The position numbers and the translations under genes are program-made. Below, piece by piece: positions 1-64,000 of a stretch of 64,000 nt of DNA. Below the pieces are notes generated by a model that was given only the letters and a program-made list of their open reading frames with translations, did not search any database and was not told the origin of the DNA. The DNA comes from Aquaspirillum serpens DSM 68 (GTDB lineage: Bacteria > Pseudomonadota > Gammaproteobacteria > Burkholderiales > Aquaspirillaceae), in the NCBI RefSeq assembly GCF_000420525.1, contig NZ_ATVC01000003.1, positions 1-64,000 on the forward strand, written 5' to 3'. Every line of letters begins with the position of its first letter. Within the stretch, counting starts at the first letter, position 1.

Positions 1-53
1 GCCTTCTGCTGCCGTGTTGCACCTTTGGTGATCTGAATGTTTACGTACGGCAT
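1..53 (-). CDS. 4-oxalocrotonate tautomerase family protein (partial, N-terminus only)
   Basis: Only the first 17 codons lie in the window; the gene runs off the left edge. The start reads MPYVNIQITKGATRQQK, which matches the N-terminus of the small 4-oxalocrotonate tautomerase family (usually 60-75 aa). In this family the Met is removed and Pro becomes the catalytic base that shuttles protons in enol-keto isomerisation. That Pro is present directly after the initiator Met. No strong Shine-Dalgarno is visible upstream. The physiological substrate cannot be told from this fragment. Confidence 0.75.
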   Translation of the reverse strand, partial: MPYVNIQITKGATRQQK

Positions 54-89
54 GGAATTGCCGAAAAAAAAGATTGCGAAACAAATAAC

Positions 90-120
90 GTAGGGGGGAT
101 AAGCGTAGCGCATCCACTCC
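90..120 (+). repeat. REP-like palindromic repeat, copy A
   Basis: About 30 bp with the core GGATAAGCGTAGCGCATCC. The 25-nt unit folds into a hairpin (GGTGGAT/ATCCACC arms with an inner GC/GC pair). The arms are slightly degenerate in this copy. It has the same orientation as copy C (755-783) and is inverted relative to copy B (165-193). It resembles dispersed extragenic palindromes of proteobacteria. Confidence 0.75.
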
Positions 121-154
121 CCAAACAAATTTTTTATACAATAACATCAAAACC
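121..154 (-). repeat. Duplicated copy of the copZ 3' tail
   Basis: This 34-bp stretch matches 785-815, which holds the last codons and stop of copZ plus downstream DNA. The first 21 bp are identical; then a 3-bp insertion follows and the match resumes. Read on the minus strand it still encodes a GFDV-type C-terminus and a stop. Together with repeat copy A it forms a direct repeat of about 60 bp with 755-815, so it looks like a truncated duplicate left by a rearrangement. Confidence 0.75.
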
Positions 155-164
155 AGAGTGATTT

Positions 165-193
165 GGTGGATGCGCTACGCTTATCCACCCTAC
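165..193 (-). repeat. REP-like palindromic repeat, copy B
   Basis: GGTGGATGCGCTACGCTTAT and the following bases form a well-preserved copy of the palindrome, inverted relative to copies A and C. With copy A it encloses the duplicated copZ tail. Confidence 0.75.
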
Positions 194-210
194 AAAACTG
201 CAGCAAATGG

Positions 211-654
211 TTAGGTGGTCTCTATTGCATCTTCGATAGAGATACCAGCGATTTCCAGCCGCACCAGGATTGAGCCTGTTTCAGAATCCCAATCATTCGG
301 CATGGTGTGTTTATGTAGTTTATCCACTGCTCTAGCCTGCTCGGTTGATATGTAGGCAATGCGCAGGAGGCGTCCTATCATCGTCGCCACTTCATTAGGT
401 TGCTGCCCTCGCCAGTACATATCGAATGCCAGATTGCGTATGTATGCGCATGGAACAACGTGCTCACGATAGGTTCTCCCGGGCGCCTTTCGATTAAGCT
501 CTATGTATTCGTTGTTAATGAGCGTATCAAAGACCCTGGAGTGAACGGCCACAGATCGTGGGTTATTGTCCTTCTGCTCCTCCCAAAACGAATACAGAAC
601 ATCTGCGGCCCGCTGGAATGCTCTCAGCCTTAGTTCGTGTCGAGAGAACGCCAT
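211..654 (-). CDS. Hypothetical protein in a repeat-flanked segment
   Basis: A 147-aa soluble-looking protein that I do not recognise. ATG at 654 is preferred over the TTG one codon upstream because AGGAG sits 6 nt before it. There is no signal peptide or membrane segment. The middle holds REHVVPC followed by an aromatic/charged helix. The EHVVP stretch looks like the first part of some HNH/His-Me-finger motifs, but the remaining residues of such a site are not clear, so this is only a hint. The C-terminal third (MPNDWDSETG, then RLEIAGI) seems compact. The gene lies alone between two direct copies of a 60-bp repeat that carries the copZ tail, which suggests an inserted or duplicated segment. 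Function unknown. Confidence 0.6.
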   Translation of the reverse strand: MAFSRHELRLRAFQRAADVLYSFWEEQKDNNPRSVAVHSRVFDTLINNEYIELNRKAPGRTYREHVVPCAYIRNLAFDMYWRGQQPNEVATMIGRLLRIAYISTEQARAVDKLHKHTMPNDWDSETGSILVRLEIAGISIEDAIETT

Positions 655-754
655 CAAGATCTCCTAACTTTGTTTTAGGGCGACTGCCCTGCTGTGCAAC
701 ATCGTTCCTGCTCATAATATCCAACATCGCTTGCTGCACGGATGTGCAGCCAAT

Positions 755-783
755 GTAGGGTGGATAAGCGTAGCACATCCACC
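755..783 (+). repeat. REP-like palindromic repeat, copy C
   Basis: GTAGGGTGGATAAGCGTAGC and the following bases are nearly identical to copy A and lie just beyond the copZ stop. Its hairpin could end or protect the copA-copZ transcript, but no T-run follows. Confidence 0.75.
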
Positions 784-797
784 CCCAAACAAATTTT

Positions 798-1004
798 TTA
801 TACAACATCAAAACCGGCGTCTTCAATCACGGCGTGCAACTGTGCCAATGACACTTGCGACAAATCCGCCTCGACAACGGCTTCACCACGTTCGTGACTG
901 ACTTCAACTTGGCTGACACCCGCCACAGCAGCTAACAACCCCTGCAAACGCTTCGAACACCCACCACACGTCATACCCTCAACCCGAACACGAATTTGTT
1001 CCAT
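798..1004 (-). CDS. copZ: Copper chaperone, HMA domain
   Basis: A 68-aa single heavy-metal-associated domain. It binds Cu(I) through the GMTCGGC motif near residue 10 (two Cys) and would hand copper to the CopA ATPase in the cytosol. Length and the predicted ferredoxin-like fold are normal for CopZ/Atx1 proteins. GGGGA lies 7 nt before the ATG. The gene follows copA by 21 nt on the same strand, so the two are very likely co-transcribed. Its 3' end is duplicated at 121-154. Confidence 0.9.
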   Translation of the reverse strand: MEQIRVRVEGMTCGGCSKRLQGLLAAVAGVSQVEVSHERGEAVVEADLSQVSLAQLHAVIEDAGFDVV

Positions 1005-1025
1005 CTTTGATTCCCCATCATGAAA

Positions 1026-3191
1026 TTAACGAAACCGTTTCAAACGCAAGGCATTGGTCAAAACAGAAATCGAGCTCAACGCCATTGCTGCCCCTGCCAG
1101 CACCGGATTTAACAAACCAAACGCTGCCAGCGGAATACCCAGCACATTGTAGATAAATGCAAAAAACAGATTTTGACGAATGGTAAGCAATGTGGCTTGA
1201 GATAGGCGAATCGCGTCGAGGATATGTTGAATATCACCTTGCACTAAAGTGACATCCGCCGTTTCCATCGCAATATCACTGCCACTGCCCATCGCAAAAC
1301 TGACATCAGCCATCGCCAAAGCAGGCGCATCATTCACACCATCCCCCACCATCGCCACCACCTGATTTTGTTGCTGTGCTTGTTGTACCCAATCCGCTTT
1401 TTGGGCAGGGGTTAAAGCAGCGTGAACTTGACTTGCAGCCATGCCTGCCTGTGCTGCAATCGCCAAAGCGGTTTTTTCTTGATCGCCAGTGAGCATGTGA
1501 GTCTGCACCCCTTGTGCGGCCAGCTGTTGCAAAGTGTGTTTTACCTGCGGTTTCAGAGGATCGGCAAGACCGAGATAAGCCACGATCTCAGCATTTCGTG
1601 CCAACGCAATCACACTGCAACCTGCTTCTTGCCACGATTGCATCAAAGATAACGCCGGCGGCGTTGACATTAACCAGTGAGGACGGCCCAAAGCCCAATG
1701 GGTGTTTTGTTCATCATAAGCAGCAATCCCTTGTCCAATTGTCGTTTGCCACTCGCTCATCGGCTGTAGCCGCAGTTGACGTTGCTGTGCCTCGTGCAAA
1801 ATCGCCGAAGCTAAGGGATGCGTGGCATTTTGCTCCAGTGACGCGGCAAGGGTGAAGACGGTGTTTTCATCTAAATCAGCAGCCAACACATGACAATGTT
1901 GCACCACCGGTTGCCCTAAAGTCAGCGTACCGGTTTTGTCGACCGCCAAGACGGCCACTTGGGCGGCGCGTTCGAGTGCAGCGGCATTACGAAATAAAAT
2001 CCCGCGCTGTGCGCCTAGGCCGACTCCGACCATAATTGCCGCTGGTGTGGCTAAGCCCAGCGCACAGGGACACGCAATCACCAACACCGCCACCGCATGA
2101 ATCAGCGCCTGTTCTAATTCGCCGGTAAAAAAAGCTGTCAATCCAAAAGTCAACAAAGCAATCACCACCACCACCGGCACAAAAATCGCCGACACCCGAT
2201 CTGCCAATCCTTGAATAGGTGCTTTGGAACCTTGTGCTTCTGCCACACGGCGCACAATCGCTGCCAATTGCGTCTCACGACCAGCACGTTCAACCGCGAT
2301 GGTTAAGTGACCCAATTGCACCCGAGTACCGGCAAAAACCTTATCTTGCTGTTGTTTTTCTACTGCCACGCTTTCACCGGTCAACAGCGATTCATCCAAC
2401 GCAGCTTGTCCCGCCACGACCACACCATCCACCGGCAAGGTGTCGCCCTGAGCCACCAAGACCCGATCACCCGCCAATAAACTGGCAATCGGTAATTCTT
2501 GCACCATGCCATCCCGTTCAACCCGTGCTGTCGCCGGTGCCAGTTGCAACAGATGGTTCATCGCGGCCGTGGTTTGCCGCTTGGCGCGGGCTTCGAGGGT
2601 TTTACCCAGCAACACCAAGCTAATCACCATCGCCGAGGCTTCAAAATATAGCGCGTGGTGATGTGTTGCACCGCTCCACAACACCCAACTCGACCACAGC
2701 CATGCCATCGATGTCCCCAGCACCACCAAGACATCCATATTCGCCCCACCGCCGCGCAACGCTGCCCATGCACCACGATAAAAACGCCAACCGACAATAA
2801 ATTGCACTGGCGTTGCCAATAACCATTGCCATAACGCAGGCACCACACCGTGATGCCCAACAAGCATCGCCACCATTTCAACAACGAATGGTGCAGTCAA
2901 TAGCAATGCCAACCACAATATGCGCTGTTCTTGTGATGCGTGTTCTTGTGCAGCAGGGGCCGGCCAATCGTCTGCTTGTTCTTGTCCAGAGAAACCAGCA
3001 CGCGCAATCGCAGCGGAGATTTGTTCGGGGGTGATGGGATGTTGGTCAGGAAAACGGACATGCGCCGTTTCATCAGCAAAATTGACATTCGCCTCAGCAT
3101 TCGGCAAGCGGTTCAACACTTTCTCTAACCGCGCTGCACAAGCGGCACATGTCATGCCTTGAATGGAAAAATGTCGTACCGAGTAAGCCAT
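1026..3191 (-). CDS. copA: Cu(I)-exporting P1B-type ATPase
   Basis: A 721-aa inner-membrane copper pump. It has one N-terminal HMA domain (GMTCAAC, Cys15 and Cys18), the actuator loop TGES (271-274), the transport motif CPC (374-376) in a membrane helix, the phosphorylation site DKTGTLT (Asp418), an HP dipeptide near 460, and the hinge GDGVND (616-621). The CPC motif and HMA domain point to monovalent copper or silver. It is first in an operon with copZ. No clear CueR box is visible upstream, but a palindrome at 3286-3303 lies about 95 bp before the start and could be an operator. Role: copper efflux and detoxification. Confidence 0.95.
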   Translation of the reverse strand: MAYSVRHFSIQGMTCAACAARLEKVLNRLPNAEANVNFADETAHVRFPDQHPITPEQISAAIARAGFSGQEQADDWPAPAAQEHASQEQRILWLALLLTAPFVVEMVAMLVGHHGVVPALWQWLLATPVQFIVGWRFYRGAWAALRGGGANMDVLVVLGTSMAWLWSSWVLWSGATHHHALYFEASAMVISLVLLGKTLEARAKRQTTAAMNHLLQLAPATARVERDGMVQELPIASLLAGDRVLVAQGDTLPVDGVVVAGQAALDESLLTGESVAVEKQQQDKVFAGTRVQLGHLTIAVERAGRETQLAAIVRRVAEAQGSKAPIQGLADRVSAIFVPVVVVIALLTFGLTAFFTGELEQALIHAVAVLVIACPCALGLATPAAIMVGVGLGAQRGILFRNAAALERAAQVAVLAVDKTGTLTLGQPVVQHCHVLAADLDENTVFTLAASLEQNATHPLASAILHEAQQRQLRLQPMSEWQTTIGQGIAAYDEQNTHWALGRPHWLMSTPPALSLMQSWQEAGCSVIALARNAEIVAYLGLADPLKPQVKHTLQQLAAQGVQTHMLTGDQEKTALAIAAQAGMAASQVHAALTPAQKADWVQQAQQQNQVVAMVGDGVNDAPALAMADVSFAMGSGSDIAMETADVTLVQGDIQHILDAIRLSQATLLTIRQNLFFAFIYNVLGIPLAAFGLLNPVLAGAAMALSSISVLTNALRLKRFR

Positions 3192-3285
3192 ATTAGTCCT
3201 GTTTTAAAATCGAATCGCCCAACCCATGATATTGGGTCACAGCCGCAGAGAGCACCCGATCAGGCAGCATACCGATGATTTAATC

Positions 3286-3303
3286 AAAACCAGAACTGGT
3301 TTT
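3286..3303. promoter_or_regulatory. Perfect dyad upstream of copA (possible operator)
   Basis: AAAACCAG-AA-CTGGTTTT is a perfect 8-bp inverted repeat with a 2-bp centre, about 95 bp before the copA start. The rest of the 314-bp gap between copA and the thiolase holds the thiolase terminator and AT-rich DNA with no gene. The dyad does not match the CueR consensus as I know it; a role in copper regulation is inferred only from position. Confidence 0.35.
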
Positions 3304-3411
3304 TGCAGAAAACGGAACCACTCATTCGTTTGATAACACGCTAAAAGCCCATCCACTCGGCAATTAGCGGTTTAGGCTTGATTTTTTAATTAAAGGCTGA
3401 ATTGGCAACAA

Positions 3412-3454
3412 CAAAAAACCGCCCCACCCAATCAAGGATGCGGCGGTTTTTTTG
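3412..3454 (-). terminator. Terminator downstream of the thiolase gene
   Basis: AACCGCC/GGCGGTT arms flanked by A and T runs on both sides form a strong hairpin with a U-tract on the minus strand, about 50 bp after the thiolase stop. The flanking A-run means it could also work on the plus strand. Confidence 0.75.
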
Positions 3455-3505
3455 ATGGTGGTGTGACGGATACGGCGGTATCACCACATCCACCACACAA
3501 CACGA

Positions 3506-4690
3506 TTATACGCGTTCGAAAATCGCGGCAATCCCTTGGCCACCACCGATACACATGGTCACCAACGCATAACGACCGCCAATACGGTGCAGCTCATACA
3601 ACGCTTTCACCGTCAGAATCGCACCAGTCGCGCCAATCGGATGACCCAATGCCACTGCCCCCCCATTTGGGTTCACTTTGGCAGGATCAAACTCACAACC
3701 GCGTGTGACACATAACGCTTGTGCAGCAAAGGCTTCATTTGATTCAATCACATCCAAATCATTCACTGACAGCCCTGCACGCTGCAAAGCACGCGCCACA
3801 GCAGGGATCGGGCCTTCACCCATGAAAGCAGGATCGACACCAGCAATCCCATACGACACCAAACGACCCAGCGGCTGGGCACTCGATTTTTTCGCGCCAG
3901 CGGCAGTTGCCAACACAATTGCAGCCGCGCCATCATTCAAGCTCGACGCATTACCCGCTGTCACAGAACCATCTTTCTTGAAAGCTGGGCGCAGTTTGGC
4001 CAATCCTTCAGCACTGATGTCACCGCGTGGGTGTTCGTCAGTATCAAACAATGTCGTGCCTTTGCGAGTGACTAATTCCACTGGCAAAATTTGCTCTTTG
4101 AAATGACCGGCAGCAATCGCAGCCACGGCGCGGCGATGTGATTCAACCGCAAACGCATCCTGCTCTTCACGGGAGAAACCCCACTTAGCTGCAATATTTT
4201 CTGCAGTAATCCCCATGTGGACGGTGTCAAATGGATCGGTCAATGCCCCGACCATCATATCCACCATTTTGCTATCCCCCATCCGAGCGCCCCAACGCGC
4301 AGCTGGCAATAAATAACCGGCACGGCTCATCGATTCAGCCCCACCAGCAATCGCCAACTCGGCATCACCCAGCGCCAGCATCTGCGCCGCAGAAACAATC
4401 GCCTGCATACCGGAACCGCACAGACGGTTCACGGTTAAGGCTTGCGACGCATGGCTCATACCACCGTTAAGGCATGACACACGAGACACATACATATCGC
4501 GAGCTTCAGTATGCAGCACATTACCAAACACACCGTGGTCGATGTCTTCTGCGGCAACACCAGCGCGTTTAATCGCTTCTTTCACTACCTGTGCACCCAG
4601 TTCGCTAGGTGCAAAGTCTTTCAAAGCACTACCATAGTCAGCAATGGCAGTACGCACACCAGACAGCACAAAAATTTCAGGCAACGTCAT
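3506..4690 (-). CDS. Acetyl-CoA acetyltransferase (thiolase)
   Basis: A 394-aa cytosolic thiolase of the degradative/biosynthetic acetoacetyl-CoA type, which joins two acetyl-CoA or cleaves 3-ketoacyl-CoA. The nucleophilic Cys91 is in RLCGSGMQA, His350 in GHPIGATGA, and the second catalytic Cys380 in MCIGGGQG. Length is typical. AAGGA lies 9 nt before the ATG. It stands alone, without phaB or beta-oxidation partners, so whether it serves PHB synthesis, acetoacetate use or fatty acid breakdown cannot be decided. An IS605-like end lies within 20 bp upstream and may have replaced its original promoter. Confidence 0.9.
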   Translation of the reverse strand: MTLPEIFVLSGVRTAIADYGSALKDFAPSELGAQVVKEAIKRAGVAAEDIDHGVFGNVLHTEARDMYVSRVSCLNGGMSHASQALTVNRLCGSGMQAIVSAAQMLALGDAELAIAGGAESMSRAGYLLPAARWGARMGDSKMVDMMVGALTDPFDTVHMGITAENIAAKWGFSREEQDAFAVESHRRAVAAIAAGHFKEQILPVELVTRKGTTLFDTDEHPRGDISAEGLAKLRPAFKKDGSVTAGNASSLNDGAAAIVLATAAGAKKSSAQPLGRLVSYGIAGVDPAFMGEGPIPAVARALQRAGLSVNDLDVIESNEAFAAQALCVTRGCEFDPAKVNPNGGAVALGHPIGATGAILTVKALYELHRIGGRYALVTMCIGGGQGIAAIFERV

Positions 4691-4702
4691 TTTTCTTATC
4701 CT

Positions 4703-5075
4703 TTACTTGACTTCTTCCCCGTTCTAAAGAACGGAGATTCCTTCTACAAGACGGCGAAGTCCCGCCGCAAGAATGTTTTTTGCAGCTTTGGTGATTGCAC
4801 CGCATTCGCTGCAAACCTATTCTCTTATTCGCAAACTTGCCCTACCTTTCGGACTGCTGGTGGGTATTGCACCACAGCACGAACACGTTTGGGTTTGATA
4901 GGTTTTTTTAACACCACTCATTGCCTAATGGCTTTCTCCTTGAGCGGTGTCCCGTTATTGAAGCACAAAAGAAATGCCATTGATAGGCCGCTTTTAGCAT
5001 CCGCGCGCTTGACCTCGGACTAAACTCCGAGACTTTCTGCACGTTCGAGTAAGGGTCATCGTTGAGCACGAGGGC
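4703..5075 (-). pseudogene. Decayed tnpB (IS200/IS605 family) with its right-end hairpin
   Basis: On the minus strand the end of a TnpB-like protein can be read: a Cys-x2-Cys (QTCSCCGA), an SPKGR stretch, a second Cys-x2-Cys (VCSECGA) and AAKNILAAGLRRL before a stop at 4724. This is the C-terminal zinc ribbon of TnpB. Several in-frame stops and frame changes lie upstream, and the RuvC part is missing, so it is a relic. The tail overlaps the inverted repeat CCCCGTTCT/AGAACGG, the hairpin typical of the right end of these elements. The same end sequence recurs at 11297-11352. A separate palindrome (CTCGGA/TCCGAG, 5014-5031) lies in the decayed part. Confidence 0.75.
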
Positions 5076-5083
5076 TTAATTTA

Positions 5084-6001
5084 ATGCATTTTTCGTTAAA
5101 ACAGATACAAGTGTTTGTTCATGTCGCCCGTTATGAGAGCATTTCCCGCGCAGCGGAAAGCCTTGCCATGTCGCCTTCTGCGGTAAGTGGCGCACTGTGT
5201 GAATTAGAACGGCAGTTTTCGATTCAGTTATTTGACCGTGTAGGAAAACGCTTGCGCCTCAATGCCTTAGGCCATGCTTTACAGCCACAAGCAGAAGAAT
5301 GGCTAGATCGCGCTGCCGCGCTTGAAGCCTTGATGAAAAGCCAAGATGCCTGTGGACCATTGGCAATTGGAGCAACCTTAACGTTGGGCAATTATTTGGT
5401 CACTGGGTTGGTGGCGGAGTATATGCAACAACATCCCGCCAGCCGTGTGAGCCTAGAAGTTGCTAACACTCGGCACATTGTTGAAAGAATGTTGTGTTTT
5501 GCCTTGGATGTCGCCCTGATTGAGGGTGAATGTCATCATCCTGAGCTGATAACAGAATCGTGGGGCGGGGACAGTTTGGAAATTTTTTGTGCGCCCGACC
5601 ATCCTCTGGCCAAACAAGGACAGCTCTCACCACGCGATTTTGCTCGTGAAACGTGGATTGTGCGTGAAACCGGATCGGGTACCCGCGAGGCCTTTGATCG
5701 AGCGCGTGCCGCCCATCAATTACCCATTGCCATCCGCCTTGAGTTGGAACATACCGAAGGGATTAAACGTGCGGTGGAATCGGGGCTTGGGTTGGGGTGT
5801 GTGTCGGGATTGGCACTGCGTGAGGCGTTTCGGCGCGGCAGTCTGGTCAAGTTAGCGGCACCGTGGTTAGACCTACGACGGGAATTTTTATTGGTTTATC
5901 ATCGCGATAAATACCTCACCCCCGCCCTGCAACATTTTCTTCGTTTATGTCGCGAATCGCTGGCACAAGGCTGTTTACAACGAGAAAGCCGCATTCCCTA
6001 A
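5084..6001 (+). CDS. LysR-family transcriptional regulator
   Basis: A 305-aa LysR regulator: N-terminal winged helix-turn-helix (about 1-62, with SISRAAESLAMSPSAVSGAL) and a periplasmic-binding-like effector domain (about 90-295). It resembles the CysB/CbbR-like YeiE group, but the effector is unknown. GAGGG lies about 10 nt before the ATG. It reads away from the tnpB relic. No divergent partner gene lies next to it, so its target is not apparent; the alanine/threonine cluster begins about 330 bp downstream. Confidence 0.9.
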   Translation: MHFSLKQIQVFVHVARYESISRAAESLAMSPSAVSGALCELERQFSIQLFDRVGKRLRLNALGHALQPQAEEWLDRAAALEALMKSQDACGPLAIGATLTLGNYLVTGLVAEYMQQHPASRVSLEVANTRHIVERMLCFALDVALIEGECHHPELITESWGGDSLEIFCAPDHPLAKQGQLSPRDFARETWIVRETGSGTREAFDRARAAHQLPIAIRLELEHTEGIKRAVESGLGLGCVSGLALREAFRRGSLVKLAAPWLDLRREFLLVYHRDKYLTPALQHFLRLCRESLAQGCLQRESRIP

Positions 6002-6117
6002 TGCAATTAGCCCACTATGCCTAGTGCGTCGCAACACAGATTGCGTTAGGATTATGCGCCCTGCTTGACGCAGGTGAATGCCACGTTTTTTTACCTGACT
6101 TATTCGGAGTATTTCTC

Positions 6118-6231
6118 ATGCAAGCGTGTTTACGAGGCTGGCTGGCTGTGACTGACCTGAACCCCTGCGCCCGAGCGACTGCGGCGCGAGCCGCCGCCCC
6201 GATGATGCTTGCCATGATGGCTATGCAGTGA
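6118..6231 (+). CDS. Candidate leader peptide upstream of alaA-hom-thrC
   Basis: A 37-codon ORF with CGGAG 8 nt before its ATG. It is very rich in Ala (10 codons, including ARATAARAAA) and Met (7) and ends in MMLAMMAMQ. Its stop TGA overlaps a GTG that is in frame with alaA 35 codons upstream of the alaA ATG. A GCGGC-GCGA-GCCGC hairpin (6181-6194) lies within the Ala run, and another (GGCGAC/GTCGCC, 6247-6270) follows the stop. Position, codon bias and hairpins are what one expects of a ribosome-mediated leader for an alanine aminotransferase operon, but I see no U-tract terminator, so the mechanism is inferred. The rest of the gap 6002-6332 holds no other gene. Confidence 0.5.
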   Translation: MQACLRGWLAVTDLNPCARATAARAAAPMMLAMMAMQ

Positions 6232-6332
6232 ATGCTGCGCCCACTTGGCGACAACGCAAACAACGTCGCCGTCCCCCTGTTTCTGTGGCAAAGAGTCCCA
6301 CTCCTGCCACTGCTTTGATAAGGTCAGTCACT

Positions 6333-7580
6333 ATGCAACCTATTTTGAAATCTAACAAACTGGCTAATGTTTGTTACGACATCCGTGGCCCAGTTTTGGC
6401 ACGCGCCAAACAAATGGAAGAAGAAGGCCACCGTATCATCAAGCTCAATATCGGTAACCCTGCGCCATTTGGCTTTGAAGCACCCGAGGAAATTGTGGTC
6501 GATGTGATGCACAATTTGGGCGATGCGTCAGGGTATTCTGATTCAAAAGGCTTGTTTGCAGCACGCAAGGCCATCATGCACTACACCCAACAAAAAGGTA
6601 TTGCGGGTGTGAAAATTGATGATATTTACATCGGCAATGGTGTGTCAGAACTGATTGTGATGGCAATGCAGGCGCTGTTAGACAGCGGTGATGAAGTGTT
6701 AGTCCCGTCGCCAGATTACCCTTTATGGACAGCGGCTATCAGCCTTGCCGGTGGCACCCCTCGGCACTATATCTGTGACGAAAATAATGGTTGGTTGCCC
6801 GATTTAGACGATATTCGCGGCAAAATCACCCCAAGCACCCGCGCCATTGTGTTAATCAACCCAAACAACCCAACAGGCGCTTTATATCCTGAATCTTTCC
6901 TGCGCGAAGTGGTGGAACTGGCGCGCCAGCACCAACTCATTGTGTATGCCGATGAGATTTACGACAAAGTGGTGTTTGATGGCCAAAAACATGTGTCGAT
7001 TGCCAGCTTGGCCGATGATGTTTTATTTATCACGTTCAATGGCTTGTCGAAAAACTATCGGGCGTGTGGCTATCGTGCAGGGTGGATGGTTGTCTCTGGC
7101 GAGAAACGTCATGCCAAAGATTACATTGAAGGCCTGAATATGCTGGCCTCGATGCGTTTGTGCGCCAATGTGCCGGGGCAATTTGCCATTCAAACCGCAC
7201 TCGGCGGTTATCAAAGCATTGACGATTTGGTTGCACCACAAGGGCGTTTGACTAAACAGCGCGATCTAGCATGGGAAATGCTCAATGCCATCCCAGGCGT
7301 GAGCTGTGTCAAACCGCAAGCCGCGTTGTATCTCTTCCCCCGTCTTGATCCCAAAATCTATCCGGTGGCGGATGATCAACAGCTGATTCTCGAATTTTTA
7401 GAAGCGGAAAAAGTTTTGCTGGTACAAGGCAGCGGCTTTAACTGGGCACAACCCGACCACTTCCGTGTGGTATTCCTGCCGAATGTCGATGATTTGCGCG
7501 ATGCCCTGACCCGCCTGACCCGTTTCTTAGAACACTATCGCAAGCGCCACGGCACCGATACCGCCGTGAGCCACGCTTAA
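6333..7580 (+). CDS. alaA: Glutamate-pyruvate aminotransferase (AlaA-like)
   Basis: A 415-aa PLP-dependent class I aminotransferase that makes alanine from pyruvate and glutamate in the cytosol. NPNNPTG is at 176-182, YADEIYD near 205-211, and the PLP-binding Lys240 lies in FNGLSKNYR. The N-terminus (QPILKSNKLANVCYDIRGP) is diagnostic for AlaA/YfbQ. The ATG at 6333 is chosen because it matches the family N-terminus and has AAGG 9 nt before it; the frame is open to a GTG at 6228 but that extension is Arg/Pro-rich and unlike the family. First enzyme gene of alaA-hom-thrC, a common betaproteobacterial arrangement. Confidence 0.93.
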   Translation: MQPILKSNKLANVCYDIRGPVLARAKQMEEEGHRIIKLNIGNPAPFGFEAPEEIVVDVMHNLGDASGYSDSKGLFAARKAIMHYTQQKGIAGVKIDDIYIGNGVSELIVMAMQALLDSGDEVLVPSPDYPLWTAAISLAGGTPRHYICDENNGWLPDLDDIRGKITPSTRAIVLINPNNPTGALYPESFLREVVELARQHQLIVYADEIYDKVVFDGQKHVSIASLADDVLFITFNGLSKNYRACGYRAGWMVVSGEKRHAKDYIEGLNMLASMRLCANVPGQFAIQTALGGYQSIDDLVAPQGRLTKQRDLAWEMLNAIPGVSCVKPQAALYLFPRLDPKIYPVADDQQLILEFLEAEKVLLVQGSGFNWAQPDHFRVVFLPNVDDLRDALTRLTRFLEHYRKRHGTDTAVSHA

Positions 7581-7590
7581 TTTATTAACC

Positions 7591-7699
7591 TAGGATAGCT
7601 CGTTACTTTTAAGGAGATCGCGAGAAACAGAGTATGCACGGCATACTATGCTATCCCTCCCCGCTGACAGTCGGCGGGGCTTCTCGCGCACAAAATACT
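7591..7699 (+). promoter_or_regulatory. Structured RNA leader of hom (copy 1 of a metK/hom motif)
   Basis: This fills the alaA-hom gap. In order: GGATAGC (7593-7599); 11 nt; Shine-Dalgarno AAGGAG (7611-7616); P1 strand CGCGAGAA (7619-7626); hairpin P2 GTATGC-ACG-GCATAC (7632-7646); unpaired GCTATCC (7650-7656), fully complementary to the first 7-mer; hairpin P3 CCCCGC/GCGGGG (7659-7679); P1 strand TTCTCGCG (7681-7688); then ACAAAATACT just before the ATG at 7700. The same parts in the same order precede metK (18932-19030). The conserved order, the paired 7-mers and different hairpin sequences with preserved pairing argue for a selected RNA structure. With P1 closed, about 13 nt rather than 83 nt separate the Shine-Dalgarno and AUG. 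Confidence 0.75.
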
Positions 7700-9010
7700 A
7701 TGAAACCCATCCAAGTTGGCCTATTAGGCATCGGCACCGTTGGCGGTGGCACTTTTACTGTTTTGAATCGTAACCAAGAAGAAATCACCCGCCGCGCTGG
7801 CCGTCCTATTCAAATTACGATGGTGGCAGATAAAAACCTCGACCTCGCTCGTACCGTTGTCGGCGATGCCGCCACCATCACTGATGATGCGTTTGCTGTG
7901 GTGCGTGACCCGAATGTTGATATCGTGGTTGAGCTGATCGGTGGCTATGGCATTGCCAAAGAATTGGTGTTGGAAGCCATCCGCAATGGCAAACATGTGG
8001 TTACCGCCAACAAAGCGTTGTTGGCCGTACATGGCAATGAAATTTTTGCTGCTGCACGCGAAAAAGGCGTGACCGTGGCTTTTGAAGCCGCCGTTGCCGG
8101 TGGGATTCCTATCATTAAAGCGGTGCGTGAAGGCTTATCGGCCAACCGTATCCAATGGATCGCCGGCATCATCAACGGCACCACCAACTTTATTTTGTCG
8201 GAAATGCGCGACAAAGGCTTGTCGTTTAATGAAGTGTTAGCTGAAGCCCAACGCTTGGGCTATGCCGAAGCCGATCCAACTTTCGACGTTGAAGGGGTTG
8301 ATGCTGCACATAAAATCACCCTGCTGTCGGCTTTGGCTTTTGGTACGCCGGTGCAATTTAACCAAGCCCATATCGAAGGCATCACGTCGCTGAAAGCGGA
8401 AGATATTCGCTATGCAGAACAATTAGGCTATCGCATTAAATTGTTAGGCATCACTCGCCGTACCGAAGCCGGTGTCGAGTTGCGTGTTCACCCCACCTTA
8501 GTGCCAGAAAAACGCCTGATTGCCAATGTTGAAGGGGCGATGAATGCGGTGTTGGTACAAGCGGATGCCGTTGGCGCCACCTTGTATTACGGTAAAGGGG
8601 CAGGGGCAGAGCCAACCGCCAGTGCAGTGATTGCTGATTTGGTGGACGTGACTCGCTTACATACCGCCGACCCAGAACACCGTGTGCCACACTTGGCCTT
8701 CCAACCCGATCAATTGGCTGAATTGCCTATTCTGCCTATCGGTGAAGTGGAAACCGCTTACTACTTGCGTTTATCCGTCGAAGACAAGCCCGGTGTCTTG
8801 GCTGATGTAACGCGCATTTTGGCCGATCACAGCATCAGTATCGACGCCATGTTGCAGCGTGAACCAGCGGAAGGCGCTGATCAGGCAGATATCATTATTC
8901 TGACTCATCGCACGTTCGAAAAACACATGAGTGCCGCACTCGAGAAAATCACTGCCTTGTCAGTGGTGCGTGGTGATGTCACTCGTCTGCGTTTGGAGGC
9001 ATTAGGTTAA
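7700..9010 (+). CDS. hom: Homoserine dehydrogenase
   Basis: A 436-aa NAD(P)-dependent enzyme that reduces aspartate semialdehyde to homoserine, the branch point for threonine and methionine. GIGTVGGG (near residue 10) is the Rossmann motif; TANKALLA and GIINGTTNFIL are catalytic-domain signatures; a C-terminal ACT domain (about 355-430) would bind threonine for feedback control. ATG 7700 is chosen because the Rossmann strand starts right after it; an in-frame ATG at 7634 would add 22 residues encoded by the structured leader. The leader suggests translation of hom is controlled separately from alaA. The stop overlaps the thrC ATG by one base. Confidence 0.95.
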   Translation: MKPIQVGLLGIGTVGGGTFTVLNRNQEEITRRAGRPIQITMVADKNLDLARTVVGDAATITDDAFAVVRDPNVDIVVELIGGYGIAKELVLEAIRNGKHVVTANKALLAVHGNEIFAAAREKGVTVAFEAAVAGGIPIIKAVREGLSANRIQWIAGIINGTTNFILSEMRDKGLSFNEVLAEAQRLGYAEADPTFDVEGVDAAHKITLLSALAFGTPVQFNQAHIEGITSLKAEDIRYAEQLGYRIKLLGITRRTEAGVELRVHPTLVPEKRLIANVEGAMNAVLVQADAVGATLYYGKGAGAEPTASAVIADLVDVTRLHTADPEHRVPHLAFQPDQLAELPILPIGEVETAYYLRLSVEDKPGVLADVTRILADHSISIDAMLQREPAEGADQADIIILTHRTFEKHMSAALEKITALSVVRGDVTRLRLEALG

Positions 9011-10437
9011 TGCGTTATCTCTCGACTCGCGGTCAATCACCGGCCCAATCTTTTTCTGATATTTTGCTCGGTGGTCTCGCCCCAGATGGCGGGTTATACC
9101 TGCCAGAGCAGTATCCACAGGTCACCGCCGAGCAGTTAGCGGCTTGGCGTCAGCTGTCGTATGCTGACTTGGCATTTGAAATTCTGAGCCTGTTTGCAAC
9201 CGATATCCCTGCAGCAGACTTGCGCGACATTTGCCAACGCACCTACCGCGCCGAGGTGTATGGCTATGCCCGACAGCCAGAAAAAGCAGCCGATATCACC
9301 CCCATCACTTGGTTAAAAGAGGGCATTGGGTTACTCGAATTATCGAATGGCCCTACGCTGGCCTTTAAAGACATGGCCATGCAGTTGCTTGGCAATTTGT
9401 TTGAATATGTGTTGGCCAAACGTGGCGAGGAAATCAATATCCTCGGTGCAACCTCCGGTGACACAGGCTCGGCAGCAGAATATGCCATGCGCGGCAAACG
9501 TGGTGTGCGTGTGTTTATGTTGTCTCCACACGGCAAAATGAGCGCCTTCCAACGGGCACAGATGTATTCCTTGCAAGATGAAAACATCTTTAACATTGCC
9601 GTGGAAGGGATGTTTGACGATGCGCAAGACATCGTCAAAGCAGTGTCAAACGATCACGCCTTCAAAGCACGTTATAAAATCGGCGCGGTGAATTCGATTA
9701 ACTGGGGGCGGATTGCGGCACAGGTGGTGTATTACTTTAAAGGCTATTTTGCCGCCACCCAAGATAACAGCCAGCAAGTTGCCTTCTGTGTACCTTCGGG
9801 TAACTTTGGCAATATCTGTGCCGGCCATATCGCCCGCATGATGGGGCTGCCGATTGGTAAGCTGATTTTGGCAACCAACGAAAACGATGTGTTAGATGAG
9901 TTCTTTAAATCGGGAGCCTATCGTCCGCGTGGAACGGCAGAAACCTTCGTCACCTCTAGCCCTTCGATGGATATTTCCAAGGCCTCGAACTTCGAGCGTT
10001 TTGTGTTCGATTTAGTCGGCCGCAATCCAGCACGCTTGGCGGAATTGTGGCAGCAGGTGGATCAGGGTGGGTTTGATCTCAGCAGCAGTCCAGAATGGGC
10101 ACAGTTGGAGCAATTTGCCTTTGTTTCGGGGAAGAGCAGCCACGCCGATCGTTTAGCCACGATTCGCAGTGTGTTTGCTTCGGATGGTTTGATGATCGAC
10201 ACCCATACCGCAGATGGTATCAAGGTCGCTCGTGAAATCGCGGTAACGGGGATGCCGGTGTTGGTGTTGGAAACGGCACAGGCGGTGAAGTTTGCCGAGA
10301 CGATTCAAGAAGCTCTACAACAAAGCCCCGCCGCACCACAAGGGTTGGCTGATTTAGAAACATTGCCCCAGCGTATCACAGTCATGCCGGCAGATGTCGA
10401 ACAGGTGAAACAATTTATTGTTGCCCATAGCGAATAG
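9010..10437 (+). CDS. thrC: Threonine synthase
   Basis: A 475-aa PLP enzyme converting O-phosphohomoserine to threonine, last step of the pathway. The N-terminus (MRYLSTRGQSP) and the PLP Lys120 in GPTLAFKDMAM are typical of the long proteobacterial form. ILGATSGDTGSAA (phosphate binding) and PSGNFGNICAGH are further signatures. The start overlaps the hom stop (TAATG), so translation is probably coupled, and thrC would inherit any control acting on hom. A strong terminator follows. Confidence 0.95.
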   Translation: MRYLSTRGQSPAQSFSDILLGGLAPDGGLYLPEQYPQVTAEQLAAWRQLSYADLAFEILSLFATDIPAADLRDICQRTYRAEVYGYARQPEKAADITPITWLKEGIGLLELSNGPTLAFKDMAMQLLGNLFEYVLAKRGEEINILGATSGDTGSAAEYAMRGKRGVRVFMLSPHGKMSAFQRAQMYSLQDENIFNIAVEGMFDDAQDIVKAVSNDHAFKARYKIGAVNSINWGRIAAQVVYYFKGYFAATQDNSQQVAFCVPSGNFGNICAGHIARMMGLPIGKLILATNENDVLDEFFKSGAYRPRGTAETFVTSSPSMDISKASNFERFVFDLVGRNPARLAELWQQVDQGGFDLSSSPEWAQLEQFAFVSGKSSHADRLATIRSVFASDGLMIDTHTADGIKVAREIAVTGMPVLVLETAQAVKFAETIQEALQQSPAAPQGLADLETLPQRITVMPADVEQVKQFIVAHSE

Positions 10438-10490
10438 TCGCCAATCAACAGGCAAACTGTTACACTGCCCTTGATGATTTGAGTCTTATC

Positions 10491-10525
10491 CGCCCACCGT
10501 TTTGCGGTGGGCGTTTTCTTTTTTT
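10491..10525 (+). terminator. Terminator of alaA-hom-thrC
   Basis: CGCCCACCG/CGGTGGGCG stem with a short loop, followed by TTTTCTTTTTTT, about 55 bp after the thrC stop. Confidence 0.92.
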
Positions 10526-10575
10526 GCTGACCTCGCTTCAATCCTGAAGCAGGGCAGAGTGTGAGGAGCTATTTT

Positions 10576-10983
10576 ATGTCTACCCCCCCTTCTCTGATTT
10601 TGTCCAGCCTTGATGTGTTGCGTTTGGAAAAGCTGTTACAAAACGCCGAGTGGCGACACAGCCCAGCCGCCGTTGCCTTAGAGGCAGAAATTGATCGGGC
10701 GGATATTGTCGATCCACAAGAGATCCCTGCCGGTGTTGTAACGATGAATTCGCGTGTCCGCTTATTGAACATCAGCACTGGGCAAGAGATGAATTATACC
10801 CTTGTCTATCCGCAAGATGGTGGTGAGGGATGTTTGTCAGTATTAGCGCCCGTTGGCTCGGCATTACTTGGTTTGTCAGTCGGGCAAGAGATTGATTGGC
10901 CGTTACCCTCTGGCAATACACATCGAATTAAGGTGTTGGATGTGTTGTATCAACCAGAGGCAGCAGGGGAATTCACGCGGTAG
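10576..10983 (+). CDS. rnk: Nucleoside diphosphate kinase regulator, GreA/GreB-fold (Rnk-like)
   Basis: A 135-aa protein resembling Rnk: a short N-terminal helical part (about 1-50, with DVLRLEKLL) and a C-terminal FKBP-like GreA/GreB domain (about 55-130). Rnk binds RNA polymerase but lacks the long acidic coiled coil that reaches the active site, and the short N-terminus here agrees. It has been linked to nucleotide pool control. GAGGAG lies 7 nt before ATG 10576, which is preferred over the upstream in-frame GTG that overlaps this ribosome site. Single-gene unit between the thrC terminator and the IS-like element. Confidence 0.85.
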   Translation: MSTPPSLILSSLDVLRLEKLLQNAEWRHSPAAVALEAEIDRADIVDPQEIPAGVVTMNSRVRLLNISTGQEMNYTLVYPQDGGEGCLSVLAPVGSALLGLSVGQEIDWPLPSGNTHRIKVLDVLYQPEAAGEFTR

Positions 10984-11026
10984 CCTTAGTGGGATTTGCA
11001 TGAGCAGGGTTTAAAATTTAATTGAC

Positions 11027-11352
11027 CTCTTCCCCGCCCTCTCGCTTTCGCTCGCCAGTCTTGAGACTGGGAAGGACGGGTCCGAAAATTGCGGTGGGGG
11101 CGAGGCAGTGGCTAAGCTGCGTTCCAGTCTAGGTTTAACGCAAATGGAATTTGCTGCAAAATTTTGTATTAGGTTAGGTACGCTTCGTCATTGGGAGCGC
11201 GGAGATCGAAAACCACATGGCCCTGCGCTTGCATTACTGCATGTCGTAGCCAAAGAACCCCAAGCCGTTCTACGGGCCTTAAGCTAATCACTCACTTCGC
11301 CGTCTGGCAGCAGGAATCCCCGCTCTTTAGAACGGGGAGGAAATCAACTATC
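11027..11352 (+). mobile_element. Small element with IS605-like ends carrying an antitoxin fragment
   Basis: The left end TTGACCTCTTCCCCG and the right end, CGGGGAGGAAATCAA, are imperfect inverted repeats about 310 bp apart. The right end (11297-11352, with the hairpin CCCCGCTCT/AGAACGGGG) matches the tnpB-relic end at 4703-4762 in opposite orientation, including the DNA for the last TnpB codons. No transposase is left inside; the cargo is an XRE antitoxin fragment (11108-11287). It therefore looks like a non-autonomous derivative or a composite scar. The rest of the gap 10984-11374 holds nothing else I can identify. Confidence 0.5.
11108..11287 (+). pseudogene. XRE/HigA-like antitoxin, C-terminal helix-turn-helix fragment
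   Basis: From a GTG, 59 codons encode LRSSLGLTQMEFAAKF, LGTLRHWERGDRKPHGPA and LLHVVAKEPQAVLRAL, which is the DNA-binding domain of type II antitoxins of the HigA/XRE kind that normally follow a RelE-like toxin. The expected N-terminal part (about 40 residues) and the toxin are absent; immediately upstream lies the IS-like end. There is no good ribosome site. It is most likely a relic of a lost toxin-antitoxin pair, although a short DNA-binding protein cannot be excluded. Confidence 0.65.
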
Positions 11353-11374
11353 AACCTAACCAAATAACACCGTA

Positions 11375-12178
11375 TCATGCCTTCAGGTCAATACTTTTTC
11401 CATTAGCCAGTTGATTACCCAACTCATATGTCCAACGGTTTCCTGAAATTACTTCTGCAGTGCGTTTCTCTGCCATTCCCATTTCCCCTTTGATTCTTTC
11501 CCTTTCTTTTTGTATTTCCTCCAACGTCAAAAGATTTGCAGATGTTGCTGTTTCCGTTGCTGCAGCAGGCACTAGGGTAGGACGCTCTTGCGAGGAGCGG
11601 GGATCACTCAGATTGGCACGTAGTTGATCTACTTTCTTGATCGCATCATTCAAACGGGTCGCTGTATCAGCAGGGTTACTACTCGAAGGGTCTGTCACTG
11701 TTAAGTCATAGACACCTTTAACAATTTCACTCGTCGAGGCAACAGCAGAGAACACAGCAGCGCCAAAGGTAGACTGTTCATTCGCATTAAACGAACCATC
11801 GAATAACTTGGTGCCGTTGTAACTGGTGTTTGTCACAACTCGCTTAATATCGTCTTGTAACTGGACTAGTTCTTTTTGAACCGCCTCACGATCATTAGAA
11901 GTTGTACTGGAATTGGTAGTTTGTACCAACTTAAGCATACCTTGCAGGTTGTCACTAATCTCTTTCAAACCGCCTTCTGCGGTTGATGACAAAGCAATCT
12001 CAGAGTTACGGCTATTATTTCTTTGTTGATTGATAGCATTCTGAATAGTGGCCGTAGAATCCTTACCGATATTTGCTGCCATGCGTGCAACTAGTTTGTC
12101 TGAGTTGGTTCTGTCAGATTGTGCGGTTGCTTCGGCAATCGAACGTTGTTGACGGAGAAGATCGTTAGTAATACGCAT
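11375..12178 (-). CDS. Orphan flagellin N-domain-like protein
   Basis: A 267-aa protein. It starts MRITNDLL and has STAEGGLKEISDNLQ, a DREAVQKELVQLQDDIKRV helix and NTSYNGTKLFDGSF, all hallmarks of the flagellin/FlgL N-terminal helical domain (D0-D1). After about residue 140 it has a short Thr/Ser-rich middle and a charged helix, but not the conserved C-terminal flagellin domain that pairs with the N-domain in a filament. ATG 12178 is preferred over 12187 because AAGGA overlaps the upstream ATG. No flagellar genes are nearby, the DNA is AT-richer than its neighbours, and an IS-like element lies just downstream. It may be a degenerate or repurposed flagellin; no function is claimed. Confidence 0.7.
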   Translation of the reverse strand: MRITNDLLRQQRSIAEATAQSDRTNSDKLVARMAANIGKDSTATIQNAINQQRNNSRNSEIALSSTAEGGLKEISDNLQGMLKLVQTTNSSTTSNDREAVQKELVQLQDDIKRVVTNTSYNGTKLFDGSFNANEQSTFGAAVFSAVASTSEIVKGVYDLTVTDPSSSNPADTATRLNDAIKKVDQLRANLSDPRSSQERPTLVPAAATETATSANLLTLEEIQKERERIKGEMGMAEKRTAEVISGNRWTYELGNQLANGKSIDLKA

Positions 12179-12324
12179 AGATGGCATCCTTAGTTTTACA
12201 GTTGGTGTTAGTTAAATGGTAAGATTAAGACATAAAAATTATTTATACAATAAAAAATACATTTAAATTCTGATTCCGTAGATTACGCCGTCCCAACAAA
12301 GCTAACATCACCAAACGATGCATC

Positions 12325-12357
12325 AAAAAAAAAGTGGCCGTACATCCGGCCACTTTT
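12325..12357 (-). terminator. Terminator of the MFS transporter gene
   Basis: GTGGCCG/CGGCCAC stem with a U-run on the minus strand, about 20 bp after the MFS stop. The 190-bp gap to the flagellin-like gene otherwise holds AT-rich DNA that probably includes that gene's promoter. Confidence 0.88.
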
Positions 12358-12378
12358 CCCATCCAACATCTCTACTCA

Positions 12379-13758
12379 TCAAGACGCTTTAATTTGTAAC
12401 AATGCCTCAACCCCTGCTTGATCCCACGTCCCCTGCCGGACTTTAAGATACGCCACGTCTTCAGCCGCAATCACCACCGCCTCACATACCCCCTCAAAAC
12501 GCGCCAACTGCGCTGACAAAGCCGCCGCATTCCCTTGCCAATGACGCGCAATAAAATCAGGATCGATATGATACAACTGAGTTCGCACCGCAGGCGGTGG
12601 CGTCATACGGATAGCAAGTAACAACCAAATCACCATCAATACCGCACAAAACGCAAACGTCCCACTGCTGCCATACCAACCATATAACGCCCCCCCGACA
12701 CTGGCCCCGACAAACAAGCCCAACGATTGACCCGTGTTATATACACCAATCGCCGTTCCCTTTGCCTCGGCAGGGGCAATTTTAGACACCAAAGAGGGTA
12801 AAGTCGCTTCTAAGATATTGAAAGCAATAAAATATAATGCCAACGCCGCCACAATCGCCGCAAAGCTATCTAACCACAACGCCATACTGATTTGTGCAAT
12901 ACACATCAAACTAATGGCAAACACAAAAACCTGTTTCAAACGGTGCTTTTTCTCACCGTAGATAATCGCCGGCACCATCAACACAAAACCCAGCACCACC
13001 ACGGGCAAATAGACCTGCCAATGATGATCATGATCTAAACCGCCGGTTTTCGTTAACAAAAACGGAATCACTACAAACATCGCCATTTGTGCCGCATGTA
13101 GCGCAAAAATCCCAAAGTTCAGACGCAACAACTCACGATTGCGCAACACAGCAGGTAAGCGTGCTGGCGAGGCTTCGGCATCAGAATGAAAACGGGTCGC
13201 CACTGGATTAGGAATAATCCAATACACCCCAAGCAGCGCAAACACACACAACACCGCTGTCAGCAGAAAAATACCGGGGACGCCAATATAGCGGGTGAGC
13301 AACGGGCCCAATACCAAACTAAAGGCAAACGTCAGGCCAATCGTCATCCCAATCATTGCCATAGCGCGGGTGCGGTTTTCTTCACGGGTCAGATCAGCCA
13401 ATAACGCAGTAATCACGGCTGAAATCGCCCCTGCCCCTTGAATCACGCGCCCCACTGTCAACCACACCACATCCGGCGCCCATGCAGCAATTAAGCTGCC
13501 GATGGCAAACAGGATTAAACCGAGATAAATCAGCGGTTTGCGGCCAATATGATCCGACCACATCCCAAAGGGCAATTGCAACAAAGCTTGGGTCAGGCCA
13601 TAGCTGCCTAATGCCAGCCCGATCCACAGCGGTTCATCACCGCCCGGAAGGGTGTGGGCATATAAGGCAAACACCGGCAAAATCAAAAACATCCCTAACA
13701 TACGCAGGGCGTATAAGCCTGCGAGTCCTAGACTGGCGCGCAGTTCAAGTGCGGTCAT
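12379..13758 (-). CDS. MFS transporter with a C-terminal cytoplasmic domain
   Basis: A 459-aa inner-membrane protein with about 12 hydrophobic segments. The loop between TM2 and TM3 (GMWSDHIGRKPLI) is the major facilitator motif A. After the last segment, roughly residues 385-459 form a soluble tail with a beta-alpha pattern ending in ...AVVIAAEDVAYLKVRQG..., resembling a small ferredoxin-like (HMA/ACT-type) fold but without metal-binding Cys. This arrangement exists in a proteobacterial YajR-like drug transporter family with a C-terminal ferredoxin-like domain. ATG 13758 fits the family start; the 23-codon upstream extension lacks a good ribosome site. Substrate unknown. Confidence 0.85.
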   Translation of the reverse strand: MTALELRASLGLAGLYALRMLGMFLILPVFALYAHTLPGGDEPLWIGLALGSYGLTQALLQLPFGMWSDHIGRKPLIYLGLILFAIGSLIAAWAPDVVWLTVGRVIQGAGAISAVITALLADLTREENRTRAMAMIGMTIGLTFAFSLVLGPLLTRYIGVPGIFLLTAVLCVFALLGVYWIIPNPVATRFHSDAEASPARLPAVLRNRELLRLNFGIFALHAAQMAMFVVIPFLLTKTGGLDHDHHWQVYLPVVVLGFVLMVPAIIYGEKKHRLKQVFVFAISLMCIAQISMALWLDSFAAIVAALALYFIAFNILEATLPSLVSKIAPAEAKGTAIGVYNTGQSLGLFVGASVGGALYGWYGSSGTFAFCAVLMVIWLLLAIRMTPPPAVRTQLYHIDPDFIARHWQGNAAALSAQLARFEGVCEAVVIAAEDVAYLKVRQGTWDQAGVEALLQIKAS

Positions 13759-13775
13759 GCGATTGATCGTTCCAT

Positions 13776-13812
13776 AAAAAGAGAAAGCCACCACCAAAGG
13801 TGGTGTGCTTTC
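13776..13812 (-). terminator. Probable terminator after rlmB
   Basis: CACCACC-AAA-GGTGGTG stem flanked by GAAAGC/GTGCTTTC, with CTCTTTTTATGG following on the minus strand. It would separate rlmB from the MFS gene. Confidence 0.6.
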
Positions 13813-13841
13813 GTGGTGGGTTATCACTGTTTCCTTGTGGC

Positions 13842-14591
13842 TTACGACACAGCTAATACCCGTTGACGGCGGCTTTCAGCCAACACCATGCCGCTGGCCA
13901 CCGAGACATTTAGACTTTCAACAGAGCCAAACATCGGAATCGATACCAGTACATCACAGGTTTCACGCGTCAGCCGGCGCATTCCTTCGCCTTCAGCCCC
14001 CATCACCCAAGCCAATGGGCCGGTATGTTGGAAATGGAATAGATCGGTGCTCGCTTCCATTGCGGTACCAGCAATCCACACGCCAGCCTCTTTTAGCTCG
14101 CGCAAAGTACGCGCCAAATTGGTTACTGTGATATATGGCACAACTTCCGCTGCGCCACATGCCACCTTACTCACCGTGGCATTCAGCCCAGCTGAACGAT
14201 CTTTTGGCGCAATCACAGCATGAGCGCCCATTGCATCGGCAACACGCAAACATGCCCCCAGATTATGAGGATCGGTAACGCCGTCTAGTACCAATAACAG
14301 AGGGGCTTCTTGCAGGTTTTCCAGCACATCGTCCAAAGTCAAATAATGGCGGCGGGGATCAATCTGTGCGACAACGCCTTGATGACGTGCATGGCCGGTC
14401 ATGCCATCTAAACGCGCATTATCGAGGTAATGCAGCCGCACCCCAGCCCGTTCCGCCTGTGCAATGGTTTCTTGCATCCGGCTATCGTGACGACCATTGG
14501 CACAATAGAGTTCAATAATACTGTCGGGGTTTTGAAATAAACGGGCATTCACTGCATGAAAGCCGTGAATCAGTTGAGTGGGACGAGACAC
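13842..14591 (-). CDS. rlmB: 23S rRNA (guanosine-2'-O-)-methyltransferase RlmB
   Basis: A 249-aa SPOUT-class enzyme that methylates G2251 in the peptidyl-transferase P-loop of 23S rRNA. The N-terminal part is the L30e-like substrate-binding domain (about 1-75); the C-terminal trefoil-knot domain holds the three SPOUT motifs: [27 protein letters not shown] and [15 protein letters not shown]. Length is normal. It is followed by the MFS gene after a likely terminator, and preceded at 61 nt by a UPF0114 gene. Confidence 0.95.
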
Positions 14592-14652
14592 AGAGCAACT
14601 TTCTTTGATATGCGCGAGCGGGCGTTATCCTCACACTCGCGCCAGCACAGGA

Positions 14653-15219
14653 TTAGTGCGGATGATGAGCAACAACAGTGGAATGCAATAGCTTATCGGT
14701 GTAGGCAATGGCTGCCGCCGAGAGTAAAAAAGCTAAGTGCAAGAACAACTGCCATTTTATCGTATGCTCATCCAAGCGAGAAGCATTGATAAAGGTTTGC
14801 AATAAGTGAATAGAAGAAATCGAAATAATCGCCATCGACAATTTCACTTTTAATACCGAGGCGTTCACATGATCTAACCATTCTGGTTGATCGGGATGGT
14901 TATCCACCCGCAACCTTGAGACAAAGGTTTCATAGCCCCCGACGGTGACCATCAACAACAGATTGGCAATCATCACCACGTCGATCAATGCCAACACCGT
15001 CAACATGATTTCTGTTTCCGTGAGCACATCGAGCTGGGTAAGTAGGTGATAGAGCTGGCTGAGAAATTTCCAAGCGTAAACGCCCTGCACCACAATCAAA
15101 CCTAAATAAATCGGTAGTTGTAACCAGCGACTCCAAAAAATCAGTGCGGCAACTTTCCCTTTTACCCCTTCTTGCTGATACACCGGTACAGCGGTGCGTT
15201 GTCCTTCGGATGGTGTCAT
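14653..15219 (-). CDS. UPF0114 (YqhA) family membrane protein
   Basis: A 188-aa inner-membrane protein with about four hydrophobic segments. The stretch [20 protein letters not shown] and the following [20 protein letters not shown] are the family signature. Function of the family is unknown. It lies between metF and rlmB on the same strand, 30 bp after the metF stop, and may be co-transcribed with metF. Confidence 0.9.
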
Positions 15220-15249
15220 GCTGAATTCCTAATGGTGAAACAAAATCGA

Positions 15250-16086
15250 TTACAAACCTAAGCGCTGGCAGATAGTAGAGACAGTGCCTGCCTGATTCAA
15301 GGTATAGAAATGCAAACCTGGTGCGCCTTGGCTTAATAAGCGATCACACAGTGCACTGATGACATCCAACCCTAATGCACGAATCGAAGCCGTATCATCG
15401 GCATACGATTGCAATTTCAAGCGTAACCAACGTGGAATCTCTGCACCGCAGGTATCAGAGAAACGCGCTAATTGACTAAAGTTATTGATTGGCATAATCC
15501 CCGGCACAATCGGGATATTCACCCCAAGAGCTTGCACTTCATCAACAAAGGCAAAGTAAGCATCGGCATTAAAAAAGTATTGGGTAATCGCAGAATCAGC
15601 CCCAGCCTCGACTTTACGCACAAAGTTACGAATGTCGGCATGGGCGGTGGTCGCTTGTGGGTGGTATTCAGGATAAGCCGCCACTTCAATATGGAAATGA
15701 GTACCATGCTGTTCACGAATAAAACTGACTAATTCATTGGCATAGCGAAACTCGCCAAACGTCCCCATCCCTGACGGAATGTCGCCGCGCAACGCCACAA
15801 TATGGCGGATGCCATGCTGACGATACTCTTGCAAGATGGCACTGATATTTTCACGGGTAGAACCAATACAAGACAAATGTGGCGCAGCAGCCAGACCTTC
15901 GCTACGAATGTCCAACACCGCCGCCAATGTCCCATCTCGCGTGGTACCACCCGCACCAAAAGTAACAGAGAAAAAAGCCGGTTGAAACTGTGCCAGCTGT
16001 TGCCGTGTGGTGCGAAGTTTGGTCATCCCCTCAGGGGTTTTTGGCGGAAAAAATTCAAAACTGATAGTGGGTTTGGTTTGGCTCAT
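15250..16086 (-). CDS. metF: 5,10-methylenetetrahydrofolate reductase
   Basis: A 278-aa FAD-dependent TIM-barrel enzyme that makes 5-methyl-THF, the methyl donor for methionine synthesis. SFEFFPPKT at the N-terminus (with the catalytic Glu), TFGAGGTTRDGT and ALRGDIP are family signatures. ATG 16086 is chosen over the adjacent TTG because GGGGGA is 8 nt before it. It follows ahcY after a hairpin terminator, so read-through from the SAH-controlled ahcY promoter is possible and would tie folate methyl supply to SAH clearance. Confidence 0.95.
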   Translation of the reverse strand: MSQTKPTISFEFFPPKTPEGMTKLRTTRQQLAQFQPAFFSVTFGAGGTTRDGTLAAVLDIRSEGLAAAPHLSCIGSTRENISAILQEYRQHGIRHIVALRGDIPSGMGTFGEFRYANELVSFIREQHGTHFHIEVAAYPEYHPQATTAHADIRNFVRKVEAGADSAITQYFFNADAYFAFVDEVQALGVNIPIVPGIMPINNFSQLARFSDTCGAEIPRWLRLKLQSYADDTASIRALGLDVISALCDRLLSQGAPGLHFYTLNQAGTVSTICQRLGL

Positions 16087-16113
16087 CAATAGATCCCCCG
16101 ACAGCGATTTGAT

Positions 16114-16142
16114 TAAAAAAAGACAGCGCCGAGGCGCTGTCT
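16114..16142 (-). terminator. Hairpin terminator between ahcY and metF
   Basis: GACAGCGCC-GAG-GCGCTGTC followed by seven U on the minus strand, about 22 bp after the ahcY stop. It may fully or partly separate ahcY from metF. Confidence 0.88.
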
Positions 16143-16163
16143 CTGTTAGATGCAGCTCATGGT

Positions 16164-17570
16164 TTAGTAGCGGTAGTGCGCTGCTTTGTATGGGCCTTGT
16201 TTTTCGACACCGATATAACGCGCTTGCTCATCCGACAATTCGGTCAATTCAGCACCAATCCGCCCCAGATGTAAGCGAGCAACTTTTTCATCCAAGTGTT
16301 TTGGCAAAATATACACTTGGTTAGCATATTGTTGACCGTTGGTGAATAACTCAACTTGTGCCAATACTTGGTTGGTAAAGCTGTTGGACATCACAAACGA
16401 AGGATGACCGGTGGCACACCCTAAGTTAACCAAGCGGCCCTCGGCCAACAGAATCACACGCTTGCCATCTGGGAAGATGATGTGATCGACTTGCGGCTTA
16501 ATGTTTTCCCACTGGTATTGACGCAGCGAGGCCACTTCAATTTCGCTGTCAAAGTGACCGATATTGCAAACAATGGCGTTGTGACGCATGTTTTTCATGT
16601 GGTCGTGGGTAATCACCGACACATTACCGGTGGCAGTCACAAAAATATCAGCTTTGTCGCAGACATCATCCATCCGCACCACACGATAGCCTTCCATCGC
16701 CGCTTGCAGAGCACAAATCGGATCGATCTCGGTCACCCACACCGTAGCACCCAAGCCACGCAACGATTGAGCACATCCTTTACCCACATCACCGTAGCCT
16801 AATACCACGGCAACCTTACCGGCAATCATCACATCGGTTGCACGTTTAATGCCATCAACCAGCGATTCACGGCAACCATATAAGTTGTCGAATTTTGTCT
16901 TGGTCACTGAGTCATTGACGTTAATCGCTGGGAATGGCAATTCGCCACGCTCGGCCATCTGGTAGAGACGATGTACGCCGGTGGTGGTTTCTTCGGTCAC
17001 GCCTTGAATATGTTGCAGACGCTTAGAGTACCAATGTGGATCTTGATCTAAATGACGGGCAATCGCGGCAAACAGCGCGGTTTCTTCTTCGTTGGTGGGA
17101 TGCGAAATTACGCTGCGGTCGTGTTCGGCCTTGCTGCCCAAAATCAACAACAGCGTTGCATCACCACCATCATCCAAAATCATATTGGCGGGTTGGTTTT
17201 CTGGCCATTCAAAAATGCGGTGGGAATATTCCCAGTACTCATCTAAAGTCTCACCCTTGACGGCAAAGACAGGTACACCAGAGGCAGCAATCGCAGCAGC
17301 CGCATGATCTTGGGTAGAAAAGATATTGCATGATGCCCAGCGCACTTCCGCACCCAAGGCAGTTAAGGTTTCAATCAAAACAGCGGTCTGCACTGTCATG
17401 TGCAAAGAACCGGCGATACGCGCACCACGCAGGGGTTGTTGGTGACGGTATTCTTCACGCACCGCCATCAAACCTGGCATTTCGGTTTCGGCAATATTGA
17501 GTTCTTTACGACCCCAATCAGCCAAGGACATATCAGCAACAACATAATCTTTATCAGCCACAGCGTTCAT
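16164..17570 (-). CDS. ahcY: S-adenosylhomocysteine hydrolase
   Basis: A 468-aa NAD-dependent enzyme that splits S-adenosylhomocysteine into adenosine and homocysteine, completing the methyl cycle. [16 protein letters not shown] is the NAD-binding motif; [11 protein letters not shown] carries the active-site Lys/Asp; the protein ends in PYKAAHYRY, the usual Lys-Tyr C-terminus. ATG 17570 ([16 protein letters not shown]) has GGAG 7 nt before it and fits the family; the frame is open 20 codons upstream but that part is the RNA leader. It has its own -10 box and a SAH riboswitch, so it is induced when its substrate builds up. Confidence 0.96.
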
Positions 17571-17635
17571 GAACACTCCATAGAGGCGGTGGCCGGAGGG
17601 ATGCGGTTCACCCGCAACCCGTACCGGCACGGATT

Positions 17636-17704
17636 GATGGGTGAGCGCCGTTAAAGGTGCCGGGCCTGGGAGGAAACTGTCCTCTCGCAGCGCTCCCCGG
17701 CGAA
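17636..17704 (-). promoter_or_regulatory. SAH riboswitch upstream of ahcY
   Basis: On the minus strand GGAGCGCTGC (near 17688-17697) and AACGGCGCTCACC (near 17640-17652) are the two conserved blocks of the S-adenosylhomocysteine riboswitch; GAGCGC and GCGCTC pair as its main stem, with an internal GAGAGGA/TCCTC hairpin between. This class activates ahcY expression when SAH is bound. A further strong hairpin (TGCGG/CCGCA, about 17603-17621) lies between the aptamer and the ahcY ribosome site and may be part of the expression platform. Confidence 0.88.
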
Positions 17705-17717
17705 GGGAAGAAAGCCA

Positions 17718-17723
17718 ATTATA
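17718..17723 (-). promoter_or_regulatory. -10 box of the ahcY promoter
   Basis: A perfect TATAAT on the minus strand about 17 nt before the SAH aptamer. The -35 region is weak (TGTGAG at the right spacing). It lies within 45 bp of the metK stop and gives ahcY a promoter independent of metK. Confidence 0.65.
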
Positions 17724-17761
17724 CGTTAAACATCAGCCAACTCACACCGTGCAACCGTCAA

Positions 17762-18931
17762 TTACAAACCTGCATCAGCGCGCAAAGCAGCGGCTTTGTC
17801 GGTCGCTTCCCAAGAGAATTCAGGCTCTTCACGACCGAAGTGACCATAAGCAGCAGTCTTGCCATAAATCGGACGCAGTAAGTCCAACATCTGCACAATG
17901 CCTTTTGGCCGTAAATCAAAATGTTTTTTCACTAATTCCACAATCAATTCATTTGGTACGACATTGGTTCCAAACGTATCCACCGAGATCGAAGTTGGCT
18001 TCGCCACACCAATCGCGTAAGAAACTTGAATTTGGCACTGACGCGCTAAACCTGCGGCAACAATGTTTTTAGCCACATAACGACCTGCATAAGCAGCAGA
18101 ACGATCGACTTTTGATGGATCTTTACCAGAGAAAGCACCGCCGCCATGTGGCGCTGCGCCGCCGTAGGTATCGACAATAATTTTGCGACCAGTTAAACCA
18201 CAATCACCCATCGGGCCACCAATGACAAAACGACCGGTGGGGTTGATCAAGTATTTGGTTTCGGCAGTCAACATATGTGCTGGCAACACCGGTTTGATAA
18301 TGTCTTCAATCACCGCTTCAGTAAGGGTTTCTTGCGTAATTTCAGGGGCGTGTTGCGTTGACAACACCACCGTATCAATCCGCTTTGGCAAGCCAGTTGC
18401 ACTATCGTACACGCAAGTAATTTGCGACTTGGCATCAGGACGCAACCACGGCAGACGGCCATCTTTACGCAACTCAGCCTGACGTTGCACCAAACGGTGA
18501 GCGTAGTAGATAGGGAATGGCATCAAGCTTGGTGTTTCATCACACGCATAACCGAACATCAGACCTTGGTCACCTGCGCCTTGTTCCAAATCCAGCCCTT
18601 GCCCTTCGTTCACACCTTGGGCAATATCTGGAGATTGTTTGTCATATGCCACTAACACGGCACAACCGCGATAGTCAAAACCCAAATCCGAGCGGTCATA
18701 CCCGATACGTTTGATGGTATCGCGTGCCACTTGGATGTAATCGACATTAGCGTGGGTGGTAATTTCACCCGCCAACACCACCAAACCGGTGTTGACCAAG
18801 GTTTCTGCCGCAACGCGGGCATACTTATCTTGGCTCAGAATCGCATCTAAGATGGCGTCTGAAATTTGGTCTGCCACCTTATCAGGATGGCCTTCGGACA
18901 CCGATTCCGAAGTAAACAGGTATTCACTCAT
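17762..18931 (-). CDS. metK: S-adenosylmethionine synthetase
   Basis: A 389-aa enzyme that makes SAM from methionine and [25 protein letters not shown] is the conserved start region (split here: [11 protein letters not shown]), [12 protein letters not shown] the ATP-binding hexapeptide region, and [19 protein letters not shown] the P-loop-like segment. ATG 18931 is clear from the family; there is no Shine-Dalgarno in the 20 nt before it. The nearest AAGGAG is at 19006-19011, separated from the start by a three-way-junction RNA. Expression is thus likely to depend on folding of that leader. Transcribed toward ahcY. Confidence 0.96.
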
Positions 18932-19030
18932 GTATTTTTGCGAGGCGCCCTGTTGCAAGAACAAGGGGGGATAGCTTAGCGTAGATAACGCTCCGTGCTC
19001 GCAGACTCCTTTCTGAAAAACGCTACCCTA
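18932..19030 (-). promoter_or_regulatory. Structured RNA leader of metK (copy 2 of a metK/hom motif)
   Basis: Minus-strand order: TAGGGTAGC (the 7-mer GGGTAGC at 19022-19028); 10 nt; Shine-Dalgarno AAGGAG (19006-19011); P1 TGCGAG (18998-19003); hairpin P2 AGCGT-TATCT-ACGCT (18978-18992); unpaired GCTATCC (18969-18975), which can pair with the 7-mer through one G-U; hairpin P3 CCCTTGTT/AACAGGG (18948-18967); P1' CTCGCA (18939-18944); AAAATAC; ATG. All parts match the hom leader in order and spacing, while P2 and P3 differ in sequence but keep pairing. With P1 closed only about 9 nt remain between Shine-Dalgarno and AUG, an ideal spacing. I cannot match it to a known SAM riboswitch class. Confidence 0.75.
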
Positions 19031-19130
19031 AAACCTGACCTATCGCAGATGGCAACCAACTGACACTAGGCCAGACCTAAAAAACCGCTAAAATGCGCGG
19101 CACTGTTGATCCCTCGCCGAAAGGCCAACT

Positions 19131-20018
19131 GTGCGTGCTCGCCTTGCCCAATTTCTGATTACTGCTTTGTCTTATCTTCCGTTGCCACAGGTGCAAGTCA
19201 TCGGCCGTTGTGTCGCACATCTTGTTGCGGGTTTTTCCCCGCGTTTTCGACAACGTATTCAAGACAATCTTCATCACAGCAAAATCGCCGAAAGTTATCA
19301 GTCTGAGGCCAAACTGGTCAAACAAAGTATTGCCCACATAGGAATGGGCGCAGCCGAGCTCAGCATTGCATGGTGTCGTGAACCAGACGACATTATGCGC
19401 CTAGTGCAGGCCTGTGAAGGTTGGGAACATATTGAAACAGCACAAGCCCGAGGTGAAGGTTTGTTATTGGTCACACCCCATCTTGGCAATTATGACATTG
19501 CTGGGCGTTATGTCTCGCAACGGCTGCCCTGTCCTTTAACTGCGATGTACCGTCCGCCCAAACTCGCTTGGCTAGAGCCGGTGATGAATCAAGGCCGTGT
19601 ACGGGATAAAGGAAAAACAGCCCCCGCCACACCTGCCGGCGTCAGACAAATCATGAAGGCCTTACGCGCAGGCGAAGCCACTGTGATTCTACCGGATCAA
19701 GTGCCCAGCCAAGGCGATGGTGTGTGGGCACCGTTTTTTAGCCGGCCAGCCTACACCATGACACTGGTGCCACGACTAGCCACCATGAAAGGGGTGACTA
19801 CCCTATTTTTCTATGGTCATCGCTTACCAAAAGGCGAAGGATTCGTCATTAAAGTCCGTCCTTTACCCACACCGTTCACCGGCGATAAAGAACATGATGC
19901 GGCTCTGATGAATCAGATAATCGAGAGTTTGATTCGCGAAGCACCAGAACAGTATTTATGGAGTTACAACCGCTATAAGAAACCGGCAGGTGTCCAACCG
20001 CCTCCTGCTACTTGTTAA
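19131..20018 (+). CDS. LpxL/HtrB-family lipid A acyltransferase (first copy)
   Basis: A 295-aa inner-membrane-associated acyltransferase of the LpxL/LpxM family, which adds secondary acyl chains to lipid A. A hydrophobic N-terminus (LAQFLITALSYLPLP) is followed by the catalytic H-x4-D (His117, Asp122 in TPHLGNYD) and LPDQVPSQGDGVWAPFF, the second family block. Start is GTG at 19131. It is divergent from metK and followed 19 nt later by a second family member, so the two may add different acyl chains; LpxL versus LpxM roles cannot be assigned. Confidence 0.88.
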   Translation: MRARLAQFLITALSYLPLPQVQVIGRCVAHLVAGFSPRFRQRIQDNLHHSKIAESYQSEAKLVKQSIAHIGMGAAELSIAWCREPDDIMRLVQACEGWEHIETAQARGEGLLLVTPHLGNYDIAGRYVSQRLPCPLTAMYRPPKLAWLEPVMNQGRVRDKGKTAPATPAGVRQIMKALRAGEATVILPDQVPSQGDGVWAPFFSRPAYTMTLVPRLATMKGVTTLFFYGHRLPKGEGFVIKVRPLPTPFTGDKEHDAALMNQIIESLIREAPEQYLWSYNRYKKPAGVQPPPATC

Positions 20019-20037
20019 TTATTTAAGAGAACTTTTT

Positions 20038-20898
20038 ATGCGCTTTGCCATCTTTTTGTTATGGCTATTACATCATTTGCCACTCAGTGTATTAAATTTA
20101 TTGGCATGGCCAATTGGTAAATTGGCTTATTTACTGGCTAAAGAAAGAAGACAAGTTGGTTTAATCAATTTACGCTTGTGTTTTCCCGAATGGAGTGAGG
20201 CCAAACGGCGTCACATCATCCAGCAACATTTTCACGCGATGGCGCGGATGTTACTTGAATATGGGATTATGTGGTATGCCACACCAGAACGATTAAAACG
20301 CTTGGTTAAAATTCATAATCTAGATTATCTTCAACAATATGAACAAGAAAATGTGATTATTCTCTACCCACATTTTGTCGGCTTTGAAATATGTGTCTAT
20401 CGTTTGAATTTAGAAAAAACCTTAGCCAGCGTCTATTCAAACCAGAAAAACCCAGTCATTAACCAACAAGTTTATCAGGGCCGGATGCGTTTTAATAATG
20501 CCAAAATTGTCTCTCGACAAGAAGGGTTGCGCTCAATCATCAAGGCGATGAAAGACCATACTCCATTTGTTTATTTACCCGATCAAGACTTTGGCCCAAA
20601 AGATTCGATTTTTGTCCCATTCTTTGGTGTGGAGGCAGCAACCATCACCGGCCTATCTCGTATTGCAAAGTTGTCTAAAGCCAAAGTAATTCCAGCCATC
20701 CCCACTCGGGTGGGCAATCACTATGAATTAACTTTCTATCCAGCGTGGGATAACTTTCCAACAGAAGATATTGCGGCTGATACGCGCCGTATGAATGCTT
20801 TTATTGAAGAGAGAATTTTAGAGCAGCCTGAACAGTATTTCTGGTTACACAAACGCTTTAAGACCCGCCCAGAAGGTCAAGCACGATTTTATAAATAA
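20038..20898 (+). CDS. LpxL/HtrB-family lipid A acyltransferase (second copy)
   Basis: A 286-aa member of the same family, about as long as the first copy but clearly diverged. N-terminal hydrophobic anchor (FAIFLLWLLHHLPL), catalytic H-x4-E (His112, Glu117 in PHFVGFE) instead of H-x4-D, and LPDQDFGPKDSIFVPFF. ATG 20038 has AAGAGAA 6 nt before it. It is AT-richer than the first copy, which hints that the pair is not a recent tandem duplication. A terminator follows. Role: lipid A late acylation, inferred from family. Confidence 0.88.
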   Translation: MRFAIFLLWLLHHLPLSVLNLLAWPIGKLAYLLAKERRQVGLINLRLCFPEWSEAKRRHIIQQHFHAMARMLLEYGIMWYATPERLKRLVKIHNLDYLQQYEQENVIILYPHFVGFEICVYRLNLEKTLASVYSNQKNPVINQQVYQGRMRFNNAKIVSRQEGLRSIIKAMKDHTPFVYLPDQDFGPKDSIFVPFFGVEAATITGLSRIAKLSKAKVIPAIPTRVGNHYELTFYPAWDNFPTEDIAADTRRMNAFIEERILEQPEQYFWLHKRFKTRPEGQARFYK

Positions 20899-20906
20899 AA
20901 TAAAAA

Positions 20907-20938
20907 ACCCCACCGAAAAGTGGGGCTTTTTATTTTTG
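20907..20938 (+). terminator. Terminator after the acyltransferase pair
   Basis: CCCCAC-CGAAAA-GTGGGG followed by CTTTTTATTTTT. The upstream A-run on the plus strand means it may also end the nuo operon from the other side, since DUF2818 stops at 20945. Confidence 0.88.
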
Positions 20939-20944
20939 ACTATT

Positions 20945-21262
20945 TTATTGCCAAGCAGGTTTACGCCACCGCCAGAAATAACGAAGCACAAAACCAGGAA
21001 AAGCTAAAACCAAAAACAGAGAAAAAGTCGTGGCATAGAATTGCCATTTTTGCGGATGAACAGGGGCAGTATTTGACTCTAACCACAGAGCAAAGGCCCC
21101 CACCAGTCCATACCACACCAACAACTCCAACAACTGCCATGCAAAATGTTTTTTACCCTTTTGCAGTGGCACTGATATCAGCAATAACAGACGCTCCGAG
21201 ATAAATGGCAAGTTAGCCGTTACCAATGCAACCAATAATAGCGCTAAGACTTGCCATTCCAT
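20945..21262 (-). CDS. DUF2818 family small membrane protein
   Basis: A 105-aa protein with three hydrophobic segments (about 5-27, 43-62, 75-95) and a basic C-terminus (RYFWRWRKPAW). It is the DUF2818 protein that often follows nuoN in betaproteobacteria, which supports the taxonomic reading. Last gene of the nuo operon, 12 bp after nuoN. Function unknown; association with complex I is inferred from position only. Confidence 0.85.
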   Translation of the reverse strand: MEWQVLALLLVALVTANLPFISERLLLLISVPLQKGKKHFAWQLLELLVWYGLVGAFALWLESNTAPVHPQKWQFYATTFSLFLVLAFPGFVLRYFWRWRKPAWQ

Positions 21263-21274
21263 ACTTGAAGATCC

Positions 21275-22738
21275 TTATGCCCCTGCTACCACAGACAGGG
21301 ATTGTTTCATTGCATCTACACACAAGGTCAACAGGCTGTCTGGTACCACGCCCAACACCAGCAGAGCCACCGCATTCAGGCTCAACACCAGTTTCATATC
21401 AGGACGTGCAGCAGGCACAGGCTCATCGTTAGGTTCATCAAAGTACATGCACTTCACAACACGCAAGTAGTAGAACGCACCGACCAACGAGAACACCACA
21501 CCCACGACTGCCAACCAAACTAAACCAACGTCAACCGCCGCTTTTAACACCGCAAACTTGGCGTAGAACCCTGCCAAGGGCGGAATACCAGCCATCGAGA
21601 ACATGGCAAACAGCATTAACAAAGCATACCAGCTGTTTTTCTGGTTTAGACCTTTGAGGTCGTCTAAAGTTTCACAATCGAAACCGGCACGCGACAGCAA
21701 CAATAAAATACCGAAGCCGGCCAGCGACATTAAGACGTAGACCAAGATGTAGAACAGGGCAGCGGTATAGCCTGCTTCAGTGCCAGCCAAAATACCGACC
21801 AACAAGAAACCCATGTGCGAAACAGTTGAGTACGCAAACATACGCTTCAGGTTGGTTTGAGCGATAGCAGTGATATTACCCAAGGCCATCGACAACACTG
21901 CCAACACCACCAACATCATTTGCCAATCGGCCACTGCAGCACCCAGACCTTGGGCCAAAATGCGCCACACAAACACCATCGCAGCGATTTTAGGGGCAGC
22001 ACCAATCATCAAAGTGATAGCAGTTGGCGAACCGTGGTACACGTCAGGCACCCACATGTGGAACGGCACTGCACCCAATTTAAAGGCCAAGCCTGCCACC
22101 ACAAATACGATACCAAACACCACTAACATACTGTTTGCTTGACCAGAGGCAATGTCATTTGCCACTTCAACCAAGAACAAGCTGCCAGTTGCGCCGTAGA
22201 GCATCGACATACCGTACAACAGCATGCCAGAAGCTAAAGCACCCAACACGAAATACTTCATCGCAGCTTCTAATGCCGGAGTGGAGTCGCGTTTCAGGGC
22301 AATCAGGGCATACAAGGCCAAGGACAACAGTTCCAAGCCAATGTATAGAGTGAGGAAATGGCTAGACGACACCATCACCATCATGCCCAACAAGCTAAAC
22401 AAAGTCAGCGTGTAGTATTCACCCTTAAAGATGCCGTGATTATCTGCATATTGGCGGGTGTAAACCAAAGTGACTGCCACCGCAATATACAAACCAATTT
22501 TGGCAAGATCAGAAACAGGATCATCAACAAACATGCCGCTGAAGGTTGTTTCTGGATAAGGTACCCAAGTAGTCAAAGTCAGCACAGCACAGCCCAACAG
22601 GGTGAGCAATGTCAACCCGTAGGTAATTCCCCGCTTGGCATCAGACAAAAACAAGTCTAGTACCAAGATGACGGATAAAGCCGTGAGGAGAAAAATCTCG
22701 GGCAATGCCGGCATCAGATTCAAATCAGCCCAACTCAT
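21275..22738 (-). CDS. nuoN: NADH-quinone oxidoreductase subunit N
   Basis: A 487-aa antiporter-like membrane subunit of complex I with about 14 hydrophobic segments, forming one of the proton channels in the membrane arm. The conserved segments around GLELLSLALYALIAL and LKMGF-type helices (FKLGAVPFHMWVPDVYHGSP) carry the channel Glu and Lys. Length is usual. It follows nuoM by 29 bp. Confidence 0.95.
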   Translation of the reverse strand: MSWADLNLMPALPEIFLLTALSVILVLDLFLSDAKRGITYGLTLLTLLGCAVLTLTTWVPYPETTFSGMFVDDPVSDLAKIGLYIAVAVTLVYTRQYADNHGIFKGEYYTLTLFSLLGMMVMVSSSHFLTLYIGLELLSLALYALIALKRDSTPALEAAMKYFVLGALASGMLLYGMSMLYGATGSLFLVEVANDIASGQANSMLVVFGIVFVVAGLAFKLGAVPFHMWVPDVYHGSPTAITLMIGAAPKIAAMVFVWRILAQGLGAAVADWQMMLVVLAVLSMALGNITAIAQTNLKRMFAYSTVSHMGFLLVGILAGTEAGYTAALFYILVYVLMSLAGFGILLLLSRAGFDCETLDDLKGLNQKNSWYALLMLFAMFSMAGIPPLAGFYAKFAVLKAAVDVGLVWLAVVGVVFSLVGAFYYLRVVKCMYFDEPNDEPVPAARPDMKLVLSLNAVALLVLGVVPDSLLTLCVDAMKQSLSVVAGA

Positions 22739-22767
22739 CTAATTCTTTCCTTATGAACAGCACTGCC

Positions 22768-24261
22768 TTACAGCTTAGATTGAGCAACATGCGCGATCAG
22801 GTCATTAACCGATACATGCATAACCTTGACGAACATCTCAGGATACAAGCCCATGCCAAGCACCATCACAGCCAAGATAGCCAAGATCAGGAACTCACGC
22901 TTGTTCACATCTTCCATTTCAGCAACATGACTGTTCGCCACATCACCAAACACCACGCGCTTATACATCCATAAGGTGTAAGCAGCGCCGAAGATCAGGG
23001 TAGTGGCCGCAGCGAAGGCTGCCCAGAAGTTCACTTGTAATGCGCCCATGATCACCATGAACTCACCGACGAAACCGGAGGTTGCAGGTAAACCCGAGTT
23101 CGCCATCGCAAACAACAAGAAGAATGCAGCAAAGATTGGCATCCGGTTTACCACACCACCATAGTCAGCAATGTTCCGCGTGTGCAGGCGATCGTACATC
23201 ACGCCAATACACATAAACATGGCAGCAGAGACGAAACCGTGAGACACCATCTGCACAATTGCGCCTTCAATCGCCCACGGATTGAGCTCGTTACCGGCAA
23301 ACAAGAACAAACCTAAGGTGACAAAACCCATGTGAGAAATGGAGGAGTAAGCCACCAGTTTCTTCATGTCGGTTTGCACCAACGCTACCAGACCGATGTA
23401 AACCACAGCCACCAGCGACAAGGCCACCATCAACCACGCCAATTCACGCGAGGCATCCGGCACAATCGGCAACACAAAGCGCAAGAAGCCGTAAGCACCA
23501 ATTTTCAGCGTGATCGCCGCCAATACCATCGAACCACCGGTCGGTGCTTCAACGTGAGCATCAGGCAACCAGGTGTGTACTGGCCACATCGGCACCTTCA
23601 CTGCAAAAGACATAAAGAAAGCAATGAAGATCAAGATTTGTGCGGTTAATGGCAATGGCAGGGTGTGATACTTGAGGATTTCAAAGCTATAGCCAGCTTG
23701 GAAATACAAGTAAATAAACGCCACCAACATTAACAGCGAGCCTAACAGCGTGTAGAGGAAGAATTTAATCGACGCATAGACACGACGTGGGCCGCCCCAG
23801 ACACCGATGATCAAATACATCGGGATCAGCATGGCTTCGAAGAAGACGTAGAACAGCACCGCATCAAGGGCAGCAAAAGCACCATTGATCAGGCCGGACA
23901 TCACTAAGAAGGCAGCCATATACTGGGCCACACGCTTTTCGATCACCTGCCAACCAGCCAATACCACTAAGAAGGTGGTAAAGCTGTTCAGGATCACAAA
24001 CAACATCGAGATGCCGTCAACACCAAGGTGGTAATTGATGTTGAGGCTAGCAATCCAAGCAAACTTCTCTTCGAATTGCATCCCGCCGTGTAGCGTATCA
24101 AATTGAGTATAAAGGGGCAGCGTGACAAGGAAGCCCAAGGCAGCCCCCGCCAACGCGAGGAGACGTGCCGTATTGGCATTTTTGTCCCCACCCGTCGCTA
24201 TTACCAGCAATCCGGCCACAATAGGTGTCCAGATTGCCAGACTTAACAGATTTTCAACCAT
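22768..24261 (-). CDS. nuoM: NADH-quinone oxidoreductase subunit M
   Basis: A 497-aa antiporter-like membrane subunit of complex I. VKVPMWPVHTWLPDAHVEAP and YSSISHMGFVTLGLF are the signature helices with the channel Lys and His residues. About 14 hydrophobic segments, full length. It sits between nuoL and nuoN as usual and forms the central proton channel. Confidence 0.96.
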   Translation of the reverse strand: MVENLLSLAIWTPIVAGLLVIATGGDKNANTARLLALAGAALGFLVTLPLYTQFDTLHGGMQFEEKFAWIASLNINYHLGVDGISMLFVILNSFTTFLVVLAGWQVIEKRVAQYMAAFLVMSGLINGAFAALDAVLFYVFFEAMLIPMYLIIGVWGGPRRVYASIKFFLYTLLGSLLMLVAFIYLYFQAGYSFEILKYHTLPLPLTAQILIFIAFFMSFAVKVPMWPVHTWLPDAHVEAPTGGSMVLAAITLKIGAYGFLRFVLPIVPDASRELAWLMVALSLVAVVYIGLVALVQTDMKKLVAYSSISHMGFVTLGLFLFAGNELNPWAIEGAIVQMVSHGFVSAAMFMCIGVMYDRLHTRNIADYGGVVNRMPIFAAFFLLFAMANSGLPATSGFVGEFMVIMGALQVNFWAAFAAATTLIFGAAYTLWMYKRVVFGDVANSHVAEMEDVNKREFLILAILAVMVLGMGLYPEMFVKVMHVSVNDLIAHVAQSKL

Positions 24262-24301
24262 AAGCCCAACCTAACAGTTTCGAGATATTTGTTGTCGTTG
24301 T

Positions 24302-26335
24302 TCAGCGTGCAATGACACCAGAGAGCCAAAGGGTCATCAAACCGAGAACTCCAATAATCATTGCTGTTGCGTAACTGTAGATGAAGCCGGATTGCAGCTT
24401 GCGGGTCACGCGGGAGAACAGCCCTACCAGCTTTGCCGAACCATTTACCAACAAGCCATCAATCAGCGCTTGGTCACCCACTTTCCAGAAGCCCATCCCT
24501 AACAGGCGCGAACCTTTGGCGAAGAGAGCAAAGTAAATGTCGTCAAGATAGTATTTGTTTTCCAACAGCGTATAGATTGGGCCGGACATTCTCTTGATCG
24601 CTGCAGGAATCTGTGGCGCCTTCATATAGAAGAACCATGCTGTCACTACACCTGCCAACGCTAACCAGAATGGTAAGGTTTGCAAAGCATGAGCAGTCAT
24701 TGCAGCTGCACCGTGGAAATGTTCTGCCATGGTCGCCATCGCTGGATGAGCTTCATGATCGATGTAGATGATACCTTTGAAGAAATCACCGTACAGCATT
24801 GGCTCAATTGCAATGTAACCAACGAAAACCGAAGGAATCGCCAACAAGACCAGCGGCAGAGTCACTACCCATGGGCTTTCATGTGGTTTGTCATTCGGGC
24901 CTAAACCATGATGGTGGTCGTGGTCGTCATGTGCATCATGATGATGATCGTCATGTTGCACTTTCATCCAACGCTCTTCGCCGTGGAATACCAAGAAGTA
25001 AAGACGGAAACTATAGAAAGCGGTAATGAAGACACCTGCAACCACAGCAAAGTAGGCAAAACCGCTACCGGCTAAGTTGGAAGCATGGACAGCCTCAATA
25101 ATCGAGTCTTTCGAGTAGAAACCGGCAAAGAATGGTGTACCAATCAGCGCCAAAGAACCAATCAAGCTAGTAATCCAAGTAATCGGCATGTATTTACGCA
25201 GACCACCCATGTTACGCATGTCTTGATCATGGTGCATACCGATAATGACCGAACCTGCGGCTAAGAACAGCAACGCTTTAAAGAAAGCGTGGGTCATCAA
25301 GTGGAATACAGCAACGTTGTAGGCCGATACGCCCAAAGCCACAGTCATATAACCGAGCTGGGACAAAGTGGAGTACGCCACGACGCGTTTGATGTCGTTT
25401 TGTACGATGCCCAAGAAACCCATAAACAACGCTGTGATCGAACCAGCCACCAACACCACCGACAAAGCTGTGTCAGACAATTCGAACAGTGGCGACATGC
25501 GAGATACCATAAAGATACCGGCGGTCACCATCGTTGCTGCGTGAATCAGAGCAGAAATCGGTGTTGGGCCTTCCATCGAGTCAGGCAACCAAACGTGCAG
25601 AGGGAATTGCGCCGATTTACCCATGGCACCGATGAACAGCAAAATACAGGTGACGGTCATCAACGACCAAGTTGAACCTGGAATCAGCTCAATCGTGGCA
25701 TCTTTTAATGCAGGGGCAGCAGCAAACACATCGGTGTAGTTCAGCGAACCACCGAAGTGATACAACACCATACCAATCCCTAAAGCAAAACCAAAGTCAC
25801 CCACACGGTTAACTAAGAAAGCTTTTAAGTTGGCAAAAATGGCTGTTGGTTTTTTGAACCAGAAACCGATCAACAGGTACGACACTAGACCAACCGCTTC
25901 CCAGCCAAAGAACAGCTGTACGAAGTTGTTAGACATCACCAACATCAACATCGAGAAGGTGAACAGTGAAATGTAACTGAAGAAACGTTGGTAGCCAGGG
26001 TCTTCCGACATATAACCGATGGTGTAGATATGCACCATCAGCGATACCGAAGTCACCACTACCATCATCATGGCAGTCAAATTATCGACCAAGAAACCGA
26101 CCGAATATTCGATACCGTTGACTGTTAACCAAGTATAAATATTACCGTTGAATGGCTCACCGCCATTCAACAGATAGTTTAGGGTGTAAGCAGAACCGAT
26201 GGCCGAGACCATCACCCCTGCAATGGTCGCGACGTGCGCCGCACGACGACCAATCGCCCAACCAAATAAGCCTGCTAAAGCCGAGCCGAGCAGAGGCGCT
26301 AGCGCGATTAGCAGATATAAGCTCTTCATCTCCAT
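24302..26335 (-). CDS. nuoL: NADH-quinone oxidoreductase subunit L
   Basis: A 677-aa antiporter-like subunit at the distal end of the membrane arm, with the long lateral helix expected at the C-terminus. SAQFPLHVWLPDSMEGPTP and YSTLSQLGYM are core motifs. A soluble loop at about residues 458-480 is extremely His/Asp-rich (HDDHHHDAHDDHDHHH), a feature of some betaproteobacterial NuoL proteins with no established role. Start at the first ATG of an ATGGAGATG; the second is possible but its ribosome site would be too close. Confidence 0.96.
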   Translation of the reverse strand: MEMKSLYLLIALAPLLGSALAGLFGWAIGRRAAHVATIAGVMVSAIGSAYTLNYLLNGGEPFNGNIYTWLTVNGIEYSVGFLVDNLTAMMMVVVTSVSLMVHIYTIGYMSEDPGYQRFFSYISLFTFSMLMLVMSNNFVQLFFGWEAVGLVSYLLIGFWFKKPTAIFANLKAFLVNRVGDFGFALGIGMVLYHFGGSLNYTDVFAAAPALKDATIELIPGSTWSLMTVTCILLFIGAMGKSAQFPLHVWLPDSMEGPTPISALIHAATMVTAGIFMVSRMSPLFELSDTALSVVLVAGSITALFMGFLGIVQNDIKRVVAYSTLSQLGYMTVALGVSAYNVAVFHLMTHAFFKALLFLAAGSVIIGMHHDQDMRNMGGLRKYMPITWITSLIGSLALIGTPFFAGFYSKDSIIEAVHASNLAGSGFAYFAVVAGVFITAFYSFRLYFLVFHGEERWMKVQHDDHHHDAHDDHDHHHGLGPNDKPHESPWVVTLPLVLLAIPSVFVGYIAIEPMLYGDFFKGIIYIDHEAHPAMATMAEHFHGAAAMTAHALQTLPFWLALAGVVTAWFFYMKAPQIPAAIKRMSGPIYTLLENKYYLDDIYFALFAKGSRLLGMGFWKVGDQALIDGLLVNGSAKLVGLFSRVTRKLQSGFIYSYATAMIIGVLGLMTLWLSGVIAR

Positions 26336-26367
26336 GATTTCTGTGCTTCTCTTTCGTTCGGTTCGCG

Positions 26368-26673
26368 TCAGCCTTTGAGGCTGCCCAGGTCTTCGACACT
26401 GATGGTACGCAGGTTACGGAACAGGCCAACCATAATAGCCAAACCAATCGCTGATTCAGCGGCTGCCACGGTCAGGATAAAGAAGACAAAAATCTGCCCA
26501 CCCGTATCGGAGAGGTATTTAGAAAACGCGATAAAGTTGTAATTCACCGCTAACAGCATTAATTCAATTGCCATCAGCAACACAATTACGTTTTTACGGT
26601 TAAGCAAAATACCCAGCACGCTAATGGCAAACAAAATCGCCCCAAGCACTAAGTAATGAGTCAAAGTCAGCAC
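26368..26673 (-). CDS. nuoK: NADH-quinone oxidoreductase subunit K
   Basis: A 101-aa membrane subunit with three hydrophobic helices. The two buried Glu residues of the proton path lie in [11 protein letters not shown] and [13 protein letters not shown]. Full length; it lies between nuoJ and nuoL. Confidence 0.96.
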
Positions 26674-26700
26674 GGCATCTCCCTGAGTTCAATACGCAGC

Positions 26701-27339
26701 TCAGGCCGCGGATTCGTTGTTGTCAGTATCAGCGTTGGCACGTGGCTCAGCATCCATCTTGAGCACACGAACACGATCAGCACGTTGTACACGAACCTGA
26801 ACCGCAGGGTCGATATACTTGGTGTCTTTGCGCTTACGCATGGTTAATGCAATCGCTGCGACAATCGCTAGCAACAGCAGTACAGCAGCCAACTCAAACG
26901 GCAGCAAATAAGTGGTATAGATTTGTAAACCTAACTCACGCACGTTGCTCATGCCTTCGGCCAAAGGTGCAATCTCATTCATGCTCGACAAATCTGCCGA
27001 TGGGCTCAGCAGCACCATCACCATTTCGACGATCATAATCACTGCAACGGTTCCGGCCAGGGGCAGATGTCGCCAAAAGCCCTCGTGGAGTTTTTCGAAG
27101 TTGATATCCAACATCATCACCACGAACAAGAACAACACCATCACCGCACCGACATAAACCAGCACCAAGGCGATTGCCAAGAACTCAGCTTGCATCAGCA
27201 ACCAATGGCCGGCAGCGGAGAAAAAAGCCAGCACCAAGAACAAAGCAGCATGGACTGGGTTTTTGGCTGTCACCACTCGCAAGCCAGAGTAGAGCACGAT
27301 GGCTGACAACACATAGAACACAACTTCTTGAAACGACAT
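26701..27339 (-). CDS. nuoJ: NADH-quinone oxidoreductase subunit J
   Basis: A 212-aa membrane subunit with five hydrophobic helices. YVGAVMVLFLFVVMMLDIN is the conserved third helix, whose pi-bulge switches during turnover in known complex I structures. The C-terminal 40 residues are polar and extend past the last helix, as in other betaproteobacterial forms. Confidence 0.95.
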   Translation of the reverse strand: MSFQEVVFYVLSAIVLYSGLRVVTAKNPVHAALFLVLAFFSAAGHWLLMQAEFLAIALVLVYVGAVMVLFLFVVMMLDINFEKLHEGFWRHLPLAGTVAVIMIVEMVMVLLSPSADLSSMNEIAPLAEGMSNVRELGLQIYTTYLLPFELAAVLLLLAIVAAIALTMRKRKDTKYIDPAVQVRVQRADRVRVLKMDAEPRANADTDNNESAA

Positions 27340-27348
27340 GTTCCCCCC

Positions 27349-27831
27349 TTAACGGTATTTGGCGTCAGCTTCACGCGCTTTGGCAATTTCGGCTTCGTAC
27401 TTATCACCCACCGCTAACAACATTGGCTTGGTGTAGTACAGATCGCCACGTTTCTCACCGTGGTACTCATAAATGTGAGTTTCCACAATGGCATCAACAG
27501 GACAGGATTCTTCACAAAAACCACAGAAGATACATTTTGTCAGGTCAATTTCGTAGCGTGTGGTACGGCGAGAGCCATCATCGCGCTTTTCCGATTCGAT
27601 GGAGATCGCCATCGCAGGACACACAGCCTCGCACAACTTACATGCAATACAGCGTTCTTCGCCGTTTGGATAGCGACGCTGCGCATGCAAACCACGGAAG
27701 CGCGGACTGTAAGGGGTGCGCTCGTCGGGGTATTGCACGGTAATTTTACGCTGGAAGAAGTGTCGCCCAGTGAGCGCCATCCCTTTCAGCAATTCGACCA
27801 GCAGGAAGGTCTTGAAGAAATTTTTCAACAT
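27349..27831 (-). CDS. nuoI: NADH-quinone oxidoreductase subunit I
   Basis: A 160-aa ferredoxin-like subunit of the peripheral arm that binds two [4Fe-4S] clusters (N6a, N6b): [12 protein letters not shown] and [12 protein letters not shown] are complete Cys-x2-Cys-x2-Cys-x3-Cys-Pro motifs. The N-terminal amphipathic helix lies on the membrane. Nine bp separate it from nuoJ. Confidence 0.97.
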
Positions 27832-27852
27832 TGCGTTAGCCTTCTTGTCCCG

Positions 27853-28899
27853 TTAGTTCCACAGCGACAGCGGACTCATCATCCACGCACCAAGTACCAC
27901 CACCCACACCAAAGTGACCGGAATGAACACTTTCCAACCCAAACGCATGATCTGGTCATAACGATAACGAGGGAAAGTAGCACGGAACCACAGGAAGCAG
28001 AACAACACCAAAGCCGCTTTTAACAGCAACCAGTGAATACCTGCAGCACCCAATACCGGAATCGAAGCAGGGAATGGAGATAACCAACCACCCAAGAACA
28101 TTAAGGCAGTCAAAGCAGCGATCAGAATCATGTTGGCGTATTCAGCCAAGAAGAAGATCGCGAAAGCCATACCGGAATATTCAACGTGGAAACCAGCCAC
28201 AATCTCAGATTCACCTTCGGCCACGTCAAATGGTGCACGGTTGGTTTCAGCCACACCCGAGATCAGATAAACCACAAACATCGGGAACAGTGGCAACCAG
28301 TTCCAAGACAGGATGGAACCACCGGCTAAGCCACCCGCTTGTTGGTTCACAATCTCAACCAAGTTTAAGCTGCCCGATACCATCAATACGCCGACCAAGG
28401 CAAAACCCATCGCAATTTCATACGACACGATTTGCGCTGCAGAACGCATGGCGCCCAAGAAGGAGTATTTCGAGTTTGCAGCCCAACCTGCCACGATCAC
28501 GCCATACACCCCCATCGAGGTAATCGCCATGATGTAGAGCAGCGAGGCATCGATATTGGCTAACACCAAGTTTGGGGTGAAAGGCATCACCGCCCATGCC
28601 GCCAGCGCAGGCAAAATCGATAACACTGGCGCCAAGATGAACAAGAATTTGCTCGACTTGGTAGGCAGAATGATTTCTTTGGTCAACAGCTTTAACGCAT
28701 CAGCGATAGGCTGTAACAAACCCTTTGGACCAACACGGTTTGGACCAATACGAATTTGCATGTAACCAATGACTTTACGTTCTGCCAAAGTCAGATAGGC
28801 AACACAGCCCAGCAACGGCAAAACGATGGCCACAATCTTCAACAATGTCCAGGCAGCGAGGCCAAGATCATTTCCTAACAACGCTTGGAGGAACTCCAT
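27853..28899 (-). CDS. nuoH: NADH-quinone oxidoreductase subunit H
   Basis: A 348-aa membrane subunit with about eight hydrophobic helices, forming the quinone chamber with NuoB and Nuo[20 protein letters not shown] and [22 protein letters not shown] are its signature loops, with the acidic residues near the quinone entry. The start overlaps the nuoG stop by one base. Confidence 0.97.
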
Positions 28900-31247
28900 T
28901 ATTTACCCCGCACAATGTCAATTCGGCCAAACATCGCACCCAAACTGGCTGTCAATGGATGAGCAGTTGGAACACGAGCCACACCGGATGGCAAAGTCGC
29001 ATCTTCGCCAACGGTCAAACTCACCTCAGCCTCACCTTGACGCACAGTCACAGTTTGGCCAGCTTGCAATTGTTGTTCGCGCAGGGTGTCTGGATGTAAA
29101 CCCAAGATTGGCGCACGCGCATCGGCAGTCTGTTGCAGGCTTGTTGCACGACGGCACAACGCATCAGCTTGATAGATAGGCACTTCGCCAAGGCGTTGTA
29201 GCCCTTCCGCTGCAACCGCAGTGCTCACCGCTGCCGCATCGGTTTTCAGCGTGTTATCCAAGCCGGTTACACGATCAGCATTGAGCTGTTTTGCAAACTC
29301 AGCACGAATTTCTTCAACAGAAGAGAAATCGAAGCCATTAGCCTGCGCTAAGTTACCCAACACACGCAGCACTTTCCATGCTGGACGGGTTTCACCTAAT
29401 GGTTTCACCACACCATTAAAACTTTGCAGACGGCCTTCCATATTGATGAAGCTACCGGCTGTTTCCGTAAACGGTGCAATCGGCAACAGCACATCAGCAC
29501 ACGCTAACAATTCTGGTGAGCGGAAAGCGGTCAGTGCAGCCACCATCTTGGCTTGACCTAACGTGGCTTTTGCCAGTTGAGGATTATGGGCGTCAAAGTC
29601 AGGCTCAGTATTGAGCAACACGTAAGCAGCTTGAGGTTGTGCCAGCATTTGCGCGGCATTCAATCCACCTTGATCAGGACGGAAGAACACTTCAGCACCC
29701 ACGCTATTGGCTGCCTCACCGAACAGACCAAAACGAGCACCAGTTAAGCGGGACAGTTCTTGAGCCAACAACAACAACTCGCTAAAAGCTGGGTGATGTT
29801 GTGCCAAATTACCGAGCACAATCGCGCCGGTTTCCGCTTCAGACAAAGAAGCCGCAATACGACGTGCTTCATCACTGATTGACACCGCATCTAACGACAA
29901 CTGACAGGATTCTTGTTTCAGTTCAGCTGCAGCGGCCACGACTTGTGCCAAGGCGTTCACCAGTGCTGCTGGTGCGACCACCAATTTGGCATGAGTGTCA
30001 GTGCGTAAATCATCATCAGCCAAGGCCAACAAATTCAGTTGGGTACCTTTTTTGACTGATTGACGTAAACGTGCAGCGATTAAAGGCTGTTCTTTGCGCA
30101 GCGTTGAACCGATCACCAAAACAGATTTAGCTGCCGCTAATTCAACAACATCGCCACCCAACCACAACGCACCATTTTGCAAGGCATCAGCGCGGAAATC
30201 AGCGCGACGAGTACGGTAGTCGGTGTTTTTCACCCCTAAAGCACGCGCCAATTTCTTGAGGGCAAATAATTCTTCTGTGGTGGAATGTGGAGAAGCCAAG
30301 AAGGCAACGCGATCAGCACCATCACGGGCAATGATGTCTTTCAAACCATGAGAGACATAGTCAAGCGCAGCAGCCCAGTCGGTTTCAATCCAGCGGCCAT
30401 CTTGTTTGACCATCGGCTTGGTCAGACGCAAATCGCTGTTTAATGCCTCATAAGAGAAACGATCGCGGTCAGCCAACCAGCATTCATTGATGCTTTCGTT
30501 TTCCAGTGGCAAAGCACGATAAACACGATTGTGTTTGACCTGCAGCACCATATTGCTACCCAAACCATCATGTGGGCTGACCGATTTACGGCGCGACAGC
30601 TCCCAAGTACGGGCAGAATAACGGAAAGGCTTCGAGGTCAATGCACCCACAGGGCACAAGTCAATCACGTTACCTGAAATCTCAGAGTCAACTGTCTTCC
30701 CTAAGAAAGGCAGGATTTCTGAGAATTCGCCACGATGTGCCATACCAATTTCTTGGAAGCCACCGATTTCCTCGGTAAAACGCACACAGCGGGTACAGTG
30801 AATGCAACGCGCCATTTCTTCAGCAGAAACCAGTGGTCCCATATTTTTTTCTGGAACCGACCGTTTTTCCTCTTGATAGCGCGAATCACCACCACCATAA
30901 CCAACAGCGAGGTCTTGTAATTGACACTCGCCCCCTTGGTCACAAATTGGACAGTCTAAAGGATGATTAATGAGCAAGAACTCCATCACCCCTTTCTGTG
31001 CTTTCACCGCCAGATCGGAATGGGTAAATACCTTCATTCCATCCGTAACCGGTGTTGCACAGGCGGGTAATGGTTTTGGCGCTTTCTCAACCTCAACCAA
31101 ACACATACGGCAGTTCGCCGCGATAGACAGTTTTTTGTGATAGCAAAAATGCGGAATATAGGTCCCGACCTGATGAGCAGCATCCATGATTGTGGAGCCG
31201 TCCGGCACAGTCAGCTTTTTGCCGTCGATTTCAATTTCCAATGCCAT
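28899..31247 (-). CDS. nuoG: NADH-quinone oxidoreductase subunit G
   Basis: A 782-aa peripheral subunit. The N-terminal ferredoxin-like part has cysteines for a [2Fe-2S] cluster (C-x10-C-x2-C, ending CRMCLVEVE, and CATP) and [4Fe-4S] clusters ([36 protein letters not shown]). The rest is a molybdopterin-oxidoreductase-like domain without cofactor function in complex I. The C-terminal half is less conserved. It sits between nuoF and nuoH. Confidence 0.96.
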
Positions 31248-31282
31248 AGCGATATGCTACCTCTACTCACCGGTCGAGCCGG

Positions 31283-32578
31283 TTAACACCATTTGTGGTT
31301 GACCAGACACTTCTTATGTTCGATGTGATACTCGAACTCATTGCGGAAGTGTTTCGTAAAGCTACGGACAGGGAAGACCGCAGCATCAGCCAAGGCGCAG
31401 ATGGTACGTCCGGCCATGTTATTGCCTACCGATGTTAATAAATCTAAATCTTCAGGACGACCTAAACCATGTTCGATACGATGGATCACACGGTATAACC
31501 AACCGGTACCCTCACGACATGGTGTACATTGACCACAGGATTCTTCGTGATAAAAGTAAGCTAGACGCTCCAGCGCTTTCACCATACAGATATCTTCATT
31601 CATCACGATCACGGCACCAGAACCCAACATCGAACCTGCTTTAGCGATGCTGTCATAGTCCATGGTGACATCCATCATGATGTCACCGGGCAAAACAGGG
31701 GCTGAAGATCCACCAGGAATCACTGCTTTCAGTTTCTTGCCATCGCGCATACCACCACACATCTCAAGCAAGGTTGAGAATGGCGTGCCAAGCGGGATTT
31801 CATAGTTACCTGGACGATTAACATGACCCGATACCGAGAACAATTTAGTGCCACCGTTGTTTGGCTTACCTTGTTCTAAGAAACGAGTACCACCGTCACG
31901 AATAATGAAAGGCACCGAAGCAAACGACTCGGTGTTGTTAATCGTGGTGGGCTTACCGTACAAGCCGAAAGAAGCAGGGAAAGGTGGTTTGAAGCGAGGT
32001 TGGCCTTTTTTGCCTTCCAACGATTCTAACAAGGCGGTTTCTTCACCGCAGATATAAGCACCATAACCGTGGTGAGCATAGAGCTCGAAATTAAAGCCCG
32101 AACCACAGATATTTTGTCCCAATAAACCGGCTTGGCGCGCTTCTTCGAGGGCTTCTTCGAAACGTTCGTACATTTCAAAGATTTCACCATGGATGTAGTT
32201 ATAACCACAGCGAGAACCCATGGCATAGCCCGCAATGATCATGCCTTCAATCAGAGAGTGCGGGTTATAACGCAGAATATCGCGGTCTTTGAATGTCCCT
32301 GGTTCGCCTTCGTCGGTATTACACACGACATATTTTTCGCCAGGGAAACTGCGAGGCATGAAAGACCACTTCAAACCTGTTGGGAAGCCAGCACCACCCC
32401 GACCACGCAAACCAGAGCCTTTTACTTCAGCAATGACTTCGTCTTGGGGAATCTTGTTTTCCAGGATTTTTTTCAGTGCCTGATAGCCACCACGCTTGAG
32501 GTAGGCATCCAAATGCCAACAACCAGCATCGCTGGTGTCAACACCTTCAAAGATCACGCCCGAAGCATAAATCGCCAT
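31283..32578 (-). CDS. nuoF: NADH-quinone oxidoreductase subunit F
   Basis: A 431-aa NADH-binding subunit that carries FMN and a [4Fe-4S] cluster (N3). [15 protein letters not shown] binds [18 protein letters not shown] and [17 protein letters not shown] bind FMN, and [15 protein letters not shown] holds three of the cluster cysteines. Full length. The start codon directly follows the nuoE stop. Confidence 0.97.
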
Positions 32579-33052
32579 TTATTTCAGCTCCGCGAGTTTT
32601 TTATCGATGGCTTCACGAGACATGAAGCTGCACATGGTGTGGTTGTTCACCAACAAAACCGGCGCATCACCACAAGCGCCCATACATTCACCTTCACAGA
32701 GAGTGAATTTTCCGTCGGACGTGGTCTCACCAAAATCAATCCCTAATTTCTGCTTAAGGTATTCAGCGGCATCATAGCCACCAGATAAAGCACAGGGTAG
32801 ATTGGTACAGACTGTGATCTTATGTTTCCCAACAGGGGAAAGATCGTACATGTTGTAGAACGTCGCAACCTCGTACGCCGCCACAGGAGAAATACCAATG
32901 TAGTTAGCAACAAATTCGATTGTTTCTGTTGCCAACCAACCTTTTTCTGTTTGAGCAATACGCAAGGCACCCATCACCGCCGAGCGGCGTTGGTCAGCAG
33001 GATACTTTGCCAGTTCGCGATCGATTTTTTCGATAGATTCTTGGGACAACAT
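32579..33052 (-). CDS. nuoE: NADH-quinone oxidoreductase subunit E
   Basis: A 157-aa thioredoxin-fold subunit with one [2Fe-2S] cluster (N1a), ligated by cysteines in VCTNLPC and CEGECMGACGDAP. The N-terminal helical bundle (about 1-70) packs on NuoF. The start overlaps the nuoD stop by one base. Confidence 0.96.
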   Translation of the reverse strand: MLSQESIEKIDRELAKYPADQRRSAVMGALRIAQTEKGWLATETIEFVANYIGISPVAAYEVATFYNMYDLSPVGKHKITVCTNLPCALSGGYDAAEYLKQKLGIDFGETTSDGKFTLCEGECMGACGDAPVLLVNNHTMCSFMSREAIDKKLAELK

Positions 33053-34305
33053 CAGCGGTCAATCTCCCCGAACACAATATCCTGAGTACCAATAATGGCC
33101 ACCACGTCAGCCAACATGTGACCTTTTGCCATTTCATCCATAGCAGCCAAATGGGCATAACCAGGTGCACGAATCTTCAGGCGATAGGGTTTGTTTGCCC
33201 CATCCGAGACCAAGTAGATACCAAACTCACCTTTTGGATGTTCTACGGCAGAGTAAGCCTCGCCCTCGGGGACATGCATCCCTTCGGTGAACAGTTTGAA
33301 GTGGTGAATCAGCTCTTCCATGTTGGACTTCATGTCCACACGTTTTGGCGGTGCCACTTTATGATTGTCAGTGATGACAGGGCCTTGGTTGGCACGCAGC
33401 CATTGTATACATTGTTTGATGATGCGGTTGGACTGACGCATTTCTTCAATACGCACCAAATAACGATCGTAACAATCGCCATTCACACCAACAGGAATAT
33501 CAAAGTCCATACGGTCGTAGACTTCGTAAGGCTGCTTTTTACGCAAGTCCCATGCGATACCCGAACCACGCACCATTGGGCCAGAAAAGCCTAATGCCAA
33601 CGCACGTTCAGGCGTCACCACACCGATACCGACGGTACGCTGTTTCCAAATCCGGTTGTCAGTCAACAGAGTTTCGTATTCATCGACACAGGTTGGGAAG
33701 CGATTGGTGAAATCTTCAATAAAATCGAGCAGCGAACCTTGGCGGTTTTCGTTTAACTTCGCCAGTTCACGTGCATTTTTGATTTTTGAGAATTCGTACT
33801 GCGGCATCGAATCGGGCAAATCACGATACACACCACCAGGACGATAGTACGCCGCGTGCATCCGCGCACCAGATACTGCTTCGTAGCAGTCCATCAGGTC
33901 TTCACGTTCACGGAAGGCATACAGGAACACTGTCATGGCACCAATATCTAGTGCATGAGCGCCGATCCACATTAAGTGGTTCAGAATCCGTGTGATTTCA
34001 TCGAACATCACACGAATGTATTGCGCACGCAACGGCACATCGATACCGAGCAGCTTTTCAATCGCCATACAGTAGGCATGTTCATTACACATCATCGACA
34101 CGTAGTCGAGACGGTCCATGTACGGTACGGATTGAATGAAGGTTTTATATTCGGCCAGTTTTTCTGTGCCGCGATGCAACAGCCCAATGTGGGGGTCAGC
34201 ACGGACGATGACTTCACCGTCCATCTCCAACACCAAACGCAACACGCCGTGAGCAGCAGGGTGCTGAGGGCCAAAGTTAAGGGTGAAATTACGAATCTCA
34301 GCCAC
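33052..34305 (-). CDS. nuoD: NADH-quinone oxidoreductase subunit D
   Basis: A 417-aa 49-kDa-type subunit that forms the quinone-reduction site. [13 protein letters not shown] (with the His at the quinone head group) and [16 protein letters not shown] are signatures. NuoC and NuoD are separate genes here, unlike the fused form in Escherichia coli. The start overlaps nuoC by 8 nt. Confidence 0.97.
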
Positions 34306-34885
34306 CGTAGTTCTCCTCGCGAAGGATGCGCGGGGTAATTTCGCGCGGCTCGATTGTGACTGGCTGGTAAATCACACGCCCTTGAACTGGGTCGTAGCGC
34401 ATTTCAACGTGACCAGACAGCGGGAAATCTTTACGGAATGGATGACCAACAAAACCATAGTCAGTCAAGATACGACGTAAGTCAGGATGACCTTCGAAAA
34501 CGATACCATAGAGGTCGAACGCTTCGCGTTCAAACCAGTTCACCCCTGGCCATACATTGACTAATGATGGCACTACAGGGAAATCGTCATCTTCAGCAAA
34601 GAAACGTACGCGTAGACGGATGTTGTTTTTTACCGACAGCAGATGGCAGACAACAGCGAAGCGTAAGCCGTCGTATTGTCCGTCTTTATACGCACTGTAG
34701 TCGACACCACACAGATCAATACACTCTTCAAAGCCGAATTGATCGCGTAAGGTCGTACAGGACTGTGCCGCATTAGCTGCACGCAAGACAATAGTGAGCT
34801 CACCACGGTCTAATACAGCCAGTTTTAGTTCACCACCCAAAGTTGCCTCAAGTGAGGTTTTGAGTGCTTCCAGTTTGGATGCCAT
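34298..34885 (-). CDS. nuoC: NADH-quinone oxidoreductase subunit C
   Basis: A 195-aa 30-kDa-type subunit of the peripheral arm. [20 protein letters not shown] and [20 protein letters not shown] form the family signature. ATG 34885 (MASKLEALK) has GAGGA 9 nt before it; the TTG five codons upstream overlaps that ribosome site and is rejected. Confidence 0.95.
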
Positions 34886-34896
34886 AGTCTCAGTCC

Positions 34897-35373
34897 TCAA
34901 CGGGCAATGGTATAGGTTCGTTTAATCTTGTTTTGCAGCTGGATAATGCCATACAACAGCGCTTCTGCAGTTGGAGGACAGCCAGGCACATAGACGTCCA
35001 CAGGGACCACGCGATCACAGCCACGCACCACAGAATAAGAGTAGTGATAGTAACCACCGCCGTTAGCACAGGAACCCATCGAGATCACCCAACGTGGTTC
35101 AGCCATCTGGTCGTACACCTTACGCAGCGCAGGCGCCATCTTATTACACAGCGTACCCGCCACAATCATCAGGTCAGATTGGCGCGGACTGGGGCGAAAC
35201 ACAATACCAAAACGGTCGAGGTCATAACGCGAAGCACCCGCTTGCATCATTTCCACCGCGCAACAGGCCAAGCCAAAGGTCATTGGCCACAGAGAACCGG
35301 TACGGGTCCAGTTAATGACTTTATCAGCCGTTGTGGTGACAAAGCCCTTTTCCAAAACGCCTTCTATTCCCAT
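34897..35373 (-). CDS. nuoB: NADH-quinone oxidoreductase subunit B
   Basis: A 158-aa subunit that holds the terminal [4Fe-4S] cluster N2. The vicinal cysteines are in [11 protein letters not shown]; further ligands lie in [11 protein letters not shown] and [17 protein letters not shown] 35373 starts [11 protein letters not shown], typical of betaproteobacteria, with GGGAG upstream; it overlaps the end of nuoA by 10 nt. Confidence 0.96.
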
Positions 35374-35720
35374 TCCAGCGCTCCCTTTTTCCACTCATAG
35401 ACAAAGCCGACCACGAGAATTGCAAGAAACACAACCATGGCGCCGAAACCAAACATACCGATTTCTTTCAGAACGACTGCCCACGGGAAAAGGAAAGCAA
35501 TTTCGAGGTCAAACAGGATAAACAAGATGGCCACGAGGTAGTAGCGCACGTCGAACTTCATACGTGCATCTTCAAACGCCTCAAAACCACACTCATATGG
35601 AGAAAGTTTTTCGGGATCTGGCCGATTGGGAGAAATAAGTCGCCCTAACAGAATCGGAACCACACCAACTAACAGGCCAACGATCACAAAAAGAAGGATC
35701 GGAAAATAATTCGATAGCAT
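35364..35720 (-). CDS. nuoA: NADH-quinone oxidoreductase subunit A
   Basis: A 118-aa membrane subunit with three helices; [20 protein letters not shown] is the conserved loop that contacts the quinone site. ATG 35720 (MLSNYFPIL) matches the family. The longer open frame upstream runs through a terminator and the tRNA gene and is not coding. First gene of the 14-gene nuo operon. Confidence 0.96.
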
Positions 35721-35735
35721 TTCCCGTTTCACCCC

Positions 35736-35766
35736 AAAAAAAAGAGGCAAACGCCTCTTTTTGTTT
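35736..35766 (-). terminator. Hairpin between tRNA-Leu and nuoA
   Basis: AAAGAGGC-AAAC-GCCTCTTT with a run of U on the minus strand. It lies downstream of tRNA-Leu and only about 15 bp before nuoA. If it is efficient, nuo needs read-through or a promoter within this short gap, so it may act as an attenuator. Confidence 0.7.
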
Positions 35767-35797
35767 GAAAAACAAGCTAAAAACTTGTTTCTGTAAA

Positions 35798-35883
35798 TGG
35801 TGCCGACAGTGAGACTCGAACTCACACAGCCTACGGCCACTACCCCCTCAAGATAGCGTGTCTACCAATTCCACCATGTCGGC
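35798..35883 (-). tRNA. tRNA-Leu (anticodon GAG)
   Basis: An 86-nt class II tRNA with an encoded CCA end. The acceptor stem GCCGACA pairs with TGTCGGC; D-loop GGTGGAATTGGTAGACACG; anticodon stem CTATC/GGTAG with loop TTGAGGG giving GAG; a variable arm; and GTTCGAGTC in the T arm. It decodes CUC/CUU. It sits between secG and nuoA, the usual betaproteobacterial order. Confidence 0.95.
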
Positions 35884-35894
35884 GTTTCAGAACA

Positions 35895-36233
35895 TCAGTC
35901 TGGGATGACCCCAGTTTTTGGTGCAGGAACAGAGCCTGTACCGGATTCTACTGGCGGCACATTGGACATCACGCCCAGTGCTTGAGTAGATTGGTTGGAC
36001 ATCATCACCAAACCGAGACAGCTGGAGAAAAACACAACTGCACACAGCGCTGTCATACGACTTAAGAAGTTTGCGGAACCAGAAGACCCAAAGAGACTAC
36101 CAGCCGAACCTGCCCCAGATCCGAAAGCTGCTCCTGCGTCTGCGCCTTTACCATGCTGCATTAGCACCAGCACGATCACTGCGATAGCAGAAACAATATT
36201 AAGAATCCAAATCAGTGTTTTGATGATTTCCAT
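35895..36233 (-). CDS. secG: Protein translocase subunit SecG
   Basis: A 112-aa inner-membrane protein of the SecYEG channel with two hydrophobic helices (about 4-24 and 55-75). VLVLMQHGKGADAGAAFGSGAG is the conserved loop (split here: MQHGKGADAGAAFG). The C-terminal tail is Pro/Val-rich. It lies 3 bp after tpiA. Confidence 0.93.
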   Translation of the reverse strand: MEIIKTLIWILNIVSAIAVIVLVLMQHGKGADAGAAFGSGAGSAGSLFGSSGSANFLSRMTALCAVVFFSSCLGLVMMSNQSTQALGVMSNVPPVESGTGSVPAPKTGVIPD

Positions 36234-36236
36234 ATT

Positions 36237-37004
36237 TTATCTTTTTTCCGACGCTTGGCAAATCTTTTTAAACTGGCCAAGATCTAGAGATGCGCCACCA
36301 ACTAATACACCATCGACCTGAGGTAAAGCCAAGATGGCTTCTGCATTGTCAGCTTTAACGCTCCCCCCGTAAAGGACGCGCATAGTAGCACAAGCCGGCA
36401 AAGAATGCAGCAGCTTTTTTTGCAGCTGTGTATGCATTTCTTCCACGTCGGCCAAGCTGGCGACTTTTCCTGTCCCAATCGCCCACACGGGTTCATACGC
36501 CACCACCACCTGCGGCAGTTCTTTTAATAGTGGCATCACTTCATCCAGCTGTTGCTCAACCGTTTGCCAAGCCAGCCCAGCTTCACGTTGTGCAAATGAC
36601 TCACCCACACAAAAGATCGGTAATAAATGGTGTTGCGCCAGTGCCTTCAATTTTTTTGATAACACCTGTTGGCCTTCAGCGAAATATTGGCGGCGCTCAG
36701 AATGCCCGACCAAGACGGCACGACAGCCCACATCCGCCAACATCCGCGCCGACACTTCCCCTGTAAAAGCCCCGTCTTCAGCAAAGGAACTGACATCTTG
36801 TGCAGCAATCTGCCAGCCAGCTTGCTGCTGTTGCCACTCGTTTGCCAATAAAAGATAAGGCGTAGGCAAGGCAATCATAATATGAGACTGATTGCAGGCC
36901 GAATCTTGGGATAGCACTGACAAAGCAGCGCGCACTTGCGTTACGCTGCCATGCATTTTCCAGTTAGCAATCACCAACTTACCCGCAGAAAAAGGGGAGG
37001 ACAT
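36237..37004 (-). CDS. tpiA: Triosephosphate isomerase
   Basis: A 255-aa TIM-barrel enzyme that interconverts dihydroxyacetone phosphate and glyceraldehyde 3-phosphate. NWKMHG (Lys), VGHSERRQYF (catalytic His) and AYEPVWAIGTGK (catalytic Glu and flexible loop) are all present, as is the phosphate-binding VLYGGSVK. ATG 37004 has AAAGGG about 5 nt before it. First gene of tpiA-secG-tRNA-Leu-nuo. Confidence 0.95.
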   Translation of the reverse strand: MSSPFSAGKLVIANWKMHGSVTQVRAALSVLSQDSACNQSHIMIALPTPYLLLANEWQQQQAGWQIAAQDVSSFAEDGAFTGEVSARMLADVGCRAVLVGHSERRQYFAEGQQVLSKKLKALAQHHLLPIFCVGESFAQREAGLAWQTVEQQLDEVMPLLKELPQVVVAYEPVWAIGTGKVASLADVEEMHTQLQKKLLHSLPACATMRVLYGGSVKADNAEAILALPQVDGVLVGGASLDLGQFKKICQASEKR

Positions 37005-37241
37005 AGCGACCCTTTCCAAAAAAAGAGCGCGGATTATACCTGTGGCCTTGATGTTGCACAGCTGTTGTTGTCGATTTCGCGCTAACATCCGATGTTTACA
37101 GGATTTAGCGGAAAACCGAAGTCAGCAAATGATGGCTAAAATCTGCCAACAAAATAGGCGCAATTTTCCAACGCGCACGGCTTTTCTTGCATAAACACAA
37201 AACAAAGCTGTTTCAAACTTTGCTTAGCAAGGGGCTTTCCG

Positions 37242-37247
37242 TATAAT
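37242..37247 (+). promoter_or_regulatory. -10 box upstream of the cytochrome c gene
   Basis: A perfect TATAAT about 45 bp before the start of the diheme cytochrome gene, with TTGCTT or TTTGCT at a suitable -35 distance. Confidence 0.55.
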
Positions 37248-37292
37248 CCGCGCTGAATTTTAATTGTCATTACTTACTGGCGAGGCAGCTAA

Positions 37293-38048
37293 ATGGGTAG
37301 CGAAAATAAAGCGGTGCCGTCTGGTGGTGCGATCACCATCATCCTAGGCACAATCGTGATTCTGGTAGCGGGGGTCTGGTTGTTAGCAAAACTGGCCACC
37401 AGCGGTTTTTCTATTGACGCTAGTGTGATGTCGAAAGAGGCAATCGCTTCGCGCATTAAACCGGTTGGCGAATCAAAAGCCAGCGAAGGTGGTGCACCGG
37501 GCAGTCGGACTGGTGAAGGGGTTTACAAAGCGATTTGTGCCTCCTGTCACAATGACGGTTTGGCAGGTGCACCAAAATTTGCTGACACCGGCGCATGGAG
37601 TGCACGTTTGGCACAGGGTTACGACACCTTAGTCAAACATGCAATCGAAGGGATTCGTGGCATGCCAGCTAAAGGCGGTGCAACCGATCTGACCAATGAA
37701 GAAGTTGCTCGTGCAGTGGCCTACATGGGCAATGCAGCTGGGGCAAAATTTACTGAACCTGCGGTTGCAGGTGCAGAAGGCGGTGGCGCAGCAGCGGCTA
37801 TCGATCCTAATGTCAAAGGTAAAGAAATTTACGCTTCGGTTTGTATGGCTTGCCATGACACAGGCGCAGCAGGTGCACCTAAGTTTGGTGACAAAGCAGC
37901 TTGGGCACCCCGTGTATCAAAAGGCTTAGATGCCTTGGTGGCTTCTGGTATCAAAGGTTTGAATGCAATGCCAGCTAAAGGCGGTTATTCGGGCAGTGAC
38001 GAAGAATTCCGCGCAGCGGTGGAGTACATGGTGAATGCATCGAAGTAA
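37293..38048 (+). CDS. Diheme cytochrome c5-like protein, membrane-anchored
   Basis: A 251-aa protein with an N-terminal membrane anchor (about 13-35) and two tandem cytochrome c domains in the periplasm. Heme sites are CASCH (82-86) and CMACH (184-188); each domain ends in an NAMPAKGG- or GMPAKGG-type loop that supplies the axial Met (Met124 in the first). The domains are similar, pointing to an internal duplication. Probably an electron carrier to a terminal oxidase. Single-gene unit with its own promoter and terminator. Confidence 0.92.
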   Translation: MGSENKAVPSGGAITIILGTIVILVAGVWLLAKLATSGFSIDASVMSKEAIASRIKPVGESKASEGGAPGSRTGEGVYKAICASCHNDGLAGAPKFADTGAWSARLAQGYDTLVKHAIEGIRGMPAKGGATDLTNEEVARAVAYMGNAAGAKFTEPAVAGAEGGGAAAAIDPNVKGKEIYASVCMACHDTGAAGAPKFGDKAAWAPRVSKGLDALVASGIKGLNAMPAKGGYSGSDEEFRAAVEYMVNASK

Positions 38049-38063
38049 GCATTTGCTTGAGAC

Positions 38064-38099
38064 AAAAAACGGCCTTGTTCTCACAGGGCCGTTTTTTAT
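38064..38099. terminator. Bidirectional terminator between cytochrome c and rep
   Basis: AAAAAACGGCC/GGCCGTTTTTT with a 12-nt loop region; U-runs on both strands serve the two convergent genes. Confidence 0.88.
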
Positions 38100-38114
38100 T
38101 GCCACCAGCACACG

Positions 38115-40112
38115 CTAGGGCTTATTTTTGTTTGCCAACATGGCACGCAAATTGGCTAAACGGGCTTGTCCCTCGCTGCGGCTTACCACGGCAGGTTTAT
38201 CACTTTTTTGACCAACACAGCGCAAATCGTCACTGTCAATTTCAGCAATAAAACGCGAAGGCTCACAGAACAGCCACTCGCCACCACGCCGTCGTTTTAA
38301 GCAGTGCATTAGCGTTAAACTTCGCTGGGCACGGGTAATACCGACATACATTAAGCGGCGCTCCTCCTCGACAGTTCCCTGATCAATCGATTCATTGTGC
38401 GGCAAAATCCCCTCTTCGCAGCCGATCAAGAACACATGCGGGTATTCCAACCCTTTGGCAGCATGTAGCGTTGACAGTTGCACAGCATCTTGCTGTTTAT
38501 CTTTCTCTCGCCCTTCTAATAGCGTCATCAATGCAATGGTCTGAGCCAGTTCAACCAGATTTTTGCCATCCTCTTCGCCTTTCTTACCGATCCAAGTCAC
38601 AAACTCTTGGACGTTTTTCCACTTGGTTTCCGCAGTGCGTGTTTCTTCACTATCGAATAACCACGCCTCAAACCCAATGGTCAGCAACAACTCTTGCAGC
38701 AATGCGCCAGCAGGTTCTCGTTGCACTCGGTATTGCATTCGGTTGATAAATTGGCAAAAGGTCTCCAGCGCCTGTTGTTGTGCAGTGGCTAAAGTTTGTT
38801 GAAAACCCACCTCACAGGCAGCAGCAAATAAGGAAACATGGCGTTGTGCGGCATACTCACCCAACTTGGCTAGGCTGGTGTTGCCAACACCACATTTAGG
38901 TGTGGTGATGGCACGGATAAAAGCCGGATCGTCATCTTCATTGGCTAACAATCGCAGATAGGCCAAGACATCTTTGATTTCGCTACGTTCAAAGAAAGAT
39001 TGTCCTCCAGAAATCAAATAAGGAATGCGATGTTGGCGGAAAGCTTGTTCGATTAAACGCGCTTGGTGATTACCACGGTACAACACGGCATAATCGGCGA
39101 ACGTGGTTCGATGTTCGAATTTATGTGCCAATAGACGTTGCGCCACACTTTCTGCCTCGTGCTCATCATCCTTGCACGACACCACAGTAATCGGATCACC
39201 CAAGCCAAATTCACTCCATAAGCTTTTCTGGAATAACTTCGGATTGTTAGCAATCACGCTGTTAGCCGCACGCAGAATTCGCGCTGTCGAGCGATAGTTT
39301 TGTTCTAGTTTAATCACCCGCAGGCGAGGAAAATCTTGTTGCAACAAACTGAGATTTTCCATATTGGCGCCGCGCCAGCCGTAAATAGACTGATCATCGT
39401 CCCCGACGGCGGTGAACATGGCACGGTCTCCAGCCAACAGCTTTAACAAAAGATATTGGCAGCTATTAGTATCTTGATACTCATCAACCAACAAATAACG
39501 GAGCTTGGCCTGCCAACGCGCTAATGCCTCGGGATATTGCTGTAACAGATGGACGGGAAGGCGGATTAAATCATCGAAATCAACCGCCTGATAGGCAAAT
39601 AAAGTGTCTTGGTAATCAAGATACAGTTTGGCCGCTACGCGGCTAAATTCATCCTGCGCCAGCAATAGCGCAGCTTCGGGGGTGATAAGGTCATTTTTCC
39701 AACGCGAAATTTGGCTTTGCAGGCGGCGAATCTCGGCTTTATCTGTCGAGGCCAAACGGTCAGCCAAAATTTTGGCGGCATCAGCCGCATCTAAAATAGA
39801 AAACTGCGGTTTATAGCCTAATAACCGCGCTTCTTGCCGCATGATATGTAAACCAAGCGAGTGAAAAGTCGAGACGGTGAGACCACGCAGTAATGCAGGT
39901 TCGAGCAATTTTCCCACCCGCTCGAGCATTTCACGGGCTGCTTTATTGGTAAAAGTAATGGCGGCAATATGCTGTGCACTCATGCCGGCTTCTTGTATCA
40001 AATAAGCAATTTTTTGCGTAATGACCCGTGTTTTGCCACTGCCTGCACCGGCAAGAACCAAAAGCGGCCCGTCAAGATGACGAATCGCGGCACGCTGTTG
40101 TGGATTAAGCAT
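38115..40112 (-). CDS. rep: ATP-dependent DNA helicase Rep
   Basis: A 665-aa superfamily 1A 3'-5' helicase that helps replication forks pass protein blocks. Motif I GAGSGKT is at 22-28, with ITFTNKAAREM, VDEYQDTN (motif II), VGDDDQSIYGWRGA (motif III), LEQNYRST (motif IV), LSTLHAAKGLEY (motif V) and RLMYVGITRAQ (motif VI). The overall length and lack of a long C-terminal tail favour Rep over UvrD. Convergent with the cytochrome c gene. Confidence 0.93.
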   Translation of the reverse strand: MLNPQQRAAIRHLDGPLLVLAGAGSGKTRVITQKIAYLIQEAGMSAQHIAAITFTNKAAREMLERVGKLLEPALLRGLTVSTFHSLGLHIMRQEARLLGYKPQFSILDAADAAKILADRLASTDKAEIRRLQSQISRWKNDLITPEAALLLAQDEFSRVAAKLYLDYQDTLFAYQAVDFDDLIRLPVHLLQQYPEALARWQAKLRYLLVDEYQDTNSCQYLLLKLLAGDRAMFTAVGDDDQSIYGWRGANMENLSLLQQDFPRLRVIKLEQNYRSTARILRAANSVIANNPKLFQKSLWSEFGLGDPITVVSCKDDEHEAESVAQRLLAHKFEHRTTFADYAVLYRGNHQARLIEQAFRQHRIPYLISGGQSFFERSEIKDVLAYLRLLANEDDDPAFIRAITTPKCGVGNTSLAKLGEYAAQRHVSLFAAACEVGFQQTLATAQQQALETFCQFINRMQYRVQREPAGALLQELLLTIGFEAWLFDSEETRTAETKWKNVQEFVTWIGKKGEEDGKNLVELAQTIALMTLLEGREKDKQQDAVQLSTLHAAKGLEYPHVFLIGCEEGILPHNESIDQGTVEEERRLMYVGITRAQRSLTLMHCLKRRRGGEWLFCEPSRFIAEIDSDDLRCVGQKSDKPAVVSRSEGQARLANLRAMLANKNKP

Positions 40113-40211
40113 GGTAAAGAAACAATTTATTCAGAAAAGCTTGGCATTCTATCAATCCACAGACGGTAAGATGATGTTTCTCGCTAATCGCAACTGAATA
40201 GAGTCAACACT

Positions 40212-41030
40212 ATGGCAACGTATGCAATTGGAGATATCCAAGGCTGTTATACCCCGTTGATGGATTTATTGCGCACCATCGACTTTTCCCCCTCACGCGA
40301 TCACCTGTGGCTAGTCGGTGATTTAGTCAACCGTGGCCCCGATTCCATTCACGTTTTACGCTGGGCATTTAAACATCAAGACAGCATTAGCTTGGTGTTG
40401 GGCAACCACGATTTACATCTATTAGCTGTCGCAGAGGGCTTCGGCAAACTCAGCAGTGGTGATACGCTGTGGGATATTTTGAATGCTGCCGATGGCAAAA
40501 TATTGCTTGATTGGCTGCGGATGCAACCGTTGATGTTGGCTGGTGAAGGCTATGCCTTAGTGCATGCCGGACTCTTGCCCGAATGGAGTATCAACAAAGC
40601 CTTACGGCTAGCGGAAGAAGTCGAAAATGAGTTAAGTGGCCCGAACTATCGCCAATTTCTCTCCCGTCTGTATGGCAATAAACCCACTCGCTGGAGTGAT
40701 GATTTACGCGGCATCGATCGCTTGCGGATGATTGTGAATGTGATGACACGGATGCGCTTATTGACCCGTGACGGCGAACTCGACCTCAGTTTTAAAGGCG
40801 AATTACCCGATGCACCAGCACATTTGATCCCGTGGTTTGAAGCACCACAGCGCCGGTGGGCAGACACACCGGTCATCTGTGGACACTGGTCAGCGTTAGG
40901 GCTGCATCTGAGCGACAGTATCTTAGCCATCGATACCGGTTGTTTATGGGGCGGTAGCCTTACCGCCCTGCGTCTTGCCGACCGTCAGGTATTCCAACTA
41001 CCGTGTCAGGCGTTTCGCAAGATAGGTTAA
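40212..41030 (+). CDS. apaH: Bis(5'-nucleosyl)-tetraphosphatase, symmetrical
   Basis: A 272-aa PPP-family metallophosphatase that hydrolyses Ap4A to two ADP and can decap Np4-capped RNA. Metal-site motifs: GDIQGC (7-12), GDLVNRGPDS and GNHD, plus VHAGLLP. Its last 71 nt overlap the end of the convergent plsC-like gene. Promoter and ribosome site lie in the 99-bp gap shared with rep. Confidence 0.95.
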   Translation: MATYAIGDIQGCYTPLMDLLRTIDFSPSRDHLWLVGDLVNRGPDSIHVLRWAFKHQDSISLVLGNHDLHLLAVAEGFGKLSSGDTLWDILNAADGKILLDWLRMQPLMLAGEGYALVHAGLLPEWSINKALRLAEEVENELSGPNYRQFLSRLYGNKPTRWSDDLRGIDRLRMIVNVMTRMRLLTRDGELDLSFKGELPDAPAHLIPWFEAPQRRWADTPVICGHWSALGLHLSDSILAIDTGCLWGGSLTALRLADRQVFQLPCQAFRKIG

Positions 41031-41790
41031 GCGCACGGCGCACCGCCCGCTCTGCGCTTTGCGCCAGCGTAAAGCGGGTGTGGCCTACACCACAAATCGG
41101 TTCGCTAAAGCGAATTTCGATACACAAACCTTCTGCGGCAATCATCCGCCGCACCGACTGTAAAAAGGTGACTTCGCCGACATAGGCCGCTTCAGGTACC
41201 AACGTGCCATCACGACGGCAATAACGTAGCCCAACGGGTTGCACCGTGCTGCCTGCCTGAACCGCCGAGTCAAACAGCGAAGCCTTAAACGGCAATACCG
41301 AGGTGCCATCCGAGGTAGTTCCCTCGGGAAACACCGCCATACAATCGCCCTCGCGCAGTGAAGACGCCAAAATTTCATTCACCCGCAGCGCATCACGGCG
41401 ATTAGAGCGATCGATAAACAAAGTCCCTGCCCGCGCCACCAACATCCCAATCACCGGCCATTGCCGAATTTCTCTTTTGGCAACAAAGCGCGAGACGGTG
41501 ACGCTATTGAGAGCAAAAATATCCAGCCATGAAACATGGTTGGCAATCAGAAACGTATTTGCTGGATATAAGCCCGGCGGTTGACCGGTCAATTTCACTT
41601 CAATACCCATAATGGTCAACAGTTGGGCAGACCATTGCTGGCTGACCGCTGCCCGTTGCGCCATGTCCCATGCCGGAAAACGAAAACTGACCGTCGCCAA
41701 GCCACGACCTAGATGGGCTAAAAGTTTTAACCATCGGTGTGCCCGTACGGGAAAACCGGCTTGAGGTAAAGCAGTCAAGGTTGCGCTCAT
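40960..41790 (-). CDS. 1-acyl-sn-glycerol-3-phosphate acyltransferase family protein
   Basis: A 276-aa PlsC-type acyltransferase, probably making phosphatidic acid or acylating another glycerolipid at the inner membrane. H-x4-D is His85/Asp90 (NHVSWLD) and FPEGTTSDG (154-162) is the substrate-binding block. A hydrophobic stretch lies near the N-terminus. The last 71 nt run into the 3' end of apaH on the other strand, so the final 23 residues may be a recent extension. It is 18 bp downstream of mutM and may share its promoter. Confidence 0.88.
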   Translation of the reverse strand: MSATLTALPQAGFPVRAHRWLKLLAHLGRGLATVSFRFPAWDMAQRAAVSQQWSAQLLTIMGIEVKLTGQPPGLYPANTFLIANHVSWLDIFALNSVTVSRFVAKREIRQWPVIGMLVARAGTLFIDRSNRRDALRVNEILASSLREGDCMAVFPEGTTSDGTSVLPFKASLFDSAVQAGSTVQPVGLRYCRRDGTLVPEAAYVGEVTFLQSVRRMIAAEGLCIEIRFSEPICGVGHTRFTLAQSAERAVRRALNLSCETPDTVVGIPDGRQDAGR

Positions 41791-41808
41791 CGTCTTTGTT
41801 CTCGCAAA

Positions 41809-42621
41809 TCAGTGCTGACACATTGGGCAAAAGAATGTGCCGCGTTGTCCTAGGCGCACCATCTCTATCGGGGTGTGGCAGCGGTGACAGGGCAGACCAG
41901 TACGGCCATAAACGGTGTAATTTTGTTGGAAATACCCCGGTTTTCCGACAGCATCGACAAAATCACGCAAAGTGCTGCCACCGGCGGCAATGGCGCGTTG
42001 CAATACCTGTTGCACCGTGTCTACGAGGTGACGACATTCGGCCAAAGTTAAAGTGTTAGCAGCGCGTTGTGGATGAATACCGGCCAAAAACAAGGCTTCA
42101 TTCGCATAAATATTGCCTACCCCAACGACCACATGGTTATCCATCAAGCACAGTTTAATCGCGCTCCGACGTGAGGACAGGGCTTGTTGTAAACCCTCGG
42201 CGGTAAAGTCGGGAGAGAGAGGCTCGGGGCCAAGCTGTTGCAATAAGGGATGAACTTCTGCTGGCCCTGGTTGCCATACAATAGCACCAAAACGACGTGG
42301 GTCATGGTAACGCAAGAGCTGATCGCCAAAATCAAAATCGACATGATCATGCTTGGCGGCTGGGGTATCAGGATCGACCAAACGCAGACTGCCCGACATC
42401 CCAAGATGAATCAGCAACACGCCATGACCAAAATCGAACAACAGATATTTAGCGCGTCGTGTGATGTGCTGTAAGGTCAAGCCCGACAGTTTCTGTGCTA
42501 ACTGAGGGTCAATCGGCCACCGCAGTCGTGGTTGTCTCACCACCACATTGTGCACAATATGTTGTTCAAGGTGGGGGGCAAGCCCCCGTTTAACGGTTTC
42601 AACTTCTGGTAATTCCGGCAT
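41809..42621 (-). CDS. mutM: Formamidopyrimidine-DNA glycosylase
   Basis: A 270-aa base-excision repair enzyme removing 8-oxoguanine and nicking the AP site. MPELPEVE at the N-terminus gives the catalytic Pro2/Glu3; [13 protein letters not shown] is the helix-two-turn-helix; and a zinc finger at the C-terminus uses Cys245, 248, 265 and 268. All catalytic parts are intact. Divergent from the TPR lipoprotein gene. Confidence 0.96.
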
Positions 42622-42709
42622 GGCACGATCCGCTTTATCAGGCTGGGACGTGGTATTCTAAGCGAAACTATCGGCTGACTTGGCCCTCTTCAGATTGAAT
42701 TTTCCCGAC

Positions 42710-44422
42710 ATGAATGTTCTAGCCACTACTGCACTTCTCTCAGCCCTTTTGCTCAGCGCTTGTGCCAACACCGATCCAACGCCGGTTAAAGTCACGCCCA
42801 CTCAACGTCCCGAGGAAAGCGCAGCCCCCAATCGTGAGCTCAGCGCAGGTTTACTGTACGGCATCTTGGTGAGTGAATTAGCCGTGCAACGTGGTGGTGC
42901 ACTGGCGGCAGCCCCCGCCTATCTGGAGCTCGCCAAAGAAACTTCTGACCCCCGTTTAGCAAGACGTGCCGCCGAATTAGCCTTAAGCAGTGGCAATCTC
43001 AATGTGGCCGATGAAGCACTGGCGTTGTGGGAACAACAAATGCCAGACTCCCTGTTGGCTAAACAACAGCGCGTGATGGTGTTGTGGCGTGAGGGGCGCA
43101 TTGCCGAAGCAGAACAACGCATGGCAACACAGTTGCAAGGCGCGGATATCAGCCGTGCCGCCAGTCTATTTATGCATGTCACCCCTTTATTGCCACGGCA
43201 GGCCGACCCACAAGCTGCTGCTGCGGCGATTGAACGCTTAAGTCAACAATTCCCTCGGCTACCCGAGGCCCATTTCGCCCAAGCAGTTGCCGCAGCGACC
43301 TTGAAAGATGAAGCAGCTGTTGAGCGTAGTCTTGACACGCTGGCAGAACTCGCACCACGCTGGGATTTGCCAGTGTTATGGCGACTCGATGCCGTGCGCA
43401 AACAAAGCCCCGACCTCGCATTGGCCTTTTTAGAAAAAGAACTCAAGCGACGGCCGCGTGCTGGCGCCGAATTACAATTAGCCCACCCACGCCTGTTAGT
43501 GGGTTTGCGGCAATATGAAGCGGCCCGCGAAGGCTTTGCTACGGTATTAAAACAGTTCCCCCATCACCCTGACGCTCGTTATGCGCTGGGTATTCTGGCT
43601 TTCCAGCTCAAACAATATGATGAAGCAGACCAACATTTACGAGCCGCCCTCGAAGCTGGCTATGTTGATGGACCATTCGTTCGGCTCACGCTGGGGCAAT
43701 TAGCAGAAGAACGTAAACAGCTCGAAGAAGCCAAAACGTGGTATCAAGCGATTGGTAAGGGGCGCCATTACAACCAAGCACAAGCACGGTTGGCAGCGAT
43801 TGAAGTCAAAGAAGGCAAGCTAGAAGCAGCACTCGCCCGCATCGAGGGTTTAGAAAACGATGTGGCTGATCCAATCGAATTGCTGTTATTGCAATCCCAA
43901 CTCGCCCGCGAGGCCGGCGCCAATGCCAAAGCCTATCAATTACTTAGTCGAGGCATTAAGCAATTCCCTGCTGCCGCGACCTTATATTATGAACGAGCCT
44001 TACTCGCTGACCGTCTAAACCGCAGTCATGATGCCGAACGCGACCTCCGCCGTTTTTTACGGATGAAACCCAATGATGTCCAAGGGATGAATGCCTTGGG
44101 ATACACCTTGGCCAATCGCGGACAACGACTGCCTGAAGCGCGCCGTTTAATCGAAGCCGCCTTGCAACAACAACCCACCAATCCGATGATTCTCGATAGC
44201 ATGGGTTGGGTATTGTTCCGCCAAGGGAAATTAAAAGACGCCTTGTCTTATCTCGAACAAGCTTACGAGCAAATGAAAGATGCTGAAATCGCCGCCCACC
44301 TCGGCGAGGTTTTGTGGCGTTTAGGGCAACGCGATGCTGCGCGGCAAATTTGGGAAGAAGCCAAACAACGCGACCCAGAACATAAAGTGTTACAAGAGAC
44401 CTTACGGCGACTGAAACCATGA
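42710..44422 (+). CDS. TPR-repeat lipoprotein upstream of lolB
   Basis: A 570-aa protein with a lipoprotein signal (LSALLLSAC, Cys at about 18) and many tetratricopeptide-like helix pairs over the rest, e.g. GFATVLKQFPHHPDARYALG and NPMILDSMGWVLFRQGKLKD. ATG 42710 gives the proper signal peptide; the TTG 10 codons earlier does not. It is translationally coupled to lolB (ATGA overlap). Such proteins are found before lolB in many betaproteobacteria; the function is not established, but an outer-membrane assembly or scaffold role fits. Confidence 0.85.
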   Translation: MNVLATTALLSALLLSACANTDPTPVKVTPTQRPEESAAPNRELSAGLLYGILVSELAVQRGGALAAAPAYLELAKETSDPRLARRAAELALSSGNLNVADEALALWEQQMPDSLLAKQQRVMVLWREGRIAEAEQRMATQLQGADISRAASLFMHVTPLLPRQADPQAAAAAIERLSQQFPRLPEAHFAQAVAAATLKDEAAVERSLDTLAELAPRWDLPVLWRLDAVRKQSPDLALAFLEKELKRRPRAGAELQLAHPRLLVGLRQYEAAREGFATVLKQFPHHPDARYALGILAFQLKQYDEADQHLRAALEAGYVDGPFVRLTLGQLAEERKQLEEAKTWYQAIGKGRHYNQAQARLAAIEVKEGKLEAALARIEGLENDVADPIELLLLQSQLAREAGANAKAYQLLSRGIKQFPAAATLYYERALLADRLNRSHDAERDLRRFLRMKPNDVQGMNALGYTLANRGQRLPEARRLIEAALQQQPTNPMILDSMGWVLFRQGKLKDALSYLEQAYEQMKDAEIAAHLGEVLWRLGQRDAARQIWEEAKQRDPEHKVLQETLRRLKP

Positions 44423-44961
44423 TGCGATCACGTCAGGGATGGGCCGCCATCATGATGGCGTTGAGCGTAACGGCCTGTAGTCAATTACAGCCGCCTACGC
44501 CACATAACACGACAGGGCAATTCGTCCTCCCCAAGCAGTTTTCCCTCGCAGGGCGGATTGGTGTCAAGCTGGAAAACAAAGGGCACTACGGCAATTTCGA
44601 TTGGCAACACGACAGTGGCAGTGATCAACTGGACATCTTGTCGCCTCTTGGCCAAACCGTTGCTCGATTGTCCGCCGATCAAAATGGCGTCCGTTTACAA
44701 CAAGGTGAACGGATATACGAAGCCGCCTCTGCGGAAGAACTAACCCAAAAAACACTGGGTTGGGGTTTACCGCTAGACAATTTGCGCTTTTGGATTCACG
44801 GCCAACCAGCACCCCACACCGCTTATCAAGCCACCGCCAGCGGTTTTCGCCAGCAAGGTTGGTTAATCGAAAGCGAACCACAAGGCAGCGTCCATCCCCA
44901 GCGCATCATCTTGCAACGCCCACAACTCGATATTCGTTTTGCTATTCACCGTTGGAATTAA
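44419..44961 (+). CDS. lolB: Outer-membrane lipoprotein receptor LolB
   Basis: A 180-aa lipoprotein that takes lipoproteins from LolA and inserts them in the outer membrane. Signal peptide with lipobox VTAC; mature part with FSLAGRIGVKLENKGHYGNFDWQH and LSPLGQTVARL, family features of the half-barrel. The start overlaps the stop of the TPR gene by 4 nt. ispE follows 8 nt later. Confidence 0.9.
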   Translation: MMRSRQGWAAIMMALSVTACSQLQPPTPHNTTGQFVLPKQFSLAGRIGVKLENKGHYGNFDWQHDSGSDQLDILSPLGQTVARLSADQNGVRLQQGERIYEAASAEELTQKTLGWGLPLDNLRFWIHGQPAPHTAYQATASGFRQQGWLIESEPQGSVHPQRIILQRPQLDIRFAIHRWN

Positions 44962-44969
44962 TTGCAACT

Positions 44970-45842
44970 ATGGCTTTCCCTTGGTTACAAACACCCCCTA
45001 CCGACCCCAAGTTTTATGGATTTCCCGCACCGGCTAAATTAAACCTGATGTTGAAAATCGTTGGGCGGCGTGATGATGGCTATCACTTATTAGAAACCGT
45101 ATTCCGTTTTATTGACTATGGCGACACTATCTGGCTGGCGCCGGATGACAGCGGCCACATTGTGTTGGAGACCCCTTTGCCGCATGTCGCGCCTGACCAT
45201 GACCTCACGGTACGTGCAGCCCGCGCTTTACAACAAGCCACCGCCTGCCAAGCTGGGGTTCGCATCCGGATTGATAAACGATTGCCGATGGGCGGTGGAT
45301 TAGGCGGCGGTAGTTCTGATGCTGCCACCACTTTAATGGCGCTCAATCAGCTGTGGGGCTTGGGATTATCACGGCAAGCTCTACAAAATATTGCGGTAAC
45401 ACTCGGTGCAGATGTGCCAGTTTTTATATTTGGTGAAGCCGCTTTTGCTAGCGGAATTGGTGAAGAATTAACCACTTGCACAGTCCCACACGCGTGGTAT
45501 GTCGTGTTACATCCCGCTGTTGAAGTCGCCACTGCAAAAATTTTTGCATCAGAGGGGTTGACACGTAATTCGCCTAGGAGCATAATGCGTGCTCTCGAAA
45601 CAACGCAACGACAGAACACTCTGCAAAACGTTGTTTTTGAGATGTTTCCTGAGGTAAAAAACTGTTACGACAGCATATCTCGCTACGGAAATGCAATGAT
45701 GACCGGATCGGGCGCTTGTATTTTCTTAGAGTGTGAATCTCAAAAGGAAGCAGAACAGGTTTACTGTTCTTTGGCAGACGAATACCAAGGCTTCATCGCC
45801 GAGGGGTTGATAGAACATCCGTTCTACAGTCTGTCAAGGTAA
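44970..45842 (+). CDS. ispE: 4-diphosphocytidyl-2-C-methyl-D-erythritol kinase
   Basis: A 290-aa GHMP kinase of the MEP isoprenoid pathway. PAPAKLNLMLKI at the N-terminus, LPMGGGLGGGSSDAA as the ATP loop and MTGSGACIFLE as the third GHMP motif. ATG 44970 fits the family; the open frame upstream overlaps lolB. tRNA-Gln follows 7 bp after the stop. The final third seems AT-richer than the start. Confidence 0.94.
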   Translation: MAFPWLQTPPTDPKFYGFPAPAKLNLMLKIVGRRDDGYHLLETVFRFIDYGDTIWLAPDDSGHIVLETPLPHVAPDHDLTVRAARALQQATACQAGVRIRIDKRLPMGGGLGGGSSDAATTLMALNQLWGLGLSRQALQNIAVTLGADVPVFIFGEAAFASGIGEELTTCTVPHAWYVVLHPAVEVATAKIFASEGLTRNSPRSIMRALETTQRQNTLQNVVFEMFPEVKNCYDSISRYGNAMMTGSGACIFLECESQKEAEQVYCSLADEYQGFIAEGLIEHPFYSLSR

Positions 45843-45849
45843 AAGTTAC

Positions 45850-45924
45850 TGGGGAGTCGCCAAGTGGTAAGGCACCGGATTTTGATTCCGGCATTCGTAG
45901 GTTCGATCCCTACCTCCCCAGCCA
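45850..45924 (+). tRNA. tRNA-Gln (anticodon TTG)
   Basis: A 75-nt tRNA with encoded CCA. Acceptor stem TGGGGAG/CTCCCCA, D-arm GCCAAGTGGTAAGGC, anticodon loop TTTTGAT giving TTG, T arm GTAGG-TTCGATC-CCTAC. The ispE - tRNA-Gln - prs order is common in this class. Confidence 0.96.
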
Positions 45925-45961
45925 GTTTCTCTTAATGTTTAAAATCAAAAGCAAATCAAGC

Positions 45962-45998
45962 GCGTGTAAGATGATTTTTCACTTACACGCTTTTTATT
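45962..45998 (+). terminator. Hairpin between tRNA-Gln and prs
   Basis: GCGTGTAAG/CTTACACGC with an 11-nt loop followed by TTTTTATTT. It ends only about 20 bp before the prs start, so it could end the tRNA transcript or attenuate prs. Confidence 0.78.
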
Positions 45999-46014
45999 TG
46001 CGCGGGATTGCGAC

Positions 46015-46968
46015 ATGGCTGCTTACGATAGCTTGATGGTCTTCACCGGAACCGCCAATCCGGAACTCGCTCAAAGTGTGGTAAAACACCTCGATATTTC
46101 CTTGGGACGCGCCGATGTGGGGCGTTTCAGCGATGGTGAAGTCGCCATTGAATTGCTGGAAAACGCACGCGGACGCGACGTTTTCGTACTGCAGTCCACC
46201 TGTGCCCCGACAAACGACAATCTGATGGAAATTCTGACCATGGTTGATGCGCTACGCCGCGCTTCCGCTGGTCGGATTACCGCTGCCATTCCTTATTTTG
46301 GCTATGCGCGTCAAGATCGTCGCCCACGCTCTGCTCGTGTTCCTATTTCGGCCAAACTGGTTGCGAATATGTTGACATCAGCGGGAGTGAACCGTGTGCT
46401 GACGGTGGACTTACACGCAGACCAAATTCAAGGTTTCTTCGATATCCCAGTGGATAACGTTTACGCTACCCCAGTGTTGCTACGCGACATTCAAGCGCAA
46501 AACTTCCAAAACCTCACCGTAGTCAGCCCAGACATTGGTGGTGTGTTGCGCGCACGCGCTACCGCTAAACCACTGAATGCGGATTTGGCCATTATTGATA
46601 AGCGTCGTCCTAAAGCCAATGTGGCCGAGGTGATGAACATCATCGGTGATGTAGAAGGCCGCACTTGTTTGATCGTCGATGATATGATCGACACCGCCAA
46701 CACGCTGTGCAAAGCGGCGAATGCACTGAAAGAAAAAGGTGCTGCCCGCGTTGTGGCCTATGCCACACACCCTGTGTTTTCGGGTCAAGCGGTTGATCGC
46801 ATTGCGCATTCAGCTATGGACGAAGTGGTTGTGACTGATACCATTCCATTGTCGGCAGAAGCCCGTGCTTGCTCAAAAATCCGTGTGGTCACAATCGCCG
46901 GTCTGATGGGGGAAACGCTGCGCCGTATCAATAACGAAGAATCGGTCAGCTACCTCTTCATGGAATAA
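46015..46968 (+). CDS. prs: Ribose-phosphate pyrophosphokinase
   Basis: A 317-aa enzyme making PRPP from ribose 5-phosphate and ATP for nucleotide, His and Trp synthesis. [13 protein letters not shown], the ATP loop near [17 protein letters not shown], and the PRPP loop [12 protein letters not shown] are conserved. GGGA lies 7 nt before the ATG. Full length with no anomalies. Confidence 0.97.
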
Positions 46969-46975
46969 TTTTTCA

Positions 46976-47000
46976 CCCGCTGTTTTTGCAGCGGGTTTTT
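46976..47000 (+). terminator. Terminator after prs
   Basis: CCCGCTG-TTTTTG-CAGCGGG followed by TTTTT directly after the prs stop. Confidence 0.9.
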
Positions 47001-47003
47001 ACC

Positions 47004-47032
47004 GTCTGCTGGTCGCGGCAGACTGCTTTTTT
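47004..47032 (+). terminator. Second hairpin before rplY
   Basis: GTCTGC/GCAGAC stem then TGCTTTTTTGG. It follows the prs terminator at once and ends within 15 bp of the rplY start, overlapping where the rplY ribosome site (GGAG) begins. A backup terminator or a control element of rplY. Confidence 0.55.
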
Positions 47033-47044
47033 GGAGCTTAACTC

Positions 47045-47623
47045 ATGACTATCGAAATCATCGCCCAAGCACGTACCGAACAGGGAACGGGTGCGAGCCG
47101 CCGCCTGCGTCGTGCCGGTAAATTGCCTGCAGTGGTCTACGGCGTGAAAGACGCTGTGTCGATCACTCTCGATCACAACACCATTTTCTACGCACTGAAA
47201 GATGAAGCTTTCCACGGTGCTGTGTTGAACTTGGTTATCGACGGCCAGGCAGAGCCAGTGTTGTTGCGTGATGCGCAAATGCACCCCTTCAAACCACAAG
47301 TGTTGCACGTTGACTTCCAACGCGTGGATGCTAATACCCCTATCTCGGCTAAAGTGAGCCTGCACTTCGTTGGCGCAGAAAACTCCCCAGCGGTGAAACT
47401 GAACGCATCGGTGATCTCTCACGTGCAAAACGAAGTGACCGTCCGCGCTCTGCCAGGCAACTTGCCAGCCTTTATCGAGGTTGACTTGTCTGAGCTGAAA
47501 GGTGGTCAGTCGATTCACTTGTCCGAATTGAAACTGCCAGAAGGCGTGGAATTGGTTGAAGTGTTGCGTGGCCATGATGGTGTGGTGGCTCAAGCTTCCG
47601 CAGGCAAACGCGCTGCTGGCTAA
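47045..47623 (+). CDS. rplY: 50S ribosomal protein L25 (TL5/CTC form)
   Basis: A 192-aa long-form L25: the N-terminal 5S-rRNA-binding domain (about 1-92, with RTEQGTGASRRLRRAGKLPAV) plus the C-terminal CTC beta domain. GGAGC lies before ATG. Sits between prs and pth as usual. The long form is typical for betaproteobacteria, in contrast to the short L25 of Escherichia coli. Confidence 0.95.
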   Translation: MTIEIIAQARTEQGTGASRRLRRAGKLPAVVYGVKDAVSITLDHNTIFYALKDEAFHGAVLNLVIDGQAEPVLLRDAQMHPFKPQVLHVDFQRVDANTPISAKVSLHFVGAENSPAVKLNASVISHVQNEVTVRALPGNLPAFIEVDLSELKGGQSIHLSELKLPEGVELVEVLRGHDGVVAQASAGKRAAG

Positions 47624-47642
47624 TTTCAGCACCTGTTTTGCT

Positions 47643-47677
47643 AACGGCCTGTCATCACGACAGGCCGTTTTTCTTTT
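47643..47677 (+). terminator. Terminator after rplY
   Basis: AACGGCCTGTC-ATCAC-GACAGGCCGTT followed by TTTCTTTT, 20 bp after the rplY stop. Confidence 0.92.
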
Positions 47678-47701
47678 CACTGTGGCTGCGAGTGAATCAA
47701 G

Positions 47702-48274
47702 ATGTCAAACCCAGAAATTCAATTGATTGTCGGCTTAGGCAACCCAGGGGCCGAGTATGCTGCAACCCGCCACAACGCGGGGGTATGGCTATTGGAAAAA
47801 TTTGCCCAACAACATGGCACAGCCTTACGAACAGAAGCCAAGTTTTTCAGCTTATACGCGAAAGCAGGTGGCTATCATCTGTTATTCCCACAAACCTATA
47901 TGAACGCTTCCGGACGTGCGGTAGCGGCGGCTTGCCAGTTTTATAAAATCCCACCAGAAGCCGTATTGGTCATTCATGATGAGCTGGATTTAGCCCCCGG
48001 TGTTGCTCGCTTCAAACAAGGTGGGGGTCATGGCGGACATAACGGGCTGAAAGATATTCAAGCAGCGCTTGATAGTGCGGCATTTTGGCGTTTGCGGTTG
48101 GGCATAGGCCATCCGGGAGATCGTAAACTGGTCGTGCAGTGGGTTCTCAAACCGCCACGGCAAGAAGAACAAACGCTGATTGATATTGCGATTGGCCAAG
48201 CGTTAGACGTGTTACCCCAAGCCCTCAAAGGCCAGATGAATCAGGCTATGCAGCAATTACACCGCCAAAACTAA
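47702..48274 (+). CDS. pth: Peptidyl-tRNA hydrolase
   Basis: A 190-aa enzyme that recycles peptidyl-tRNAs. [17 protein letters not shown] holds the catalytic His24 with the nearby Asn; TYMNASG and [11 protein letters not shown] carry the further active-site Asn and Asp. Full length. Reads toward a hairpin shared with the convergent alr gene. Confidence 0.96.
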
Positions 48275-48301
48275 AAAAATGCCCGTACCGAAGTACGGGC
48301 A
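48273..48301 (-). terminator. Terminator of alr (convergent with pth)
   Basis: TGCCCGTAC-CGAA-GTACGGGCA with a U-run on the minus strand, about 60 bp after the alr stop and directly after the pth stop. Confidence 0.8.
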
Positions 48302-48359
48302 GCAATGGAGAAAAAACGAGGAGAAGTCTCAACAACGATTAAGCAAAAGCTATACCACC

Positions 48360-49433
48360 TTACGCCTGCCACACAAAACGGGCACGCTTCACATTACACA
48401 ACAGCTCATAAGAAATTGTTCCAGCAGCAGCGGCAATTTCATTGATATTGATATGCTCACCCCACAGCTCAACCGCGCTACCAACTTGGGCTTGCGGCAC
48501 TGGGGTTAAATCAATCGTCAACATATCCATCGACACCCGACCGATAATACGGCTACGTTGTCCCGCCACCCAAACCGGCGTTCCCGTTGATACTACGCGA
48601 GGATAACCGTCGGCATAACCACAAGCGACCACCCCAACACGGGTTGGGGCATCGGTAACAAAACGCGCCCCATAGCCAATCGGCTCCCCTGCCGGCAAAT
48701 CACGCACGGCAATCACTTCACTCCGCAATGACATCACCGGTTGTAGCGCAGCAGTGTTTTCCAAAGTTTGTTCAAACGGGTTGCTGCCATACAACATAAT
48801 GCCGGGACGAGCCCAATCACCATGTGCGGCAGGTACCCCCAACACCGCTGCTGAATTACACGCGCTGCGCTCGGCAGGTAATTGCGCACAGATGGCTTGA
48901 AACCGCGCCAGTTGCTCGGCACTTGCCGACGAGTCAGGTTCATCGGCGCGGGCGAAGTGGGTCATTAACACCACTTTTTTTACCTGTGGCAACGCGGTCA
49001 ACTGATGGTACTTCTCGGCATAATCGGCAGGAAAAAACCCAACTCGGTTCATGCCAGAGTTCATTTTTAACCACACCGTAAAACGATAGTCAGTGTGATA
49101 AGCGGCTAACCACTGATATTGCAGCTCGTGATGCACCACCAGCCATAAATCATGGACACTCACCAATGGCAGTTCATCAGGACTAAAAATGCCTTCTAGT
49201 AACAAAATCGGGGCGGTAATGCCGGCCTGACGTAGTTGTAGCGCTTCTTCAATACAGGCTACGGCAAAACCATCTGCCTCATCAGACAAGGCTTGTGCAC
49301 ACGGCACCGCACCATGACCATAAGCATTGGCTTTCACCACCGCCAAGGCTCGCCCACCATGCAGTTGGCGAGCCAAACGGTAGTTATGGCGCAAGGCCGA
49401 TAAATTGATATGGGCAACTAAAGGACGTGCCAT
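48360..49433 (-). CDS. Alanine racemase (catabolic type by context)
   Basis: A 357-aa PLP enzyme interconverting L- and D-alanine. VVKANAYGHG carries the PLP Lys34; MNSGMNRVGF and RVGVVACGYADGYPR are conserved blocks, the latter near the second catalytic base. It follows dadA by 24 bp on the same strand, which suggests the DadX role (making D-alanine for DadA to oxidise), although it could be the only racemase and also serve the cell wall. Confidence 0.93.
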   Translation of the reverse strand: MARPLVAHINLSALRHNYRLARQLHGGRALAVVKANAYGHGAVPCAQALSDEADGFAVACIEEALQLRQAGITAPILLLEGIFSPDELPLVSVHDLWLVVHHELQYQWLAAYHTDYRFTVWLKMNSGMNRVGFFPADYAEKYHQLTALPQVKKVVLMTHFARADEPDSSASAEQLARFQAICAQLPAERSACNSAAVLGVPAAHGDWARPGIMLYGSNPFEQTLENTAALQPVMSLRSEVIAVRDLPAGEPIGYGARFVTDAPTRVGVVACGYADGYPRVVSTGTPVWVAGQRSRIIGRVSMDMLTIDLTPVPQAQVGSAVELWGEHININEIAAAAGTISYELLCNVKRARFVWQA

Positions 49434-49457
49434 GATCGATTGACCTTCAAAAAATGC

Positions 49458-50762
49458 TTAGGATAAAGCAGTCTGTGGTTGCTTGCCCATGCCGGCGGCA
49501 CCGTGTTGACTGTAACGCGCCATCGATAAGCCCTCAATTTGAATATCAGGACGGCGACCGGTCACCAAATCTGCCAGCACACGACCAGAGCCTGCCGACA
49601 TCGTCCATCCCAGCGTGCCATGACCGGTATTTAACGACAAATTAGCCAGTGGTGTGGCACCAATAATCGGTGTGCCATCGGGGGTCATTGGCCGTAATCC
49701 TGTCCAGAACACCGATTGCGACACATCGCCACCTTGAGGGAAGAGATCGGTCACTACCATTTCTAAGGTTTCACGACGACGAGGGTTCAAACTGAGATCA
49801 AAGCCAGCAATTTCTGCCATGCCACCTACGCGAATACGCTGGTCAAAACGGGTAATGGCAATTTTGTAGGTCTCATCCATCACCGTAGAAACCGGCGCTG
49901 CGCTACTGTCGGTCACGGGCAAGGTTAAGGAATAGCCTTTTAATGGATAAACTGGGATATCGATACCCAGCGATTTCAAGAAATCGGTCGAATAGCTGCC
50001 AAACGCCACCACATAATGATCGGCTTCAAACACCTCACCCGAGGCCAATTCAGCACCGCGAATTTTTTTACCGTCACTCAACATTCGTTTTACCGAGGTA
50101 TTCCAGCGGAACTTCACCCCGAGTTTTTCGGCTAATTTCGCCAGCTCGGTGGTAAACAATTGGCAATCGCCGGTTTCATCATTCGGCAGTTGTAATGCAC
50201 CTAATAACTTGTCATTGACCCGCGCTAACGCTGGTTCAATCATCGGAATTTCTTGCTGTTTCACCACGCGGAATGGTACGCCGCATTCTTGCAAGACGGC
50301 GATGTCTTTTTGCATGGCGTCAAGCTGGGCTTGGGTACGGAATACTTGCAAGGTACCTAATTGCCGACCTTCGTAAGCAATACCAGTTTCAGCCCGCAAC
50401 GCCTTAATACAATCGCGGCTATATTCCGCCAACCGCATCATGCGGCCTTTGTTGACGGCATAGGATTTGGCATTGCAGTTCATCAGCATTTGCCACATCC
50501 ATTTCAGTTGGCCTAAAGAGCCATCAGGACGAATTGCCAGCGGTGCATGACGTTGAAACAGCCATTTCATTGCTTTTAAGGGAATACCAGGCGCCGCCCA
50601 CGGTGCTGAATAGCCGGGGGAAATTTGTCCCGCGTTAGCAAAACTGGTTTCCAAAGCAGGGCCGGATTGACGCTCAATTACGGTCACTTCACAGCCGGCT
50701 TTTGCCAAGTAATACGCACTGGAAATACCCACCACACCACCACCGAGCACTAGCACTTTCAT
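49458..50762 (-). CDS. dadA: D-amino acid dehydrogenase, small subunit
   Basis: A 434-aa FAD protein that oxidises D-alanine to pyruvate at the inner membrane. [19 protein letters not shown] is the dinucleotide-binding motif; [17 protein letters not shown] and [14 protein letters not shown] are DadA signatures; the C-terminal [15 protein letters not shown] closes the FAD site. ATG 50762 has GGAG 6 nt upstream. First gene of dadA-alr, divergent from the Lrp-like gene that probably controls it. Confidence 0.95.
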
Positions 50763-50934
50763 GATTCTGACTCCTGCACAAAAAGGGGACATCTACCAAG
50801 CCAGCGTGATTTTTACGCCCTATCGCCCAGTAGTGATTTGCAGTAGTATAAGAAGGATAAAGCAGTGATTTTCACCATTTATTTGTTAGCTGCATTACAC
50901 TTCTAAGCAATTTTTTTGGGTTTTTAGAAAAAAC
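50763..50934. promoter_or_regulatory. Divergent promoter region dadA / lrp
   Basis: A 172-bp AT-rich gap with several A/T tracts, which suits Lrp binding. No individual box can be named with certainty. Both genes must start transcription here. Confidence 0.5.
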
Positions 50935-51423
50935 ATGAGAACCAAGCACCACAGTTTTAAAGAGCTCGATAAACTCGACCGCCGCATCCTTAAGGTATTA
51001 CAACAACAGGGCCGAATTTCAATGACGGAATTGGCCGAACAGGTTGGGCTTTCCACCACACCATGCACCGAAAGAGTGCGGCGCTTGGAACGAGAGGGGG
51101 TAATCGAGGGCTATAGCGCTCGGGTCAATCCCAAGGCGTTGGGTTTACCGTTGTTGGTCTTTGTTGAGATTAAACTGGCCTCGAAGTCGGGCGATATTTT
51201 TGAAGCCTTCCGCCGCGAAGTATTAAAGCTGCCGCAGATTCTGGATTGCCACTTAGTCAGTGGCGATTTTGACTATCTGATTAAGGCACGAATTCCGGAT
51301 ATGTCACAGTATCGCGAGTTACTTGGCGATATTTTGTTGAAACTGCCGCAAGCAGAAGAATCGCGCAGCTATATCGTGATGGAAGAGGTAAAAGAGACTT
51401 TAGAACTGCCCATATGCCTATAA
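50935..51423 (+). CDS. lrp: Leucine-responsive regulatory protein family
   Basis: A 162-aa Lrp/AsnC regulator: N-terminal helix-turn-helix (about 10-60; LDKLDRRILKVLQQQGRISMTELAEQVGLS split over it) and C-terminal ligand-binding RAM domain (about 70-150, with LVSGDFDYLIKARIPDM). Close to global Lrp and to the alanine-responsive regulators found beside dadAX. Adjacent to dadA in divergent orientation, so it probably activates alanine catabolism when alanine is present. Its stop overlaps the next gene. Confidence 0.9.
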   Translation: MRTKHHSFKELDKLDRRILKVLQQQGRISMTELAEQVGLSTTPCTERVRRLEREGVIEGYSARVNPKALGLPLLVFVEIKLASKSGDIFEAFRREVLKLPQILDCHLVSGDFDYLIKARIPDMSQYRELLGDILLKLPQAEESRSYIVMEEVKETLELPICL

Positions 51424-52178
51424 CCTACTCCAGAAAACTCACTGGCAAGCACAGGAACCAAGATGCCAACCGGCATCTTGGCTATTTCCTCACCTTTATC
51501 GCAGGCGCAATCAACGCCGGTGGATTTTTAGCTGTTCATCAATACACCTCGCACATGACCGGCATTGTGTCCTCAATGGCCGATCATTTGGCTTTGGGTC
51601 TATTTCGGCCAGTATTAGCGGGGTTGGGGGTTTTGCTGTCTTTTTTGGTGGGTGCGGCTTGTTCAGCCATCATGGTCAATTACTCACGACGGCGGCAGAT
51701 GCATAGCGAATATGCACTACCGCTGTTGCTAGAAGCGGTCTTGTTGCTGTGCTTTGGTTTATTGGGAGCACAATTGTCACAGATTGACGGGCTATTTGTT
51801 TCACTCACTGTCATGTTGTTAGGCTTTATCATGGGTTTGCAGAATGCAGTTATCACCAAAATATCAAAGGCTGAAATCCGCACGACTCACATCACAGGCA
51901 TTGTGACTGACATCGGCATTGAGCTCGGCAAACTGACTTATTGGAATAGGCATCAATTTCCACATATCACACCCGTTATTGCCAATCGCTCCCGTCTGAC
52001 TCTGCTATCGCTATTAGCTGTTTTTTTCTTTGTTGGCGGGGTACTTGGGGCACTGGGGTTTAAATATGTCGGTTATATCGCCACCGTCCCCTTGGCCTGT
52101 TTGTTAGTCTTATTAGCAATCGCCCCAGTTTTTGATGACATCCTTTTATTTATTCGCCAAAAAAAAGATAGCCTATGA
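51414..52178 (+). CDS. DUF1275 (YoaK) family membrane protein
   Basis: A 254-aa protein with six to seven hydrophobic segments. GYFLTFIAGAINAGGFLAVHQYTSHMTGIVS (start) and MGLQNAVITKISKAEIRTTHITGIVTDIG (middle) are the family's repeated signature regions, given here by name only: the HMTGIVS and THITGIVTDIG motifs. ATG 51414 overlaps the lrp stop by 10 nt, so it is co-transcribed with lrp. Function unknown; it could be a transporter under alanine control. Confidence 0.87.
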   Translation: MPITYSRKLTGKHRNQDANRHLGYFLTFIAGAINAGGFLAVHQYTSHMTGIVSSMADHLALGLFRPVLAGLGVLLSFLVGAACSAIMVNYSRRRQMHSEYALPLLLEAVLLLCFGLLGAQLSQIDGLFVSLTVMLLGFIMGLQNAVITKISKAEIRTTHITGIVTDIGIELGKLTYWNRHQFPHITPVIANRSRLTLLSLLAVFFFVGGVLGALGFKYVGYIATVPLACLLVLLAIAPVFDDILLFIRQKKDSL

Positions 52179-52271
52179 CAAGAATCGGCATAAGCAAATA
52201 ACCTTCTTGCCGCCAGCCGACAGCAAGGCTCAGGTACACTATCTCTTACTTGTTTTTGAATAGAGTTGATT

Positions 52272-53171
52272 ATGTCGCGTCCGATTTTCCCTGTGCTTGA
52301 AGACTTTGTTGGCAATACCCCCTTGGTCAGATTAAAACGACTGACTGGCGACCCAAGCAATGTCGTCTTGGTGAAGTTAGAAGGGAACAACCCTGCTGGT
52401 TCAGTCAAAGACAGACCAGCGCTTTCAATGATTCAACATGCCGAAGCGCGGGGAGAGATTCGCCCCGGTGATACGCTGATCGAACCAACCTCCGGCAATA
52501 CTGGCATTGCCCTAGCGATGGCAGCGGCCATGATGGGTTACCGCATGGTATTGGTGATGCCGGAAAATTCTAGCCGTGAACGGGTTTTAACCATGAAAGC
52601 GTATGGGGCAGAAGTGGTATTGACACCGGCGGCCTTATCGATGCCAGGGGCGATTGATGAAGCGCGGCGATTACGCGATGCTGGCAAAGGGGTGATTCTC
52701 GACCAATTCGCCAACCCCGATAATCCTTTGGCCCATATCGAGGGCACCGGCCCAGAAATCTGGCGCGATACCTCCGGCACCGTGACCCACTTTGTTTCCA
52801 GCATGGGCACCACCGGCACCATCATGGGCACCAGTACCTATCTGAAACAAAAAAATCCCGCCATTCAAATTGTGGGTGTGCAACCCGAACCCGGCAGCCA
52901 AATTCCCGGCATCCGCAAGTGGGAAGATGAATATTTGCCCAAAATCTGCGATTACTCACGCATTGACCACATGGCCTATGTCAGCCAAGCCGAAGCAGAA
53001 GAAATGGCACGGCGTCTTACCCGTGAAGAAGGCATCCTTGCCGGCCCTTCATCCGGCGGTGCATTGTGTGTTGCCCTGCGCTTGGCACACGAGGTACGCA
53101 ATGCAGTGATTGTATCTATCGTCTGTGACCGAGGGGATCGCTATTTGTCGACAGGCTTGTTTCCCGATTAA
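52272..53171 (+). CDS. cysM: Cysteine synthase B
   Basis: A 299-aa PLP enzyme making cysteine from O-acetylserine and sulfide or thiosulfate. The PLP Lys46 is in NPAGSVKDRPA; EPTSGNTGIALA binds the substrate carboxylate; GPSSGGALCVA binds the cofactor phosphate region. The short C-terminus and NPAGSVKDR favour CysM over CysK. ATG 52272 is preferred over the TTG two codons before. Confidence 0.94.
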   Translation: MSRPIFPVLEDFVGNTPLVRLKRLTGDPSNVVLVKLEGNNPAGSVKDRPALSMIQHAEARGEIRPGDTLIEPTSGNTGIALAMAAAMMGYRMVLVMPENSSRERVLTMKAYGAEVVLTPAALSMPGAIDEARRLRDAGKGVILDQFANPDNPLAHIEGTGPEIWRDTSGTVTHFVSSMGTTGTIMGTSTYLKQKNPAIQIVGVQPEPGSQIPGIRKWEDEYLPKICDYSRIDHMAYVSQAEAEEMARRLTREEGILAGPSSGGALCVALRLAHEVRNAVIVSIVCDRGDRYLSTGLFPD

Positions 53172-53260
53172 AGTTGTAACCAGTGCTTGAAGATAGACTT
53201 ATTGCGGTCATGTACTATTGCTAGGCTTAATGATTTGACAAATAACAAGGGAGGCACTGA

Positions 53261-53725
53261 ATGGAGCTGATTTTATGGCGGCATGCAGAGGCAGAAGAAG
53301 GTTCAAATGATTTGGCTCGGGTATTAACCCGCCGAGGACAGCAACAAGCAGGACAAATGGCCGCATGGTTACGACCTCGGCTACCAGAGAATTGCCGCAT
53401 TTTGGTCAGTCAAGCCAAGCGTTCACAACAAACCGCCGCTTTGCTGTCAAAAAGCTATGAAATTTTGCCAGCGATTAACCCTGATGCCACACCAGAAGCG
53501 GTGTTGTCGGCTATCGGCTGGCCAGAATCAGAACGACCAGTGCTGCTAGTCGGGCACCAACCTTATATTGGGCAAGTCGTAGCGCAGTTGTTATGTGGTG
53601 AACCACAAATGTGGCCGGTGAAAAAAGATGCCGTCTGGTGGTTACAACACCGCGTGCGGCATGGCGTATCACAAACCGTATTAAAAGGCGTGATGGCTGC
53701 TGGTCTGCTTGAACCACGCCGCTAA
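53261..53725 (+). CDS. sixA: Phosphohistidine phosphatase SixA
   Basis: A 154-aa histidine phosphatase. The RHG-type motif is WRHAEAE (Arg7, His8); SQAKRSQQTA and VGHQPYIGQV complete the active site. Acts on phosphohistidine in HPt domains or the nitrogen PTS. AGGGAGG lies 9 nt before ATG. A palindrome (CCGCCCAGC/GCTGGGCGG, 53751-53774) follows. Confidence 0.92.
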   Translation: MELILWRHAEAEEGSNDLARVLTRRGQQQAGQMAAWLRPRLPENCRILVSQAKRSQQTAALLSKSYEILPAINPDATPEAVLSAIGWPESERPVLLVGHQPYIGQVVAQLLCGEPQMWPVKKDAVWWLQHRVRHGVSQTVLKGVMAAGLLEPRR

Positions 53726-53750
53726 CCGCCCCATCTAGCAAAAACCCGCG

Positions 53751-53774
53751 CCGCCCAGCCTAAGTGCTGGGCGG
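53751..53774 (+). other. Strong palindrome between sixA and the ABC exporter
   Basis: CCGCCCAGC-CTAAGT-GCTGGGCGG, a 9-bp stem without a T-run on the plus strand. It may be a weak terminator or an RNA-stabilising hairpin; it lies about 60 bp before the ABC gene. Confidence 0.5.
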
Positions 53775-53832
53775 TGTGCGTTATACTGATCCACTTTTTT
53801 GCCGCGCATGGGCAATGATTAAAGAGCGAGAT

Positions 53833-54741
53833 ATGAGTGCAGCCATTGAAGTGCAGGGCGTCAGTAAACGGTTCGGCCAGTTCACTGCGCTAAACCAAGT
53901 CAGTTTTACTGTCCAACAAGGTGAATTCTTTGCCCTCTTAGGGCCAAACGGTGCTGGCAAAACCACATTGATTTCTTGTTTGGCCGGTTTATCACGCCCC
54001 GATCAGGGCGCATTGCGCGTGATGGGGCACGATGTAGTTAGCGACTATCGAGCTGCACGCGCTGCGCTGGGTGTGGTGCCGCAGGAATTGGTGTTCGACC
54101 CGTTTCTCACTGTACGCGAAACCCTGCGTTTTCAATCCGGTTACTTTGGTTTACGTAATAACGATGCGTGGATTGATGAAATTTTGCACAAGCTAGGACT
54201 GAGCAATAAAGCCGACAGCAATATGCGGGCGCTCTCCGGCGGAATGAAACGCCGTGTGATGGTGGCACAAGCCCTCGTTCATAAACCACCGGTGATTGTG
54301 TTGGATGAACCGACCGCTGGGGTGGATGTTGAGTTGCGGCAGAGTTTGTGGACATTTGTGCAAGAGCTCAATCATGCCGGTCACACCATTGTGTTGACCA
54401 CCCACTATTTAGAAGAAGCAGAAATGCTATGTTCACGCATTGCCATGTTAAAAGCTGGGCAGATTATTGCCCTTGAAGACAAGACGACCCTGTTGGGCCG
54501 CGATGCTGGGCGCGAGTTGTGGATTAAAACCGAACCAGCAGGCACCTTGCCAGAGCCGTATCAAGAATGGAAAGTCCGCGAAGAAGAAGGCGGTGTGGTA
54601 TTGAAATTGCCCTCCATTCAAGCACTCGAACCGCTGTTACAAACTTTGCGCCAGCAAGGACTGATTTTGCGCGATATGCGATTGCGAGAAACCGACCTCG
54701 AACACGTATTTGTCAGCATGATGCACAAGGAAATGCAGTGA
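53833..54741 (+). CDS. ABC-2 exporter, ATP-binding subunit
   Basis: A 302-aa ATPase of the YadG/DrrA type. Walker A GPNGAGKTT (37-45), Q-loop PQELVFD, signature LSGGMKRR, Walker B VIVLDEPTAGVD and switch His in TTHYLEE are complete. The C-terminal 80 residues form the extra domain common in this class. ATG 53833 has GAGCGAG before it. Coupled to the permease (stop/start overlap TGATG). Substrate unknown. Confidence 0.93.
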   Translation: MSAAIEVQGVSKRFGQFTALNQVSFTVQQGEFFALLGPNGAGKTTLISCLAGLSRPDQGALRVMGHDVVSDYRAARAALGVVPQELVFDPFLTVRETLRFQSGYFGLRNNDAWIDEILHKLGLSNKADSNMRALSGGMKRRVMVAQALVHKPPVIVLDEPTAGVDVELRQSLWTFVQELNHAGHTIVLTTHYLEEAEMLCSRIAMLKAGQIIALEDKTTLLGRDAGRELWIKTEPAGTLPEPYQEWKVREEEGGVVLKLPSIQALEPLLQTLRQQGLILRDMRLRETDLEHVFVSMMHKEMQ

Positions 54742-55496
54742 TGTACGGGTTTCAGACGCTATTTAAAAAAGAGATTTTGCGCTTTTGGCGCGTGGGCTTT
54801 CAAACGGTTGCTGCACCAGTCTTAACCGCCCTGCTCTATCTATTGGTGTTTTCACATGCCCTTTCCCGTCATGTGGAAGTGTATGCAGGGGTGAGCTATA
54901 CCGCCTTTCTGATTCCAGGCTTGGTGATGATGTCGATGGTACAAAATGCCTTCGCTAACAGCTCATCCAGCCTGATTCAATCCAAAATCACCGGCAATAT
55001 TGTTTTTATTCTGTTGCCACCGCTGTCGCATCGTGAGTTTTTTGCTGCCTATTTATTGGCAGCCATTGTGCGTGGGGTTGTGGTGGGAGCGGGGGTGTTG
55101 CTCGCCACTGGTTGGATGGCCTTACCACCGGTAGAACACCCACTGTGGGTATTGACCTTTGCTGTGTTGGGTTCAGGCATTTTGGGCGTCTTAGGCATTG
55201 TGGCCGGCATTTGGGCGGAGAAATTCGACCAACTGGCCGCATTCCAAAACTTCCTTATCATGCCGCTGACTTTCTTATCTGGGGTGTTTTATTCGGTGCA
55301 TACCCTACCGCCGTTTTGGTACACCGTCTCTCACCTCAATCCGGTGTTTTATATGATTGATGGTTTCCGCTATGGCTTTTTTGGCGTAGGGGATACCGAC
55401 CCTTGGCAAAGTTTCACTGTGGTATCGCTGTGTTTCGTGGTGCTGTCGTGGTTGACACTGCATTTACTGAAATCTGGCTATAAACTCAGACACTAA
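54741..55496 (+). CDS. ABC-2 exporter, permease subunit
   Basis: A 251-aa inner-membrane protein with six hydrophobic segments, YadH type. FLIPGLVMMSMVQNAF and LSGVFYSVHTLPP-FW are ABC-2 signature regions. ATG 54741 overlaps the ATPase stop; a longer open frame upstream overlaps the ATPase gene and is not used. Together they form a full exporter of unknown substrate next to ibaG-murA; envelope-lipid or polysaccharide export is possible but not shown. Confidence 0.92.
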   Translation: MYGFQTLFKKEILRFWRVGFQTVAAPVLTALLYLLVFSHALSRHVEVYAGVSYTAFLIPGLVMMSMVQNAFANSSSSLIQSKITGNIVFILLPPLSHREFFAAYLLAAIVRGVVVGAGVLLATGWMALPPVEHPLWVLTFAVLGSGILGVLGIVAGIWAEKFDQLAAFQNFLIMPLTFLSGVFYSVHTLPPFWYTVSHLNPVFYMIDGFRYGFFGVGDTDPWQSFTVVSLCFVVLSWLTLHLLKSGYKLRH

Positions 55497-55528
55497 CCGA
55501 CCACCTATTTTTAAAGGAAGTCCAATCT

Positions 55529-57020
<1,492 letters not shown>

Positions 57021-57049
57021 ATTAAGACAAATAGCTGATTCATCGAGAA

Positions 57050-57075
57050 ACCGGAGCCCCGCTCCGGTTTTTATA
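57050..57075 (+). terminator. Terminator after murA
   Basis: ACCGGAGC-CCC-GCTCCGGT followed by TTTTATATTT. The remaining gap to 57243 is AT-rich and presumably holds the promoter of the next gene. Confidence 0.9.
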
Positions 57076-57243
57076 TTTACCATAAAAAATACAAAAAATA
57101 GTAGATATACCGTAGTTTCCAGCAGTCATTAAGAAGTCATGCTGTTTTTTTGTTGTTTCTTGACGTTTCCATTAAACTTGACATAAATCAAAAAATCGCA
57201 GATAACAGCAACAAGCCTTCATTCTTCGCATGAAATCTTCCCC

Positions 57244-58929
57244 ATGAGCGACTCTTCCCATTCGGATAACTTTGATGTCAAGCTGCACGCACTGCGTAAC
57301 CTGTATGTGCGAGATTTAAATAGCAAAATCGATGCCCTCGGCGTGACGCTCGAAGAAGCGCGGCGCAGTGGACAAGTCAACGATCTACAGCTCCCTAAAC
57401 AGCTTGCCCATTCTTTGGCTTCATCCGCCCAAACCTTTGGTTTTCCTGAAGTGATGCGTGGCGCACGCCTGATTGAGCAATATTTGTGTGAGCGTTTAGC
57501 GTTAGACCAAGGTTTAGTTCAAAACACATCAGCGGCATGGAAACCTGCTTTTGATGCACTACAGGTATTGCGACAAGCCACCGTGCACAAGCCTGCCCCC
57601 AGCCCAGTCAATGAACGCTCAACCGCCTTTTTATTAACACCAGAGCATGGCAATCCTGAACGTGCTCTGTTGTTAATCGAAGAGAATTCACACGGTGGGC
57701 GCGACTTAAGCAGTCAATTTGGCTATCTCGGCTATCAAGTGGAAAGTATTGCGCATGGTCAACAACAGAATAGCTGTGAGCATTTTCTGTTTCAAAAACC
57801 ACGCGCTATCTTGATCGACACCGACGACCGCGAACCCATTTCCTATCAGGCCTATCTGAATAATCTTGGACTGCCCCATGCGGCAGATGATGAAACCCCG
57901 ATTATTTTTCTGTGTAACCACAACCATATCAATGCCCGTCTTGCTGCGTTGCGGGCCGGTGGCAGTGCTTTTTTCAATAAGCCGGTGGATGTTGGGGTGT
58001 TGATTGATGCAGTAGATCGTCTGACTCGTTTAACTGATTTACCACCGTTGCGGGTGATGATTGTTGAAGATCAGGAACACATGGCCCGCTTTTATGCCTC
58101 GGTTTTGCGGCAAGGTGGGTTTGAGGTACGGGTGGTATTAGATGCGATGACGGTGCTGGAGAATTTGGAAGAATTCGAGCCCGATTTGCTGCTCATTGAT
58201 ATGTATATGCCCTATTGCAGCGGCACGGAACTGGCACAGATTATTCGGCAACAAGAGGCATTTATCAGTGTACCGATTGTGTATTTATCGGCAGAAACCG
58301 ATGTTGCCGCTAAGCTAGAGGCCATGCGTTTAGGGGGTGATGACTTCATCAGCAAACCGGTTGACCCGAGTTTTTTGATTTCCACTGTTCGCACGCGCAC
58401 CTTGCGCCACCAACACATTCGGCAACATATTGTGCGTGACGGTCTCACCGGCTTGCTCAATCACACGCGCTTTAAAGAGCAAATCAATATTGAAATCGCC
58501 CGTGCCCGCCGTCTACAACAGCCATTAAGCTTGGCGATGATCGACATCGATCACTTTAAGCATGTGAATGACACCTATGGCCATCCTGCCGGTGACCGCG
58601 TGTTGCGCTTGTTAAGCCGTTTTTTAGAGCGTCGCTTGCGTTGTACCGATGTCTGTGGTCGCTTTGGGGGCGAGGAGTTTGGGGTGTTGCTGACGAGTGC
58701 TGATGCAGAACAGGCAGCGAAGGTGATGGATACGCTGCGTGAGGATTTTTCGCAGTTGGAACAGACGGCAGAGCAACAAGCGTTTCATGTGACGTTCAGT
58801 TGTGGCATTGCCGATCTCAGCGCCGCCACCGACGCCACCCAGCTCATTCGCCAAGCCGACCGCGCCCTCTACCGCGCCAAACACGGTGGCCGTAACCAAG
58901 TCCGCATCGCGACTTTGTTTAACGACTAA
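57244..58929 (+). CDS. Diguanylate cyclase with HPt, pseudo-receiver and receiver domains
   Basis: A 561-aa cytosolic signalling protein. Order: an HPt-like helical domain (about 10-115; His56 in LAHSLASSAQTFGF), a degenerate receiver (about 138-262, with KPVD), an intact receiver (about 269-385; phospho-acceptor Asp319, Lys371) and GGDEF (about 398-558). The active site is GGEEF (475-479) and an inhibitory RxxD site (RCTD, 466-469) lies five residues before it, so it should make c-di-GMP under product inhibition. No sensor kinase is adjacent. Its stop lies 12 bp from the end of the convergent jetD. Confidence 0.92.
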   Translation: MSDSSHSDNFDVKLHALRNLYVRDLNSKIDALGVTLEEARRSGQVNDLQLPKQLAHSLASSAQTFGFPEVMRGARLIEQYLCERLALDQGLVQNTSAAWKPAFDALQVLRQATVHKPAPSPVNERSTAFLLTPEHGNPERALLLIEENSHGGRDLSSQFGYLGYQVESIAHGQQQNSCEHFLFQKPRAILIDTDDREPISYQAYLNNLGLPHAADDETPIIFLCNHNHINARLAALRAGGSAFFNKPVDVGVLIDAVDRLTRLTDLPPLRVMIVEDQEHMARFYASVLRQGGFEVRVVLDAMTVLENLEEFEPDLLLIDMYMPYCSGTELAQIIRQQEAFISVPIVYLSAETDVAAKLEAMRLGGDDFISKPVDPSFLISTVRTRTLRHQHIRQHIVRDGLTGLLNHTRFKEQINIEIARARRLQQPLSLAMIDIDHFKHVNDTYGHPAGDRVLRLLSRFLERRLRCTDVCGRFGGEEFGVLLTSADAEQAAKVMDTLREDFSQLEQTAEQQAFHVTFSCGIADLSAATDATQLIRQADRALYRAKHGGRNQVRIATLFND

Positions 58930-58941
58930 GTTACGCAACAA

Positions 58942-59808
58942 TTATGTCATGACAGGTAGCCAAACCGCTTCTTGTTCGAGCGCCAGTCCGGATTGGCGCA
59001 TTTGTTCGGTTAGCGGGCCCAGATAATCAGGCAACTGCAGAACAGCACTGGTGAACTCCCGAAGCGTATCCTGCCATAGCCGCTGGCTACCATAGCGTGC
59101 CAGTTTGCTTTGCCAGTCGGGCATCAGCCAGCATTCGCAAGTGTCGCCAAGCTGCGCAAAGAGTCGCGCGAAATTGGCCAGCCCCACGCCGTCATAGTCC
59201 GGGAACAGTACGACATGGCTTGCACGCGGGCGCTGCCCCAGCCAAGCGAGAAGCCGGCCATCAAGCTGTCCGCCGTAGTACAGCAGGGTGGCTTGCGTTC
59301 CTACTGGCAGCCAATCCGTGCGGTCAAACAGCGCCTGGTTCTCCACCAGCCAGAGCGGCTGCCCGCTTTGCCAGGTGTCGCCAGTTTCAATGCGCAGGCT
59401 GGCAGCCCCGAAGTGGTGCGTGAGCTGGCTGAGTGGCAGTTCGCTCCCGTGTTCGCCTTGCCGCCAGAGAACCTTTTCGCCAACGGCCTTGAACAAGGGG
59501 TAGTAGCACTCATGCTGATGATTGCGCGCTTTGCTGTCGCGCGCGTGGGCGATGTGTTGCGCCCGCAGCGGCAGGTCGTCCGTGGCCAGCATCCCGACTT
59601 GGGGGGAGAGTGCGCTCAGATGGATATCGAATAGTCGCGGATCGCTGACACGGTAAACATCACCGCGCCCCTGACGCTGGCAGATTACCGCTCCTGTCTG
59701 CCGGGCAAAGCGATCCAGAGCGCTGCGCTGAGCGGCGGTGAAATAGCTGGCCGGCAGGGCTTGTTGGCCATGCAGCTTGAGCAAGGCTGCGCGCAGGGTT
59801 CGATCCAT
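58942..59808 (-). CDS. jetD: Wadjet nuclease subunit JetD (MksG-like, Toprim)
   Basis: A 288-aa protein with an N-terminal winged-helix-like part (about 1-70) and a C-terminal Toprim-like domain: Glu156 in WLVENQALF and DYDGVG (Asp204, Asp206), the acidic metal site expected of the DNA-cleaving Wadjet subunit. It is shorter than the roughly 380-400 aa JetD proteins with DUF3322 plus DUF2220 domains, so it belongs to a compact branch. Last gene of the operon, 2 bp after jetC. In known systems JetD cuts closed circular plasmids after extrusion by the SMC complex. Codon use (many CTG) differs from the left neighbour. Confidence 0.82.
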   Translation of the reverse strand: MDRTLRAALLKLHGQQALPASYFTAAQRSALDRFARQTGAVICQRQGRGDVYRVSDPRLFDIHLSALSPQVGMLATDDLPLRAQHIAHARDSKARNHQHECYYPLFKAVGEKVLWRQGEHGSELPLSQLTHHFGAASLRIETGDTWQSGQPLWLVENQALFDRTDWLPVGTQATLLYYGGQLDGRLLAWLGQRPRASHVVLFPDYDGVGLANFARLFAQLGDTCECWLMPDWQSKLARYGSQRLWQDTLREFTSAVLQLPDYLGPLTEQMRQSGLALEQEAVWLPVMT

Positions 59809-59810
59809 AC

Positions 59811-62564
59811 TCAGGCATCCAGCGGTTCGATGACCTGCCAGCTATGGCGGCTGATCTGGTTGCTGCCGTTGCGCGTGTGAATCGGCACGCAGTAGCGCAC
59901 GGTCGTCAGCGGCGCGGGCGAGGCAAAAATCAACGAGAAGCCGAACTCCGCCGCCGTGTCGATCAGGCAGCGCTGATTGCGGGCGTCCAGGGCCAGTGCC
60001 TCGTCCAGATAGCAGATGCCCTGGATGGGGCGACGCTGATCCTGCATCAGATGCAGCATCGCCAGCCCCGTCACCAGTTTGGCCATCAGCACGGTGCCAT
60101 TGGAGGCGGCACTGTCGAGGTCATCGAAGGCTTCCGGCTCGCGGTCTGCCTTGCCGACCCAGAAGCGCAGGCGAAACAGGTCGGCCACGCGCAGGCCGTG
60201 GCGGGCGTTGCCCTCTTCGATCAGCAGGGTCTTGGCGCGATTGAGTTGATCATCGTCGAGTACGCTCTGCTGGTTGAACAGCTCGAAGGTTTCGCCACTG
60301 TCCACCGTCGCAGCGGTATTGATCAGCAGCTCGATGGCCTCGACCAGAATGGCTTCGTCTTCGGGTTCGATCTTGAATACTGCCAGATCGGAAAGTTGCC
60401 GGCCGCTGATCTTGCGGTTGAACTCGCGCATCCGGCGCTTGAAAGCAAACAGGCCGTCGCGCAGTTCGCGCAGGCAGGCGGCCACATTCACCACCGCCGA
60501 GCGTACCTTCTTTTCCAGGGCTGCGGCTTCCTGCGGCAGGTGATGGGCGAATTCAACGAGACGAACAATCTCGCTTTCCGGTTCGCCGACAAACTGATAC
60601 TTGGTCAATCCGCCGCTATGGATTTCACCCAGCAGATGGCGGATCTGCTCATCCAGCTCCAGCAACTGGCGGCAGTCGACCTGATAGGTCTGCAGTCGCT
60701 CAGCCAGTTGCTCCAGCGCGAACTCGGGCTGGGCCAACCAGGGGCGGTGCAGCAAATCGGCCAGCCAGGTGAAGGGGCCTTCGTGGTCGACTCGCTGATG
60801 ACGGCGTTGCTCGATCTGCCGGTGTTGCTGCTGCAAGGCCGCTAAATCCTGCTGCCGCTGCTGCCGCTGCTGATCCAGTGCGCGGTGCCGCTCTGCCGAC
60901 TGGGCCAAATGGGAGCCGAGTTCGGCGAGCCTTTCCGCCAGTGTCTGCAGCCGTGTCTTGCGCTCGGCCTCGCCCTGCTGCAATTCCTCCATCTGCGCGT
61001 AGTCTCGCAGTTCGGCATCCAGCTGTGCCAGTTGCTGTTCCAATGCCTGGCGCTGTTGCTTGACCTGCTCCAGGGCTTGGGCGGTGGCCAGTTGTTCTTG
61101 TAGCTGAGCCTGCTGTTGCTGCAGCTCCTGCTGCAATTCGCTCAGTTCCGCCAAGGTGCGTTGCTGGTACTGTGCCGGCAGGGCTTCCAGCCGCAGTTGC
61201 AGGCCAGGCAAGTTGAGTTGCCCAGTATCTGCATCGGCCAAGGCCGCCAGCAGGGCCTGGCCATCAAGACGGAAATCTTCGTTGTCCAAGGTCAGTACCG
61301 GCTTGGCCAGCACCTTGTTCAGCGCGTTGAGTTGTTCCGCAGATACGACGCCGGCCAGTTGCTGATAGAGGTTCTGCCCCTGGGTGCGCAACTCCTGCGC
61401 CAGCTGCGCGGATTCCCTTTCGATCCGGGCCAGCTCGCGCTCGATGGCCGCAGGCGTGCGGCTCTGGGCCTGGCCGATCCGTACCACCAGCGCATCCCGT
61501 TGTTCCTGCAGCTCGCGCCGGCGCGCTTCCAGCAGGGCGCGGTCGGGGATCAAGGCAAAACGCTGCTGCAAGGCGCGCAATTGTTCGCTTTGCTGGCGGA
61601 GCTGCTTTTGTTCCAGCTCGCATTGATTCTGCTCGCGTGCGGCCTGTATGTCCTGTTCGCGCAGGCGGGTTAGCTCGACTTCGCACTGTGCCAACTCATG
61701 CTGCAAAATTTGCTGGCAGGTCTCGTAATGCTGCTGCCACTGGCTCAGTGCCGCGTCGATCAAGGGGCGCCAGCACAGCAATTTGCCGCGCAACACCAGG
61801 CGGGCTTCCTGCTTTTGTTCCAGTTCGTTCAAGGTGGCTTGCAGCCGCACGGCGGCCAGGTACTGGCTGCGTTCGGCGTTGAGGTCGGCAAACGCCTTGT
61901 CCCATTCCGCCTTGAAGTCGATGCTGGCATCCGGCAGATCGCGCCGGAAAATCTGCAGCAGATAGTCCTTGACCTCGCTGGAGCGCAGTTTGTCCAGGCG
62001 CAGCGTGCGGGTCAGCACCCGCTGAAAAACGCTGGCATCGCTGGCGTGCTCCAGCCGGAAAACGCAGAAATCCTGCTCGCTGGCAAACTTGCGGTTGCGC
62101 CCGCCATACACCATGTCGGCAAATTCGCTGCTGCTGTAGCTGAACACCCTGCGCCCAAAGCTCGCCAGATGGCTGGCCAGTTGCGGTTGTGCCACCAAGG
62201 TGCCATCCGGCAGGCAGAACTCCTCGACCTTCAGCGGCCCGGCATAGGCGAAATACTCGTACTCGAAGCTCACCCCTTTGCCCACGCAGCCCAGCACGAC
62301 GGTGCCGGACTCCGGCAGCGACACCTCCAGCAGCACATAGGCGCTGTTGTTGGGGAAATAGAAGCGCCGGCTCTTGTCCACATCGTGCGCCCCGAAATCC
62401 ATACGGCGGCGGTCGATGATCAGCAGAAACTGCAGGGCATTGATCAGGCTGGTCTTGCCGGTGTTGTTGGGCGCCACCAGAGAGACCGCACCATCGAGCG
62501 GCAGCTCGGCACGCGAGTAGCCGGCGCTGCCCAGCAGGACCAGACGTTGGAACCCGTACTGCAT
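59811..62564 (-). CDS. jetC: Wadjet SMC-like ATPase JetC (MksB-like)
   Basis: A 917-aa SMC-family motor. Walker A is in the N-terminal head (APNNTGKTSL, 31-40), then a long, very Gln/Leu/Glu-rich coiled coil (about 230-620) around a hinge, and the C-terminal head with Walker B ICYLDEALALD (Asp854, Glu855). The family loads on DNA with JetA/JetB and extrudes loops. ATG 62564 overlaps the jetB stop (TGATG), so the two are translated together; the open frame upstream of it overlaps jetB and is not used. No frameshift or stop is visible, so the motor seems intact. Confidence 0.88.
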   Translation of the reverse strand: MQYGFQRLVLLGSAGYSRAELPLDGAVSLVAPNNTGKTSLINALQFLLIIDRRRMDFGAHDVDKSRRFYFPNNSAYVLLEVSLPESGTVVLGCVGKGVSFEYEYFAYAGPLKVEEFCLPDGTLVAQPQLASHLASFGRRVFSYSSSEFADMVYGGRNRKFASEQDFCVFRLEHASDASVFQRVLTRTLRLDKLRSSEVKDYLLQIFRRDLPDASIDFKAEWDKAFADLNAERSQYLAAVRLQATLNELEQKQEARLVLRGKLLCWRPLIDAALSQWQQHYETCQQILQHELAQCEVELTRLREQDIQAAREQNQCELEQKQLRQQSEQLRALQQRFALIPDRALLEARRRELQEQRDALVVRIGQAQSRTPAAIERELARIERESAQLAQELRTQGQNLYQQLAGVVSAEQLNALNKVLAKPVLTLDNEDFRLDGQALLAALADADTGQLNLPGLQLRLEALPAQYQQRTLAELSELQQELQQQQAQLQEQLATAQALEQVKQQRQALEQQLAQLDAELRDYAQMEELQQGEAERKTRLQTLAERLAELGSHLAQSAERHRALDQQRQQRQQDLAALQQQHRQIEQRRHQRVDHEGPFTWLADLLHRPWLAQPEFALEQLAERLQTYQVDCRQLLELDEQIRHLLGEIHSGGLTKYQFVGEPESEIVRLVEFAHHLPQEAAALEKKVRSAVVNVAACLRELRDGLFAFKRRMREFNRKISGRQLSDLAVFKIEPEDEAILVEAIELLINTAATVDSGETFELFNQQSVLDDDQLNRAKTLLIEEGNARHGLRVADLFRLRFWVGKADREPEAFDDLDSAASNGTVLMAKLVTGLAMLHLMQDQRRPIQGICYLDEALALDARNQRCLIDTAAEFGFSLIFASPAPLTTVRYCVPIHTRNGSNQISRHSWQVIEPLDA

Positions 62565-63178
62565 CAGGTGTTCTCCTCGTCGTCTGGTGCATCCGCAGTC
62601 CAGTCTTCCGCTGCAGGCGTGCTCTCTTCGTCGCCATCGGTCTTGGCCGTCAACGCCAGGCTTTCGAAATGATCGAGGTAACGGCATACAGCGGGCAGCA
62701 GTCGCCAGCCCGCTGGCTCTGGCACGGCAAAGCCGAGGTTGCAGGCGCGGCCCAGCAGCTCCACCAGGGCGTCGGCGTTGAGGCCCTCGGCATCCAGCAG
62801 GTCTTGCTGTTGCTTGTAAACCTCGGCCAGCCAGGCACTGTCGATCAGCCAATCGGTAAAGCGCTGCAGGGCCTTGCCGGCGTTGGCCTGGGCATCGAAG
62901 ATCACCATGAACAGCAAGGCCAGCTGGCGGCTGATCTTGCCGATGTTGCTGTTGGCGTCACTGTTGTGAAACCAGGCAAAGCCCCTGGCATCCAGGCGCA
63001 GTTCGAACCCCAGCGCGGCAAACAAGCCGACATAGCTGGCCTCGTGCTGTTCCAGCTCCGCCCACAGCGCGGGCTCGGCCATTCGATTCAGGTGTTTGCC
63101 GGAGAGAAACAAGCGGAACAGCTCGGCCAATGCCGGCATTTGCGACAGAGCGGCTGCCAGAGCGTGTGGGATCGTCAT
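62564..63178 (-). CDS. jetB: Wadjet subunit JetB (MksE-like)
   Basis: A 204-aa protein with two winged-helix-like halves and an acidic C-terminal tail (last 25 residues, many Asp/Glu). HNSDANSNIGKISRQLALLFMV is the conserved-looking central part, given here only by its DANSNIGKISRQ core. It is the kite/MksE-type subunit that bridges JetA and JetC. Start overlaps the jetA stop by 4 nt (ATGA) and the stop overlaps jetC, so the order A-B-C is tightly coupled. Confidence 0.8.
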   Translation of the reverse strand: MTIPHALAAALSQMPALAELFRLFLSGKHLNRMAEPALWAELEQHEASYVGLFAALGFELRLDARGFAWFHNSDANSNIGKISRQLALLFMVIFDAQANAGKALQRFTDWLIDSAWLAEVYKQQQDLLDAEGLNADALVELLGRACNLGFAVPEPAGWRLLPAVCRYLDHFESLALTAKTDGDEESTPAAEDWTADAPDDEENT

Positions 63179-64000
63179 GGCAAGCTACTCACACGATGAG
63201 GGTGATGCAGGACGCGAATCGTCTGCAGCGTGGTTTTTTCAGGCTGGCTGGCTGCCTCGAACTGCCAGCCGGGCTCATGTTGCAGGTCATGGAACAGGCG
63301 CAGCAGGGTGGCATCCTGCAGGTGGGCGTAATGGCGGTGCAGCCAATCGAGCAGATTTTCCACCGGCAGGCTGCGGGCCAGATGCGCACGAATAGCGGCT
63401 TCGTCCACCTGCTCCAGCAAGGGAGCGTCATCGCCAGGCTCATCCTTCGGAAAGGCCACCGCCTGCGGCTGGTATTGGTGCGCGGCAGCCATGACTGCCC
63501 GTACCTCATCGCCCAATTGCAATTTGAAACCGCGCTCATTGCGCCAGACGGGGAGTGCGGTCTCATCCGCCGGGCGCGACAGTGCGCGACGCAGGCCGCG
63601 TTTGCGCACCTGCCCCAACAGCAAGCTGATGGCACTGGTCAGTGCGTTGTGCTGACGCAGCTCTTCGCGCAGGGGCAGCAGTGTATCGGCGCACTGTTGC
63701 GCAACCAGCCGGCCAAAGCGCCGCAGCTCCTTGGCCTGGTGCGCCACCTGACGTAACTGCAGGCGATGCGAGTAGAGCGCACCCTGTACCGACAATTGCT
63801 CTAGGCTCAAGTCGAGCGCACGCTCCGCTTCTTCCAGATAGCGGTAGAAAGTGCCCTGCAAGCCGCTGTCCATCATCTGGTTCATCGGCTCCACATAATG
63901 ATCGTAGGCTTCCAGCACCTCGCGGTAGCGCTGGCTGATCGGCATGCTGCTGTCGGCGCTTTTGGCGTTTTCCGCCAGCTCAAAGAGCGCGTGCCGGTCC
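63175..64000 (-). CDS. jetA: Wadjet kleisin subunit JetA (MksF-like), truncated by the window end
   Basis: 275 C-terminal codons are visible; the frame stays open to the last base of the window, so the true start lies outside. ATG 63945 is internal. The visible part is helical and charged (e.g. YRYLEEAERALDLSLEQL), with a winged-helix-like C-terminal region, as expected of the kleisin MksF/JetA. It is first of the A-B-C-D set seen here and overlaps jetB by 4 nt. Assignment rests on operon context plus general character, since the conserved N-terminus is missing. Confidence 0.78.
   Translation of the reverse strand, partial: DRHALFELAENAKSADSSMPISQRYREVLEAYDHYVEPMNQMMDSGLQGTFYRYLEEAERALDLSLEQLSVQGALYSHRLQLRQVAHQAKELRRFGRLVAQQCADTLLPLREELRQHNALTSAISLLLGQVRKRGLRRALSRPADETALPVWRNERGFKLQLGDEVRAVMAAAHQYQPQAVAFPKDEPGDDAPLLEQVDEAAIRAHLARSLPVENLLDWLHRHYAHLQDATLLRLFHDLQHEPGWQFEAASQPEKTTLQTIRVLHHPHRVSSLP

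Follow-up and report, generated by a model that had tools for sequence, protein, structure and literature searches.

The locus raises the question of what a Shine-Dalgarno (SD) sequence can do for a start codon that lies far beyond its usual reach. In the window (the whole 64,000-nucleotide stretch of Aquaspirillum serpens DSM 68 DNA analysed here), the preliminary description had placed the only strong SD of hom and of metK (AAGGAG) 83 and 74 nt, respectively, before the AUG. This was confirmed, and no second SD was found 4-15 nt before either AUG.

Anatomy of the hom and metK leaders

The elements of the two leaders are listed in Table 1. When helix P1 is closed, the distance between AAGGAG and the AUG is reduced from 83 nt to 2+11 = 13 nt in hom (AUG at 7700-7702) and from 74 nt to 2+7 = 9 nt in metK (AUG at 18931-18929), and the shortened paths reported earlier were thus reproduced from the sequence.

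Table 1. Features of the hom and metK leaders (window coordinates)
Feature	Position	Strand	Basis
Upstream 7-mer GGAUAGC, hom leader	7593-7599	+	sequence; complementary to 7650-7656
hom SD AAGGAG	7611-7616	+	sequence
hom P1 5' strand CGCGAGAA	7619-7626	+	pairing, covariation, folding
hom P2 hairpin AGUAUGC-ACG-GCAUACU	7631-7647	+	alignment and folding
hom J2/3 GCUAUCC, partner of upstream 7-mer	7650-7656	+	complementarity; conservation
hom P3 hairpin CCCCGCUGA-CAG-UCGGCGGGG	7659-7679	+	alignment and folding
hom P1 3' strand UUCUCGCG	7681-7688	+	pairing, covariation, folding
hom (homoserine dehydrogenase)	7700-9010	+	Pfam Homoserine_dh 3e-66; start AUGA at 7700
Upstream 7-mer GGGUAGC, metK leader	19022-19028	-	sequence
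metK SD AAGGAG	19006-19011	-	sequence
metK P1 5' strand UGCGAG	18998-19003	-	sequence, pairing, folding
metK P2 hairpin AGCGU-UAUCU-ACGCU	18978-18992	-	sequence, folding
metK J2/3 GCUAUCC	18969-18975	-	sequence; pairs with 7-mer 19028-19022, one G.U
metK P3 hairpin CCCUUGUU...AACAGGG	18948-18967	-	sequence
metK P1 3' strand CUCGCA	18939-18944	-	sequence, pairing
metK	17762-18931	-	Pfam S-AdoMet_synt_C 3e-68; start AUGA at 18931

The orthologues of hom begin at MKPI or similar, and the longer in-frame ORF from ATG 7634 (inside P2) probably does not mark the true start. A longer in-frame start is also present in the metK leader (TTG 18964), so that both proteins may be wrongly extended by gene callers.

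The absence of an SD close to the two start codons means little by itself, because such absence is common in this genome: in a crude count of open frames (not checked as genes), 29 of the 46 long ones in the window lacked an SD-like motif near any ATG or GTG at the frame start. The case for the leader therefore rests on its recurrence.

Recurrence of the leader before unrelated genes

Five copies of the leader are present in the A. serpens genome. Besides those of hom and metK, pattern searches revealed a third, upstream of the gene of a small RsaL-like HTH protein, and (in a second search) a fourth, upstream of a PAS/HAMP receptor gene, while a covariance model search added the fifth, which precedes a response regulator gene. 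All five abut an AUG-A start (ATGA), and the sequences of P2 and P3 vary between them with the pairing retained. When approx. 1.2 Mb of the genome were searched piecewise with R3, a covariance model built from other genomes only, all five were recovered (E values of 2e-11, 1.8e-10 for hom, 1.7e-7, 7e-5 for metK, and 0.004; 1.23 Mb searched). Model R2, whose sequences did not include metK, matched metK at 6.8e-8 in 64 kb; its weak match at 37001-37095 (plus strand; 15 bits, E 0.095) is probably due to chance.

The folding energy of the hom leader is far below that of shuffled sequences (z -4.3). The metK, HTH and receptor copies fold no better than shuffles (z -0.3 to -0.7), and the evidence for these three is therefore comparative. 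In the receptor copy, a closed P1 leaves only approx. 3-4 nt to the first AUG and 9-10 nt to the second.

When 399 genomes of the order were searched with a strict pattern, A. serpens alone yielded true copies, the remaining matches resembling chance hits, and the leader was absent upstream of the hom and HTH orthologues in those relatives whose upstream sequence was read. With a covariance model made from three copies (R1), the complete unit (GATAGC, SD, junction and AUG) was also detected in additional families among 369 genomes of the class. Dozens of additional copies were found in other gammaproteobacterial families, before unrelated genes including those for a response regulator, murJ, rnfB, cca and a pab-like gene; the list was extended in subsequent searches by mdh, nadC, modA, ubiE, rpoD, eno, rpiA, DAHP synthase, an erpA-like gene and others (names without a Pfam or NCBIfam result were read from translated N-termini). 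The genes behind these leaders form no regulon. The murJ gene of genome G596 has a leader in which the SD stands just before P1 (type A, see below), and ten relatives were read without such a leader. Two units of genome G604 (L179 and L171) contain P1, GCUAUCC and P3 and lack P2.

These observations bear on the proposal that a ligand such as SAM or methionine closes P1 and thereby switches translation of hom and metK. Both genes belong to the methionine/SAM pathway, the structure is conserved and includes a pseudoknot-like 7-mer, and a SAH riboswitch (RF01057, 56.1 bits; 17636-17704, minus strand) directly precedes the gene after metK, probably ahcY. However, the same RNA occurs in unrelated families before genes as diverse as those for the HTH protein, the PAS/HAMP receptor and the response regulator, rpoD, eno, rnfB, murJ and mdh, single genomes contain near-identical copies ahead of different genes, Rfam searches with the leaders of hom, metK and the HTH gene gave only chance-level matches at permissive thresholds, and the unit is attached to HEARO RNA and iscB (see below). 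A metabolite riboswitch is thus highly improbable, and the idea of a SAM-type regulon was dropped after further copies had turned up before unrelated genes. Two other candidates were abandoned: an upstream reading frame served by the SD (in the metK copy, no start codon follows the SD at a suitable spacing) and a lead on the "HTH-XRE" RNA, of which nothing came. Binding of CsrA, through AGGA-type motifs, was weighed as a further possibility.

Comparison of the leaders points to conservation of the fold and of the distance that it sets. Across 41 leaders, closure of P1 places the SD at a median of 11 nt from the AUG (10-90% range 8-14), against 61-102 nt in the unfolded RNA. In an alignment of 20 sequences from other genomes, P1 pairing reached 93%, and four of its seven pairs had changed on both sides; for the structure as a whole covariation exceeded that of 500/500 shuffles and of all slid controls. 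The pairing of P2 was 56% on this alignment and 94% on a smaller one; the low figure is attributed to misalignment of length variants in the former.

The pairing suggested earlier between the upstream 7-mer and GCUAUCC is 100% retained in the same alignment: in 20/20 non-self leaders the 7-mer is kept as GAUAG or GACAG with the matching change in its partner, although the one UA to CG change counts as a single event, since the two sequences that carry CG are orthologues. This helix may be a pseudoknot by which the junction is stabilized, or a competitor of P1, as in the minimum-energy fold of the metK leader with the 7-mer included, where the 7-mer pairs with GCUAUCC and P1 is left out. The metK fold, like that of the eno leader, in which the SD is buried, counts against bridging. 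Taken with the anatomy, the spacing in the 41 leaders and the two-sided changes in P1 nevertheless support the predicted role of the RNA as a scaffold that brings the SD to the AUG.

Association with ends of HEARO/IscB elements

Full-length relatives of the unit form the gene-proximal ends of mobile elements. Rfam HEARO (RF02033) matches just upstream of four type-A ends in family f119 (E values of 4e-23 to 6e-26), and an iscB reading frame precedes other ends (IscB, NF040563, at 1.8e-134 and 1e-128); HEARO RNA or iscB thus lies in the same element as the end for L224, L225, L226 and L229 and for the iscB-linked copies elsewhere. The units at these elements terminate at ATGA or GTGA. An IscB element is located at the obgE start in G003, a member of the family to which A. 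serpens belongs. A search of the A. serpens genome found no HEARO RNA, and the hom and metK loci contain no HEARO RNA, iscB or other element remnant, so that they would represent solo ends, not intact elements.

The ends supply an SD in two ways: (i) type A, with the SD directly 5' of P1 (43 units), and (ii) a tail type, with an SD-like GGAG among its final bases, e.g. GCGGAGGAACTG followed by ATGA. Another repeated end of the A. serpens genome, with the tail TTTCCTTGCGGAGATTCT followed by ATGA (L437 677-690, L401 and L425), is found directly at a purN-like start and at one further ORF; it also has an SD-like GGAG in its tail, and two of its copies adjoin a reverse ORF that is TnpB-like by eye and has no Pfam or NCBIfam match. 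In the class search, G513 was found to carry 82 HEARO RNAs in a 3.7 Mb genome. The G513 HEAROs that were inspected have a different end tail (CGGGTGA) and are barely matched by the end model.

The sequence GCUAUCC of J2/3 also occurs in the ends of IS200 and HEARO elements. One end of the IS200 copies of A. serpens and of G802 has the P2-GCUAUCC-P3 core, with no SD and a GGGTCA tail; the complete IS200 frame in A. serpens encodes a Y1 transposase, and G663 carries similar repeats. IS200 copies, some of them internally deleted (MITE-like), are located at many contig ends of G000 (C20, C46, C51, C63, C29, C74, C72, C79, C38 and C89).

The core bears on a further alternative, in which a host regulatory RNA (e.g. 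a translation switch controlled by a protein or sRNA through the 7-mer) came first and was later captured by HEARO-type elements. Solo leaders in genomes without HEARO (G000, G405, G604 and G701) and the complete pairing of the 7-mer would fit such an origin. This order of events is nonetheless very unlikely, given that the core forms the end of IS200 tnpA elements that have neither SD nor 7-mer, that the unit coincides exactly with the boundary of the element, at ATGA, and that the genes behind the leaders share no function.

An insertion is seen in mdh of G781, in which ...AAAGGAGTATTAGC (the left flank also read as ...AACGTCAAAGGAGTATTAGC) is followed by the element, from HEARO to its end, and then by ATGAAAAATCCC. 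In 20 mdh loci of the family an SD stands next to ATGAAR at this place and the element is absent; its removal from the G781 locus restores the native SD followed by ATGA. Among 17 elements examined, nine have an SD-like motif at most 16 nt from the left boundary, with the ATGA of the gene following the right boundary, as in the joined flanks AGGAGAAATC/ATGAAAATT and GAGGAGGAT/ATGAGT.

A gene start is abutted by 41 of the 43 type-A ends, compared with 17 of the remaining 46 (Fisher p 2e-9). In 33 of the 41 type-A starts (all except eight) the fourth base is A (ATGA), which compares with a baseline of 40% for the SD-led frames of A. serpens (p 1.6e-7). The test used ORFs of at least 60 aa, with related copies mixed and loci taken by model score; the p-values therefore overstate independence, and because of this choice of loci the figures do not give the start-codon rate of HEAROs in general.

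Orthologous solo leaders of f58 congeners were compared with their upstream flanks. Identity was higher in the leader than in the flank for rnfB (92 vs 47%), the FKBP-like gene (71 vs 55%), eno (84 vs 76%) and a lipoprotein gene (66 vs 28%), and did not differ in the closer FKBP-like pair G405/G802 (85 vs 84%).

Hairpins are needed at IS200/IS605 element ends for transposition in any case, and a strong SD is missing close to the start of many frames in this genome; the leaders of hom and metK could accordingly be element ends kept by chance, with SD-independent translation and an AAGGAG that has no role. This is unlikely: the SD, the P1 pairing and the folded spacing are preserved in diverged solo leaders, ends away from genes are mostly without the split SD, and the other subtype has an SD in its tail instead.

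Proposed mechanism and known systems

The leaders of hom and metK are probably retained ends of HEARO/IscB-type elements (IS200/IS605 superfamily) that serve as ribosome sites, with P1 bridging the SD to the AUG. Homology over approx. 100 nt points to the descent of the two copies from such elements, whereas the absence of HEARO RNA from this genome and of element remnants from the two loci counts against it. According to this model, the elements would insert directly 5' of RTGA, usually ATGA (many copies found with the end model sit at AUG-A starts of the host), and insertion at such a start would part the native SD from its start codon, for which the element end could compensate with an SD of its own. 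In the form seen at hom and metK, the SD would be placed just 5' of a three-way junction composed of the terminal hairpins P2 and P3 of the element, closed by P1; the closure would set the SD approx. 9-14 nt from the AUG, and the ribosome would initiate across the folded end. End hairpins of the IS200/IS605 type would leave an SD no space at its usual distance from the AUG; it would therefore have to stand before P1 and be bridged by the fold. The rest of the element would then be lost, and the end would persist since the gene would have come to depend on it.

On balance, though with less assurance, we favour a broader reading, in which RNA-guided-nuclease transposons evolved their ends as portable ribosome landing sites, insertion between SD and start codon of essential genes was tolerated, and solo ends were domesticated as permanent 5' leaders, with two solutions, an SD before the folded end or in its last bases. 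If so, a mobile element can enter essential genes at their most sensitive place, between the ribosome site and the start codon, without killing the host, an odd class of gene leaders is explained, and nature offers many instances in which ribosome initiation across a folded three-way junction could be studied. Ends of mobile elements could then mimic riboswitches, and start codons at such genes may be miscalled.

The closest known systems include HEARO/IscB, in that full-length relatives of the end adjoin HEARO RNA or iscB at RTGA; in contrast, the Rfam HEARO model represents the guide RNA and does not cover this end. The first description of HEARO (2009) reportedly noted insertion before ATGA or GTGA. 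A literature search found no description of a HEARO/IscB end as a ribosome-binding device, while insertion at start codons may have been noticed earlier. The ends of IS200 elements (tnpA only) share the P2-GCGCUAUCC-P3-UUGUCGC core, which occurs in A. serpens and in other genomes, and differ in their tail (GGGTCA) and in having neither SD nor 7-mer.

For the related IsrB, a target motif NTGA/ATGA has been published (PMC9581776). In IStrons, which combine an IS element with a group I intron, self-splicing is said to make insertions harmless (PMC4227781); on that account, they too are mobile elements that limit the damage to the gene entered, although the means proposed here is a supplied ribosome site and not splicing.

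A parallel for the bridging itself is provided by T4 genes 25 and 38: folding of the RNA that separates the SD from the AUG reduces the effective distance from 27 to 11 nt and from 22 to 5 nt, respectively, and translation is increased (PMC3014915). By analogy, the ribosome may cross the folded end at hom and metK, where the SD is likewise too far away in the linear RNA and at a functional distance once folded. Unlike the 22-27 nt structures of the phage genes, the leaders described here contain a three-way junction that spans 61-102 nt, and the structure is a transposon end and recurs at many genes.
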